This document shows positions 1 to 43,895 of a stretch of 43,895 nt of DNA, in pieces. Origin of the DNA: a virus; IMG/VR virus record IMGVR_UViG_3300049794_000015, positions 1 through 43,895 of that record; one strand, written 5' to 3'. Each line of letters opens with the position of its first letter. Position 1 is the first letter of the stretch. The notes beneath the pieces are model-generated. The model did no database searches. It had not been told where the DNA came from and saw nothing but the letters and a program-made list of their open reading frames with translations. The position numbers and the translations under genes were made by a program.

Positions 1-127
1 AGGGTGGATCCACGTGATTTTCAGGTATATCGACCATCAGGAGCGGCTGTATCTCGACCATGGGGTGACGGCCATCCCGGGGTATGAGCGGGAGTGGCCG
101 GAGGGTCCACCGGCGGACGGCCGGTGG
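1..127. repeat. Terminal direct repeat (left copy)
   Basis: These 127 bases recur exactly at 43769-43895. A repeat of exactly 127 nt equals a common maximum k-mer of short-read assemblers, so it most likely marks circular closure of the contig and not a biological terminal repeat. It carries the start of the gene at 14-334. Confidence 0.95.
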
Positions 128-334
128 GTGCCGGCGGACGACGACGCGGAGAAATGGGCCACAGACCAGACCGCAAAACAAGAACCCGCCGACACGGACA
201 CCACGCCGGACACCGACACGGACGAAAAACCAGCCGACAGCGCGTCCACGCAGGTAGCAGCCCCGGTCATCGAGGAGACTACGACCGCCGAGCAGGACAC
301 CACGACGGCCCGCACCACACCGAAGAGGAAGTGA
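14..334 (+). CDS. Small virion-region protein, unknown function
   Basis: This 106-aa protein starts with GTG and is preceded by AGGAAGG-type Shine-Dalgarno sequence, visible in full in the right-end copy. Residues 1-45 are ordered and aromatic-rich (FRYIDHQERLYLDHG). The rest is a low-complexity Asp/Thr/Pro/Ala tail ending in a basic RTTPKRK stretch. It sits between the tail terminator candidate (43200-43760 across the circle junction) and the tail tube gene, a place where siphoviruses often carry a small head-tail or tail accessory protein. I do not recognise the family. An acidic disordered tail with a basic end would suit a structural or scaffold-like accessory role, but that is inference. 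Confidence 0.75.
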   Translation: MIFRYIDHQERLYLDHGVTAIPGYEREWPEGPPADGRWVPADDDAEKWATDQTAKQEPADTDTTPDTDTDEKPADSASTQVAAPVIEETTTAEQDTTTARTTPKRK

Positions 335-338
335 CCGG

Positions 339-1583
339 ATGCCCACACCAGGCACATTCGCCTCCGCGAAACAGTTCGTCGGGGTCGCCAAAGAGCCGGC
401 CAACGCCCAGGGGACCGCGGTCGCCCCCACCTACACCATGCCCATGGAAAGCTTCAAACCCTCCGACAAGCCGGTGTGGTTGGACGACAAGGCATGGCGC
501 GGGTCGATGGGTGACGACTACGGCCGCCAGCAGGGCGTCATCAAAACCGACTGGTCCGCGTCCGGCGCGTGCTTCGGCGACACGCTCGGGTTCTTTTTGG
601 CGAACATCCTGGGTGATGACGCCTACTCCGGCGGGACCCCGTCCGGGTCACCGACCACCACCACCGGCGCGCTCACCGCCGGGTCGTCCACGGTGGTGCC
701 GGTGACCTCCGCGACCGGCATCACGCCCGGTGTGGTGCTGCAGCTGGACACCTCCGGGCTGCTGGAGAACGTCACCGTCCTGTCGGTCGCGTCCCTGAAC
801 GTGACCCTGACGGCGCCGGTCGCCAAGTCCCACCTGACCGCGGCGTCGGTGCAGGTGGTGACCGCGCCGTTCACCTCGGCGTTCTCGCTGTACAACGCCG
901 GCCAAGGCCAGTCCCCGACGCACACATTCACGCATTTCCAGGGCCCCGCGGCGTCGACCGGGACCCGCCAGTACCCGGGGTCGTGCCTGTCGGATCTGAC
1001 CCTGAAATGGGACGCCGAGTCGCAGCTGTTCACGTTCGACGCGAAGGCGTTGTCCTGGCCGTCGGTGATCGCCGGGGCGACCCCGACCAGCGCGCCGTCG
1101 ACGGTGACCCCGGTCGCGTCGTGGCGGGGGATCCTCGGTATCGCCGGGCCGGCGTCCGGGGGGACGCTGGTGAAGAACGTGACCGGCGGTGAGATCAACA
1201 TCAAACGTGAGCTGGAAGCGATCTTCACCAGCCAGAACGTGCAAACCCCGTACATCATTCAGCGGGGGAAGCTGTCGGTCGCGGTGAAGTTGAACTTTAT
1301 CGCCGTCGACGAGGCGCCTTACCTCGCGATGATCAACAACACTCAGCCGCAAGTGCAGCTCATCCTCGACAACGGGGTGGTCGGCGCGACCCAAACCCAG
1401 TTCAAAGTGGACATGCAGCAGACCGCGTACCGAGTCGCGGACTACAACGCCGGCAAAGCCGCCGTGGAGTACGCGGTCGAAGCGGACGCGATTTTCAACG
1501 CCACCAACGCCGGTGACTCCGGGGGCATGTCGCCGTGCAAGGTGACTGTCCTCAACGCGGTCGCCCCCTCGACCTACCAGTAA
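339..1583 (+). CDS. Major tail (tube) protein with inserted beta module
   Basis: This 414-aa protein should polymerise into the tail tube. The assignment rests on position (upstream of the frameshifted chaperone pair and tape measure) and on the tail-tube-like composition, rich in Thr, Ser, Val and Gly, with alternating beta pattern. The ATG at 339 follows a GAGGAAG ribosome site. Residues about 104-172 look like an inserted beta module (starting after SPTTTTGALTAGSS, containing ATGIT and ending near VQVV). The same module pattern appears in the head-tail connector at 42319-43203. The C-terminal part (about 280-414) resumes a compact beta/alpha fold. No enzymatic motif is present. Confidence in 'tail tube' is high from synteny and moderate from sequence. 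Confidence 0.85.
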   Translation: MPTPGTFASAKQFVGVAKEPANAQGTAVAPTYTMPMESFKPSDKPVWLDDKAWRGSMGDDYGRQQGVIKTDWSASGACFGDTLGFFLANILGDDAYSGGTPSGSPTTTTGALTAGSSTVVPVTSATGITPGVVLQLDTSGLLENVTVLSVASLNVTLTAPVAKSHLTAASVQVVTAPFTSAFSLYNAGQGQSPTHTFTHFQGPAASTGTRQYPGSCLSDLTLKWDAESQLFTFDAKALSWPSVIAGATPTSAPSTVTPVASWRGILGIAGPASGGTLVKNVTGGEINIKRELEAIFTSQNVQTPYIIQRGKLSVAVKLNFIAVDEAPYLAMINNTQPQVQLILDNGVVGATQTQFKVDMQQTAYRVADYNAGKAAVEYAVEADAIFNATNAGDSGGMSPCKVTVLNAVAPSTYQ

Positions 1584-1600
1584 GCAAAGGACGTCCCGAG

Positions 1601-2044
1601 ATGACCGAACCCGAGCACAACCCACCGCCGAACAGCCTGGTGGTGAAACACACCGAGCGCCACCAGTTGCCGTCCGGCGGCTGGCTGGACATGACCGACC
1701 CGGAGCGGATGCGCGCCAAAGACCTCCGGCGGATCACGCTCGCCGCACGCGTCGGCGCCGACGACGGGAACATGGCGGTGATGTTCCGGGTCACCGACCA
1801 CCTGGCCGCCACCCTGTTCACCGACTGGAAACTGCCCTACCCGCCGTCCGACACCGACGACGGGCAGCCCCGTGACTGGGTGCTGCCCCGCGTCGACCTG
1901 GCCATGGTCGAGGAACTCGAACCGGCCGACTACAACAAGGTCCGCAAGCTGCTCGAACCGGCGGTGAAGCTGCTGTTCCCGGGGGACCCGGACCCCTCGG
2001 ACTATGAGGATGAGTCGTCCCCTACCGGGCCCGCGAGCGCATAA
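1601..2044 (+). CDS. Tail assembly chaperone (gpG-like, short form)
   Basis: The 147-aa product lies between tail tube and tape measure, the standard place for the tail assembly chaperone that binds the tape measure during tail assembly. I chose the ATG at 1601, 17 nt after the tail tube stop; an in-frame upstream start at 1535 would overlap the tube gene. It has an N-terminal beta region (about 15-30), a helical middle (DPERMRAKDLRRITLAAR) and an acidic C-terminus ending shortly after DPSDYEDESS. The acidic C-terminus and the overlap with an open -1 frame (2014-2256) are typical of gpG/gpGT pairs. The long form is described separately. Confidence 0.82.
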   Translation: MTEPEHNPPPNSLVVKHTERHQLPSGGWLDMTDPERMRAKDLRRITLAARVGADDGNMAVMFRVTDHLAATLFTDWKLPYPPSDTDDGQPRDWVLPRVDLAMVEELEPADYNKVRKLLEPAVKLLFPGDPDPSDYEDESSPTGPASA

Positions 2045-2256
2045 GAGCGCGTCTCGCGGGCCGCACCCCGGCGACCCCGACACTGCCGGGGGAACCGACG
2101 TTGTGGGAGAAGGCGTATCAGACGTTCTGGTGGCTGGAACGGTGGGGGATGCGCCCGTGGGAGGTGGAACGGCTCGACGCATCGGACTACATCCGGGTGC
2201 CGCAGATAGCGGCCATGAACGACGAGATGATCATCGAAGCACGGCAGAGGGGGTGA
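2014..2256 (+). CDS. Tail assembly chaperone long-form extension (-1 frame)
   Basis: Frame -1 relative to 1601-2044 is open from 2014 to the TGA at 2254-2256 and has no ATG near its beginning. It encodes a convincing protein segment with aromatic-rich text (LWEKAYQTFWWLERWGMRPW, then DYIRVPQIAAMNDEMIIEAR). This resembles the second part of siphovirus gpGT-type chaperones. It is probably expressed by -1 ribosomal frameshifting within 2014-2042. The best site is C-CCU at 2020-2023, where a CCU codon (2021-2023) can re-pair as CCC (2020-2022). The fusion from 1601 would be about 218 aa. A separate TTG start near 2101 is an alternative. Confidence 0.7.
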   Translation, partial: VVPYRARERIRARLAGRTPATPTLPGEPTLWEKAYQTFWWLERWGMRPWEVERLDASDYIRVPQIAAMNDEMIIEARQRG

Positions 2257-2263
2257 ACCCGGG

Positions 2264-2710
2264 GTGGAACTGATCGCGGAAATGTCGTCCTGGACCGAAG
2301 CGATAGCCCTGCTCACCGCCAAAGCGGCCGCGTTGGACCACGCCACCCGCGAGGGTGTGGTGCTGATGGCGCACCGTACCGAAGCGGCCACCAAACGCAC
2401 CCTGGCCACCAGCAGCCACGGGCGCCGCACCCCCACCCCCTCAAACCCCGGGGAACCACCGTCGATGATCTCCGGGAACCTCATGCGCAGCATCGCCGTG
2501 CAAGGCCCTGTGGGGCTCGCTGGCAGCTGGGAAGCATCCGTGGGGCCCACCGCCGTCTACGGGCGGATACAGGAGCTGGGCGGAAAAACCGGGCGCGGGC
2601 ACCGCACCACCCTCCCGGCACGCCCGTACCTCGAACCGTCCTGGGAGTCCGTCCGGGTCGAACTGGTCGCGATCATGGCCGGCGTGTGGCGCCGCGCATT
2701 GGAGGTGTGA
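2264..2710 (+). CDS. HK97 gp10-like tail/head-tail completion protein
   Basis: The 148-aa product begins with GTG, 8 nt after the chaperone stop. The pattern SGNLMRSI ... VGPTAVYGRIQELGG ... LPARPYLEPSWE (about residues 70-130) matches the HK97 gp10-like / phage morphogenesis family, which helps complete the head-tail joint or tail tube end. Residues 1-50 are a helical N-terminus. In many siphoviruses this gene sits upstream of the tail tube; here it is between chaperone and tape measure, which is unusual but not unique. It ends 3 nt before the tape measure GTG, so the two are probably translationally coupled. Confidence 0.72.
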   Translation: MELIAEMSSWTEAIALLTAKAAALDHATREGVVLMAHRTEAATKRTLATSSHGRRTPTPSNPGEPPSMISGNLMRSIAVQGPVGLAGSWEASVGPTAVYGRIQELGGKTGRGHRTTLPARPYLEPSWESVRVELVAIMAGVWRRALEV

Positions 2711-2713
2711 CCC

Positions 2714-5700
2714 GTGGATGTCGTGCCCCCCATGGTGGTCCGGTTCGTGGCGACCACCACCGAAGCGGTCGCCGAGATCAAAGCCCTGACCGCGTCGTTC
2801 GAACAGGCCGGCGCCGCGGTGAAGGCCTCGACCACCGAAATGTCGGCGGCGGTCGCGAAGGCCGGCGAGTCAGTCACCGCGGAGACCCGCGCGGTGCAGG
2901 CCGAGAACGACAAGATCATGCGTTCGTTCCAGGCCACCGCAGCCAGCGCGACCAGGGCGAACGAAGAGATCTACCTCTCGATGCAGGCCATGCGCTCCAA
3001 GTCCGTGGCCGAGCTGTCGGCGCTGGAAGCCCAGGAAGCGAAAGCAGCCGCGGCCACGGAGGCGTTCGGCGCGTCGATGGTCGCTGGGGAGACGACCGCG
3101 GCGGAAGCGGCCGCGGTGCAGGCCGGGGCGTTGAAGAAAGTCGCGATCGGCGCCGGTCTGGTCGCTGGGGTGCTCGCGGGTGAGTCGCTGCATATGGCCG
3201 CGGACTTCCAGACGTCCACGACCAGGTTGGAAACCTCGGCGGGTGAGTCCGCGGCCGGTCTCGCTGTGGTCCGCAAGGGCATCTTGGACATGGCCGGTGA
3301 GGTGGGTGTCTCGGCCGACGAGATGTCCAAGGCGATGTACATGATCGAGTCCGCGTCCTATCACGGTGAGGCCGGGCTCGGTGTGCTGCGGGCCGCGATG
3401 GAGGGCTCGAAAGCGGAAGGCGCGGACGCGGCGAAGGTCGCCAACGCGTTGACCTCCGCGTTGCGTGACTACTACCCGCACGCCGAGAAAGCCGGGGACG
3501 TCACTGCGGCCGCGGCGTTGACGATGTCGAAATTCGTCGGGGCGACCAGCGCGGGCAAGATGACGTTCGACGACCTGGCCGGGTCGCTGCACACCCTGTT
3601 GCCCGCGGCGATGGCGGCCGGGGTCGGGATGGATGACGCGCTCGCCGCCCTGGCCAGCATGACCGTGCACGGTGTCAGCGCCGAGCAGGCCACCCAAAAC
3701 CTCGCCCACGCGCTCGGCCACCTGCAGACCCTCACCGCACCCCAGGCGAAAGAGTTCGCGCTGCTCGGCATCTCTGCGATGCAGCTGAAAGACAACCTGT
3801 CCAAGAAAGGCCTCACGGGCACCGTCGAGGACGTCGGCAACGCGATCCAGTCCCACATGGACGCTGCCGGGCACGTGGTGCTGCACCTGATGGACGCGCT
3901 GAAAGGCCTCCCACCGGAGGTGCAGAAGCTCGGCCAATCCATGCTGGATGGCTCGATTGACGCCGGGCAGTTCACGAAAGCCACCAAGGGGCTGACGGTC
4001 GAGCAGCAAGGCCAAGCCGCCGGATTCGCGACCCTCGCGAAATCGACACACGGTTTGGGTAAGGAACAAAAAGACGGCACCCTCGTCTACCAAACCTATT
4101 CCGAAGCGCTGAAAGCCGCGATGGGTGACCAGACCGGTTTGAACGTCGCCCTGATGATCGGCAAAGAGAACATGGGGTACACGAAAGGCGCACTGGATCA
4201 AATCAATGCCGCGATGCCGGACGCTGAGGGGCACGTGAAAGGGTTCGCCGAAGTACAGGGCACATTTAACCAGAAAATGGCTGAGGCTAAAGACTCTATC
4301 GGCGCGATGGCCATCAAGATCGGCACCTATTTGTTGCCGGCGTTCACCGCGATCGGTGGGGTCGTCGCGAACGTCACCGGCTACCTGTCGCACAACGAGG
4401 CCGCGGCGAAAGCGCTCGCGGTCGCGATCGGGGTCGTGCTGGCCGGCGCGCTGGTCGCGGGCGCAGTCGGTTTGATGGGGTGGTTGCGGAACCTCACCCC
4501 GATGACGTCCGCTGTCATGGGGACGACCGCGAAAATCGGTTTGCTCGCAACAGGTTTCAGCATCGGGTTCAACAATATGGACACGTTCGCCGGTAAGGCC
4601 GTCTTGGTGGTGACCGCGCTCACCGCGATCAGCACGGTGGTGCCGCTGGTGACCGGCGCGGTCGGGAAAGTCAAGGACGGGGTGGGGAACGCCAAGGGTG
4701 CGTTGTCCAACTTCGGGGCCGGTGTGGGGGCCGCTGAAGGTGCGGTGGGGAAGTTCGGGAAGATCGCCGGTGGTGTCGGCAGCTTCTTGACCGGGCCGTG
4801 GGGGATCGCGATCGGCCTGGCGGTCGGCGCGCTTGCCTTGTTCAGTAACAAGTCTGATGACGCGCACGGCGCGGTCGACGAGCTGACCAAAGCGATCTCG
4901 GATGACAGCAACAAACTTGGCGACAACGCGCGCGCCTGGACGTCGCACAAGTTGGAGACTGATGGTGCCCTGTCGAACGCGAAAGACCTTGGTATCTCAG
5001 AGAAGGAACTCACCGATGCGTTGATCAACCAGGGCCCCGAGCTGGACGCGATCAAGACGAAACTGCAGGCGGTGGTGAAAGCCGGGGCGGACGCGGGCAA
5101 CGTCGGCGACCAGGTGACCGGCGCGATCGACCCCACCACGTCGATGGCCGGCGCACAGAAACTGATCGACGAGATCAACAGTGTGGCGGGTTCGTTGAAC
5201 GCGTCGCGGGACGCGGCGGTGCGGCAGTCCAATGCGTTGCACAAGTCGGCGGGTGAACTGGACTCGAACGCGTCGGCGTCGGTCCGGGCGGATAACACGA
5301 GCGGGGATCTTGCGACAACATCGCAGAAGGTCACCGATGCGATGGACGCGGAGAAAAACGAGGCGAAGCTCCTCACTGATCAACTGGACTTTTTGAACGG
5401 CGGGAACATTGACGCCGCGCGCGGGGCGTTGCGGTTCAAGGATTCCGTTGACGCCGTCACCAAGGGTTTTCAGGACAACGGGACCGCGGTCGATTTGAAC
5501 TCGGAAGCGGGCCGGAAAAACCTGGGGATCATCCTCGACGGGGCGGAGGCGGCGAAAACGCACGCGGCTGCGGTCGCCACCCAAACCCACAGTGTGGAGG
5601 AAGGGAACAAGGCGTTCCAGGGTGACGTGGCCGCGTTGCAGGACGTGATGCGAAACGCTCACCTGAGTGCGGACCAGATCCAATGGTTGACGGACAAGTA

Positions 5701-6244
5701 TTTGCAGGTCCCGCACGATTTGGATACCAAGTTGAGTCTGGATGTGTCGGGTGCGATGGCCGCGTTGGCGTCGGTCAAGAAAGCGATGGCGTCGGTGTCG
5801 TCGTGGGTGCCAGGTTTGGGGCATGCCGTTGGTGGCCTGATCGAGCACCACGCCACCGGCGGCCTGTCCGGTTTCCCGGGGTTCCCGGGAGGTGGGGCGG
5901 TGTCCGGGTCCGGGTCCGAGTCCTCAGACGGGAACCTGTCCTGGTTGTCGATCAACGAATATGTGCAGCGCGCGTCCGCGGTCAAGCTCGCTGGGGTGCC
6001 GGTGATGGACGCGTTGAACAGCGGGAACCTGCGTGGCGCGCATGCGCTGCTCGGGGAGCGCATCGGGGTGACGGGGATGCCCCGCGCTGCTGGTGCAGGT
6101 GCCGGCGGCGGGAACGTGAACGTCGTGCTGAACGTGCAGGGAAGTGTCCTGGCCGAGCGGGACTTGAAGAAGCGCGTCCAGGAAATGTTCCTACGCAACG
6201 ATCTCCGTAACGTCACCAACGGCCTGTCCGTGGCGGTGAAATAG
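2714..6244 (+). CDS. Tape measure protein
   Basis: The 1176-aa protein is the longest in the window and occupies the tape-measure position. Residues 1-115 are Ala/Glu-rich and likely coiled coil. About 140-360 resemble the TP901-type tape measure core (GVSADEMSKAMYMIES, then TFDDLAGSLHTLLPAAMAAG and SAEQATQNLAHAL). Hydrophobic, probably membrane-active segments lie near 535-595 and 625-655. A Gly-rich stretch (GLSGFPGFPGGGAVSGSGS) lies near 1050, before a compact C-terminal domain. It sets tail length and may help DNA entry through the cell envelope. By the usual rule of about 0.15 nm per residue, the tail would be around 175 nm. GTG start, 3 nt after the preceding stop. Confidence 0.92.
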   Translation: MDVVPPMVVRFVATTTEAVAEIKALTASFEQAGAAVKASTTEMSAAVAKAGESVTAETRAVQAENDKIMRSFQATAASATRANEEIYLSMQAMRSKSVAELSALEAQEAKAAAATEAFGASMVAGETTAAEAAAVQAGALKKVAIGAGLVAGVLAGESLHMAADFQTSTTRLETSAGESAAGLAVVRKGILDMAGEVGVSADEMSKAMYMIESASYHGEAGLGVLRAAMEGSKAEGADAAKVANALTSALRDYYPHAEKAGDVTAAAALTMSKFVGATSAGKMTFDDLAGSLHTLLPAAMAAGVGMDDALAALASMTVHGVSAEQATQNLAHALGHLQTLTAPQAKEFALLGISAMQLKDNLSKKGLTGTVEDVGNAIQSHMDAAGHVVLHLMDALKGLPPEVQKLGQSMLDGSIDAGQFTKATKGLTVEQQGQAAGFATLAKSTHGLGKEQKDGTLVYQTYSEALKAAMGDQTGLNVALMIGKENMGYTKGALDQINAAMPDAEGHVKGFAEVQGTFNQKMAEAKDSIGAMAIKIGTYLLPAFTAIGGVVANVTGYLSHNEAAAKALAVAIGVVLAGALVAGAVGLMGWLRNLTPMTSAVMGTTAKIGLLATGFSIGFNNMDTFAGKAVLVVTALTAISTVVPLVTGAVGKVKDGVGNAKGALSNFGAGVGAAEGAVGKFGKIAGGVGSFLTGPWGIAIGLAVGALALFSNKSDDAHGAVDELTKAISDDSNKLGDNARAWTSHKLETDGALSNAKDLGISEKELTDALINQGPELDAIKTKLQAVVKAGADAGNVGDQVTGAIDPTTSMAGAQKLIDEINSVAGSLNASRDAAVRQSNALHKSAGELDSNASASVRADNTSGDLATTSQKVTDAMDAEKNEAKLLTDQLDFLNGGNIDAARGALRFKDSVDAVTKGFQDNGTAVDLNSEAGRKNLGIILDGAEAAKTHAAAVATQTHSVEEGNKAFQGDVAALQDVMRNAHLSADQIQWLTDKYLQVPHDLDTKLSLDVSGAMAALASVKKAMASVSSWVPGLGHAVGGLIEHHATGGLSGFPGFPGGGAVSGSGSESSDGNLSWLSINEYVQRASAVKLAGVPVMDALNSGNLRGAHALLGERIGVTGMPRAAGAGAGGGNVNVVLNVQGSVLAERDLKKRVQEMFLRNDLRNVTNGLSVAVK

Positions 6245-9079
6245 GTGGCCGCCGGTCGGGTGTGGCCGCTGGTGGATGTGGTCGCCGACTTCACCGCCGG
6301 GCCACCGAACACGCCCGGCGCCGGTTCGGTGTCGCTGTCCTCAGCCGGTTCGGTGGTGCGGGAGTGGGCGAACAAACGCGGACGGCAGTACGAGATGGGG
6401 GTCGCGGAAGCCGGCGAACTGGACCTGCCCAACCTGCATGACCCGGTGGAGAACCTGAACCCGCTCAACGTGTCCTCGCCGTGGAACTCGGGCGCGAACC
6501 TGCTGTTGCCGTATAGGTGTGTGCGGGTGCATGCGTGGTGGAACGCTGCGGCCGGGGATGTGTCAGGGAACCTGCTCGCCAACAACAACCCCATTCCTGG
6601 GCAGCCGGCGTTGGCGAACAACTACGGCTACGACCCGTCGTTCGAGTCGTGGTGGGTGGTGCAGAACCCCACCAGCGGGACGACGATCGCGACGTCGACC
6701 ACGCACCCCAACGGGTCGTTCACGACGTGGCGGATCATCGTGGCCACAGCGGGAGACAACTTCTCCTGGCTACCGCGGCTGGTGCCGGGCCGCACGTACA
6801 CGGTCACCGTCGACTTGTGGGCGGTCGCGACGGCGGTGGAGGTCGGGTATCAGCCTGGTGGTGGTGTCGCGGCGACGACCGCGACCACGACCACGACCGG
6901 CGCGTGGCAGAACCGGTCGATCACGTTCACGGCGACCACTGTCGGGAACCTCTACATGCGGCAAACCGCGGGGTCGTTCCCGGCGACGTTCTACTACTCG
7001 AACTTGCGCACCACGGGCCTGGTGCCCGGCTGGTCGGTCACCGGCGGCACCACGATGGGCTACACCACCGCCCAAGCCCACGCAGGGGACTACGCGCTGA
7101 CCGCGACCACCACCAACGGGACGGACACGGCGAGCGTGCCGTTGTGGACGGCACCAGGACGCACGTACACGTTTTCCGCATGGATGCGGTCTTCCACCGC
7201 GGCGACGACCACCACGTTGACGGTGGCGGGGCAGACGGTCACCCAAACGACCCTGAACACGTGGGAACGGAAAACGATCACGTTCGTCGCGACCAGCGCG
7301 ACCGTCACCGCCACCTGGAACACCAGCGCGGCGGCCACCATCTGGATCGACGACATCCAGTTGGAGCTCGCCGCCACGGCGTCGACGTTCTCCACGGTGG
7401 GCCCGATCTACTACGCCCGCTACACCGGCTACATCGAGCGGTACCCGCAAACGTGGGTGGACGCCGGGGTGCACGGCGTGAAGCCGCTGGTGGCGGTCGA
7501 CGCGTTGAGCGTCCTCGCGCGGACCACGATCGTGCAGTCCTACAAAGCGACGGTGCTCGCCGACAACCCCGCGATCTATGTCCCGTACAACGACGCGGCG
7601 GCCCCCCAGGCGGTGACGCGCGTGTCGGGTGGGCAGCCGATGATCGGCTACACCCAGCTGGGCAGCAACAGCGGTGCGGTGAACTTCGGTGGCGACCAAA
7701 CCCTGGACGGGTCACCGGCGGTGACGATCGTGCAGCAGCAAACCCAGCCCGCGACCCTGTTCGACAACACCCAAACCACATGGCTCGGGACCCGGCAGGG
7801 CGCGCTGTCGATCCACCCGCAGACGTTCACGCTGGAACTGTGGCTGAAACCGACCGCGGGCATGCTGTACCTGGGGATGGCCGCGATGCAGGCCGGCGAG
7901 ACGACGGCCGGTTTGCCGTACGGCACTAGCAAGTTCATCGGCTGGGTAACCTCAGCCGGCGGCCGGACCTGCATGCAGTTCACCGACCCGAACGGCACCA
8001 CCACCGGCCCCTATGCCCCGACACAGCTGGGGTTGACGTGGCCCGGCTACCCGGACGGCTTGTGGCATCAGCTGGTGATCGTGCTCCACCCGACCAGCGG
8101 GTTCCGGATCTACGTCGACGGGCAGCCGTCCGGGGATTTCCTGCTCGGCGGGACCCCGTCCGCGTCGATCGCGCTGGACAACATTTTCGCGGAATCCTCC
8201 ACCTATTGGGGTCCGCCGAACAGCAACATGTCCCTGGCCAACCTGACCGCGTATCCGGCCGAGCTGACCGCGGCCACAATCTTGGCGCACTACCAGCGCG
8301 GCGCCGGATATCTCGGGGAAAAGTCCGGTGTCCGGGTCGCGCGGCTACTCACGGCGTATTGGGGTGCCGCCTACAGCGCACCAGCCGGGTATGTGTCGCT
8401 CGCCCCGGACTTCACCTACGACGGGCGGCCGGTCCTGGACTGTATCCAGGAGATCGCGGCCACCGAGTTCGGTTTCATCTACGCCAACGGCGCGGGCCTG
8501 GTGCAGTTCGAGGACCGCTCGTCGCGGGAAGCCCAACAAGCGTCGATCGCGACCCTCGGTGAAGGCGCCGGGGAGATCCACTACAACGAAGCAGAGTTCG
8601 ACTACGACCCCACCTATGTCTATTCGCAGACGTCACTGTCGCGGCCGGGGAACTCGACCCCGGTGGTGCAAACCAACGCTACGGCGATGACCCGATATGG
8701 GCAGCGTGTCCTGTCGGGCACGTTGCAGGTGAACACCGACTGGGAACTACAGGAAATGGGCTCCATCCTGTTGAACCGGTACGCGGTGCCGAAAGTGCGG
8801 GTCAAGAAACTGACGCTGTCGTCCCCGTTCTCTGCGTCTGACTGGTCGTTCATTCTGCGACTTGAGCTGGGGTTGCGGGTGACGGTGAAACGCCGCACGT
8901 CGCAGGGCACGATCATGTCCGCTGACTATTTCGTGGAGAACATCAGCGAGCATGTGGCGACCGATCCGGGTTCGTGGTCGGTCGAGTTGCAGCTGTCCCC
9001 GATTTTCAGTCCCACCACGTGGATTCTGGGTGACCCGGTGTACGGGATTCTGGGTTCTACGACCATTCCGGGTCTATAG
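6245..9079 (+). CDS. Large minor tail protein with carbohydrate-binding-like modules
   Basis: The 944-aa protein begins with GTG immediately after the tape measure stop. The N-terminal 110 residues look like a distal-tail attachment region. Residues about 112-265 and 265-380 resemble two CBM4/9-like jelly rolls (DPSFESW, then AGDYALTATT and TYTFSAWMRSSTA, ending IDDIQLE). About 515-660 has a LamG/concanavalin-like pattern (TFTLELWLKPTAG, DGLWHQLVIVLHP, RIYVDGQPSG). The C-terminal 250 residues are beta-rich and typical of actinophage minor tail proteins. It likely forms the tail tip and binds cell-wall glycopolymers. The domain calls are pattern-based; the tail-tip role is well supported by position. 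Confidence 0.82.
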   Translation: MAAGRVWPLVDVVADFTAGPPNTPGAGSVSLSSAGSVVREWANKRGRQYEMGVAEAGELDLPNLHDPVENLNPLNVSSPWNSGANLLLPYRCVRVHAWWNAAAGDVSGNLLANNNPIPGQPALANNYGYDPSFESWWVVQNPTSGTTIATSTTHPNGSFTTWRIIVATAGDNFSWLPRLVPGRTYTVTVDLWAVATAVEVGYQPGGGVAATTATTTTTGAWQNRSITFTATTVGNLYMRQTAGSFPATFYYSNLRTTGLVPGWSVTGGTTMGYTTAQAHAGDYALTATTTNGTDTASVPLWTAPGRTYTFSAWMRSSTAATTTTLTVAGQTVTQTTLNTWERKTITFVATSATVTATWNTSAAATIWIDDIQLELAATASTFSTVGPIYYARYTGYIERYPQTWVDAGVHGVKPLVAVDALSVLARTTIVQSYKATVLADNPAIYVPYNDAAAPQAVTRVSGGQPMIGYTQLGSNSGAVNFGGDQTLDGSPAVTIVQQQTQPATLFDNTQTTWLGTRQGALSIHPQTFTLELWLKPTAGMLYLGMAAMQAGETTAGLPYGTSKFIGWVTSAGGRTCMQFTDPNGTTTGPYAPTQLGLTWPGYPDGLWHQLVIVLHPTSGFRIYVDGQPSGDFLLGGTPSASIALDNIFAESSTYWGPPNSNMSLANLTAYPAELTAATILAHYQRGAGYLGEKSGVRVARLLTAYWGAAYSAPAGYVSLAPDFTYDGRPVLDCIQEIAATEFGFIYANGAGLVQFEDRSSREAQQASIATLGEGAGEIHYNEAEFDYDPTYVYSQTSLSRPGNSTPVVQTNATAMTRYGQRVLSGTLQVNTDWELQEMGSILLNRYAVPKVRVKKLTLSSPFSASDWSFILRLELGLRVTVKRRTSQGTIMSADYFVENISEHVATDPGSWSVELQLSPIFSPTTWILGDPVYGILGSTTIPGL

Positions 9080-9092
9080 AAAGGGGCGGACG

Positions 9093-9671
9093 ATGGTTGT
9101 CCCCACACCAGCACTCCCCACGTTCCTTGAGGCCACGGCGGTCCACCAGGCCGACCTGGACGCGTTGAAATCGAACATCACGAACCTGTACAACTACAAC
9201 CAGGCCGGGTTTATCTCCCAACGGCCGTGTGTGATCGTTCAGCAAACGGTGGGGCAGTCTGTCCCGAACACCACGGATACGCTGGTGAACTTCCAATCAG
9301 CGTCGGTGAACACAGACAACATGTGGACCGTGGTGTCCCCGAACGTGGTCACTATTCAGCACGCCGGTATCTACTGGATATTTGGGCAAGCCCGGTGGGG
9401 TGCGTACGGTCCGGCGACGTTGGCGACGGTGGGGTCACCGTCCATTCTGATCAACGGCACGAACCCGCTTGTGAACACGGTCGCACAGAACGTGTTGCCG
9501 TTCGTGTCCGGTGGCGCGGGCGCGACCAGTCAGGCTGGTTGTTTGGTGAACCTCGCGGTCGGTGCGACGCTGTACCTGAACGTTTGGCAGAACATCGGCG
9601 GAACCGCCACGTTGCAAACAAACTACGGCGGCTCGTTCCTCGGCGCTATTTTCATGACACCATCCACATGA
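9093..9671 (+). CDS. Tail tip protein, C1q/TNF-like receptor-binding domain
   Basis: I chose the ATG at 9093, which follows AAAGGGGCGG; an upstream in-frame start at 8952 would overlap the previous gene by over 100 nt. The product has 192 aa. Residues 1-40 are helical (LDALKSNITNLYNYNQAGF), suggesting trimerisation. Residues 45-192 follow the C1q/TNF-like jelly-roll pattern: TLVNFQSASVNTDNMW, then VTIQHAGIYWIFGQARW, and a C-terminal GGSFLGAIFM. Such domains are common at the ends of actinophage tail operons and are thought to bind receptors. The carbohydrate or protein target cannot be told from sequence. Confidence 0.78.
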   Translation: MVVPTPALPTFLEATAVHQADLDALKSNITNLYNYNQAGFISQRPCVIVQQTVGQSVPNTTDTLVNFQSASVNTDNMWTVVSPNVVTIQHAGIYWIFGQARWGAYGPATLATVGSPSILINGTNPLVNTVAQNVLPFVSGGAGATSQAGCLVNLAVGATLYLNVWQNIGGTATLQTNYGGSFLGAIFMTPST

Positions 9672-9692
9672 CCCCTGACCACGGCGGCAGCG

Positions 9693-10097
9693 ATGAATGA
9701 TCGTGAGCGTGACCCGTACAAGTTTGTGATGCTGGCCGGGATCGGGTTGTTGAGCCTGGTCACTTTGGTCAGGTTTAACCATTCGGCGACGGGTATTTTG
9801 TTGGCGTTTCCGCGTCCGTGGGCGCATGTTCTTCTGGGGGGGATCGTCGTCAATAGCGCGATAGCGCTCTACGGAATCATCCGGCAACACACGGTGCGTG
9901 GCGTGTTGTGGGAGCGTGTCGGGCAGACCGGCCTGGCCGGGCAGTTCCTGATCTACGGCGTCTGGGGGTTCAGCCTATTTAGTGAAAAGGCAACAGGGTT
10001 TGCGGGGTTGCTCGTCACATTGGCTTTAGCGGCTATTCTGCGGGTGGTGCAGATCGAACGCAGACGGCGGAAGGCGGTAAAACGTGGCTCTCCCTGA
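9693..10097 (+). CDS. Four-helix membrane protein
   Basis: The 134-aa protein has four hydrophobic segments at about residues 11-30, 44-63, 82-98 and 102-120, and a basic C-terminus (ERRRRKAVKR), which should be cytoplasmic. It lies between tail-tip and lysis genes. Four-helix proteins in this position in actinophages are often linked to lysis or envelope interaction, but the family is not clear to me. It could be an additional holin-like protein. Its end overlaps the next gene by 14 nt, so the pair is likely co-translated. Confidence 0.75.
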   Translation: MNDRERDPYKFVMLAGIGLLSLVTLVRFNHSATGILLAFPRPWAHVLLGGIVVNSAIALYGIIRQHTVRGVLWERVGQTGLAGQFLIYGVWGFSLFSEKATGFAGLLVTLALAAILRVVQIERRRRKAVKRGSP

Positions 10098-10461
10098 CTG
10101 GATACTCATTAGCGGCATCGTCGGGACCGCCATCGCGTCCGCCATCGGCGCGTTCCGGGTCAAACCGGAAGCCCGGAAGTTCCGGGATGACGGGGCCGCG
10201 GGGTTGACCACCAGCGCGGGCGCGATCGTCGCGGCGGTCGAGCACGAGATGTCCGCGCTGCGGACCGAAGCGGCCGACGCGCGGCGGGAACGCGCTGAGA
10301 TGCGGCAGTGGCGTGACGGGCTGGAGATCCGGTTACGGCGCCATGCCCGCTGGGACGACCTGATGGTGGAGCGGGCCCGGGTCGCTGGGATCGACGTGCC
10401 GCACCCACCCAAGCTGTATGACGATGACGAGGAGGCCGAAGCGCATGGCTCAATGCCTTGA
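10084..10461 (+). CDS. Membrane-anchored coiled-coil protein near lysin
   Basis: The 125-aa product starts with GTG inside the previous gene. One N-terminal transmembrane helix (residues about 5-22, PDWILISGIVGTAIASAIGAF) is followed by a long charged helix (about 45-95) rich in Ala, Glu and Arg and likely coiled coil. An acidic segment (YDDDEEAEA) lies near the end. This plan resembles spanin-like or holin-associated proteins, or a small signal-anchor tail accessory. Actinophages lack classical spanins, so I call it only by structure. It overlaps the endolysin start by 17 nt. Confidence 0.72.
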   Translation: MALPDWILISGIVGTAIASAIGAFRVKPEARKFRDDGAAGLTTSAGAIVAAVEHEMSALRTEAADARRERAEMRQWRDGLEIRLRRHARWDDLMVERARVAGIDVPHPPKLYDDDEEAEAHGSMP

Positions 10462-11338
10462 TTACTCGGCGGGGTTCCCGGGCGCGTTCGCGATCGCGAG
10501 CGTCCGTGACCAGCAAGGCAACCAGGTGTATGCGGGCGCGGTCCGCTATATCGGGTTCCCGGATCGACGCAAGTGCACGACCTTCACCGAGCTGGCCGAC
10601 TTCAACGCCCACGGTCTGGGTATGGCGCTCGTGTTCGAGGACACCGCGGGTGACTGGCGGGGCGGGTATGACGCGGGGGTCCGCGCTGGGCAGTTGGCGC
10701 GCGCGCATGCGAACGCCATCGGCTTCCCGCACACCCGGCCGATCTATCTGGCGATCGATCAGGACGTGGTGACGGTGGCCGAGTTCGCCACGGTGATCGA
10801 GTACCTGCGGGGCGCGAACGGCCCGCTCGGCGGCCCCAAGCTGACCGGGGTGTACGGCGAGACGGACGTGATCAACAAGGCGCGGGTGGCGGGGGTCGCG
10901 ACCTGGTATTGGGACACCACGGCCTGGTCGCACGGTGTGGTCGCGTCCGGGATCCACCTGTTCCAGCGGGTGGGGACGGTCCACGTGGGTGGCGTCGACT
11001 GCGACGTGAACGACATTCATCTCCCCGACTGGGGACAGCACAACGCGACGAACGCGAAGGTGACCGACATGGAATGGAACGACCCGATCCGCAACCCGAA
11101 CTTTGACAAGTCGGTGACCGATCCGGCAGACGGGCGCAGCCACGAAAACTACCTGGCCCAGGACTGGTTGGTGCAGGGCAACCTCAAAGCCGGCCGCGCT
11201 GAGGACTTGGCGCGGCAGGCGCTCGACGGTGTCAACGAGATCAAGACGATGCTGGCCGCGTTGACCGGGCCCGGTGTGCGCCTGACCGCGACCGGGGAAA
11301 TCGTGGTGGCAGCGACAACGGAAGGACCCACCCCATGA
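10445..11338 (+). CDS. Endolysin, DUF1906 / glycoside-hydrolase-like
   Basis: I chose the ATG at 10445 (MAQCLDYS), with an in-frame start at 10418 as the alternative. The product has 297 aa. Residues 1-200 match the DUF1906 (Rv2525c-like, glycoside-hydrolase-like TIM barrel) pattern: LDYSAGFPGAF, VRYIGFPD, LGMALVFEDTAGDW, then a helix with YDAGVRAGQLARAHANAIG, and RPIYLAIDQDV. The family is thought to cleave peptidoglycan glycan chains and serves as lysin A in many actinophages. The region after about 200 is a linker and C-terminal helix, perhaps cell-wall binding. No signal peptide is seen, so it depends on the holin gene that follows with a 4-nt ATGA overlap. Confidence 0.8.
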   Translation: MAQCLDYSAGFPGAFAIASVRDQQGNQVYAGAVRYIGFPDRRKCTTFTELADFNAHGLGMALVFEDTAGDWRGGYDAGVRAGQLARAHANAIGFPHTRPIYLAIDQDVVTVAEFATVIEYLRGANGPLGGPKLTGVYGETDVINKARVAGVATWYWDTTAWSHGVVASGIHLFQRVGTVHVGGVDCDVNDIHLPDWGQHNATNAKVTDMEWNDPIRNPNFDKSVTDPADGRSHENYLAQDWLVQGNLKAGRAEDLARQALDGVNEIKTMLAALTGPGVRLTATGEIVVAATTEGPTP

Positions 11339-11703
11339 GGCTCACTCGCGACCCTGTTGTCCTGGTGCAGGGCCTGATCATCCCCATCCTGATGACCATC
11401 GTCCTGGTGCTCAAGCTCAGTGCGGACACCACTGGCCTGGTCGATGCGTTGCTGCTCGCGATCGGTGGCGCGATCGCCGCTCTTGGTGTGTCGGTGGACG
11501 CCCTGTTGCCGCTGCTCGGCGGGTTAGCGAAAGCGACTCTCGCGGTGCTGCTCGCGTTCGGGGTTCACCTGGGTGTCGAGTGGCAGACCATGATCTTGTC
11601 CATCCTGGCGATCGTGGTCGCGTTCCTGACACGCCCGCAGGTCACCTCACGGGTTCCCGCGTCCCCGCCGGTGATCATGCCGGTCAAGCCGCCCGTCCCG
11701 TAA
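11335..11703 (+). CDS. Holin candidate
   Basis: The 122-aa product has three hydrophobic segments (about residues 9-28, 36-58 and 64-98, the last possibly two short helices) and a Pro-rich C-terminus (ASPPVIMPVKPPVP). Location directly after the endolysin, with ATGA overlap, small size and the membrane pattern are the usual features of actinophage holins. It would permeabilise the membrane at the end of infection. The family is not assigned by motif, so the call depends on context. Confidence 0.75.
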   Translation: MRLTRDPVVLVQGLIIPILMTIVLVLKLSADTTGLVDALLLAIGGAIAALGVSVDALLPLLGGLAKATLAVLLAFGVHLGVEWQTMILSILAIVVAFLTRPQVTSRVPASPPVIMPVKPPVP

Positions 11704-11712
11704 GGAGCAGTC

Positions 11713-12879
11713 ATGCCGCTGTCCACGGTCATCGTCACCGGCAGTTGGAAGACCCCCGCGCCGGGGGTCACCGCAACTGGGCTCGTCACCGTCCAGCCGG
11801 TCACGGAAGCCGTGGGTGGCGGCTACATCCTCGCGGGGGTCCCGATCGGGGTCCGACTCACGGCCGGCGCGATCAACGAGGTACTGGTCAGTAACACTGA
11901 GGTGACCACGCTGCAATACCTGGTCACGGAGCGGATCGACGGCGCGCCGGTGGTGCAGTACGTGATCACCCCGACCGGGTCGACTCTGGACCTGTCGACG
12001 GCGCCGCGCGGGACCGGGCCGGTGATCCCGATGTACCTGCTCGCGTCCACGCGCGGCGCCGCGAACGGCGTCGCACCACTGGACAGCGGCAGTCACATCC
12101 CGTCGCAGTACCTGCCGGCCGGGTCCGGGGTGCTGTCGGTGACCGCCGGGGACGGCACGATCACGGTCGGCGGGGACGCGTCGCACCCCACGGTCGCGGT
12201 CGGGACGATCACCAAAGCGACGGTCGGGCTCGGGAACGTCGACAACACCAGCGACACGGCTAAACCGGTCTCTACCGCGACCGCGACCGCGTTGGCGGGG
12301 AAAGACCCGGCAGGGGCGGCTACGGCCGCTGTGGACGCACACGACGGGGCGGCGGACCCGCACCCGCAGTACTTGACCCAAGCCGAAGGGGACGGCCTCT
12401 ACGCCACGACGGCCGGCCTGGTCGGGAAAGCGACCCGGCCGATCCTGCGGCGCGCGTACATCGCGAACCCTTCGGACACCACCCTGCCGAACACCGGCGG
12501 CTTGTGGGCCCCTGTGCCGGGGTTCGAGCTGCAACTGCCGGCGGCGGTCGGTGACGATGTGGAACACACGTTCAACGGGATGCGGGGGCCGAACGCGGAC
12601 GCGTGCCTGGACATCGCGGTGATCGTCGGGTCGACGCTGGTGCGGTTCCTCGCGTCGGGGACCGGGACACCGGCTTTGGAAGGAGACCCGGCCTGGTATA
12701 CGCAAACCACGTTTATCGGGCATTCCGGTCCGCGTGGGTTTACGGTCACCGGCCCGGACCGTGATGGTTCGGTAGTGCGGTTCGTGTTGGCGTGCAAAGC
12801 GACCGGCGCGGGCACGGTGTTCGCCTCGACCAACTACCCGTTCTCGTGGCGGGCGATCAACCGCGGGGTGGTCGGGTAA
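11713..12879 (+). CDS. Tail fibre / minor tail protein
   Basis: The 388-aa protein follows the holin after an AAGGAG ribosome site. Residues 1-115 are a beta-rich head domain that occurs in actinophage tail proteins. About 120-225 contain the phage tail-fibre repeat style sequence (TITKATVGLGNVDNTSDTAK, then STATATALAGKD and ADPHPQYLTQAEGDGLYAT). The C-terminal 150 residues (TRPILRRAYIANPSDTTLP to the end) form a beta-rich globular domain likely to bind the host surface. It is the last gene of the late operon and is followed by a strong terminator. A fibre lying after the lysis cassette is common in actinophages. Confidence 0.78.
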   Translation: MPLSTVIVTGSWKTPAPGVTATGLVTVQPVTEAVGGGYILAGVPIGVRLTAGAINEVLVSNTEVTTLQYLVTERIDGAPVVQYVITPTGSTLDLSTAPRGTGPVIPMYLLASTRGAANGVAPLDSGSHIPSQYLPAGSGVLSVTAGDGTITVGGDASHPTVAVGTITKATVGLGNVDNTSDTAKPVSTATATALAGKDPAGAATAAVDAHDGAADPHPQYLTQAEGDGLYATTAGLVGKATRPILRRAYIANPSDTTLPNTGGLWAPVPGFELQLPAAVGDDVEHTFNGMRGPNADACLDIAVIVGSTLVRFLASGTGTPALEGDPAWYTQTTFIGHSGPRGFTVTGPDRDGSVVRFVLACKATGAGTVFASTNYPFSWRAINRGVVG

Positions 12880-12916
12880 CTTGCTGGTCGCGGGCCCAAC
12901 CGGCCCGTGGTCGGGT

Positions 12917-12960
12917 GCGGGGCCCCTCCCAACGACCGATTGGGAGGGGCCCCGCTTTTT
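12917..12960 (+). terminator. Strong intrinsic terminator of the late operon
   Basis: A perfect 16-bp stem (arms 12917-12932 and 12940-12955) with a 7-nt loop is followed by TTTTT at 12956-12960. It lies 38 nt after the tail fibre stop and before the convergent leftward genes. It should end rightward late transcription. Confidence 0.95.
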
Positions 12961-12978
12961 CACGTCCGGTCGCCGTGT

Positions 12979-13176
12979 TCAGCTGCTCCTGGCCTTTGTG
13001 CAGGCGGGACAGAGGTCGTGCCATTGGCAGTCGCGCTTGTGCTCGCCGACCATCACCCTCGACCAGCCGTGTTTCCTGGCATCGGCGCGCGCTTTGGTTC
13101 TCGCCAGGTCGGATTGAAACCACGCGACGCACTTGTCGGTGTCGCACCACAGTGTGATCTGGGTTGTGGTGCTCAC
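12979..13176 (-). CDS. Small zinc-ribbon-like protein (phage paralogue family)
   Basis: The 65-aa product starts at GTG 13176, chosen because GGAGG lies 8 nt upstream; an ATG at 13191 is the alternative. It has a cysteine pair early (LWCDTDKC) and a second near the end (DCQWHDLCPAC), so it probably binds one zinc. The central TKARADARKHGW segment matches two other proteins of this phage: the C-terminus of the 20131-21207 product and the 19928-20134 product. The function is unknown; such modules may be nucleic-acid or protein adaptors. GTGA overlap with the upstream membrane peptide suggests translational coupling. Confidence 0.72.
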   Translation of the reverse strand: MSTTTQITLWCDTDKCVAWFQSDLARTKARADARKHGWSRVMVGEHKRDCQWHDLCPACTKARSS

Positions 13177-13292
13177 CTGGTCAGCCTCCATGAGGCTTCC
13201 AGGATCGGCGCGAACACGACCACGGCGGCGAACAGGGCGACCAGGGTGACGAACAGCAGTTTCACCCACAACATGATCCGTGACCGGGTCAC
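13173..13292 (-). CDS. 39-aa single-pass membrane peptide
   Basis: This gene overlaps both neighbours by the GTGA pattern (start GTG 13292, stop 13173-13175). The product begins MTRSRIMLWVKLLF and has one transmembrane helix (about residues 9-29), with positive charges at the N-terminus. A GGGAG ribosome site precedes the start. Its size and coupling support a real gene. I do not recognise it; small single-span proteins in phage accessory regions may act in superinfection exclusion, which is a guess here. Confidence 0.65.
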   Translation of the reverse strand: MTRSRIMLWVKLLFVTLVALFAAVVVFAPILEASWRLTR

Positions 13293-13435
13293 TGGTCCTG
13301 CTCCCGCGCTCGCTCTGCGGCTTGGCGCCGCTCGGCCGCGGCTTGCCGGTCCCGGCTTGCCTGGTTGATCCGCTCGGCACGAGCGTGCAAGGCGTCCAGG
13401 TCGGTGCCGTCGAACGCGTCGTCAGACTGTTCCAT
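13289..13435 (-). CDS. 48-aa charged helical protein
   Basis: The product has 48 aa: an acidic N-terminus (MEQSDDAFDGTDLDAL) followed by a basic, Gln/Ala/Arg-rich helix (RQAAAERRQAAERAREQDQ), probably a short coiled coil. The ATG at 13435 has a CGGAGC ribosome site and lies inside the preceding gene (14-nt overlap); the TGA overlaps the next gene's GTG. Function unknown. Confidence 0.65.
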   Translation of the reverse strand: MEQSDDAFDGTDLDALHARAERINQASRDRQAAAERRQAAERAREQDQ

Positions 13436-13877
13436 TTCGCTGCTCCGGCGGGTGGAAGGTCTGGTTCCAGGTGGTCAGTGCCCTGAACAGCCACAATGGC
13501 ATGTTCACCAGTTCACGTTCGTTCACATAGATTCCGTGCAGCGGTTGCGGCCGGTCGCCTGGCGTGGCACCTGGCGTGTTGTTCGGATCGTTGGCCGCTT
13601 CGGCCACGGCCGCTACCCGGTCGGCGAACTCTTCGAACATGTCCGCTTTCAGCTCGGCCATGCGCGCCGGGTGGTGCCACCAGTTGTAGGCGAACATGGT
13701 GAGCGGCAGCACGCTGAACACAAACCACGCGGACCCGTTGGCCAGTCCGAACGCGACAATCCAGGCTTGCGCCACTACCCCGGCCAGCCAGCCGACGCGC
13801 CGGCCGTGCCCGTTCAGCCAGATCACGCCGGTGACGAGCAGGGCGTTGACCAGCCCCCAATACCAAGCGATCGTCAT
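13422..13877 (-). CDS. Membrane protein, three helices plus cytoplasmic tail
   Basis: The 151-aa product has hydrophobic segments at about residues 3-20, 28-46 and 48-66, then a charged soluble region with a helix (ARMAELKADMFEEFADRVAAVAEAAND) and an aromatic C-terminus (VNMPLWLFRALTTWNQTF). I do not recognise the family. As part of the leftward accessory operon it could act at the host envelope, for example in exclusion of other phages, but there is no direct evidence. It is followed within 14 nt of overlap by the 48-aa gene. Confidence 0.7.
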   Translation of the reverse strand: MTIAWYWGLVNALLVTGVIWLNGHGRRVGWLAGVVAQAWIVAFGLANGSAWFVFSVLPLTMFAYNWWHHPARMAELKADMFEEFADRVAAVAEAANDPNNTPGATPGDRPQPLHGIYVNERELVNMPLWLFRALTTWNQTFHPPEQRNGTV

Positions 13878-13922
13878 CGCTTTACCCCCTTGTTCGGTAT
13901 GGCGCGAATCATGGTTCGCGAT

Positions 13923-14615
13923 TCACGAATCATGGGCCACCACCTGGGGTTCGATCGGGCCGTGCTCGTGCAGCCGGCCCTCGGTGATCGTCACGGCGGG
14001 CAGCAGCCGCAACGCCACAGCGAGTTGCCGATCCAGCTCGGCCACAGCGAGCGGGCCCTGCTTCTCGGCCACTTCCCGCAACGCCGGCAGACCGGCGGTG
14101 ATCGACGCGTGGATCTCCTCGACCGTGGCCGGCCTGCCGTGCGCGAACCACAGCACTTCGGTCGGGTCCCCGACGTTGAACAGGACACCGTCCGGCACCC
14201 GCTCCGGACGCCACCCGCCCCGGGATCCCCACACCACCGCGACACCAGGGTTGCGGAGCAGCATCACCCCGGGCGGGTCGACGTGGTCCGGTAGGCCACG
14301 GTCACGGCGCACCATGTTCGGGGTGGACAGGAACGGGCACGCCACAGCGGAGTAGATCGCGCACTCACGGTGTGACGGCGGTTCGGCGGACACCCGGTTG
14401 ACCGCGCACATCGGGCCGATCACGAACGCCGAGTGCCGGCCGAGGGGCTGCCCGCAGGTCCAGCACCACCGGAACCGGTAGGCGTCCTCAATACCGTGGG
14501 AGCGGATGACCCGGAAGTCGGGTGTGCCGTGCTCGTCGATGAGGACGAACCAGGGGATGGGCCGGCCGTGTTTGTCGCGGGGCAGGCGGGCCATGCGCGC
14601 GGGGATGGGGGTCAT
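13923..14615 (-). CDS. Hypothetical protein with Cys/His-rich N-terminal half
   Basis: The ATG at 14615 shares its A with the upstream stop (TGATG). The 230-aa product has a beta-rich N-terminus (PWFVLIDEHGTPDFRVIRSHG), a CWTC motif at about residues 51-54, a second Cys/His set (GPMCAVNRVSAEPPSHREC) and another Cys near 93. These suggest a zinc-stabilised domain in residues 45-100, with RFRWCWTCGQPLGRHSAFVIG as its core. The C-terminal half is helical (VEEIHASITAGLPALREVAEKQG). The N-terminal domain is reminiscent of uncharacterised actinobacterial proteins; function unknown. Confidence 0.72.
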   Translation of the reverse strand: MTPIPARMARLPRDKHGRPIPWFVLIDEHGTPDFRVIRSHGIEDAYRFRWCWTCGQPLGRHSAFVIGPMCAVNRVSAEPPSHRECAIYSAVACPFLSTPNMVRRDRGLPDHVDPPGVMLLRNPGVAVVWGSRGGWRPERVPDGVLFNVGDPTEVLWFAHGRPATVEEIHASITAGLPALREVAEKQGPLAVAELDRQLAVALRLLPAVTITEGRLHEHGPIEPQVVAHDS

Positions 14616-14770
14616 CAGTTGTCTCCCGCGATGTTGCGTTGCGAGTCGTGGTGGTCCTGGATGTCGGCGGCGGTTTCCCTGATCTGTTCGGCTTCTGGGC
14701 TGTGGTCGTCGGGGTCGAGGTTCCGGGCGAAGCGGGGGACGTCCGCTTCGATCTGGCGTCTGCTGGTCAT
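14615..14770 (-). CDS. 51-aa hypothetical protein
   Basis: The ATG at 14770 overlaps the DUF6221 gene stop (ATGA) and its TGA overlaps the next ATG, so it is embedded in a coupled chain. The 51-aa product is charged and helical (RRQIEADVPRFARNLDPDDH, then EAEQIRETAADIQDHHD). No family recognised. Confidence 0.62.
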   Translation of the reverse strand: MTSRRQIEADVPRFARNLDPDDHSPEAEQIRETAADIQDHHDSQRNIAGDN

Positions 14771-15096
14771 CAGGTGGCCCATTTCTTTTGGTAGTCGGGA
14801 TGTCCGGCGAACGGCGCGGCGAGCAGGTACAGGCCTTCCAGGTCGCTGCTGGTCGAGCCGCACTGGCCGGCCTTGATCTGATCGGGGGTGTGCGAGCAGC
14901 CCCATTCGTGGTCAATGGTGGCCATGGGCCCGAACAGGGCGTCGATCAGTTTCCGTTTGGCCTCGACATCCGCCGCGATGTAGGCGTGGTCCAGGTCGCC
15001 GTACCCGCACCAGCATTCCTGGCCGTAACACTCCCGGCTGTTCCGTTCCTGCTCGTCGAGTCGGGCGTTGAGGAACGCGAGCAGCTCAACCACCAT
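14770..15096 (-). CDS. DUF6221-family protein
   Basis: The 108-aa product has the typical DUF6221 layout seen in actinobacteria and their phages: ELLAFLNARLDEQE at the N-terminus, a central VEAKRKLIDALF helix, and a C-terminal LYLLAAPFAGHPDYQKKW motif. Cys residues at about 23, 28, 30, 67 and 79 may bind metal. The function of the family is not known. Its start lies inside the preceding gene (11-nt overlap), as in most of this operon. Confidence 0.8.
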   Translation of the reverse strand: MVVELLAFLNARLDEQERNSRECYGQECWCGYGDLDHAYIAADVEAKRKLIDALFGPMATIDHEWGCSHTPDQIKAGQCGSTSSDLEGLYLLAAPFAGHPDYQKKWAT

Positions 15097-15292
15097 CAGG
15101 AACCTCCTGGACTTTGATGCACATCACGTACTCGGTTTCCACCGGCCACGCCGGTCGGTTGAAGGGCGTGTAGGCCGAGACTTTCTGGAATTCGACGGTG
15201 TGGGCGTCGCCTTGTTCGACGAGGTCCGCCATTTTTCGCAGGAACTCGGCCGCGGCCTTGTTGGCTTCCTGCTGGACCGGGATGTGTGGCAT
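15086..15292 (-). CDS. 68-aa hypothetical protein
   Basis: I chose the ATG at 15292, which overlaps the upstream stop (ATGA). The product starts with an amphipathic helix (QQEANKAAAEFLRKMADLVEQG) followed by a beta hairpin region (HTVEFQKVSAYTPFNRPAWPVETEYVMCIKV). It may be a small alpha/beta protein; no family is recognised. Confidence 0.65.
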   Translation of the reverse strand: MPHIPVQQEANKAAAEFLRKMADLVEQGDAHTVEFQKVSAYTPFNRPAWPVETEYVMCIKVQEVPDGG

Positions 15293-15501
15293 CAGGTGGT
15301 TGCCTCTCGGGGTGGTTTGCCAACGCCGGCGCATTCGGTTGCGGAGCGGTAGTTCCGGATGACGCGCTGGTGGGCGCCGATCGTGCCGTTGGCGCGGAGG
15401 GCCCGTTCGGCGCCGCACGCCGAGCAGGTCCCGCGTGCCCGTTTCCCGGCCCGGTGGTCGTGCTCGGCGGGCTGGCCCGGGTTTGCGAGTGTGCCGCTCA
15501 T
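15292..15501 (-). CDS. Small zinc-ribbon-like protein
   Basis: The 69-aa product starts at ATG 15501, which overlaps the upstream TGA (ATGA). CSACGAERALRANGTIGAH gives one CxxC pair and a His, and a single Cys occurs near the C-terminus (SATECAG), consistent with one zinc. The pattern (CxxC, G.I..H, C.G.G) resembles small phage and Streptomyces zinc-ribbon proteins of unknown function. Confidence 0.65.
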   Translation of the reverse strand: MSGTLANPGQPAEHDHRAGKRARGTCSACGAERALRANGTIGAHQRVIRNYRSATECAGVGKPPREATT

Positions 15502-15749
15502 CCCGGGCCCGCAACCCACGCGGCCGACAACAGCTTGGCCGCAAGCTCCCGCGCCGTGGCGGCTGAGATCCAGCCGTATCCCCGGACGTGGACCGGCCGG
15601 TTACCCATGCGGCCCAGCTCGACCCTCACCAACGATGCGAGTTGTTCCGGCCAGATGTTGTCGACGCCCGGGTGGATGTGGCTGGTGGCGTGGTGAAGCT
15701 CGCCGTTGTCCCCGGGTGGCCACATGATGTCCGCGACGACGTAGTTCAC
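15498..15749 (-). CDS. Hypothetical protein, tandem paralogue A
   Basis: The 83-aa product ends in VHVRGYGWISAATARELAAKLLSA, which closely matches VHIAGYGW-type sequence in the neighbouring 109-aa protein (IHIAGYGWLTFDRARKLAAALLSA). The two are tandem paralogues. The common C-terminal part is a short strand plus a helix, and the N-terminal parts are beta-rich and differ. Stop and start overlap neighbours. Function unknown. Confidence 0.68.
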   Translation of the reverse strand: MNYVVADIMWPPGDNGELHHATSHIHPGVDNIWPEQLASLVRVELGRMGNRPVHVRGYGWISAATARELAAKLLSAAWVAGPG

Positions 15750-16075
15750 GTGGGTTCGCCGATCTTCCGGCCCGGAGCGTCTGGCCGGAACGTCTGGATC
15801 GGGTCGACCGGATGGTCACCGCGGGCGACCGCGGACAGCAGGGCCGCGGCGAGCTTGCGTGCACGGTCGAACGTGAGCCACCCGTATCCGGCGATGTGGA
15901 TGCGGTTAGCCGGGTCGTGGTGTTGGCCGGGTTCGATCGGCGGGGAGAGCCGGACGAACGCGGCCGACCAGACCAGGTCACTGGTTCCCGGACGCCGGTC
16001 CGGGTCGAGGTCGGGGACGGCGTTCAAGCGCGTGCCGTCAGGCAGCGTGATCCCCATGGAGTCGATGGTCGTCAT
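15746..16075 (-). CDS. Hypothetical protein, tandem paralogue B
   Basis: The 109-aa product starts at ATG 16075, overlapping the upstream TGA (ATGA), and shares the GYGW strand-helix module with the following gene. The N-terminus (GITLPDGTRLNAVPDLDPD) and the central beta region (LVWSAAFVRLSPPI) are likely part of the same small fold. A Pro/Arg-rich tail follows. The duplication with divergence suggests binding of related partners. Confidence 0.68.
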   Translation of the reverse strand: MTTIDSMGITLPDGTRLNAVPDLDPDRRPGTSDLVWSAAFVRLSPPIEPGQHHDPANRIHIAGYGWLTFDRARKLAAALLSAVARGDHPVDPIQTFRPDAPGRKIGEPT

Positions 16076-16533
16076 TTGACGACCGTCCACTTGCAGCCGC
16101 CGGAGATCTCGAAGTACTCGCCGGCTTTGAGCGTGGTCGACCCGGGGCCGGTGAGGTTGTTGTTGGCGATGATCGCGGAGAAGTCGCCGGAGTCGTTTTT
16201 GAGCCGCGCGTAGTAGCAGCTGCTCGCGCCTTCGGTTTTGTAGCGGCCGGCGGGGATGGCGTCACCGACCTTGTAGATCCCTTCGCCGATGCTGGCCGCG
16301 GCGGGTGGCGCGGGTGGCGCGACGGTGACGGTGATGGTTGCGGTGACCGGGGGCAGGGCGGGCATGGTGACGGTTTCGCGGGGGGCGCCGCTGGTGATGG
16401 TGGCGGGGCTGGTGACGGCGGCTTCGCTGGTGGCGTGTTGCCGGGCGGCCTGGACGTTGACGATGCCGAAGGTGAGTACGGCGGCGATGAACGCGATAGC
16501 GGCGACGGTCAAGACTTTTTTGCGGGTGGACAT
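16072..16533 (-). CDS. Exported protein with surface domain
   Basis: The 153-aa product has an N-terminal signal sequence or anchor (MSTRKKVLTVAAIAFIAAVLTFGIV), a Thr/Pro/Ala-rich linker (about 30-80) and a C-terminal domain (GIYKVGDAIPAGRYKTEGAS to the end). The GxYxVGxxIxAGxY pattern is frequent in secreted actinobacterial proteins of unknown function. Cysteines at about 106 and 147 (SSCYYARL and GGCKWTVV) could form a disulphide outside the cell. A phage-encoded exported protein in a separate leftward operon is a good candidate for lysogenic conversion or superinfection exclusion (inference). A hairpin lies upstream at 16608-16646. Confidence 0.75.
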   Translation of the reverse strand: MSTRKKVLTVAAIAFIAAVLTFGIVNVQAARQHATSEAAVTSPATITSGAPRETVTMPALPPVTATITVTVAPPAPPAAASIGEGIYKVGDAIPAGRYKTEGASSCYYARLKNDSGDFSAIIANNNLTGPGSTTLKAGEYFEISGGCKWTVVK

Positions 16534-16607
16534 GGCGGTGGTTGCTCCGTGTGGTGGATGGTGGTTGATCGCAACGGGGTGGAAGGCAGGTTAGGCCGAA
16601 TGGTGGG

Positions 16608-16646
16608 GTGCGGTCGGGCTGGTTTGTACGACGGGCCCGACCGCAC
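16608..16646 (-). terminator. Long hairpin between leftward genes
   Basis: A perfect 12-bp stem (arms 16608-16619 and 16635-16646, 15-nt loop) lies 2 nt after the stop of the zinc protein at 16649-16795. There is no U-tract in the leftward direction, so it could be a non-canonical terminator, an attenuator or an RNA-stabilising element. Confidence 0.55.
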
Positions 16647-16648
16647 GG

Positions 16649-16795
16649 TTACTGGTGGCGGCCGGTGGAACACCAGGCGCACACCGGCGTGCTGGGGGGG
16701 GTGGTGCCTACCGGGTAGGTGATGGTGGTGGAGCAGCTGCATGTCGGGCAGTTGCAGGATCGGGTTTCTTGCTGCTGGCCGTTGTTTTTGCCCAC
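16649..16795 (-). CDS. 48-aa zinc-ribbon microprotein
   Basis: This gene is short. The GTG at 16795 starts a 48-aa product with CNCPTCSC at residues 14-21 and CAWC at 39-42, the plan of a small treble-clef or ribbon zinc binder (SCNCPTCSCSTTITYPVG, then PVCAWCSTGRHQ). The reading frame survives a run of eight G:C pairs, which supports it as real. No ribosome site is strong, so it may depend on the upstream 23-aa gene. Function unknown. Confidence 0.62.
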   Translation of the reverse strand: MGKNNGQQQETRSCNCPTCSCSTTITYPVGTTPPSTPVCAWCSTGRHQ

Positions 16796-16808
16796 GGGTG
16801 GTGTGGTC

Positions 16809-16880
16809 CTACCGGTTGGGGCAGTTTTGGGCGACCTGGTTGCAGCCGCACGTGCATTTGGGGGCGGTGGGGTAGGTCAT
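16809..16880 (-). CDS. 23-aa cysteine microprotein
   Basis: The start ATG at 16880 overlaps the RHH regulator stop (ATGA). The product, MTYPTAPKCTCGCNQ followed by VAQNCPNR, has four cysteines (CTCGC and a later C). Translational coupling to the regulator and cysteine spacing suggest a real mini-protein or a coupling leader for the next gene. Confidence 0.45.
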   Translation of the reverse strand: MTYPTAPKCTCGCNQVAQNCPNR

Positions 16881-17059
16881 GGGGTGGTGGTGTCCTTGGG
16901 TCGAGTGGGGAGTTTGGCGCCTGGTTCGCGGGCGTACCAGCGCATGAATGCGCGGATGGCGGTGGAGCGGTCGGTGTCGGCCGTTCCGGTTGCGGTGCTG
17001 AATGCTTCCCAGAGTTCGTCGTCGATGCGGAAGCGTCGGTGTTTGGTTCCGGCTGACAT
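16877..17059 (-). CDS. Ribbon-helix-helix regulator
   Basis: The 60-aa product begins MSAGTKHRRFRIDDELWEAF, the RHH (Arc/CopG/MetJ) N-terminal strand plus helix, then TDRSTAIRAFMRWYAREPG for the second helix. It should dimerise and bind short inverted repeats in the major groove. It is the first gene of the leftward operon (17059 to 12979) and is divergent from the gene at 17159. A consensus-like -10 lies 6 nt upstream of its ATG, so the mRNA is probably leaderless. Inverted repeats over both promoters (17062-17085 and 17104-17117) are the likely operators. Confidence 0.8.
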   Translation of the reverse strand: MSAGTKHRRFRIDDELWEAFSTATGTADTDRSTAIRAFMRWYAREPGAKLPTRPKDTTTP

Positions 17060-17061
17060 GG

Positions 17062-17085
17062 GGACACACTAGCAGGGGTGTGTCC
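17062..17085. promoter_or_regulatory. Inverted repeat operator 1
   Basis: GGACACAC (17062-17069) and GTGTGTCC (17078-17085) form a perfect 8-bp inverted repeat with an 8-nt spacer. It overlaps the leftward -10 (17066-17071). It is a probable site for the RHH protein or another repressor. Confidence 0.65.
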
Positions 17086-17094
17086 ACGTGCCTA
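17066..17094 (-). promoter_or_regulatory. Leftward promoter of the RHH operon (leaderless)
   Basis: On the minus strand, TAGGCA (17094-17089) and TAGTGT (17071-17066) are separated by 17 nt and match a vegetative actinobacterial promoter. The predicted transcription start falls on the ATG at 17059, giving a leaderless transcript. Confidence 0.6.
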
Positions 17095-17099
17095 CACCC

Positions 17100-17129
17100 T
17101 TGTGGTGTGTCCACACCTCGTGATAGGGT
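17100..17129 (+). promoter_or_regulatory. Rightward promoter with embedded operator
   Basis: TTGTGG (17100-17105), 18 nt, TAGGGT (17124-17129) fit a promoter for the gene at 17159. Inside the spacer, GGTGTG (17104-17109) and CACACC (17112-17117) form an inverted repeat. A repressor bound here would block RNA polymerase. Confidence 0.6.
17104..17117. promoter_or_regulatory. Inverted repeat operator 2
   Basis: GGTGTG-TC-CACACC, perfect 6-bp arms, lies in the spacer of the rightward promoter. The half-site GTGTG is shared with operator 1, so the same protein may bind both. Confidence 0.6.
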
Positions 17130-17158
17130 GGGACCACACCACCAAGAGGGAGCACCAA

Positions 17159-17356
17159 ATGACCACCACCGCCCAGCTCACCAAGACCCCCACCACCTAC
17201 GACCAGGTCCGACTCGGCGACCTGATCGACGGCACCAAGATCCGCCAGATCGACAGCGGCCCCGAAGGCGTCCAGCTCGGATTCGAGAACGAAGACGGCG
17301 GCTGGGACTGGGCCCCCATCCAGCCCGCCAACACCCCCGTCAGCGTCTACCGCTAG
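17159..17356 (+). CDS. Small acidic hypothetical protein
   Basis: The 65-aa product (ATG 17159, ribosome site AGAGGGAG) has a beta-rich SH3-like or sheet pattern: YDQVRLGDLIDGTKIRQIDS, then VQLGFENEDGGWDWAPIQP. It is the first gene of the rightward cluster and is opposite the RHH operon. No family recognised. It is followed by a hairpin at 17363-17384. Confidence 0.7.
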   Translation: MTTTAQLTKTPTTYDQVRLGDLIDGTKIRQIDSGPEGVQLGFENEDGGWDWAPIQPANTPVSVYR

Positions 17357-17362
17357 CCGACC

Positions 17363-17384
17363 GGCCCCCGGGAAACCGGGGGCC
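17363..17384 (+). terminator. GC-rich hairpin after first rightward gene
   Basis: GGCCCCCGG and CCGGGGGCC (17363-17371 and 17376-17384) form a 9-bp stem with a GAAA tetraloop. There is no T-tract, so it may be a partial terminator or an RNA-processing element controlling how much of the transcript continues to 17459. Confidence 0.5.
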
Positions 17385-17458
17385 ACCCCCGGCGGCCCAC
17401 AACCGTTGCGGACCCTAACTAAACATCCCCCTGCACCGCACCCGAACGGAGCATCACC

Positions 17459-18151
17459 GTGCACATCGCCACCAACACCCCCGCCGAGCCCTTCACGTTC
17501 GTGTCCGAACTGGAAGACGGCCAGGTCTTCATCGACCCGAGCGACCGCGCCGTCCGCACCGTGGCCGGCGAACCCACCGGTCAGCCGCACGACCGCGTCC
17601 GGATCACGTGCCGGGATGGTGTCGAGCTCCTGCTGTGGCGCCACACCCCGGTGGACCTGATCGACATGGACCAGCTGCACGAGCAGGCACTCGCCGAGTA
17701 CCAGACCCACTACGCGGGCCGTGACGGGCACCGCGCCGCGTACCAGAAGCTCACCGAAGCCGAGCTGAGCAGGCGTGTGACCGGTGAGGGCATCGCCGGC
17801 CGTGTCGGGGGCCGCGGCTACCGCAAGACGGTGGCCCTGGACGAGCTGCATGGGCGGGCCCTGGCCGAGCACGCCGGCGACATCGAACCCGACCTGCGCG
17901 CCAGAATCGCCCAACTGTCCATTGAGGAACTGAACATGATGGTGTTCGGTGCGTGGACCGACCAGGTGAAAGCGGCCGTGCTCGACAAGCTGCACGCCCG
18001 CGCGTTGGAGATGCCGTGCGACTCTGCCACGTGTGCGTGCAGCGCCGCTTGTCCGGCACGCTGGAAGTGTGGATCGCGGGCTGTTCGAGCGGGTTCGTGT
18101 GGTCGGGTGACCTGCGCTGCTGGATCGCGCCGGCCGCGATGGCCATGGTGA
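17459..18151 (+). CDS. Hypothetical protein with repeated LHxRALAE helices
   Basis: Open from GTG 17459 to 18151 (230 aa). Residues 1-60 are beta-rich (FTFVSELEDGQVFIDPSDRA, then VRITCRDGVELLLWRH). The helical part repeats a motif three times: MDQLHEQALAEY, LDELHGRALAEH and LDKLHARALEM. From about residue 187 (after 18016) the sequence turns into Cys/Arg/Ser/Ala-rich text that looks non-coding, while the -1 frame becomes protein-like and is the next gene. The true end may thus be near 18015, or the two genes may be one gene with a frameshift. Function unknown. Confidence 0.62.
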   Translation: MHIATNTPAEPFTFVSELEDGQVFIDPSDRAVRTVAGEPTGQPHDRVRITCRDGVELLLWRHTPVDLIDMDQLHEQALAEYQTHYAGRDGHRAAYQKLTEAELSRRVTGEGIAGRVGGRGYRKTVALDELHGRALAEHAGDIEPDLRARIAQLSIEELNMMVFGAWTDQVKAAVLDKLHARALEMPCDSATCACSAACPARWKCGSRAVRAGSCGRVTCAAGSRRPRWPW

Positions 18152-18540
18152 GCGCGCATGTTGCGGCGTTGGACGCCAACAGGTTCCGCGCCACCATCCT
18201 CAACCAGGGCTCACCCGGGATGCTGGGTGGCCTCATTGAGGCCGAGTTCGAGAAGCCGGCGTTGTCGCGTCGGTCGATGCTGGGCGAGTTGCAGCGCCGG
18301 GCGATGGAGGAGCACGCCGCACGGGCGATCGAGGCCTCCGTGCACGAAGAGGCGTTGCAGGTGGACGCGTTGATCACCCTGGCTATGGCGTCGGCGGTGG
18401 ACAACACGGACCCGGAGATCGGCAGTGTCCGGGACGTGATCATGGACGCGATCGAGCGCTTCGAGTACCAGCACGGCATCACGTTGGCGGGCGACGTGAT
18501 CGCCGCGGCGACGGCCGAAGTCACCGCACGCCTGGCCTGA
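18016..18540 (+). CDS. Hypothetical protein, overlaps previous gene in -1 frame
   Basis: The 174-aa product starts at GTG 18016 with GGAG 5 nt upstream. It begins with a CHVC pair (MRLCHVCVQRRLSGTLEVWI) and another Cys pair (AGCSS, LRCW), then a long helical region. SMLGELQRRAMEEHA echoes the LHxRALAE repeats of the preceding gene. The C-terminus contains DVIMDAIERFEYQHGITLAGDVIAAATAE written as two helices. The overlap with the previous gene is about 136 nt, which is long for this genome. No family recognised. Confidence 0.62.
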   Translation: MRLCHVCVQRRLSGTLEVWIAGCSSGFVWSGDLRCWIAPAAMAMVSAHVAALDANRFRATILNQGSPGMLGGLIEAEFEKPALSRRSMLGELQRRAMEEHAARAIEASVHEEALQVDALITLAMASAVDNTDPEIGSVRDVIMDAIERFEYQHGITLAGDVIAAATAEVTARLA

Positions 18541-18561
18541 CCAAACCCACCCTGCCCCTGC

Positions 18562-18604
18562 GGTGTGGCCGCGACCGGTCCCGAATCCGGGTCGCGGCCA
18601 CACC
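18562..18604 (+). terminator. 15-bp hairpin after 18540
   Basis: Arms 18562-18576 and 18590-18604 pair perfectly over 15 bp around a 13-nt loop. It lacks a T-tract. It lies between the stop at 18540 and the next gene (18637) and may terminate or attenuate. The stem base GGTGTGG resembles the half-site of operator 2. Confidence 0.6.
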
Positions 18605-18636
18605 AAGGGGGTCGCACCGAAAGTTGAGGGCTACCG

Positions 18637-18891
18637 ATGCGAGACCAGACCCTACCGGCCACGTCCGGTACCAAGCTGCTGGACATGACCGTGGTCGTCG
18701 ACGCCGTCCGCCGCGACGACCTGGGCAGCCAGGAGCTGCTCGACATCGCGGCCAGCTTGGACAAGGGGGAGCGCGAGTTCGTGGGACCGGGGGACCGGGA
18801 CGCGTGGTACATCGTGGCGATGGTGGCGACGGCGTTGGACTGCTCGGCACAGTTCGTGGTCGACGAGACGATCCACGCGTTGGGGTGGTGA
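18637..18891 (+). CDS. 84-aa hypothetical protein
   Basis: The product is mainly alpha/beta: LLDMTVVVDAVRRDDLGSQE, a helix LLDIAASLDKGEREFVG, then DAWYIVAMVATALDCSAQFV. No conserved motif is recognised. It overlaps the next gene by a GTGA junction, so both are likely translated together. Confidence 0.65.
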   Translation: MRDQTLPATSGTKLLDMTVVVDAVRRDDLGSQELLDIAASLDKGEREFVGPGDRDAWYIVAMVATALDCSAQFVVDETIHALGW

Positions 18892-19178
18892 CCGCTGTGC
18901 GGTACGACTTTGCCAGTGCCGAGTTCCGCCGCCGGTTGCGGGTGGCATGGCACGAGCTGGCCGCCACGCCTGACATCCTGCGGCAGGTCGGGGGTGAGCT
19001 GGTGGCCGAGCACCCTAGCCATGGCGACAACTACACCAGCGACTATCCCCGCGGCTACGGCGCCGGGATGCTGCAAGCGGCCCGGTTGTTGGAGGGTCCG
19101 CTGCAGCGGCTGCTCGCGGCGCTTCCGGTGTGCCCTCATGAAAAGCCGGTGACGGTGTGGTGCGAACACTGCGGCTAG
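18888..19178 (+). CDS. 96-aa hypothetical protein with C-terminal zinc motif
   Basis: I chose GTG 18888, which overlaps the preceding stop. The 96-aa product is helical (FRRRLRVAWHELAATPDILRQ, then GYGAGMLQAARLLEGPLQRL) and ends CPHEKPVTVWCEHC, a CxH...CxxC pattern for one zinc. It is the last gene of the rightward cluster and is followed by a terminator at 19243. Function unknown. Confidence 0.65.
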   Translation: MTAVRYDFASAEFRRRLRVAWHELAATPDILRQVGGELVAEHPSHGDNYTSDYPRGYGAGMLQAARLLEGPLQRLLAALPVCPHEKPVTVWCEHCG

Positions 19179-19242
19179 GCTGGGCGGCCCTGGTTCCTTC
19201 TCCCCCCGGTATCCTGCGCGGAACCGGTGGGGACCGGGGAAT

Positions 19243-19280
19243 GCCGCCCTTCCCGCCATCGCATCGGGAAGGGCGGCTTT
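19243..19280 (+). terminator. Intrinsic terminator
   Basis: A perfect 13-bp stem (19243-19255 with 19265-19277, 9-nt loop) followed by TTT. It should stop transcription from the rightward cluster 17159-19178. Confidence 0.8.
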
Positions 19281-19312
19281 CCGTTGTCGGTGGGGGCCGG
19301 TAGGGTCCGTGC

Positions 19313-19398
19313 CGGGAAGTCAGACCAAACCCGTGTTGCACTGCCGCGTTTCGACCGGACGCCGGAGAGCCCCCCACAGTGACTCGTGGGGGGCTTTC
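19313..19398 (+). ncRNA. Possible small RNA between tandem terminators
   Basis: A TAGGGT box (19301-19306), identical to the -10 at 17124, is followed by about 85 nt without a convincing ORF and then a terminator (19368-19397). This is the layout of a small RNA gene. The -35 (TTTCCG, 19278-19283, 17-nt spacing) is weak. Boundaries are estimates. Confidence 0.3.
19368..19397 (+). terminator. Second intrinsic terminator
   Basis: AGCCCCCCAC (19368-19377) pairs with GTGGGGGGCT (19386-19395), loop of 8 nt, followed by TT. A second terminator about 115 nt after the first suggests either a backup or the end of a separate short transcript. Confidence 0.75.
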
Positions 19399-19546
19399 CG
19401 TATGGCTGGGGGTGCCGGGGTGCCGTGGCCAGGGATCTACAGCTGGGGGTGTGGTCACGGAACCCCGGCGTTGTGGGGTCTACGCCGTCACGGAAGGCCC
19501 CACCATGAGCCTAAACGGTGTACCCGCACGGGTTGACGGTAGCGGG

Positions 19547-19711
19547 TCACGAGAGTGGCTGCTCGCGTCGGCGTTGCTGGACCAACGCTTTTTTGTCCAG
19601 TTTGTGTCGCGGTTGTGACACGGATTTGGCGCGTCGCCGGGCCAACTGGGCGACCAGGTGGCGGGCGCGGCGGGCGCCGCGGCGCCGCAACGGGTTACGC
19701 CACCGGGTCAT
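19547..19711 (-). CDS. 54-aa basic protein
   Basis: The ATG at 19711 lies inside the XRE gene end (17-nt overlap). The 54-aa product is strongly basic: MTRWRNPLRRRGARRARHL, then RRAKSVSQPRHKLDKKALVQ. Lys codons AAA and AAG in the second half argue for real coding. It would be the last gene of the long leftward operon and might bind nucleic acid. The coding call is moderate. Confidence 0.45.
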   Translation of the reverse strand: MTRWRNPLRRRGARRARHLVAQLARRRAKSVSQPRHKLDKKALVQQRRREQPLS

Positions 19712-19931
19712 CGTCGTCGCCGGCCAGCCATTCGAGGATGCGGAGCAGGGTGGTGGTGTTGACGCCACGCGATCGGGCCCGGAACCCGGCTAGGTTGCTG
19801 TGGGAGATGCCGATCTCGCGGGCCGCGGCTTGGTTGGACAGGCCGCGTTGTGTGCACACGTGTTCGATCAGGGTGGGGAGGTTGTTGACGGTCGCGATGG
19901 CCGCCCGTGCTCGGCGTTGCACCCGCGTCAC
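19695..19931 (-). CDS. XRE-like HTH protein
   Basis: The 78-aa product starts at GTG 19931. LIEHVCTQRGLSNQAAAREI and GISHSNLAGFRARSRGVNTT form a helix-turn-helix of the XRE/Cro type (about residues 22-60), followed by an acidic C-terminus (LEWLAGDDDDPVA). It is near the end of the leftward early operon. It may control late or lysogeny genes. The third helix (SNLAGF) is unusual but consistent. Confidence 0.72.
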   Translation of the reverse strand: MTRVQRRARAAIATVNNLPTLIEHVCTQRGLSNQAAAREIGISHSNLAGFRARSRGVNTTTLLRILEWLAGDDDDPVA

Positions 19932-20134
19932 GGCTGCTCGCCTCCCGCCTGGTCCCCAACCGGCGCACTGTGGTCAGGGCAGTAGTCGTTGCCCTGCCGA
20001 CGCGTCCAACCCCACTCGCGTGCGTCCGCTCGGATAGCGGTGGCGCTGGTGAACATGATCCCGTTGGAGTAAGCGTCGGCTGTGGCACAGTTCAGGTGAT
20101 CGCACCATAGGTTGACGGTCCGGATGACACTCAC
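19928..20134 (-). CDS. Small zinc-binding protein (phage paralogue family)
   Basis: The 68-aa product (ATG 20134) has LWCDHLNC early and YCPDH near the end, and the family core ATAIRADAREWGW between. It is a paralogue of the 12979-13176 product and of the C-terminal module of the 20131-21207 product. CxxxxC plus CxxH gives a likely zinc site. It overlaps both neighbours by 4 nt. Function unknown. Confidence 0.72.
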   Translation of the reverse strand: MSVIRTVNLWCDHLNCATADAYSNGIMFTSATAIRADAREWGWTRRQGNDYCPDHSAPVGDQAGGEQP

Positions 20135-21207
20135 GATTCGCCGCCGGGTGCCTGGTCCCCAACCACCGGGATGTCAGCGGCGCAGTCTGGGCAGAGGTCG
20201 ATCAGTTTGCCGTTGGCCCTTTTCCGTACCCAGCCTTTCCTTTTGGCTTCGGCACGGGCGAGCTTCAGCCCACGGTCGCCGTCCATTTCGGCGCTCCATG
20301 CGTGCTGCGGACACACCGGGGTCGCGTCCGGTTCGTCCTGCTTCGGTTCGGGTTCGGGTTGGGGCACGGTCACAAACGCCGAGAGAAGCCTTGACAGCTT
20401 CTGCGCTTCCGGGTCCATCTTGGCCACGGCCTGGTCGCTAGCGTTGTCGGTCCATACGGTGCTGTGGCCGCTGCTGTCCGGCGCGCTCTTGTGGATGTGG
20501 TCCCCGGGGGGCAGCGAGCAGGTTGCGACGCCGTTGGCGTAGGTGGAAGTGCATCGTACGGACGCCCCGACTTCGCCGTGTTCCGAGCAGACCCCGTCCG
20601 GGACCGGTTCGCCGCACATCCCCTCAGGGTCAGACCCTGCCTCGCCGCACAGCGGCGCCTGCTCGGTGGCGTCGGTGTCCGGTTCGGGTGGCGCGGCCGG
20701 TGGGCATCCGTCGCGGTGTCCCATCATGCTCGTGCGCTGCCCGCATCGGTGGCAGTGGTAGTGATTCTCGCCGGATACGTCGCACCCGCAGTGTTCGCAC
20801 CAGCCGCTCACTTCGACCGTGGCTGGTTGCAGCTCGCCGGCACGCTGGTGGCCATCGACCCGCGCCTGCCGGGAGTAATCCGGCTCGAATCGGGCGGCCC
20901 AGGTCGAGGCGCATTGCTCGGGGCTGGTGTGCGCGGCCAGCCTGGTGCGCGCGGCTGTCAGCTCGGCCATGCGCTCTCCGATCCACGCGATCATCAATCC
21001 ACCCGTGTTCGGGGCACCCAGCTCGACAAGCGTGTCCTCGACCCGCCGTAGCCGCTCCACTTCCCCGAGCGCCGCGCACCGCGCGCGGTGTTTCCGCAGA
21101 TCCTGTTTCAGGTAGTGGATCTCGTAATACAGATCATGGTTGGCGCACCCAGGAACGGCGACGGCTAGCGGGTTCGTGCAGTCCGGGCACTGGGCGTCGT
21201 CAGGCAT
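20131..21207 (-). CDS. Multi-zinc-finger protein
   Basis: The 358-aa product has several cysteine clusters: CPDC at 7-10 with CANH at 21-24, then a helical coiled region (about 27-95), CEHCGC at 137-142 with CHRC at 152-155, further Cys at 187, 198, 207, 219 and 230, and CPQH at 299-302 with CPDC at 339-342. The last part ([21 protein letters not shown] followed by LCPDC) is the same module as the two small zinc proteins at 12979 and 19928. The coiled N-terminal part resembles no family I know. It may act as a scaffold binding several partners or nucleic acid. Overlaps the clamp gene by 8 nt. Confidence 0.75.
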
Positions 21208-22273
21208 CGGCCGGCTCCTCTTCTTCCTCGGCGAGCGCCCGATCCACGATCCCGCTCACCACGTCGGTCACCAGGTCGGCGACCAGCGGCAGCGGATCGG
21301 TCACCGCGGCTTTCTTCCGGATCTTGAGCAGCACCCCGCCGAGTTCGTCCGGGCGCACGAGCACGGTCCGCGACTTGGTGCCGTCAGCCGGCCCGACCAC
21401 GCCGAGCACTTCCAGCTCGTCTAGCAGGCGTTCGGCGCGGGCGAACCCGACGCGTAGTTTCCGCTGCAACTGTGACGTGGACCCGAACCCCGCGATGACC
21501 ACCAGGTCAGCGGCCTGCTCCAGCAGGCTGTCCGGGTCGACCTGGGGGCGTTCCTCCTCTGGGGGGAGCTCGGCCGCATAGATGTCACCGCCGGGGGACC
21601 GGCCGGCTTGGGGGGTTTTCTCGTCGGGCCAGGACGCGGGGGTGAGCGCACCCCGGTAGCGCTCGCCGATCTGTACGAGGATCGCGCGGCGCTGGTGGAA
21701 CCGGTAGGTCTCGATGACCCCGCCGTGTGCTTTGGCGACGGCGGCGAACGCGGCCAACGCGGTGCCTGGGAGGTCCGTACGCGGCATGGGTGCCGCTTTC
21801 AGGTAACCGCCAGGCTCCCAGGCCCGGTCGTCGCGGAGGACGGCCCACAGGCCGCGCGGGAACTTGCTGAGGTCTCCGCCGGTGAACTCGATTTTGTCGC
21901 CTTCACCGAACAGGTCGGGGTCTTCCTCGACCTGCACGATGTGACCGTCGAACCGGATGTGCAACTGGTGGTCTTTGTTGTCCTTGGTCGCGGCCCGGAA
22001 CGTGTTGCACACGTTCGACGCTTTCGCCAACGGCCACAGCATCGGCTGTGTCATCTGCCCGTAGCACTCGACGTAGGTGTGGCCGACCGCGAGCCGGTTC
22101 GTGGAGGTCCCGACCAGGATGTCTGTCTGCCCGGGGTCGCCGGGGAAGCCGTAGCCGCGTGCGGTGTGCAGCAGGATCCCGTTGGTGGCGCCGCCTTCCA
22201 GGTCGGGGTGGGTGGTGGGTTTCAGGTCCCCGATCAACTCGATCAGTTTCACAGTGGCGATGCGGATGGTCAT
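21200..22273 (-). CDS. Sliding-clamp-like protein fused to FtsK-gamma winged helix
   Basis: The 357-aa product starts at ATG 22273 (TGATG with the RusA stop). Residues 247-307 ([20 protein letters not shown], then [20 protein letters not shown] and [18 protein letters not shown]) closely match the FtsK gamma winged-helix domain that reads KOPS DNA in FtsK. Residues 1-215 show a clamp-like alternation of helices and strands ([46 protein letters not shown] near 197-212 resembles the end of DnaN). The clamp call is tentative; the gamma domain is firm. It could hold DNA polymerase on phage DNA or direct DNA movement. No ATPase is present. Confidence 0.6.
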
Positions 22274-22749
22274 CAGAGGTATTCCTCGGGATAGGTGCCG
22301 GTGAAGTGCCACACGTCGATGTGCGCGCCGCACCGTTCACCGGGCGCGGCATACCGTTTACGGGATTCGTGTTCGACGATCTGCGCGTCATCGTGAAGGA
22401 CCTTCGCGATCTTCAACGCGTCGCACACCGCACGGAGCAGCTTGTCCCCGTCCGGGACGCTCGTGTGTGGTGGTGTCGGCCGCGTTTTCGGCAGCCGGAC
22501 CGGGCGGGGCATCACGAACGTGCACACCACCCGGACCGGCACACCCTTCTCGAACCGGGCGCGGGGCTCGTTACGGCCGTTCAAGCACGCTTCCACGATC
22601 TTCCCCCGCCACGCCGGCAGGGCTTTCGCGGACTCGACCAGGTTCACTTTCCCGGTGAACCGCCGGTTGCGGCCGCGGCCGGCGGTCAACGGGATCGCGT
22701 CTTTGCTGCCCTGCGACACAGGGACCCCGGGCACGAACACGCGCAGCAT
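22273..22749 (-). CDS. rusA: RusA-family Holliday junction resolvase
   Basis: I chose ATG 22749; a GTG six nt upstream is possible. The 158-aa product shows the RusA signature [14 protein letters not shown] (residues 99-112) followed by [15 protein letters not shown] (119-133). Asp100, Asp102 and Asp120/Asp121 are the likely metal ligands and Lys near 131 a DNA contact. The N-terminal [16 protein letters not shown] is also typical. It would resolve four-way junctions produced by the phage recombination genes upstream (nuclease, annealing candidate). Overlaps the clamp start. Confidence 0.88.
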
Positions 22750-22751
22750 GG

Positions 22752-22982
22752 TCACGACGGGTCCGCGGGCAGCAGCTCGGTGACCTTGACGCCCAACGTG
22801 GCCGCGATCAACACCAAGTCGGGCGCCGGAACCGGGACGTGGCCAAGCTCCCACCGGTTCAAGCGACTGTTGTTGATCCCGATCTTGGCGGCCAACACTT
22901 TCCCGGACCAGCACAATCGGTTGCGGTGGTAGGCGATGTTGCGGCCGATCATCGTGGCGATGCGCTGCCGGGCGGTGCTCAT
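22752..22982 (-). CDS. XRE-family HTH regulator
   Basis: The 76-aa product starts at ATG 22982 with an overlapped upstream stop (ATGA). IGRNIAYHRNRLCWSGKVLA and AKIGINNSRLNRWELGHVPV form an XRE helix-turn-helix; the last part (APDLVLIAATLGVKVTELL) is the dimerisation or closing helix. It lies in tandem with another XRE gene and may be a Cro-like or auxiliary regulator. Confidence 0.82.
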   Translation of the reverse strand: MSTARQRIATMIGRNIAYHRNRLCWSGKVLAAKIGINNSRLNRWELGHVPVPAPDLVLIAATLGVKVTELLPADPS

Positions 22983-23251
22983 GTCTGCGGCTCCTGCGAC
23001 GCTGGTGGGTCGAACAGGTCGCCGGGGTTCAGGCCGAGCAGCTCGGCGATGTGCGCGATGTCGGCGCCGGTGACGTGCGTGTCGCCTTTCTCCCACCGCT
23101 GCAACGAGGACGGTGCCACGCCGAGTTGGACGGCCAACGCGGAGAGGCTGACGCCTTTGTTGCGCCGGTGGGCCCGGATGCTGGCGCCGATCCGGGCCGA
23201 TATCAGGCAGCGGTTCGGGGTGTTACGCGTCCAGGTGGTGGGACTACGCAT
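22979..23251 (-). CDS. XRE-family HTH regulator (tandem)
   Basis: The 90-aa product starts at ATG 23251. IGASIRAHRRNKGVSLSALA and VQLGVAPSSLQRWEKGDTHV form a typical XRE helix-turn-helix (about residues 20-70), with IAHIAELLGLNPGDLF after it. It overlaps the upstream gene by 8 nt and the next XRE gene by 4 nt. Two adjacent XRE genes in an early operon suggest layered control or a duplication. Confidence 0.82.
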   Translation of the reverse strand: MRSPTTWTRNTPNRCLISARIGASIRAHRRNKGVSLSALAVQLGVAPSSLQRWEKGDTHVTGADIAHIAELLGLNPGDLFDPPASQEPQT

Positions 23252-24209
23252 CGGGGTCAACGTTCTCGACCACGCCACCGTCGGAAGCGACCAACAGTTC
23301 GTCCCAAGACATGACGGACTGGTCGCTGCCATCGGTCCAGAGCCACCGGTCATCGCCCGTGCGGGCCCACAGGATGGGGTCGACGGCGGGATCGGCTTCC
23401 CGCACGATCATCAGCTCGTCGGGGCACGGGTCGCCGGGGTGGAACCGGCGCGGCTCGACCACCAGCGGCCCGCCGTCGACGGCGGCCATGGTTTCGGTCA
23501 CCGCCGGGTCGCTGTAGTGCCCGATGACCCGGTTGCGGTCGTAGCCCTCTTGCAGCTTCACATCCTCACCGACCTGAGGGCCGACCGTGTCCGCGGGCGC
23601 CCGGAGGATCTCCGTGACGACGGCTTCCCACCAGCCTTTCCCGCGGTTGTCCGGCTGGGGCTCGGCGTACCGGGTGAGGACTGCGACGAACGCGCCGTCC
23701 GCGTCGCTGTCGCAGTGCTCGACCAGGTTCCCGGCTTCCCACGGGCCACAGAAGTGGCCACCGACCGCGAACACCGCACGCACCTTCACCGGTTCGCCGT
23801 CGAGGCCCAGGTACTGCTGATTGGCCGTCATGGCCGTCACCTGCTCGCCGGTCAGCGGCACCACTGTGGGTGCTGGTGTTGGTGTGGTGAGTTCCCGGGT
23901 GATGTAGTCGATGATCTCGTCATCGGTCAGGCCGTCGCCGTCGACGAGCAGCGCTTCCTCGACCCGGTCCCGGAACAGCTTGGCTGCCACATAGCGTTCG
24001 TGCAGGGCGGCGACCAGCTCGGTGTCCGTCATCCCGAACTCTTCCCGATGGTCGAGCATGGCGTGGAGCAGGTCCCGCAACGCGAGGTACTGGCCGGTGA
24101 CTTTGGTGTGTTCGCTGGCCCATTCCTGGTCGGCCGCGATCGCGAGCGCACGGTCATGCAACAGGGCGTGGAGCGCGTCAACGTCGATCGGGATCAAAAA
24201 ATTGTTCAT
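23244..24209 (-). CDS. 321-aa hypothetical protein
   Basis: The N-terminal 110 residues are helical (ALAIAADQEWASEHTKVTGQ and ALHERYVAAKLFRDRVEEAL). Residues 125-321 are beta-rich and acidic, with a Cys/His pair (GGHFCGPWEAGNLVEHCDSD), a DPCPDEL motif and a Trp-rich C-terminus (WTDGSDQSVMSWDELLVASD). No catalytic motif recognised. It overlaps the LuxR-type gene by 4 nt. Confidence 0.72.
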   Translation of the reverse strand: MNNFLIPIDVDALHALLHDRALAIAADQEWASEHTKVTGQYLALRDLLHAMLDHREEFGMTDTELVAALHERYVAAKLFRDRVEEALLVDGDGLTDDEIIDYITRELTTPTPAPTVVPLTGEQVTAMTANQQYLGLDGEPVKVRAVFAVGGHFCGPWEAGNLVEHCDSDADGAFVAVLTRYAEPQPDNRGKGWWEAVVTEILRAPADTVGPQVGEDVKLQEGYDRNRVIGHYSDPAVTETMAAVDGGPLVVEPRRFHPGDPCPDELMIVREADPAVDPILWARTGDDRWLWTDGSDQSVMSWDELLVASDGGVVENVDPDA

Positions 24210-24472
24210 GAGCGTGACCGGGTTTCTGTGTCGGGGAACGGGAGTATGCCCATCCTGAAAGCGATAGCGACAGCGTGCGCCCGTTCACGGGCGCCGAGTT
24301 TCTCATACATGCTGTGACTGTGGGACGCGACGGTTCGCACACTGATGTACAGGAGTTTCGCGATAACTTTCCGGGAAACGCCTTCGGCGGTGAAGTAAAG
24401 GATTTGCTTTTCGCGGGGGGTGAGCTTCGGTATTTCTGTGGGGATGGCCCGGGGGGTGGCGGTGCGGTTCAC
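24206..24472 (-). CDS. LuxR/GerE-type HTH regulator
   Basis: The 88-aa product starts at GTG 24472 (GTGA overlap). KLTPREKQILYFTAEGVSRK, then VIAKLLYISVRTVASHSHSM and YEKLGARERAHAVAIAFRMG is the classical LuxR/GerE DNA-binding domain (residues about 16-75). No receiver or ligand domain is present, so this is a minimal effector-free regulator, like WhiB-era or GerE-size proteins. In a phage it may control host or phage genes. ESKA-type helix residues (VRTVASH) are intact. Confidence 0.85.
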   Translation of the reverse strand: MNRTATPRAIPTEIPKLTPREKQILYFTAEGVSRKVIAKLLYISVRTVASHSHSMYEKLGARERAHAVAIAFRMGILPFPDTETRSRS

Positions 24473-25641
24473 TGGTCCTGTCCGTCGCGGATGTGTTCGA
24501 GCATGGCGTCCAGGGCGTGGCCGGGATGTTCGTCGGCGACACAGTTGGTGAGTGTGACGATCAGACCCGACGCTTCTTCGGGGGTGAGGGAGTCGAGGCC
24601 GGTGATGTCGTTGCGGCCCACCAGAGTCCGGATGTCGTCCAGCTCTGCGCCATCCAGGTCGGTGTTGTATTCCAAAGAGGACAGAAGTGTCTTCAGGGTG
24701 TCGCGCTGGGCGTGTGTGGCGCCGAGTCCCATGGTTTCGTTGAGAGCGGCCACGTTGCGCTCGACGTCGGCCAGGGATGTCACGCTGTCTTTGATCTTCT
24801 GCAACAGGTCCTTGTCGGTGCCGCCGGTGGCCAGGTCGGCGGCTTCCAACCGCACGGGCGGGAACTCGTCCACCACCGTGGCCCGGCCTTGGGTGATGGC
24901 GGTGTTGATCGTGGTCAGCTTCGCGAGATCCAGCGCTGTCCACTGTGCGCTCTTGCGGTCGAGGCGCCGCTCAAGCTGGTCCTGTGTCACGTTGTGATCG
25001 GCGGCGAACTTGCCTACCGCGTTGGCTTTCCGCTCGGCCAACGGCACCCCGCCGCCATGCTCCAGTGTGCGCAGCAGACTCTTGCGGGCCCGGTCCAGGT
25101 ACCACGGCGGCAGGACGTCTTTCAAGCATTCCCGCAACCGGCGGGACGCGTTGTTGGTGAGCAGCTCGTACACGTCCCGCACGTCGGTCAGGGTCTTGTC
25201 GCCGTAGCTGGTGTTCCGCACGTGCGGAACCACGATCCGACGCTCGGCGCGGTTGTTGCGCTGCATGTCCCAAGCCCACACGAGCATTTCCGACTCGTGC
25301 CGCTGCCGGTCCTGCCGCAGTTCCGTGTACGAGTATTGGACGTTCCCCCAACAGCGGATGAGTTCTTTCATCGCGACAATGGTGAGGTCAAAGATACGTT
25401 TCGGTTTGCCTTTGTCGTCTTTACCGCGCGTAAAGTCATAGAACGCCGCGGCGGCGAACTCGGCGTTGCCGCACGATTCGTCCATTTCGGCGACGGCGGA
25501 CTCAACGTTGCGGGGGCAGTTCTGGGCCACCACCACCAGCGCCTGGACTTCAGCGGCGGCTCTGGCCTGCTCGATGCTGGTGGACTGCCCGATGTGGTCG
25601 GCGTGGCTGGCAGCCGATGGCAGTGTGATCTCGCTACTCAT
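24469..25641 (-). CDS. Candidate single-strand annealing / recombination protein
   Basis: The 390-aa product (ATG 25641) contains a conserved-looking block: QARAAAEVQALVVVAQNCPR, then NVESAVAEMDESCGNAEFAA, and a region with KELIRCWGNVQYSYTELRQD, SEMLVWAWDMQRNNRAERRI, VVPHVRNTSYG and LTDVRDVYELLTNNASRRLR. This resembles a widespread phage family that usually sits beside RecE-like nucleases, in the place of the RecT/ERF-type annealing protein. The C-terminal third is helical and less conserved. The role (annealing of ssDNA during recombination) is inferred from context: nuclease at 26026, RusA at 22273. Confidence 0.6.
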   Translation of the reverse strand: MSSEITLPSAASHADHIGQSTSIEQARAAAEVQALVVVAQNCPRNVESAVAEMDESCGNAEFAAAAFYDFTRGKDDKGKPKRIFDLTIVAMKELIRCWGNVQYSYTELRQDRQRHESEMLVWAWDMQRNNRAERRIVVPHVRNTSYGDKTLTDVRDVYELLTNNASRRLRECLKDVLPPWYLDRARKSLLRTLEHGGGVPLAERKANAVGKFAADHNVTQDQLERRLDRKSAQWTALDLAKLTTINTAITQGRATVVDEFPPVRLEAADLATGGTDKDLLQKIKDSVTSLADVERNVAALNETMGLGATHAQRDTLKTLLSSLEYNTDLDGAELDDIRTLVGRNDITGLDSLTPEEASGLIVTLTNCVADEHPGHALDAMLEHIRDGQDQ

Positions 25642-25832
25642 CAGTGGTCGCCTTCCGTGTCTTGGTGGCATTCCGGACAGAACGGGTTACCAGTGCAGCC
25701 CTCGCAGTTGCAGCTGCAATGACATTCGCCGGGTGCGCATCCGCAGTTGCCGGGGGCGTTTTCGCCGTTGCAGTCCCAGTTGGTGTCACTGCCGTGGCAG
25801 CCCTCGCAGATGGGGATCATGTTGGGGATCAC
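25641..25832 (-). CDS. Cysteine-rich microprotein
   Basis: The 63-aa product has 12 cysteines (9, 12, 21, 30, 32, 37, 39, 41, 43, 46, 52, 55), many as CxC or CxxC, with acidic residues between. This is a zinc-binding or metallothionein-like composition. TGATG overlap with the next gene indicates translational coupling. The dense cysteine pattern with CNCEGC and CPEC near the end suggests two or more metal sites. Function unknown. Confidence 0.72.
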   Translation of the reverse strand: MIPNMIPICEGCHGSDTNWDCNGENAPGNCGCAPGECHCSCNCEGCTGNPFCPECHQDTEGDH

Positions 25833-26026
25833 TTGCCCGGCCCGTCGACGTCGCCGAAGTCGTTCAGGACGTCGACGAGCACCTGGGGGGCGACCTTGCC
25901 CAGCTCGTGGGCGACGAACTCCGGGTTGTCGGGGAAGTGGACTTGGATCTCGCGCGAGTGCTTCTCGACCGGGTGTCCGGGCCCCGGACTGGTGACGGTG
26001 ATCGTCACGGCAATGATGGCGTCCAT
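25829..26026 (-). CDS. 65-aa hypothetical protein
   Basis: The product begins with a beta strand (MDAIIAVTITVTSPGP), a charged middle (KHSREIQVHFPDNPEF) and a helix (VAHELGKVAPQVLVDVLNDF). Both ends overlap neighbours by 1-4 nt. No family recognised; it may be an accessory of the nuclease upstream. Confidence 0.65.
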   Translation of the reverse strand: MDAIIAVTITVTSPGPGHPVEKHSREIQVHFPDNPEFVAHELGKVAPQVLVDVLNDFGDVDGPGK

Positions 26027-27105
26027 CAGTTGGTGGTCTCCTCCGCTAGCCGCTCTGCCCAGCCGGGCAGGCGTCCGTTAGCCACCGGGACGTCGAACCC
26101 GGTGGGGATTTCTTTGTAGACGTACCCGGGCCACTGGTTGGTGGTGGTGCAGTGCCGGTACAGGTCCAAAGCCTTGTCGTTCAACAACTTCCCCCACATC
26201 AAAGCGAGGCTGTCTAATTCTAGTACAGTGACGATGTACGGCGGTACCTTTTCTTGCACCACAAACGCGAACACGACCTCCGTGGGGTCGTCGGCCAGGC
26301 CGCACCCCACCGCCCGGTCGATGTACCACGGCGCCTGCTGGTGATAGCCGTGCTCGACCGCCGACTTCATGAACGACGTCGGTTCGGCCGAGCGGCCTGT
26401 CTTGTAATCCACCAGAATCAGCCGGCCATGCCGGTCACGGCGCCCGGTCAGATAGTCCAGCCGCGCCCGGCACATCACCTTCGTGCGCGGGTCCTCGCTG
26501 ATCAACGTCACTTCCGCGTGCCCACCACGGAACAGGGGACCGGCGATGGGGTGGTCGTACACCGTCAGCGCCATTTCCTGCGCCCGGTCGAGCTGGTGGG
26601 GCAGGACCGGGGTCTTGTGCTCGGCGTGCGCGGCTTTCTTGGCCTGCTGGGCGGCTTTGGTCTTGTAGTCCCCGGCGTCGATCTCGACCAGCTCGGCGCC
26701 GGCGCCGAGCACCAGACGATGCACGGTGTGGCCCAGGTCGAACTCGTCTTTCGGTTCCTGTTCGTCGGGGTGGTCCTGCTGCCACCGGAACTTGGCCGGG
26801 CAGCCCTTGGGGGGCAGCAGCAGGCGGGCGCCGGTGGAGGACAGTGACCCGCCGAGCACGGGATCGGCGTGGTAGTCCTCGGCGGCCAGGTCGAGGTACA
26901 GGCCGGGGCCGGGGACGAGCAGTTTCGGGCGGGCGGCTTTCGCGGCGAGTTCCGCCAGCCGCTCGCCGAGCGCGGCTTTCTCGGTGGGGGACAGGGTTTC
27001 CACGTCGTCGCCCGCCCGCTCCGGAGCGGGCGGTGGGGCTGTGACCGGGCCGTCCGGGGCGGGTCCTATGTCGGCTGGGTCGACGAAAAACTCGCCATCG
27101 GTCAC
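26026..27105 (-). CDS. RecE-like PD-(D/E)XK exonuclease
   Basis: The 359-aa product (GTG 27105) has a low-complexity N-terminus (1-60) and a nuclease domain from about 65: GLYLDLAAEDYHADPVLGGS resembles the RecE/exonuclease VIII-like family, GHTVHRLVL (125-133), AEVTLI (197-202), RARLDYL (213-219) and LVDYKTG (231-237). His126, Glu198, Asp217, Asp233 and Lys235 are the expected catalytic set of RecB/Cas4-type PD-(D/E)XK nucleases. It should process DNA ends to single strands for annealing by a partner, probably the 24469-25641 product. Co-transcribed leftward with the recombination genes. Confidence 0.82.
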   Translation of the reverse strand: MTDGEFFVDPADIGPAPDGPVTAPPPAPERAGDDVETLSPTEKAALGERLAELAAKAARPKLLVPGPGLYLDLAAEDYHADPVLGGSLSSTGARLLLPPKGCPAKFRWQQDHPDEQEPKDEFDLGHTVHRLVLGAGAELVEIDAGDYKTKAAQQAKKAAHAEHKTPVLPHQLDRAQEMALTVYDHPIAGPLFRGGHAEVTLISEDPRTKVMCRARLDYLTGRRDRHGRLILVDYKTGRSAEPTSFMKSAVEHGYHQQAPWYIDRAVGCGLADDPTEVVFAFVVQEKVPPYIVTVLELDSLALMWGKLLNDKALDLYRHCTTTNQWPGYVYKEIPTGFDVPVANGRLPGWAERLAEETTN

Positions 27106-27548
27106 GTGAGTTCCTGCAGCGTCTTGACCTGCCCGGCCAGGAAATCACGCTCGAACATGCCACCCGGCGACTGCGGAAGCTTGAACTCCCGCAAGAACTC
27201 CACCGCGTCCGACCCCACCCGTACCAGCTGATACAGCTGGGGTGCCCATTCGACGTCCGGCGCGCCGGGCCCGACCTCGACCGCGACCGTGCCGAACGCG
27301 CTGCGCAGCACCCGCGGCCGGAACGGCCGGACCTGGATGTCAGCCAGGGGCGGCAGTGTGGCTTCCACGACGAGATCCGCGATCCAGGACACGCGGCGCC
27401 CGCCCGGGGTGTCGATGGTGACGGTCGGCCGGTCGGTGAACGCGATCACGGTGCCGCGTGCGTGGAACACGTTCGCGGGTTGCGGGCAGGAGTAGCGCGC
27501 TTCCACGAACTGCTGGTCGCGTACCCATCGCACGTACTTCTCATCCAC
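27102..27548 (-). CDS. 148-aa hypothetical protein
   Basis: GTG start at 27548. Mainly beta: ARGTVIAFTDRPTVTIDTPG, SWIADLVVEATLPPLADIQV, then FGTVAVEVGPGAPDVEWAPQ, and a C-terminal helix (VEFLREFKLPQSPGGMFERD). No conserved motif. It overlaps the nuclease start (GTGA) and the 45-aa gene, so it may be a partner of the nuclease. Confidence 0.68.
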   Translation of the reverse strand: MDEKYVRWVRDQQFVEARYSCPQPANVFHARGTVIAFTDRPTVTIDTPGGRRVSWIADLVVEATLPPLADIQVRPFRPRVLRSAFGTVAVEVGPGAPDVEWAPQLYQLVRVGSDAVEFLREFKLPQSPGGMFERDFLAGQVKTLQELT

Positions 27549-27678
27549 CCTGGTTGTCCTGTTCGTCTAGTTCGGCGATGCGCTTGGTGAGGTCGTCGAT
27601 GTCGTCTTGGGTGTCCTCGAACGGGCTGGTCGGCGGGTTCGGGTCTTTCGGGTTCGGGTTGGGCCGCTCGCGTGGCAT
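27541..27678 (-). CDS. 45-aa Pro/Asp-rich protein
   Basis: The ATG at 27678 overlaps the upstream TGA (TGATG). The product starts MPRERPNPNPKDPNPPTSPF and ends with an acidic helix (EDTQDDIDDLTKRIAELDEQ). The reading frame is coupled to both neighbours, which supports it. Function unknown. Confidence 0.55.
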   Translation of the reverse strand: MPRERPNPNPKDPNPPTSPFEDTQDDIDDLTKRIAELDEQDNQGG

Positions 27679-27887
27679 CAGTCGTCCTCGTCCTCGTCGT
27701 CGAGGACGGGACTGAACATCGCGTAGTTGCGGGCGACCGCGGCGCCGTTGAGCGGGACGATGAATCCGAAATCGATCTCCATCGCGACCGGTTCGCCGTG
27801 CTGGCCGGCGACCCCCACCAACGCGTCGTCGGCCAGGTGTTCCAGCGCGGCGAACAGGTCACCTTTCGTCACCGGCAGCCGGGTCAT
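27678..27887 (-). CDS. 69-aa hypothetical protein with acidic tail
   Basis: The product has a helix (GDLFAALEHLADDALVGVAG), a beta part (PVAMEIDFGFIVPLNGAAVA) and an acidic end (LDDEDEDD). It may be a DNA-mimic-like or small accessory protein; no family recognised. It is coupled to the genes on both sides. Confidence 0.62.
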   Translation of the reverse strand: MTRLPVTKGDLFAALEHLADDALVGVAGQHGEPVAMEIDFGFIVPLNGAAVARNYAMFSPVLDDEDEDD

Positions 27888-28024
27888 CGCCGGCCGCGCC
27901 GGAGCAGCGCCACCAGCGTGCCCACGAGCACCCCACCGGCGAGCAGCGTGGTGAAGCAGTCGGAGAACCAGCCCTTCTTGCGGCCCTTGCGGTACGCCTC
28001 AGCGTCAAAGTCGCCGTCCGTCAC
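27884..28024 (-). CDS. 46-aa membrane protein
   Basis: GTG start at 28024, stop overlapping the next ATG by 4 nt. The product is MTDGDFDAEAYRKGRKKGWF followed by a hydrophobic helix (CFTTLLAGGVLVGTLVALL) and RRGRR. A single-span membrane protein with a cytosolic basic segment. Function unknown. Confidence 0.58.
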   Translation of the reverse strand: MTDGDFDAEAYRKGRKKGWFSDCFTTLLAGGVLVGTLVALLRRGRR

Positions 28025-28218
28025 TGGTTCTCCCCGTTCTCGTCGTAGGCCGGCTCAACCCAGTAGGCGCCGTTGATCCATTCCAGCGCGCGGCGACGCC
28101 CGGCCGGGTCGAGCGAGTCCAGCTGTTTCGCGCACGCCCGGAGCGCGGACAACTCCCGCAGGGGCCCTTTCTCGTCGGCGGCCGGGGCCGGTTTGTCGGT
28201 GGTGGTGGGGTCGTTCAC
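28021..28218 (-). CDS. 65-aa hypothetical protein
   Basis: GTG start at 28218 (GAGGA ribosome site), overlapping the upstream stop (GTGA). A helical core (LRELSALRACAKQLDSLDPA, then GRRRALEWINGAYW) is preceded by a disordered Thr/Pro part. GRRRALEWI resembles small phage adaptor helices. Function unknown. Confidence 0.62.
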   Translation of the reverse strand: MNDPTTTDKPAPAADEKGPLRELSALRACAKQLDSLDPAGRRRALEWINGAYWVEPAYDENGENQ

Positions 28219-28535
28219 GTCGCATGTCCTCTTCGTAGGTTTTGTCTGGTCAAATACAGTCGCGCGCGGCACGCGGCCGCGGCGTGCCGGTCACAGCCGC
28301 GGCGCGTGCCGATCCCGGGGACCTGGTAGCCCCACCGGCCCGGCAGTTCGCACACCCATGTCGTGAGTACCGCCCCGGACTCACGGATCTCGTGCTGCCC
28401 ACACGGCGGGTGCGGGGTGGACAGCAGCGCGGTGCGGTGGTCGACCTGGCACAGGTCGGCATCGGGCAGATCAATCAAATTCGTCAAGCGTTGAACAGAG
28501 ACCTGCTCCGGGGTGCGCTTGTCCGCGCGCTTCAC
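28215..28535 (-). CDS. 106-aa Cys/His-containing hypothetical protein
   Basis: GTG start at 28535. The N-terminus is helical and basic (MKRADKRTPEQVSVQRLTNL). The middle has DADLCQVDH, PPCGQHE, then VCELPGRWGYQVPG and GCDRHAAAACRARL, a Cys/His-rich set that may bind zinc. No family recognised. Confidence 0.6.
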   Translation of the reverse strand: MKRADKRTPEQVSVQRLTNLIDLPDADLCQVDHRTALLSTPHPPCGQHEIRESGAVLTTWVCELPGRWGYQVPGIGTRRGCDRHAAAACRARLYLTRQNLRRGHAT

Positions 28536-28660
28536 TCGGACTCGCCCGGCCCGTGGTGCTCGCGGAGGAACTCCTCCGCTTCCTCACCGACCGTGCCGGC
28601 CGTGTCCAGGTCCAGCGCCATCCGGACCCGGATCACCACGCGTTGCAGCCACACCCACAT
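28532..28660 (-). CDS. 42-aa hypothetical protein
   Basis: ATG at 28660 after GAGGTAAACGGG. MWVWLQRVVIRVRMALDLDT is a helix, followed by an acidic part (GEEAEEFLREHHGPGESE). It overlaps the end of the membrane-protein frame (28584) by 77 nt; a later ATG at 28621 would shorten it. The GTGA overlap with the next gene supports it. Confidence 0.5.
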   Translation of the reverse strand: MWVWLQRVVIRVRMALDLDTAGTVGEEAEEFLREHHGPGESE

Positions 28661-28922
28661 CCCGTTTACCTCGCTTCGCTTCGTGTTTCGCCGTCGAGGG
28701 CAGCGCACCGTAATGCCACGCCAACCAGCCCACGACCCCCAAGATCGGCACCGCGACCGTCACCAACGCCCCGAACAGCCGGTGTTCCTCGACCAGCTTG
28801 ATCACCAGCATCAGGTCATCCAGGCACAGCGCGGACACCAGCAGCAGGATGGATGTGGTGCGTGGTTTGCGGGTCACGGGTCTTTTGCCCCACGGTTTGA
28901 ACCGCTGCAACCGGATGGCCAT
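28584..28922 (-). CDS. Membrane protein with two helices
   Basis: The 112-aa product has hydrophobic segments (about 24-40, TSILLLVSALCLDDLMLVIK, and 50-70, GALVTVAVPILGVVGWLAWH) and a basic N-terminus. The last 25 residues (GDPGPDGAGPGHGRHGR) look low-complexity and overlap the following gene. Coding up to about residue 88 is convincing. Function unknown. Confidence 0.58.
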   Translation of the reverse strand: MAIRLQRFKPWGKRPVTRKPRTTSILLLVSALCLDDLMLVIKLVEEHRLFGALVTVAVPILGVVGWLAWHYGALPSTAKHEAKRGKRDVGVAATRGDPGPDGAGPGHGRHGR

Positions 28923-29368
28923 CAGGCGCCCGCTTCCAGCACGAGGATCCGGTCACCGATCCGGCCGATCACGTCGTTGATCGCGTTGCTTGTCGAGGTC
29001 GGGCCGCCGCGGAAGGCGGCGCCCGCGGCGTACTCCTCGCACCAGGTTTTGAGCGTGCCCAGCTCGGCGAGCAGGAACTCACGCGGCACCGCCGAGGGGT
29101 CATCCAGGGACGTGACGGTCTCGCTGTCCGCCAGCCGCACCACCGCCGTCATCAGTGCCGCCGTCATCACAGCGACCTGCTCATGCCGGGCCTGTGGGTC
29201 GAGGACGTGACATTTCTCGGCCATGGCGGAACCCAGTCCGGCGAACGCCGGGTCCGCGCCGTGTTTCAGCATCGCGTGTCGGTAGTTGTCGATCAGGTTG
29301 TCTAACGCGATCCCGGCGTTGACCTTGGCCTTCTGGATATCGGCCAGCTGGGCGGGGGTGTAGGTCAT
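28922..29368 (-). CDS. 148-aa helical hypothetical protein
   Basis: ATG 29368 (overlap with upstream stop). All-helical: PAQLADIQKAKVNAGIALDN, then LIDNYRHAMLKHGADPAFAG, AVMTAALMTAVVRLADSETV, and FLLAELGTLKTWCEEYAAGA. No conserved motif recognised. It is one of the first genes in the leftward early operon, where immunity or host-takeover genes often lie. Confidence 0.68.
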   Translation of the reverse strand: MTYTPAQLADIQKAKVNAGIALDNLIDNYRHAMLKHGADPAFAGLGSAMAEKCHVLDPQARHEQVAVMTAALMTAVVRLADSETVTSLDDPSAVPREFLLAELGTLKTWCEEYAAGAAFRGGPTSTSNAINDVIGRIGDRILVLEAGA

Positions 29369-29589
29369 CAGGCGCCGGCCGTTTCGCGTCGGTACAGCTC
29401 GGCGGTGACGACGGCGAGGATCGCGCGGAGCGTGACCGGCTCGACCTGCCAGCATGGGTCCGGTCGGTCGATCTGGGCTTGGGTGGCTTGGGCGATTTCG
29501 GCGAGGGTGCTGGTGGAGTACTGGCGTACGGCGTTGTCGGTGTCGGGGGAGTGGTGGACGGGGTATTCGCCGCCATCGGCGCTGGTCAT
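29368..29589 (-). CDS. 73-aa helical protein, first gene of leftward operon
   Basis: ATG 29589 with AAGGG ribosome site. STSTLAEIAQATQAQIDRPD followed by CWQVEPVTLRAILAVVTAEL gives two helices. It is the first gene after the leftward promoter (29631-29659) and may be a regulatory or early antirepressor-type protein. No family recognised. Confidence 0.66.
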   Translation of the reverse strand: MTSADGGEYPVHHSPDTDNAVRQYSTSTLAEIAQATQAQIDRPDPCWQVEPVTLRAILAVVTAELYRRETAGA

Positions 29590-29600
29590 GGGCACCCTTC

Positions 29601-29649
29601 CGGTGAGACGCAAAGAACCTTTCACCGAGAACGCTAGCCGCTCACCGAG
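29601..29649. promoter_or_regulatory. Operator half-site array
   Basis: CGGTGA (29601-29606), TCACCGAG (29622-29629) and TCACCGAG (29642-29649) are spaced by about 20 bp, two helical turns, within and around the leftward promoter. They share the core TCACC with the palindrome at 29679-29700, so one regulator could bind the whole array. Confidence 0.55.
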
Positions 29650-29659
29650 CACGATGCAA
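29631..29659 (-). promoter_or_regulatory. Leftward early promoter
   Basis: TTGCAT (29659-29654), 17 nt, TAGCGT (29636-29631) on the minus strand. The predicted start is near 29624, about 35 nt before the ATG at 29589. It would drive the long early operon. Confidence 0.58.
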
Positions 29660-29665
29660 GGGTCC

Positions 29666-29694
29666 TTGTGATCCAGTCGGGTGAAAAGTACTGT
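29666..29694 (+). promoter_or_regulatory. Rightward repressor promoter (leaderless)
   Basis: TTGTGA (29666-29671), 17 nt, TACTGT (29689-29694), then ATG at 29702, 7 nt after the -10. The transcript is probably leaderless. The -10 sits inside the palindrome 29679-29700. Confidence 0.58.
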
Positions 29695-29700
29695 TCACCC
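29679..29700. promoter_or_regulatory. Operator palindrome upstream of XRE gene
   Basis: GGGTGAA (29679-29685) and TTCACCC (29694-29700) form a perfect 7-bp inverted repeat with 8-nt spacer. It covers the -10 of the rightward promoter and ends 1 nt before the ATG, as expected for autorepression. Confidence 0.68.
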
Positions 29701-29701
29701 C

Positions 29702-29953
29702 ATGACCCGATTCGACGCCGCCGGACTCGCGGCCCGGCGCGAACACGCCGGCCTGACTCGTCTGCAACTCGCGGACAAGATCGGCGCCACAACCCAAGCC
29801 GTTGGCTACTGGGAACGCGGGGAATTCACGCCCAGCGCAAGCTGGATACCGCTGCTCGCGGCCGCACTCGGATGCGGCCTGGACGAGCTGTACACCGACA
29901 CCTCAGAGGAGGCAGCCGACACGGCCCAGCCGGCCCCACGCGGTGCCGCGTGA
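29702..29953 (+). CDS. XRE-family repressor candidate
   Basis: The 83-aa product starts at ATG 29702. AAGLAARREHAGLTRLQLAD and KIGATTQAVGYWERGEFTPS form an XRE helix-turn-helix (residues 5-45), followed by IPLLAAALGCGLDELYTDTS and an Ala/Pro-rich end. It lacks a long dimerisation or protease domain. It is divergent from the leftward early operon and has a palindrome at its start, so it is the best immunity-repressor candidate in the genome. It overlaps the replication-type gene by GTGA. Confidence 0.8.
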   Translation: MTRFDAAGLAARREHAGLTRLQLADKIGATTQAVGYWERGEFTPSASWIPLLAAALGCGLDELYTDTSEEAADTAQPAPRGAA

Positions 29954-30498
29954 CGTCACTTCCCCATGGCAACGTTCCGCTGTTCGCGCTGGACGGCCAC
30001 GGGGATGACGACATCGGCGCCAAAGCCGGCCACTGGACCGAACTCATCCGCCGCGCCCGGCTCGGCCGAGAGTTCAAAGCAGCCGCGCTCGTGTTCGCGT
30101 CCTACGCCAACGCGGCCGGAACCGACATCTACTGCGGGGTAGCGCGCTTCGCCGTCGACTGCGAATGCAGCTACCGCACCGCGCAACGCCACCTGGACAA
30201 ACTACGCAAAACCGGGCTGGTCGAGCTAGTCAAACGGGGCAACAGTCGTCGCGGACTGTCCGACCAGTACCGCCTCACCTTCGGCCCAGACGTCCTCGAC
30301 CACATCACCGTTCTGACGCCAACCGAATACGACCAGCAGATCGACGACATACGCCACGCGAACAAAGCCAAAGCCGAACGCAACTACCACCGGCACACCG
30401 CCAAGCCTGTGGACAACCCCCGTTCTGACGCCACCCTAGATGGCGTCAGAACCGACACAGAGCCCCACAGTTCTGACGCCATCATGAGTGGCGTCTGA
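29950..30498 (+). CDS. Winged-helix replication-type initiator protein
   Basis: The 182-aa product starts at GTG 29950 (GTGA overlap). Residues 30-110 form a winged helix similar to phage and plasmid replication proteins: REFKAAALVFASYANAAGTD, then GVARFAVDCECSYRTAQRHL and DKLRKTGLVELVKRGNSRRG. The C-terminal part is charged (KAKAERNYHRHTAKPVDNPR) and is encoded across iterons (30311-30321, 30423-30451, 30471-30498). Initiators whose genes carry or adjoin their own iterons are common in plasmids. It should bind the TTCTGACGCCA sites. No helicase motif is present. Confidence 0.68.
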   Translation: MTSLPHGNVPLFALDGHGDDDIGAKAGHWTELIRRARLGREFKAAALVFASYANAAGTDIYCGVARFAVDCECSYRTAQRHLDKLRKTGLVELVKRGNSRRGLSDQYRLTFGPDVLDHITVLTPTEYDQQIDDIRHANKAKAERNYHRHTAKPVDNPRSDATLDGVRTDTEPHSSDAIMSGV

Positions 30499-30970
30499 AA
30501 CATGTTTCTGACGCCAAATCCGACACTTTCTGACGCCACCCATGAGTGGCGTCCCACCTTCCATAGATCACCTACCCACAACAGAGACCTCCCATCAATC
30601 ACTTCCAGCCCAACCACCGACCGCGACGCGCAAGACGCCAACACCTCACAGAAAGCCATCTCCATGAGTGACCCGCTCATCGCCGCCGGTTACATCCACT
30701 GCCCCCAGTGTTCTGACGCCAACTACCCCACCGAAGCAACCCGGATCACCCCCACCACCATCCTCGCCACCTACCCCAACCACTGCGGCCACATCACCCC
30801 ACAAGCCTGGCTCATCGACACCACCCGACCCGCCTACCAAGCCCGCTGCCGCGCCACCACCCGCGCGCCGGACACCAATGCCGCGCCAAACCCATCCCCA
30901 ACACCGACCTCTGCGGCACCCACACCAACCAGTCACGCCGCCAAACGGCACGACACCCGATCTGACGCCA
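30311..30970. repeat. Iteron array, candidate replication origin
   Basis: TTCTGACGCCA occurs at 30311-30321, 30423-30433, 30471-30481, 30506-30516, 30528-30538 and 30711-30721; a truncated copy TCTGACGCCA is at 30961-30970. In reverse orientation TGGCGTCAGAA is at 30441-30451, TGGCGTCTGAA at 30489-30499 (one change), and a partial TGGCGTC at 30547-30553. Three pairs face each other across 7-8 nt (30423-30451, 30471-30499, 30528-30553). The dense part is 30423-30553, overlapping the end of the replication-type gene. Such arrays bind initiator proteins in plasmids and phages. Confidence 0.78.
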
Positions 30971-31389
30971 CCCGCCAGACCCACCCGGTGGGGCAACCGC
31001 TACACAAACCGCTACACCAAGTGGAACCATCCACTCACTTTAACCATCCAAACCGGCAAAACGGACACGGCAAGGACACCATGACCACCCACCACCAGCA
31101 CAAACCCGAAACCGCACCCCCACAACACGTCGCCACGCTCCCCGACGCCACCCGCGAATACGTCCGCACCGGGCACTGGCCTGTCGGCTCAGACGTCCTC
31201 CAGTCCATCCCGAACGCCACATGGACCCGATCCCCCGTCGAAGCCCGTTTGTGGCTCTGGCAGCGCTCTGGGGGCGCGGCAGACGTGCTGTGGACGTTCG
31301 ACGGCATGACGTCCGAAGCCGGTCCGGAATGGCACTTCCACCGCGGTCACCGGTCACCGGTCGGCTACCCGATGGCGCTGCTGTCATGA
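30664..31389 (+). CDS. Hypothetical protein with zinc motif and low-complexity middle
   Basis: I chose ATG 30664; the frame is open back to 30502, and an ATG at 31081 (after AAGGACACC) could give a separate 102-aa product. The 241-aa form begins GYIHCPQCSDANYPTEATRI with CPQC and later Cys/His (YPNHCGHITPQ), probably zinc. Residues 65-135 are Pro/Thr-rich low complexity. The C-terminal 100 residues (REYVRTGHWPVGSDVLQSIP to WHFHRGHRSPVGYP) form a beta-rich domain. Two iterons lie inside. Function unknown. Confidence 0.55.
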   Translation: MSDPLIAAGYIHCPQCSDANYPTEATRITPTTILATYPNHCGHITPQAWLIDTTRPAYQARCRATTRAPDTNAAPNPSPTPTSAAPTPTSHAAKRHDTRSDATRQTHPVGQPLHKPLHQVEPSTHFNHPNRQNGHGKDTMTTHHQHKPETAPPQHVATLPDATREYVRTGHWPVGSDVLQSIPNATWTRSPVEARLWLWQRSGGAADVLWTFDGMTSEAGPEWHFHRGHRSPVGYPMALLS

Positions 31390-31439
31390 CTCAACTGCGC
31401 GATCAACGTCCTGTACGGATTACCCGCGCTGCAAGGTGA
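31386..31439 (+). CDS. 17-aa coupling ORF
   Basis: The ATG at 31386 overlaps the preceding TGA and its TGA at 31437 overlaps a GTG at 31436. The peptide MTQLRDQRPVRITRAAR is basic. It may only couple translation between neighbouring genes. Confidence 0.3.
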   Translation: MTQLRDQRPVRITRAAR

Positions 31440-31495
31440 CGGCACCGTTGACCAGGGATAACCCGCAACGACTACCAACGACCAGGGACCACACG

Positions 31496-31708
31496 GTGAC
31501 CACTCGCGAACCCACCGAAGAGGAAATCGAGGACTACGCCCGACGCATGGCCTGGGCCGGTATCCCCGACGAACACCGGGTTTCGTTCCTCGCCATGGCA
31601 CGCAGCGCGTGGATGGTGCACCAGGAACTGTCGAGGCAAGCCCAGTTCGAGGAGATCGTGCAGCCCCGCCCGGGTCCACCGACCGGGCCCGGTGGCGTGG
31701 CAGACTGA
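31496..31708 (+). CDS. 70-aa hypothetical protein
   Basis: I chose GTG 31496, with a ribosome site AGGGACC; GTG 31436 gives a longer 90-aa form coupled to the 17-aa ORF. The product has an acidic helix (REPTEEEIEDYARRMAWAGI) and a second helix (HRVSFLAMARSAWMVHQELS), ending in a Pro/Gly-rich tail. Function unknown. Confidence 0.6.
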   Translation: MTTREPTEEEIEDYARRMAWAGIPDEHRVSFLAMARSAWMVHQELSRQAQFEEIVQPRPGPPTGPGGVAD

Positions 31709-31713
31709 TAGCC

Positions 31714-31764
31714 GGTAGCCGGTCAACCAGAGCCTGGTGTGCGCCTCAAACGCAACCGGCTACC
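31714..31764 (+). promoter_or_regulatory. 10-bp inverted repeat upstream of the pre-terminase genes
   Basis: GGTAGCCGGT (31714-31723) and ACCGGCTACC (31755-31764) are perfect inverted repeats 31 nt apart; an inner CCA...TGG pair occurs in the loop. It lies in the 91-nt gap before the ATG at 31800. It could be an operator pair or a leader RNA hairpin controlling 31800 onward. Confidence 0.55.
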
Positions 31765-31799
31765 ACCCCTGTTACCACCAGACAGGAGACACTCCCAGC

Positions 31800-32213
31800 A
31801 TGTGGACCAACACCGGTAGTCCCGGTAAATGGACGTTCGACACCACCAGCGACGTCCCCGGCGGACCCATCCCCGGCACCCCCGAACCCGAACGCCAGTT
31901 CCTGCTCCACGACAGCGGCGTGTACATCGAATACAAACGCGACACGATCCACATGTACACCAGCGGAATCACCCCCGACGAGAACGCCGACTTCGACCAC
32001 GCCACCAGCCCACTGCACGAAGCGACCTGGGTGAAAACCGCCGTCAACTCCCAGTTCGCCGAGCTGGACGACGACGCGGTGTGGCTGCTCATGGCCGAAA
32101 TGGCCGACATCGACGCCCCCGAATGGCAGCGTCCCACCCCGCAAAACCCGGGCCAAACGGTCATGACCGCCATCCCGATCCCGGCACCCGCCGAGCAGGC
32201 CGGCGACCAGTGA
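31800..32213 (+). CDS. 137-aa hypothetical protein
   Basis: ATG 31800 after CAGGAG. Residues 1-45 are beta-rich (KWTFDTTSDVPGGPIPGTPE), 45-75 form a sheet (LLHDSGVYIEYKRDTIHMYT), and the C-terminus has an acidic helix (VNSQFAELDDDAVWLLMAEM). It is coupled by GTGA to the DUF2829 gene, so the two may work together. No family recognised. Confidence 0.68.
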   Translation: MWTNTGSPGKWTFDTTSDVPGGPIPGTPEPERQFLLHDSGVYIEYKRDTIHMYTSGITPDENADFDHATSPLHEATWVKTAVNSQFAELDDDAVWLLMAEMADIDAPEWQRPTPQNPGQTVMTAIPIPAPAEQAGDQ

Positions 32214-32842
32214 ACCTCGACGACCAGGCGGCGAAGCTCGCCGACATGGAACGCGACATGGACCGGCAGCAAGCCATCCAACGCGCACAACAGGCCGAAG
32301 CCCAAGCGGTCAACAGTGGCAGCGCCAAACCCCGCGTAGAGATCATCTCCAACGGCCTGACCAACGGCACGATCATCACCGTCGATGGCGAACCACTCGC
32401 CGGGGTCGAAGCCGTCACTGTGACCGCCAACAGCCGGGACCCGCTCGTCCGCGCGCGGGTCACCGTCGCCGGCCCCCAAGCCTCCATGACCACCGACCAC
32501 ATCGACATCGCCGGCAGGGACGTCACCCGCGGCGACTTCGGGTTCGCCCTCGGCGTACTCCGCGCCGGTGGCCGGGTCACCCGCGTCATCTGGGACGGGC
32601 AGCTGGGCACCTCCGCGTGGCTGGTGCTCGTGCCCGGGTCGACGTTCACGGTCGAAGAAGGCCGGCCGGTCTCGAAGGCCTTCCCACCGCTGGTCGGTAG
32701 CCAGGTCGAGTACCAGCCGCACATCGACCTGTACCAGTTCGGGTCGCTGGAAGTGTGGGCCCCGAGCACGACAGACCTGCTGGCCACCGACTGGCGTGTC
32801 ATCCCCCCAACGCCCCCCGGCAGTGAGGCTGGTTCCGTATGA
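32210..32842 (+). CDS. DUF2829 (Tad2-like) anti-defence protein
   Basis: GTG 32210. The 210-aa product has an N-terminal coil (1-35), a beta domain (about 40-103) and a C-terminal DUF2829 domain (109-199): DFGFALGVLRAGGRVTRVIW, then AWLVLVPG, HIDLYQFG, EVWAPSTTDLLATDW. DUF2829 is the fold of Tad2, which sequesters gcADPR signals of Thoeris and, in some homologues, CBASS cyclic trinucleotides. The family match is firm; the anti-defence role here is inferred. The fused N-terminal domain is unusual, since known Tad2 proteins are about 100 aa. It lies just before the terminase and is coupled to both neighbours. Confidence 0.78.
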   Translation: MNLDDQAAKLADMERDMDRQQAIQRAQQAEAQAVNSGSAKPRVEIISNGLTNGTIITVDGEPLAGVEAVTVTANSRDPLVRARVTVAGPQASMTTDHIDIAGRDVTRGDFGFALGVLRAGGRVTRVIWDGQLGTSAWLVLVPGSTFTVEEGRPVSKAFPPLVGSQVEYQPHIDLYQFGSLEVWAPSTTDLLATDWRVIPPTPPGSEAGSV

Positions 32843-33147
32843 CACGCCCCGACTCGACCCCGCCGCCCGTGACCGCGCCCGTCGACGAGACACCAGCGTG
32901 GAAGCGGCAGCCACCGTCCCTCGGCCGGATCGTGATCGTCCCGATGGACCCGGACAAGAACAACGGCGCCAACACCGCGCCCGCGATCATCACCCGCGTG
33001 TGGAACGACACCATGGTCAACGTCCGGGTACAGCCGGACACCGCGTCCACGTTCATGCGGACCAGTGTCGAACTCGCCGACTCGGTACCGACCGTCGTCG
33101 ACGGCGAACTCGCGCCGCACGTGTGGTCCTGGCCACCGAGGACATAG
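32839..33147 (+). CDS. 102-aa hypothetical protein, actinophage family
   Basis: ATG 32839 (ATGA overlap). After a disordered N-terminus the core is KRQPPSLGRIVIVPMDPDKN and TAPAIITRVWNDTMVNVRVQ, a pattern found in many actinophage and actinobacterial genes near head genes, with beta-barrel character (SLGRIVIV, AIITRVW, NVRV). Function unknown. It is followed by the terminase small subunit after 2 nt. Confidence 0.7.
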   Translation: MTRPDSTPPPVTAPVDETPAWKRQPPSLGRIVIVPMDPDKNNGANTAPAIITRVWNDTMVNVRVQPDTASTFMRTSVELADSVPTVVDGELAPHVWSWPPRT

Positions 33148-33149
33148 CG

Positions 33150-33839
33150 ATGGCCAGATGTGTCGGGAAAAGCCGCCGGTTGGGCGGGCAGCAGTGCCGC
33201 AACCCCGCGATCCGCGGCGGGACGGTGTGCCGCATGCACGGCGGGAACAGCCCGAACACCAGGGCACGCGCCGCGATCCGGGCGGAGGTGTTGGACTGGG
33301 GTTTGGGTGACTCCAATATCAACCCCTCGGAGATCCTGCTGCGGCTGCTGTCGCAGTCCGCGGCGCGAGCCCAGTTTTACGCCCGCCTGCTGCAGCAGGC
33401 CTACGACGCGGCCGAGCAGGCCCGGGAAGCTGGTGTGGATGTCGGGGACATTGACCCGCCGGACGTCGACACCATGGACCGGCGCGCACGCCGGCAGCTG
33501 ACGAAGATCGCGCTGGACCAGATTTCGACGGTCGGCGGCCTCACGGCGTTGATCGGGCACACCTACGGGGACACGAAGACCGGTGAGATCTATGCGACCG
33601 GTGAAGCCGTGCGTGGCTTGGCGTTGCTGGAAGGCCAGGAGCGGGATCGGTGTGCGGGGTTCGCTGAGAAGGCGATCAAGGCCGGTTTGGCCGAGCGGCA
33701 GGTGAAGTTGGCGGAGCAGCAGGGCGAGATGATCGTCGCGGTGCTGCGTGCGGTGTTCGACGAGCTTGGCTTGTCGGATGAGCAGCGGGAGCGGGTGCCT
33801 GGTGTCGTCCGCCGTCACCTCACCGCCATCGCCGGGTGA
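33150..33839 (+). CDS. terS: Terminase small subunit candidate
   Basis: ATG 33150. The 229-aa product starts with a Cys/His motif (MARCVGKSRRLGGQQCRNPA, then GGTVCRMHGGNSPN) typical of phage and plasmid zinc-finger-type terminase small subunits. A helical, coiled C-terminal region follows (LLRLLSQSAARAQFYARLLQ and KLAEQQGEMIVAVLRAVFDE). It should bind the packaging site and recruit the large subunit, which begins inside it (38-nt overlap). The pac/cos site is not identified. Confidence 0.75.
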   Translation: MARCVGKSRRLGGQQCRNPAIRGGTVCRMHGGNSPNTRARAAIRAEVLDWGLGDSNINPSEILLRLLSQSAARAQFYARLLQQAYDAAEQAREAGVDVGDIDPPDVDTMDRRARRQLTKIALDQISTVGGLTALIGHTYGDTKTGEIYATGEAVRGLALLEGQERDRCAGFAEKAIKAGLAERQVKLAEQQGEMIVAVLRAVFDELGLSDEQRERVPGVVRRHLTAIAG

Positions 33840-35304
33840 TCCGTGGGAGCACGCTCTCACGTTGTTGGAGGCTGACAACACGGCGCGCCGTCACGTCAGG
33901 GACGGCGCGCTGTGGGTGAAAGACCGTTTGGGTGAGCATCTGTGGTCGATGCAGGTGCAGGCGATGGTGTCGGTGCGGGATCACCGGTTTACGGCGATCA
34001 AGGCGTGCCACGGGCCGGGTAAGTCGAGGCTTGCGTCGAGGGTTGCGGCGTGGTGGATGGAGACCCACCCGGCCGGTTCGGCCCGTGTGGTGACCACGGC
34101 CCCGACCGGTGACCAGGTCCGGGCCATCTTGTGGGCGGAGATCAACAACGCGGCGAACACCGCGTCCGCGCGGGGTCAGCCGTTCCGTGGCCGCATGAAC
34201 GAAACCGAGTGGAAGGTCAACAACCAGCTCGTCGCGTTCGGCCGGAAACCCTCGGACTACAACCCGCACGCCTTCCAAGGCATCCACGCCCGCTACGTCC
34301 TGGTCATCCTGGACGAGGCGTGCGGGATTATTCCCCACTTCTGGACCGCCGCGCGCGCGCTCACCACCGGCGAAGACTGCCGGATCCTCGCGATCGGCAA
34401 CCCCGACGACCCGGACAGCGAGTTCGCGAAAGTCTGCGCGTCCGACAAGTGGAACGTGATCACCATCAGCGCGTTCGACACCCCGAACTTCACCGACGAA
34501 TGGGTCCCCGCCGAGCTGGCCGCGGTCCTGGTCGGACCCACCTACGTGGAAGACATGCGCACCGAGTACGGCGTCGATTCCCCCATCTACGCCGCGAAAG
34601 TGTTGGGTGAGTTCCCGCTCGATTCCGATGATGGCGTGGTCGCCTACTCGAAACTGAAACGCTGCTCCGCGCCCGAACCGGTCCCCCGCTCACCGGAGGA
34701 ACAACTCCCTGTCGAGCTCGGCGTGGACTTGGGGGCCGGCGGCGACGAGACAGTCATCCAGGAACGCCGCGGCATGGTGGTGGGCCGCCGGTGGACGACA
34801 CGCACGAGGGACGCGATGGCCGCAACGGGCCTGATCGTGCAGGCCATCAGGGACACTGACGCCACCAGCGTCAAGGTCGATGTGATCGGGATCGGGTGGG
34901 GGGTGGTGGGCCGGTTGAACGAGCTGGTAGCGGAGGGGAAGATCACGAGCGTGATCATCGGGGTAAACGTCGCCGAGTCCAGCGCGCAACCGGAGAAGTA
35001 CGCGCGGCTACGGTCACAGATCTGGTGGGAGGTCGGCCGGCGCCTGGTCGAGGACCGGGGGATCGACTTTTCGCAGCTGCCCGGGGATTATCGCGACAAG
35101 CTGTTCGCTCAACTCTCGGCCCCGAAATACACCCACGATTCGTCGGGCAGGATTGTTGTCGAACCGAAAGACGAAACGAAGAAACGCCTGGGCCGGTCAC
35201 CAGATAACGCCGATGCGCTGTTGCTGTCGTTCTACGTCCCGGCCGGTGACGGCGGGGACGCGCTCGCCTACCTGCGGGCGATGAAACAAGCTGGGAGGGG
35301 GTGA
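33802..35304 (+). CDS. terL: Terminase large subunit
   Basis: The 500-aa product is started from GTG 33802 (38-nt overlap with the previous gene); an upstream start at 33748 is less likely. ATPase: Walker A ACHGPGKSRLA at about 66-76 and Walker B YVLVILDEACG at about 165-175. Nuclease: ELGVDLGAGGDETVI near 302-316 supplies the first Asp and PDNADALLLSF near 466 the last, as in the RNase H-like TerL nuclease. It packages DNA into the prohead. The sequence belongs to the general Terminase_6 type. Confidence 0.93.
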   Translation: MSSAVTSPPSPGDPWEHALTLLEADNTARRHVRDGALWVKDRLGEHLWSMQVQAMVSVRDHRFTAIKACHGPGKSRLASRVAAWWMETHPAGSARVVTTAPTGDQVRAILWAEINNAANTASARGQPFRGRMNETEWKVNNQLVAFGRKPSDYNPHAFQGIHARYVLVILDEACGIIPHFWTAARALTTGEDCRILAIGNPDDPDSEFAKVCASDKWNVITISAFDTPNFTDEWVPAELAAVLVGPTYVEDMRTEYGVDSPIYAAKVLGEFPLDSDDGVVAYSKLKRCSAPEPVPRSPEEQLPVELGVDLGAGGDETVIQERRGMVVGRRWTTRTRDAMAATGLIVQAIRDTDATSVKVDVIGIGWGVVGRLNELVAEGKITSVIIGVNVAESSAQPEKYARLRSQIWWEVGRRLVEDRGIDFSQLPGDYRDKLFAQLSAPKYTHDSSGRIVVEPKDETKKRLGRSPDNADALLLSFYVPAGDGGDALAYLRAMKQAGRG

Positions 35305-38000
35305 CCGTGGTAGCTCGTAGGCCGAACCGGCTCACACCGCGCACGGTCACCCGCCGGATCGCGTCCGGGCCACCACCGTCGATCGAGAAGGCCCTGCCCG
35401 CTGGCCTGCTCGGCCCCGGGGTCAACGGGCGGGTGACGGATGTCGCGTCCCTGGTCGCAGCGGCCCAACAGCCGCAGTCGGGGCTTGCGGTGCCGATGCC
35501 CCGCGACACGTACCCGTACATGTTCGGGCCGGGCATGCCGTTGCAGCCCTCACCGCTGGACCCGGTCCGCCGGGACACCGGCCGCGCCGAGCCGCGGCAG
35601 TGGGAATACCCGGTGTCCTGGAATATTCAGGTCCCGGGGGTCACGAACCGGCTGGTGCCGTGGCAGTTGTTGCGGGACGCGGCGGACAGGATCGCGGTGA
35701 TCCGTGACTGCATCCGGATCCGGAAGAACGAGGTGATCGGCCTCGACTGGGACATCGTGATTTCCCAACGCGCGGTGGAAACAGCGCAGCGGGAAAAACC
35801 TGACGCGAAACGCGTCGATCTGGAGCGCGATATTCGGAAGGAACTCGGCCCGCACATCGACAGGTGCGCCGAGTTTTGGCAGGAACCCGACAAGCGCAAC
35901 GGGCACGACTTCACCACCTGGATCTCCAAGGCACTTGAGGAACACCTCGTGCTGGACGCCGTGTCGATCTATCCGCGGGCGACGCTCGGCGGGGACCTCT
36001 ATGGCCTGGAAATCTTGGACGGCACGACGATCAAACCGTTGCTGGATCACACCGGTGGGCGGCCGTTGCCGCCGTTCCCGGCGTATCAGCAGGTGTTGCA
36101 AGGGTTCCCGCGCGGCGAGTATGTGGCTGATGTGGAGGGTGGGGACGGGTACACGAGTGACGCGTTGATCTATCGGGTGAAGGAGGCGCGGACGTTCACG
36201 CCGTACGGGTTTTCGGCGGTGGAGCAGTCCCTTGAGGACGCTGATTTGTGGATCAAGCGGATGTCGTGGATGAAGGCTGAGTACACCGACGGGACGATGC
36301 CGTCCGGGTGGATCAAGAACATGGGGACCGCGGCGTGGACGCCTGGCCAGGTGATGGAGTACGAGACGGAGCTGAACGACTGGTACTCGGGGCAGACGAA
36401 GCAGCGGCACAGGTATCGGGTGCTACCGCCGGGGTTTGAGCCGGTCGACTCGCGGCAGACCGATGAGCGTTACAAACCGGACTATGACCTGCACCTGTTG
36501 AAGCTGGTCACGGCCCATTTTGACATGACCATCGCGGAGCTGGGGTTCACCGAAGCGAAAGGTCTCGGGTCGTCCGGGTATCACGAGGGGCAGGAGAACG
36601 TCCAGGACCGCAAAGCGACCCGGCCCACGTTGAAGTGGTTGGCGGGGGTGCTGACCGATATTTCCCGGAAGTTCCTGCGCATGCCCGCCCAGCTCGAATT
36701 CCGGTTCCTCGGCCTGGACGACGAGGACCAGGCCGAAGCGGACAAGGTCAACCAGACCCGGTTCGCGAACGGCGGCATCACGTTGAACGAGTGGCGTGAT
36801 GAGCGCGGCCAGCCCAGGTATGCGATGCCGGAAGCGGACATGCCGATGATCGTCACCTCGCGCGGGGTGGTGTTCCTGGAAGGCGCGTCGGAGTTGCTGC
36901 CGCCGGGTGAGTTGGTCGAGCCGCGGGAAGCGGACCCCAACGTCGACCCCGCCACCGGCGACCCGGTCGACGACACAGACCCTGGCGCACCAGTCAGCCC
37001 CCCGGCAGGTGCGCCAGGCACCAAACCCGCCGACAAGCCGGTCAAGCCGGCGGCCGGGCAGGACGTGAAGAAAGCCGAGCTGCTCGCCTACCGCCGGTGG
37101 GCCCGCAAAGGCACCTCGAACCGGGCGTTCCGGTTCGAGCACATCACCGCCGATGACCCCGCGCTCGCCGAGCTCCCCGAGCTCGACCCGGCGACCGTCG
37201 TGTTCAAAGCCGGTGATGCCGGCCCAAAAGCACTGGACGGCCAAGTGTGGCCGGCATGGGAGATCGACCAAGCAACCGCTCGGTATTGGGCGGCCGAGTT
37301 GTCCCGGGTTTTGAGTGGGGTGCCCGTGACCCGGTTGGCTGAACGGTGGACCGAATCCCGCAAGAGCGCGGATTCCGACAGCTGGTTGTCGCAGCAGTCC
37401 GGGAACGCTGTCGGGAACGCGTTGCAACAGGTGATCACCGGGATCTACGGCGACGGCTACGTCATCGGCCTGCACGCCGCTACCTACGCCATCGCGCACG
37501 CCCGCGACAGCACTGTGACCTGGACGTCAGCGTGGGGTGACTGGGCCCCCGGCAACCGGGTCGCGGCGCGCCTGGTCGGCGGCCAAGCCCTCGACCAGTT
37601 CCTGCAACAAGCGCAGGTGACGATCAAGTCGATCGCGGCGAACCGGATGCACCTGCTCGGCGACGCCCTGGCCGATGGCTTGGACGCGGGGGAAGGGCCG
37701 GAAGCGATCGCGCGGACCCTGCGCGGTGTCCTGGACGACCCGAAGTGGGCGTACACGGTCGCGATCACCGAAACCAACCGGGCCGTCACCTACGCCTCCC
37801 AGGAGACCTATCGGCGCAACGGGATCGACGCGTCCGAGTGGATAGCCGGCCCCGGGGCGTGCCCGATCTGCCAACGCAACGCCGACGCCGGGCCGGTCCG
37901 GCTCGGCCAGGTGTTCCCGGACGGGTCGACCGGGCCACCCGGGCATCCGCAATGCCGGTGTGCCACGGCGCCTGTCGTTTCGAGCATGGGAGAGACCTGA
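35301..38000 (+). CDS. Portal protein fused to MuF-type head morphogenesis domain
   Basis: The 899-aa product starts at GTG 35301 (GTGA overlap) or GTG 35307. Residues about 60-530 match the phage portal (SPP1/HK97-like) pattern: WEYPVSWNIQVPG, RDCIRIRKNEVIGLDWDIVI, a central FTPYGFSAVEQSLEDADLWI and LTEAKG-type loops. A Pro/Ala/Asp linker spans about 540-600. The C-terminal MuF domain (about 675-890) ends with ACPICQRN (about 851) and GHPQCRCA (about 881), the usual MuF zinc-like signature. Portal and MuF proteins are usually separate; here they are one chain, which would place about 12 MuF domains at the portal vertex. Confidence 0.88.
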   Translation: MTVVARRPNRLTPRTVTRRIASGPPPSIEKALPAGLLGPGVNGRVTDVASLVAAAQQPQSGLAVPMPRDTYPYMFGPGMPLQPSPLDPVRRDTGRAEPRQWEYPVSWNIQVPGVTNRLVPWQLLRDAADRIAVIRDCIRIRKNEVIGLDWDIVISQRAVETAQREKPDAKRVDLERDIRKELGPHIDRCAEFWQEPDKRNGHDFTTWISKALEEHLVLDAVSIYPRATLGGDLYGLEILDGTTIKPLLDHTGGRPLPPFPAYQQVLQGFPRGEYVADVEGGDGYTSDALIYRVKEARTFTPYGFSAVEQSLEDADLWIKRMSWMKAEYTDGTMPSGWIKNMGTAAWTPGQVMEYETELNDWYSGQTKQRHRYRVLPPGFEPVDSRQTDERYKPDYDLHLLKLVTAHFDMTIAELGFTEAKGLGSSGYHEGQENVQDRKATRPTLKWLAGVLTDISRKFLRMPAQLEFRFLGLDDEDQAEADKVNQTRFANGGITLNEWRDERGQPRYAMPEADMPMIVTSRGVVFLEGASELLPPGELVEPREADPNVDPATGDPVDDTDPGAPVSPPAGAPGTKPADKPVKPAAGQDVKKAELLAYRRWARKGTSNRAFRFEHITADDPALAELPELDPATVVFKAGDAGPKALDGQVWPAWEIDQATARYWAAELSRVLSGVPVTRLAERWTESRKSADSDSWLSQQSGNAVGNALQQVITGIYGDGYVIGLHAATYAIAHARDSTVTWTSAWGDWAPGNRVAARLVGGQALDQFLQQAQVTIKSIAANRMHLLGDALADGLDAGEGPEAIARTLRGVLDDPKWAYTVAITETNRAVTYASQETYRRNGIDASEWIAGPGACPICQRNADAGPVRLGQVFPDGSTGPPGHPQCRCATAPVVSSMGET

Positions 38001-39358
38001 TGGACCTGACGACCGTGTACGCGGGGATCACCAAGCACTACCGGGACGACAACGGGGACCTGGTGGTGGAAGGGAAGGCCACCGGCCCCGAGCTGGACCT
38101 TGACCAGCAGGTGTGCGACCCGGTGTGGTTGAAGACGGCGATGCCGGACTGGTTCAAGGTCGGGAACATCCGAGAGCAGCACTCCACGATCGCGGCCGGG
38201 GTCGCGACCGACCTGGAGCAGGTCGGGGATTCGTGGTCGGTCAAGAGCCTGGTGGTGGACACGAACTCGGCGAAGAAGGTCGAGGCCGGGGTGTTGAAGG
38301 GCTATTCGATCGGGATCAAACAGCCGCGGATCGTGAAGGACGTGATGGCCCCGAACGGCCGGATTATCGGCGGGCAGATCGTCGAGGTGTCGCTTGTGGA
38401 CCGTCCGTGCAACCCCACCTGCACGCTCACCCTGACGAAAGCGGCGAAGCCGGGGGTGTCGAAAGCGGCCACGGTGGACGCGGACCGCATGTTGGTGAAG
38501 GTCGAGGAGCTGCACGAAGAGCAGCCCGCCGACGTCAAGAAGCGGGATGTGCCGCAAGCGGAGCGGGACAAGCTCGCCGACGACGACAAGGCCCTGCCGG
38601 GCGGCGGGTTCCCGATCAAGAACGCGAAGGATCTGCGGAACGCGATCAACGCGATCGGCCGCGCGAAGGATCCGGCCGCGGCGAAAGCGTTGATCAAACG
38701 CCGCGCTAAGGCACTCGGGAAAGAGAACCTGGTGCCCGCGGCGTGGAAGGGCGTCGACGCGGACGTCACCAAAGACGACGGCGACACCACCCATGACGCC
38801 GCGGCGGTCGCTGCCGTGCGGGCCGGCCTGATCGGGTTGATCAAAGCCGAGCTGGACGAGTTGGAAGCCGGCGAAGACGAACTGTGCGACGTGTCCGAAC
38901 TGTTGTATGCGTTGAAGATGTTCATGTGCTGGTGGGCCGACGAAGCAGCGGGCGGTGAAGTCGACGCCCCATACACCGAACCGGGAGGTGTCACCACCCA
39001 CGTGATGCTCGACGCGTCCCCGGACGCCACCAAGACCACCACCGGCAACAAGCCGGTGACTGATGATGCACGACTCACCGAGCTGGTGAAGACAGCCGTG
39101 GCAGAGGCCAACAAGACTCACGAGGCGACGCTGACCGCGTTGCGGGCCGAGTTGGTAAAGGTCCAGGCCCTTCCCGCACCAGGTGGACCCGTTCTCACTC
39201 GCACGAGTGTGGACACCGCCAAAGCAGCGGGGAAAGACGCGCTGCTGGTCAAAGCGGCTATGTACCGCAAGCAGGCGTTCGAGATCACCGATCCGGCGAC
39301 GAGCCAGGGGTATCTCGAAATGGCCCGTGACGCGGAACGAGCGGCAGGAAAGGACTGA
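38000..39358 (+). CDS. Capsid maturation protease with scaffold-like C-terminus
   Basis: The ATG at 38000 shares its A with the portal stop. The 452-aa product has a prohead protease domain (1-150): REQHSTIAAGVATDLEQVGD with His61, KGYSIGIKQPRI with Ser103, and QIVEVSLVDRPCNPT, all typical of the XkdF/HK97-type serine protease. Residues about 197-245 resemble DUF6582 (FPIKNAKDLRNAINAIGRAK). The C-terminal part is helical and acidic (AELDELEAGEDELCDVSELL and helices to the end), as expected for an internal scaffold. It would cleave the capsid protein's N-terminal delta region and itself. Confidence 0.85.
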   Translation: MDLTTVYAGITKHYRDDNGDLVVEGKATGPELDLDQQVCDPVWLKTAMPDWFKVGNIREQHSTIAAGVATDLEQVGDSWSVKSLVVDTNSAKKVEAGVLKGYSIGIKQPRIVKDVMAPNGRIIGGQIVEVSLVDRPCNPTCTLTLTKAAKPGVSKAATVDADRMLVKVEELHEEQPADVKKRDVPQAERDKLADDDKALPGGGFPIKNAKDLRNAINAIGRAKDPAAAKALIKRRAKALGKENLVPAAWKGVDADVTKDDGDTTHDAAAVAAVRAGLIGLIKAELDELEAGEDELCDVSELLYALKMFMCWWADEAAGGEVDAPYTEPGGVTTHVMLDASPDATKTTTGNKPVTDDARLTELVKTAVAEANKTHEATLTALRAELVKVQALPAPGGPVLTRTSVDTAKAAGKDALLVKAAMYRKQAFEITDPATSQGYLEMARDAERAAGKD

Positions 39359-39362
39359 ACCA

Positions 39363-41045
39363 ATGATCGCACCCCCGAAACCGTCGGAGATGTTCTCCGA
39401 TGTGACCTCGTCGATCGCTCTGGCCGAGCGGTTCGAGCTGTACAAAACGACTCTGGCCGGCTGCAACGAGCGGTCCGCGTCCGGCGATTACCGGTACGTC
39501 CCGGAGCAGGGGATCGTGAAGGTCGGGCAGGCTGACTCGCTGGCCGAACGGCTGGAAACGATCACCAAGGGCCTGTCGGCGGACACGCTGACGTCGATCC
39601 AGGCCGAGCTGGACGGCATGAAGTCGACCCTGGCCGACATGGGTAAGGACTGGTCGCTGACCTTCCCCAACAGCGCTGGCCTGGTGCCGTACGACCTGGA
39701 AGCGCCGGCGAAGATGCTGGTGCCGCGCCAAACCCCGATCCGCAACAGCCTGCCCCGCACGAAGGGTGTGGGTACGGCCCGGCAGTTCAAGCGGATCCTG
39801 GGCTGGTCGAACTCGCACACCGGTGGTGTCGCGGACACGATGGCGTTCTTCGACTCGCAGACCACGACGAACACTTTCGGTGGCGTGACGGGTTTGCGGC
39901 GACCGAACAAGATCACGTACGCGTCCGACTCCAAGTCTGTGACCTACGTCGAGCAGGGTTTGTCGGACAGCGTGACGTGGAAGGCGCAGTTCGCCGGCCA
40001 GGGCTACCAGGACATCCGCACCCTGTCGCAGACGGCGCTGCTGTGGGCGACGTTCGGCGCGGAGGAACGCGGCCTCCTGTTCGGACGCGGCGCGTCCGGC
40101 AACGGCTACGCGGGCGCGGTGTCAGCGCCGGTGATCTCCATCGCCAGCTCGGCGTCCGGTGGCGCGGTCGCGGCCGGCACCTATTACGTGAAGGTCACCG
40201 CGCTGGCCGGTGGCGGCGAGACGGTGGTGTCCAACGAGGTCAACACCGGCGCGCTGACCGGCGCGACGAACCAGTTCACCGTCACCGTCGCGACCGAACC
40301 GACCGGCGCGCTCGGCTATGTCCTGTACGTCGGGACCAGCTCGGGCGCCGAGACCTACGTGACCACGTTCATCGGGAACACGTCGGTCCAGCTGACCACT
40401 CCCGCGACGGGTGGCGCGGCGATGCCCGTCGCGGACACCACCGCGAACGCGCAGGGCTATGACGGGTTCCTCACGGTCCAGGCCGATCCGGCGCAGTCGG
40501 GGTATGTGAAGCGCGTCAACGGCAAGATCTACGACAGTGTGACCCCGGCGAACTCGTTGGGGGACACGCCGTTCCAGGACGCGTTCGAATCGCTCTACGG
40601 CGCGAACGCGACCGCGTCACAGGACAAGCGGTTGGCGGACCCGGACGAGGTCCTGCTGGACGCGCACGTGCGTCGTTCGCTGGGTGACTGGGTGCAGTCC
40701 ACCGCCGGTGGCGCGTCCGGCTACAGGATCGCCTTGACCGAAGGCGACACCGGTGGCGTGAAGGTCGGCGCGGTGGTGTCCGGGATCCAAAACAAGGTGA
40801 CCGGCAGCATGGTGCCGTTGGAGGTGCACCCGTACATCTATCAGGGCACCGCGCTGCTGCGGTCGAAGACGTTGCCGGTCCCGGATTCGGAGATCGCGAA
40901 CACCGCTGAGGTGGTCAACGTTCAGGACTACATGTCGGTGGAGTGGCCGGTTATGCAGATGACCTATGACCAGAGCACGTACATGTTCGGGACGTTGGTG
41001 CATTACGCGCCGGGCTGGTCGGGTTTGTTGATCGGTTTGAAGTAG
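39363..41045 (+). CDS. Major capsid protein with Ig-like insertion
   Basis: ATG 39363 with GGAAAGGAC upstream. The 560-aa product shows the HK97-fold layout: N-terminal helical delta region (about 1-105), then ATPRQTPIR-type start of the mature part (APAKMLVPRQTPIRNSLPRT), long spine helix and C-terminal EVVNVQDYMSVEWPVMQMTY. Residues about 253-355 form an inserted Ig/fibronectin-like domain (VISIASSASGGAVAAGTYYV, then VKVTALAGGGETVVSNEVN). Such insertions usually project from the capsid and bind cell surfaces or other particles. Protein is by far the most abundant virion component (inference). Confidence 0.9.
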   Translation: MIAPPKPSEMFSDVTSSIALAERFELYKTTLAGCNERSASGDYRYVPEQGIVKVGQADSLAERLETITKGLSADTLTSIQAELDGMKSTLADMGKDWSLTFPNSAGLVPYDLEAPAKMLVPRQTPIRNSLPRTKGVGTARQFKRILGWSNSHTGGVADTMAFFDSQTTTNTFGGVTGLRRPNKITYASDSKSVTYVEQGLSDSVTWKAQFAGQGYQDIRTLSQTALLWATFGAEERGLLFGRGASGNGYAGAVSAPVISIASSASGGAVAAGTYYVKVTALAGGGETVVSNEVNTGALTGATNQFTVTVATEPTGALGYVLYVGTSSGAETYVTTFIGNTSVQLTTPATGGAAMPVADTTANAQGYDGFLTVQADPAQSGYVKRVNGKIYDSVTPANSLGDTPFQDAFESLYGANATASQDKRLADPDEVLLDAHVRRSLGDWVQSTAGGASGYRIALTEGDTGGVKVGAVVSGIQNKVTGSMVPLEVHPYIYQGTALLRSKTLPVPDSEIANTAEVVNVQDYMSVEWPVMQMTYDQSTYMFGTLVHYAPGWSGLLIGLK

Positions 41046-41058
41046 GCCGGCGTGGTCT

Positions 41059-41099
41059 CCCCGGGGTGTGGTGCGCCGTGACCGCACCGTCCCCCGGGG
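41059..41099 (+). terminator. Bipartite hairpin after the capsid gene
   Basis: CCCCGGGG (41059-41066) pairs with CCCCGGGG (41092-41099), and GGTGCG (41070-41075) with CGCACC (41083-41088) inside. There is no T-tract. It may partially terminate or stabilise mRNA so that capsid protein is made in excess of downstream proteins. Confidence 0.55.
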
Positions 41100-41141
41100 G
41101 CTTGTCTCGGGGTTCCCGGTACTGGTTGGAGGCGAAACCTG

Positions 41142-41414
41142 GTGAAAGTTGTTGCACCTACACAGGGGTGTCTGGAGGTCGACGGCGTCACCGGGCGCCG
41201 GTATCGGGCCCGGGGCGGGTTTTACGACATGTCCCCGGCAGATGGTCGCGCGTTGGTGGCGTACGGCGGGTTCGAGCCGTCGCTGGCCGGGACGACCGGT
41301 AGCCGGGTGGGCTACCGGTGTGCGGGTTGCGGGTTCGGGTCCTATTTCCGTACCTGCTCGCGGTGCGGCGGTGTGTGTGTGAAGGAATCCACAGACGACG
41401 ATGGAGGTAGCTGA
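41142..41414 (+). CDS. Zinc-ribbon head accessory protein
   Basis: GTG 41142. The 90-aa product has a beta part (LEVDGVTGRRYRARGGFYDM, then GRALVAYGGFEPSLAG) and a C-terminal zinc ribbon (YRCAGCGFGSYFRTCSRCGG). Similar small proteins occur after actinophage capsid genes; their function is unknown. It may be a capsid-stabilising or virion accessory protein. Confidence 0.72.
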   Translation: MKVVAPTQGCLEVDGVTGRRYRARGGFYDMSPADGRALVAYGGFEPSLAGTTGSRVGYRCAGCGFGSYFRTCSRCGGVCVKESTDDDGGS

Positions 41415-41415
41415 T

Positions 41416-41712
41416 ATGTCGGACACCGAGCTGCAACGCCCCGGCCCGAACGCGACGAAACCGGAGGTGCAGGCCTACGCCGAAGCGCGTGGCCTGGACT
41501 CTTCGGGGACGGTCGCGGAGATCACGGCCAGGATCGCGGAAGCCGACGAGCAGGCTGCGGCGGCGGCCGAGGAGGAAGAGGCCGACGACGCGGCCGCCGA
41601 GCAGGCCGGGGAGATTTGCCCGCTGTGCTTCCCAGGCGGTTGGGCCATCCCTGACCAGGCCGGCGGGCTGCATGACACGGCGACCTGCCTGCACGGCCAG
41701 TGGACGCGATGA
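41416..41712 (+). CDS. SAP/HeH-like head-region protein
   Basis: ATG 41416 after GGAGGTAGC. The 98-aa product starts with a short helix-extended-helix pattern (TKPEVQAYAEARGLDSSGTV followed by AEITARIAEADE) similar to SAP/HeH domains found in phage head genes, then an Ala/Glu-rich acidic segment and a C-terminal Cys/His set (EICPLCFPGGW, HDTATCLHGQW). It may bind DNA or assembled head components. ATGA overlap with the next gene. Confidence 0.7.
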   Translation: MSDTELQRPGPNATKPEVQAYAEARGLDSSGTVAEITARIAEADEQAAAAAEEEEADDAAAEQAGEICPLCFPGGWAIPDQAGGLHDTATCLHGQWTR

Positions 41713-41885
41713 GCACTGTCACCGTCCACTCCTATGACGGCGGCCCGGACGTGTTCCCGGACGCCCGGTTCGCGCTGTCCGATGACGGCGACGGGCACCT
41801 GTTCGTCCTGGACAGTAAGTCGGACGCCGAGCTGACCGTGTACGCGGCCGGTGGCTGGTGGAAGGCCTGCAATGGCCCGGCGTAG
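41709..41885 (+). CDS. 58-aa hypothetical protein
   Basis: ATG 41709. The product is beta-rich (VTVHSYDGGPDVFPDARFAL, then HLFVLDSKSDAELTVYAAGG), ending in WWKACNGPA. It is coupled to both neighbours. It resembles small beta proteins of actinophage head regions; function unknown. Confidence 0.65.
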   Translation: MSTVTVHSYDGGPDVFPDARFALSDDGDGHLFVLDSKSDAELTVYAAGGWWKACNGPA

Positions 41886-42315
41886 CGGTCTGCGCCGGGT
41901 GACGCGGCTAGCGCGTTCGGGGCGTGGTGTGGCCGGGAACACGACCTGGATCACCCCGAGGACGCGTGCGGCCAAGACCCCGAAACCGGCCGCGCACACG
42001 GATGCGCACACGGGTGCGGCACACCCGCACCCTTCGGGGTCCCCGAAGTCGAGGGTGGGTGTGCCGCACCCGCACAAAGGCAGCCACGCGCCACGCAAGC
42101 ACCACCCGCAGTCCGCTGCCGCACGGGCGCGGCGGGTGGGGAAGAAGCATCCGCACAAGGGTTTCCATGGGCACCGCAAGCCGCACCACATTTCCGCCGC
42201 CGCGCGTGCCCGCATGGTGGGCCGCAAACATCCACATCGTGGGCACGCGGTGACCCGCAAGAAGATCTCGACTGCTCTGCGTGGCGGCCACCGGGCAACG
42301 AAACACGGGAGATGA
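41872..42315 (+). CDS. Histidine- and arginine-rich basic protein with NUMOD3-like repeats
   Basis: ATG 41872. The 147-aa product is very basic and has more than 20 His residues. The middle and end contain repeated SAAARARRVGKKHPHKG and SAAARARMVGRKHPHRG units, then TRKKISTALRGGH, which resemble NUMOD3 DNA-binding repeats found in homing nucleases and some phage proteins. No nuclease domain is attached. It could bind DNA inside or near the head, bind metal through its His-Pro-His motifs, or be a virion accessory. Its place between head and connector genes favours a virion role (inference). Confidence 0.68.
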   Translation: MARRSGLRRVTRLARSGRGVAGNTTWITPRTRAAKTPKPAAHTDAHTGAAHPHPSGSPKSRVGVPHPHKGSHAPRKHHPQSAAARARRVGKKHPHKGFHGHRKPHHISAAARARMVGRKHPHRGHAVTRKKISTALRGGHRATKHGR

Positions 42316-42318
42316 CCC

Positions 42319-43203
42319 ATGTTGACCGTCCCGTACCTGACGCCGGCGGCGTTCCGGGCGCACCCGACCTACATCGACACCATGTCGCTGCGGCCGGGTG
42401 ATTCGGACATCGCGCACCAGGACGCGGCGTTGAACAACATCCTGCTGATGGCCTCAGCGATGGCCGACAACTATGTGGAGATGTCCGCTGACGGGACCGG
42501 GTCGCTGTCGGCGCATGTGCGGGTGGAGAACACGCGGATCCGAGTCAGCCCGGATGGGTCGTTGAAGTACAAGCCGGATCACACCCCGGTCACCCGGCTG
42601 CTCGGCTTGTCGACCGGGTCGACGCCGGGCGCGCTGGTCGCGACGGATCTGGCCACGTCGCAGTGGTGGGTCGAGAAGACGAACACGATCGTCGCCTACT
42701 TGGCGTTGGCGGGGCCGGCGATGTCGGCGTTCCAGTTCGGGGGCGCGGCACCGTTGCAGCAGCTGTTCACCTCGTGGATGTATGTGGCGGGGTTCGCGAA
42801 CACGCGGGTCGCGTCCGTGGCGTCGGCGGGGTCCAGCAGCCTGCTGGTGGCGGACGCGACCGGGATCACGGCGGGCAGCACGCTGCGTCTGTGGGACCCG
42901 GGGGTGGAGGAGGCGGTCACGGTCGCGACCGGCTACGTGCTCGGCAACGCGACGCTGCCCCTCACCACACCGTTGCAGTTCACGCACGAGATCGGGGTGG
43001 GGGCGTTCGGGGGGCCCGCGGACATTATCGAAGCGGTCGTCAACTTCGCGTGCGTCAAGCTGATTCGCCCGGACACTGGGGAAGAGGACACCTACCCGGG
43101 CACCAAAACCCAGCCCACCACCCGCAACGGCGGCGCGCACGACGGATCATCCCTGATGGACAACGCCGCGGCCCTGCTGGAACCGTATCGGCGGGTCCGG
43201 TGA
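42319..43203 (+). CDS. Head-tail connector with shared beta module
   Basis: ATG 42319, 3 nt after the preceding stop. The 294-aa product has an N-terminal helical part (LTPAAFRAHPTYIDTMSL and DAALNNILLMASAMADNYVE) and long helices (LATSQWWVEKTNTIVAYLAL), as in head completion adaptors (gp6/gp15-like). Residues about 164-227 (AGSSSLLVADATGITAGSTL then RLWDPGVEEAVTVATG) are the same beta module seen in the tail tube protein. The C-terminus is helical and basic. Its position is right for the portal-to-tail connector. Confidence 0.72.
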   Translation: MLTVPYLTPAAFRAHPTYIDTMSLRPGDSDIAHQDAALNNILLMASAMADNYVEMSADGTGSLSAHVRVENTRIRVSPDGSLKYKPDHTPVTRLLGLSTGSTPGALVATDLATSQWWVEKTNTIVAYLALAGPAMSAFQFGGAAPLQQLFTSWMYVAGFANTRVASVASAGSSSLLVADATGITAGSTLRLWDPGVEEAVTVATGYVLGNATLPLTTPLQFTHEIGVGAFGGPADIIEAVVNFACVKLIRPDTGEEDTYPGTKTQPTTRNGGAHDGSSLMDNAAALLEPYRRVR

Positions 43204-43760
43204 GCGCGGCCACCGTCGCGGACGGCCTGTGCACCTACTTCGGTGGCGTCTACGACACGGTCACCCACACCTACCGCACCCCGCAGATCACCGTGGCCGG
43301 CATGGGCGGCCCGATCTTTCGGCGTGCGGCGCCGAAACGCGACGACCACACCACCGACTACAGCCTCACCGAGCCGGGCCTGCCGGTCGGGTGCCTGGTG
43401 CTCGTGCTGCTGGAGCAGGGCGAGGAACAGCGGGTCGCGGTCGCCGGCGCGACATCCGGGTTGAAACACGTCCGGTGGCAGGTCCGGATGCACTGCTTCC
43501 TCCGCGCGCAGGTCGAGTACGCCGAAGACGCCCAAGACGCCGCGTATGACCTGCTCGAAGCGATCCGCACGAAACTCCACGCGGACCGCACATGCGGGAC
43601 GGGCGGGTTCGAGGCCGGCTACGGGCTGGGGTTCCAGGTCGGGGAAGGCGGTGAGCCGTGGATCAAGTGGCGGCTGTCGCCGGTGGTGACCAACGCGAAA
43701 GAGCTGTCCAAACAGTATGTGGTGGTCGAGTTCGACGCGGATGAGTACGTGCAGGCCTAG
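43200..43760 (+). CDS. Tail terminator / head-tail joining protein candidate
   Basis: GTG 43200 (GTGA overlap). The 186-aa product has the alpha/beta pattern of tail terminators: VADGLCTYFGGVYDTVTHTY at the start, SLTEPGLPVGCLVLVLLEQG, VRWQVRMHCFLRAQVEYAED, then DAQDAAYDLLEAIRTKLHAD and a C-terminal QYVVVEFDADEY. Terminators stop tail tube growth and join the head. It is the last gene before the contig end, followed by the 106-aa gene. Confidence 0.68.
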   Translation: MSAATVADGLCTYFGGVYDTVTHTYRTPQITVAGMGGPIFRRAAPKRDDHTTDYSLTEPGLPVGCLVLVLLEQGEEQRVAVAGATSGLKHVRWQVRMHCFLRAQVEYAEDAQDAAYDLLEAIRTKLHADRTCGTGGFEAGYGLGFQVGEGGEPWIKWRLSPVVTNAKELSKQYVVVEFDADEYVQA

Positions 43761-43768
43761 GCCTAGGA

Positions 43769-43895
43769 AGGGTGGATCCACGTGATTTTCAGGTATATCG
43801 ACCATCAGGAGCGGCTGTATCTCGACCATGGGGTGACGGCCATCCCGGGGTATGAGCGGGAGTGGCCGGAGGGTCCACCGGCGGACGGCCGGTGG
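43769..43895. repeat. Terminal direct repeat (right copy)
   Basis: Identical to 1-127. It includes the complete upstream ribosome site (AGGAAGG) and the first 38 codons of the gene at 14-334, here running off the contig end. It shows the order of genes across the junction: tail terminator candidate, then the 106-aa gene, then tail tube. Confidence 0.95.
43782..43895 (+). CDS. Partial copy of the 106-aa gene
   Basis: The repeat contains the start (GTG 43782) and first 38 codons of the gene found whole at 14-334. It is not a second gene; it is the same locus after circular closure. Confidence 0.9.
   Translation, partial: MIFRYIDHQERLYLDHGVTAIPGYEREWPEGPPADGRW

Follow-up and report, generated by a model that had tools for sequence, protein, structure and literature searches.

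A Tad2-family protein with a replaced pocket loop and a variable N-terminal segment, predicted to act in counter-defence, from a probable actinobacterial phage

The nearest solved relative of the protein described here is ModTad2, from a Myroides odoratus prophage (PDB 9eib with His-ADPR, 8v3e apo), which blocks type II Thoeris through His-ADPR binding (PMC13299392). SPO1 Tad2 (PDB 8sme, 8smf, 8smg) is a gcADPR sponge, and SptTad2, HgmTad2 and AcrIIA7 (PDB 8wjd, 8kbj, 8kbk) have been solved with cGG and/or cADPR bound. Judged by their entry titles, all of the ligand-bound Tad2-family structures listed among our matches hold a nucleotide signal, whether His-ADPR, gcADPR, cADPR or cGG. Two subunits line the Tad2 pocket, the first through the β1-β2 loop, the β3-β4 loop and strand β4, and the other through the β1-β2 loop, the β4-α3 loop and helix α3 (PMC12043709).

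Here we describe a Tad2-like gene in a 43.9 kb virus record of about 67% G+C, analysed over its whole length and referred to as the window. We compare its product with these systems and with the allele of a sister phage, L005 (IMGVR_UViG_3300012929_000010; 44.0 kb), whose large terminase is 96% identical at the amino-acid level.

The tad2-like gene and its surroundings

The open reading frame, its coordinates and the motifs quoted from it in the first-pass annotation were all correct (Table 1). GC3 stays at 0.83-0.91 along the gene; the extra N-terminal segment agrees with the remaining gene in composition and codon score, and with the adjacent genes in composition, which marks the segment as coding. 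An ORF artefact was ruled out, since insert and remaining gene have equal codon-position composition, and the long antisense ORFs were dismissed as a usual consequence of high G+C. At each end the gene shares 4 nt with its neighbour, with the upstream stop on one side and the downstream start on the other, which suggests translational coupling to both.

Gene order in this region is the 158-aa gene, the tad2-like gene, the 102-aa gene, the putative small terminase, the large terminase and the portal. The tad2-like gene had been placed just upstream of the terminase; it does lie near, but the 102-aa gene and the putative small terminase intervene before the large subunit, whose real start is probably downstream of the longest-ORF start. 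PADLOC found nothing beside the tad2-like gene, whose neighbours are packaging genes and genes without an assigned function rather than known counter-defence genes, a setting that speaks against a role in counter-defence.

Table 1. Positions of the tad2-like gene, its parts and its neighbours in the window
Feature	Position	Strand	Basis
Upstream gene, 158 aa, function not assigned; kept in sister phage and one more distant relative	31737..32213	+	
tad2-like fusion gene, 210 aa, GTG start at 32210	32210..32842	+	Open frame, PF11195 match, coding composition
N-terminal helix, residues 1-35; residues 1-22 common to sister phage	32210..32314	+	AlphaFold
Extra segment with beta-rich part, residues 23-103, missing in sister phage L005	32276..32518	+	In-frame DNA alignment gap
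Tad2-like domain (PF11195), residues 109-198	32534..32803	+	Pfam, PHROGs, PDB sequence matches, Foldseek and VIA-align
β1-β2 pocket loop, residues 126-136 (VIWDGQLGTSA), 3 residues longer	32585..32617	+	Alignment, family consensus
β4-α3 pocket wall, residues 183-191 (WAPSTTDLL)	32756..32782	+	Conserved residues kept in 54-sequence alignment
Downstream gene, 102 aa, phrog_2293 (function not assigned)	32839..33147	+	
Putative small terminase subunit, phrog_3678 (no function listed)	33150..33839	+	Guessed from position
Large terminase subunit, longest ORF	33748..35304	+	phrog_2, E 5.7e-33

Only one of the 15 related phage contigs examined, that of the sister phage, carries a Tad2-like gene; the other 14 lack it, although they share the terminase. 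In contig L009 the small terminase comes immediately after the counterpart of the 158-aa gene, with no tad2-like gene in between. Because of these absences we regard the gene as accessory.

Amycolatopsis vancoresmycina harbours a prophage whose large terminase is 75% identical, which makes a soil actinobacterium the probable host, possibly a member of the Pseudonocardiaceae. Of 200 genomes from the family that includes this closest prophage relative, 17 have ThsB-type TIR domains and 15 have CD-NTases (SMODS nucleotidyltransferases), that Amycolatopsis being among the 15; suitable host targets exist, and we use these counts as a plausibility check only.

Elsewhere in the window, a 377-aa ORF on the minus strand (21200-22333) contains an FtsK gamma domain (PF09397, E 3.6e-21), which is a DNA-reading domain of chromosome translocases. 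A 245-aa ORF on the same strand (24206-24943) carries a LuxR-type GerE helix-turn-helix (E 8e-14), and its weak PADLOC matches to CARF models cover only the GerE stretch. An Exonuclease VIII-like PDDEXK nuclease (26026-27105, minus strand; phrog_412, E 1.4e-80) is probably part of a recombination module, and one 899-aa frame on the plus strand (35301-38000) combines a portal domain with a Mu F-like head morphogenesis domain. In the Amycolatopsis prophage (L134, 4800-7360), different small ORFs stand upstream of the small terminase, none matching the window genes found there, which suggests a variable accessory slot.

The Tad2-like domain and its pocket

Residues 109-198 match PF11195 'Tad2-like' (formerly DUF2829) over positions 2-73 of the 73-position profile with 45.4 bits (E 1.2e-11), the curated cut-off being 25 bits. 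The initial assignment of residues 109-199 to DUF2829/Tad2 was thereby upheld for the whole domain, far above chance. PHROGs 872 and 1048 also match, with matches that begin only at residue 103 or 89, and the best PDB sequence matches are the two ModTad2 entries (E about 1e-7), followed by weaker ones to SPO1 Tad2 (E 0.0035) and SptTad2 (E 0.02).

An AlphaFold model of the 210-aa protein, built on 54 aligned sequences, has a pLDDT of ~95 across most of the Tad2 domain and 79 at residues 131-140, in the altered loop. The modelled C-terminal part superposes on every solved Tad2-family structure (Foldseek, VIA-align; Z 9.8-11.9, rmsd 1.4-2.7), residues 107-199 aligning with 8v3e_B at Z 11.9 and rmsd 1.4 over 73 residues. 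These matches include 9eib with His-ADPR, SptTad2 with cGG, HgmTad2 with cADPR and SPO1 Tad2 with gcADPR, as well as AcrIIA7, solved with 1',2'-cADPR and cGG according to its entry title. The C-terminal domain is a member of the PF11195 family and, as modelled, has the Tad2 fold.

After the Tad2 proteins, the best structural match is the neck protein of phage 812 (8qkh; Z 6.1, rmsd 3.2, 70 residues). Taken with the position of the gene next to the terminase genes, this could point to a virion structural or assembly protein, acting in the neck or in packaging rather than in counter-defence. We consider such a role very unlikely: a Z of 6.1 is typical of a merely common arrangement and lies far below the scores of real Tad2 proteins, only one of the related contigs checked has the gene, although all share the terminase, and its much faster evolution sets it apart from the packaging genes (dN 0.21 vs 0.03-0.05).

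We placed the published pocket elements on the model by secondary structure, and the ligand pocket residues gave a divided picture, with the β4-α3 wall kept and the RxGWNGK motif of the β1-β2 loop lost. In the β4-α3 part (WAPSTTDLLATDW) the family-conserved residues are retained; W183, D189 and L191 are invariant and S186 nearly invariant in the 54-sequence family alignment, and the wall motif W..S..DLLA.DW is intact throughout (W183, S186, D189, L191, A192, D194, W195). Of 80 viral relatives, 73 have the loop motif RxGWNG[KRQ] (family form xGWNGKxM), which the window protein lacks. There RVIWDGQLGTSAW stands in the window protein and RESWNTHIRNTRW in that of the sister phage, each 3 residues longer than the family form, and relatives from actinobacterial genomes carry other, shorter β1-β2 loops (WP-RDEW, WP-QGRF). 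RxGWNGK is a family consensus and not necessarily a requirement for binding; its loss weakens the claim to an ordinary sponge, not that to family membership.

Since the pocket-lining GWNGK loop of known Tad2 proteins has been lost and lengthened, binding by the window protein cannot be assumed. The position that meets the ligand thus varies within this subgroup, which fits a changed ligand and is also compatible with lost ligand binding. With one pocket wall conserved and the β1-β2 loop replaced, the ligand is probably other than gcADPR; this signal, named at the outset as a target, is not favoured, the nearest solved homologue binding His-ADPR. A cyclic trinucleotide, put forward at the same time, is an unlikely target because Tad2 binds cyclic dinucleotides and not trinucleotides (review PMC12043709).

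If signal binding had been lost altogether, the Tad2-fold domain might have been recruited to bind proteins instead, perhaps inhibiting a defence protein directly, and the activity may reside in the N-terminal segment. The lost pocket loop and its difference between the sister phages would fit such a change, as would the shorter loops swapped in by the actinobacterial relatives and the presence of the same domain in AcrIIA7, which is called an anti-CRISPR (PMC6739104). However, AcrIIA7 itself was solved with nucleotide signals, the β4-α3 wall of the window protein is intact, and the sister phage manages without the extra segment; we judge this function unlikely.

The explanation we favour, and think probable, is that the product is an accessory Tad2-family protein that counters host defence, predicted to sequester a nucleotide-derived signal. 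The C-terminal domain would most likely assemble into the Tad2 tetramer, and a nucleotide-derived alarm signal made by a host TIR or cGAS-like enzyme would be captured and retained in the inter-subunit pockets. With the signal held, the suicide effector would stay untriggered. For the ligand, our leading guess is a His-ADPR-like signal or a cyclic dinucleotide.

The N-terminal helix and the extra segment

About 105 residues precede the Tad2 domain; profile, sequence and fold comparison agree on this, bearing out the N-terminal fusion reported in the first-pass annotation. Of the 'coil and beta domain' described there, the helix stands, being confidently predicted at residues 3-35 (pLDDT about 93-97 over residues 1-30), whereas the strand-rich part (residues about 41-100) is a low-confidence AlphaFold prediction with a pLDDT of 50-60. 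Single-sequence folding of residues 37-105 gave a mean pLDDT of 46.5 and no confident fold.

No relatives of the N-terminal segment were found by tblastn against phages and plasmids, by pattern scans of viral contigs, in the Pfam, PHROGs and PDB sequence libraries, or in 399 genomes of the order, and the N-terminal part alone did not match phrog_872 or phrog_1048. Whole-protein scans of viral and genome contigs, whose reach extends to close relatives only, returned no relative. Three candidates were set aside: a carboxypeptidase regulatory-like domain was sub-threshold (Pfam E 0.02; Deinococcus plasmid protein E 4) and discounted, a match to the Edmundo 'host nuclease inhibitor' (E 10) was attributed to chance, and orf8 of Tetrasphaera phage TJE1 (206 aa), considered as an actinophage counterpart, has an N-terminus that is unrelated by eye.

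The L005 allele, of 135 aa, consists of a 22-residue leader, 86% identical to that of the window protein, about six linker residues and the Tad2 domain; in the pairwise DNA alignment, window residues about 23-103 are lacking from it in frame. The supposed N-terminal domain is thus two things, a common leader helix and a cassette present in one phage only, and the beta-rich piece is an indel cassette because L005 has the same gene with the leader and without these residues. Stand-alone Tad2-like proteins of 113 aa and 97 aa, encoded by two genomes from the host's family, also lack the segment, which makes its gain in the window lineage more likely than its loss in L005, two phages being too few to settle the matter. 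We infer that the helix and the beta-rich segment together make up a modular add-on, and that the lineage of the window phage gained the segment or had it swapped in.

Between the window and L005 the Tad2 part is 72% identical at the amino-acid level (dN 0.205, dS 0.513, dN/dS 0.40), against dN 0.03-0.12 and dS 0.12-0.32 for the genes flanking the tad2-like gene and dN 0.03-0.05 for the packaging genes. Because synonymous divergence is raised too, allele replacement by recombination would explain this divergence better than fast point change alone. A dN/dS below 1 indicates that both alleles are maintained by purifying selection.

The raised dS in the Tad2 part points to recombination at this spot, and the sister phage lacks the segment. 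Together with the absence of relatives and of a confident fold, this could mean that the segment is a neutral recombination passenger with no function of its own, in a protein that acts as a plain Tad2. Its frame is still open and its composition resembles the rest of the gene and the neighbours, and we regard neutrality as possible but doubtful; it would be compatible with signal sequestration by the Tad2 domain. It is quite improbable that the beta-rich segment is instead a second, independent signal- or target-binding domain, making the protein a bifunctional sponge that acts on two defences and is gained or lost as a cassette. Under the counter-defence role that we prefer, the add-on would most plausibly tune oligomerisation or localisation, or offer a second binding surface.

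Comparison with known Tad2 proteins

ModTad2 (fold Z 11-11.9) shares the β4-α3 wall and the overall domain with the window protein. It differs in being 88 aa long, without an N-terminal extension and with a shorter middle segment, and in its loop, GWNGKGM as against IWDGQLGTSA. SPO1 Tad2 belongs to the same domain family and fold (Z 11.2-11.3), but is a weaker sequence match, has a GWNGKNM loop and bears no extension. SptTad2, HgmTad2 and AcrIIA7 have the same fold over ~90 aligned residues; they are 22-27% identical, and their solved chains of ~100 residues lack the N-terminal segment.

In phrog_872, phrog_1048 and BFVD, phage proteins occur in which roughly 75-110 residues precede a C-terminal Tad2 domain; the BFVD entries are 150-270 aa long, and several are annotated as Tad2-like. 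Since such proteins are already known, a Tad2 fusion as such is not new. Their extensions have no detectable sequence similarity to that of the window protein, which also lacks the YRGW...GYISWSP motif of a common extension type in viral contigs. A literature search found no functional work on Tad2 in actinobacterial phages.

The new elements are the extension itself, its occurrence in one phage and not in a close relative, and the changed sequence of the pocket loop. A Tad2-family counter-defence protein, as we interpret it, has been remodelled between close phages by gain or loss of a segment and by rewriting of the signal-pocket loop, which suggests recent remodelling of a known type of counter-defence protein. 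The two natural versions, of 210 aa and 135 aa, provide a ready pair for probing the roles of loop and segment.
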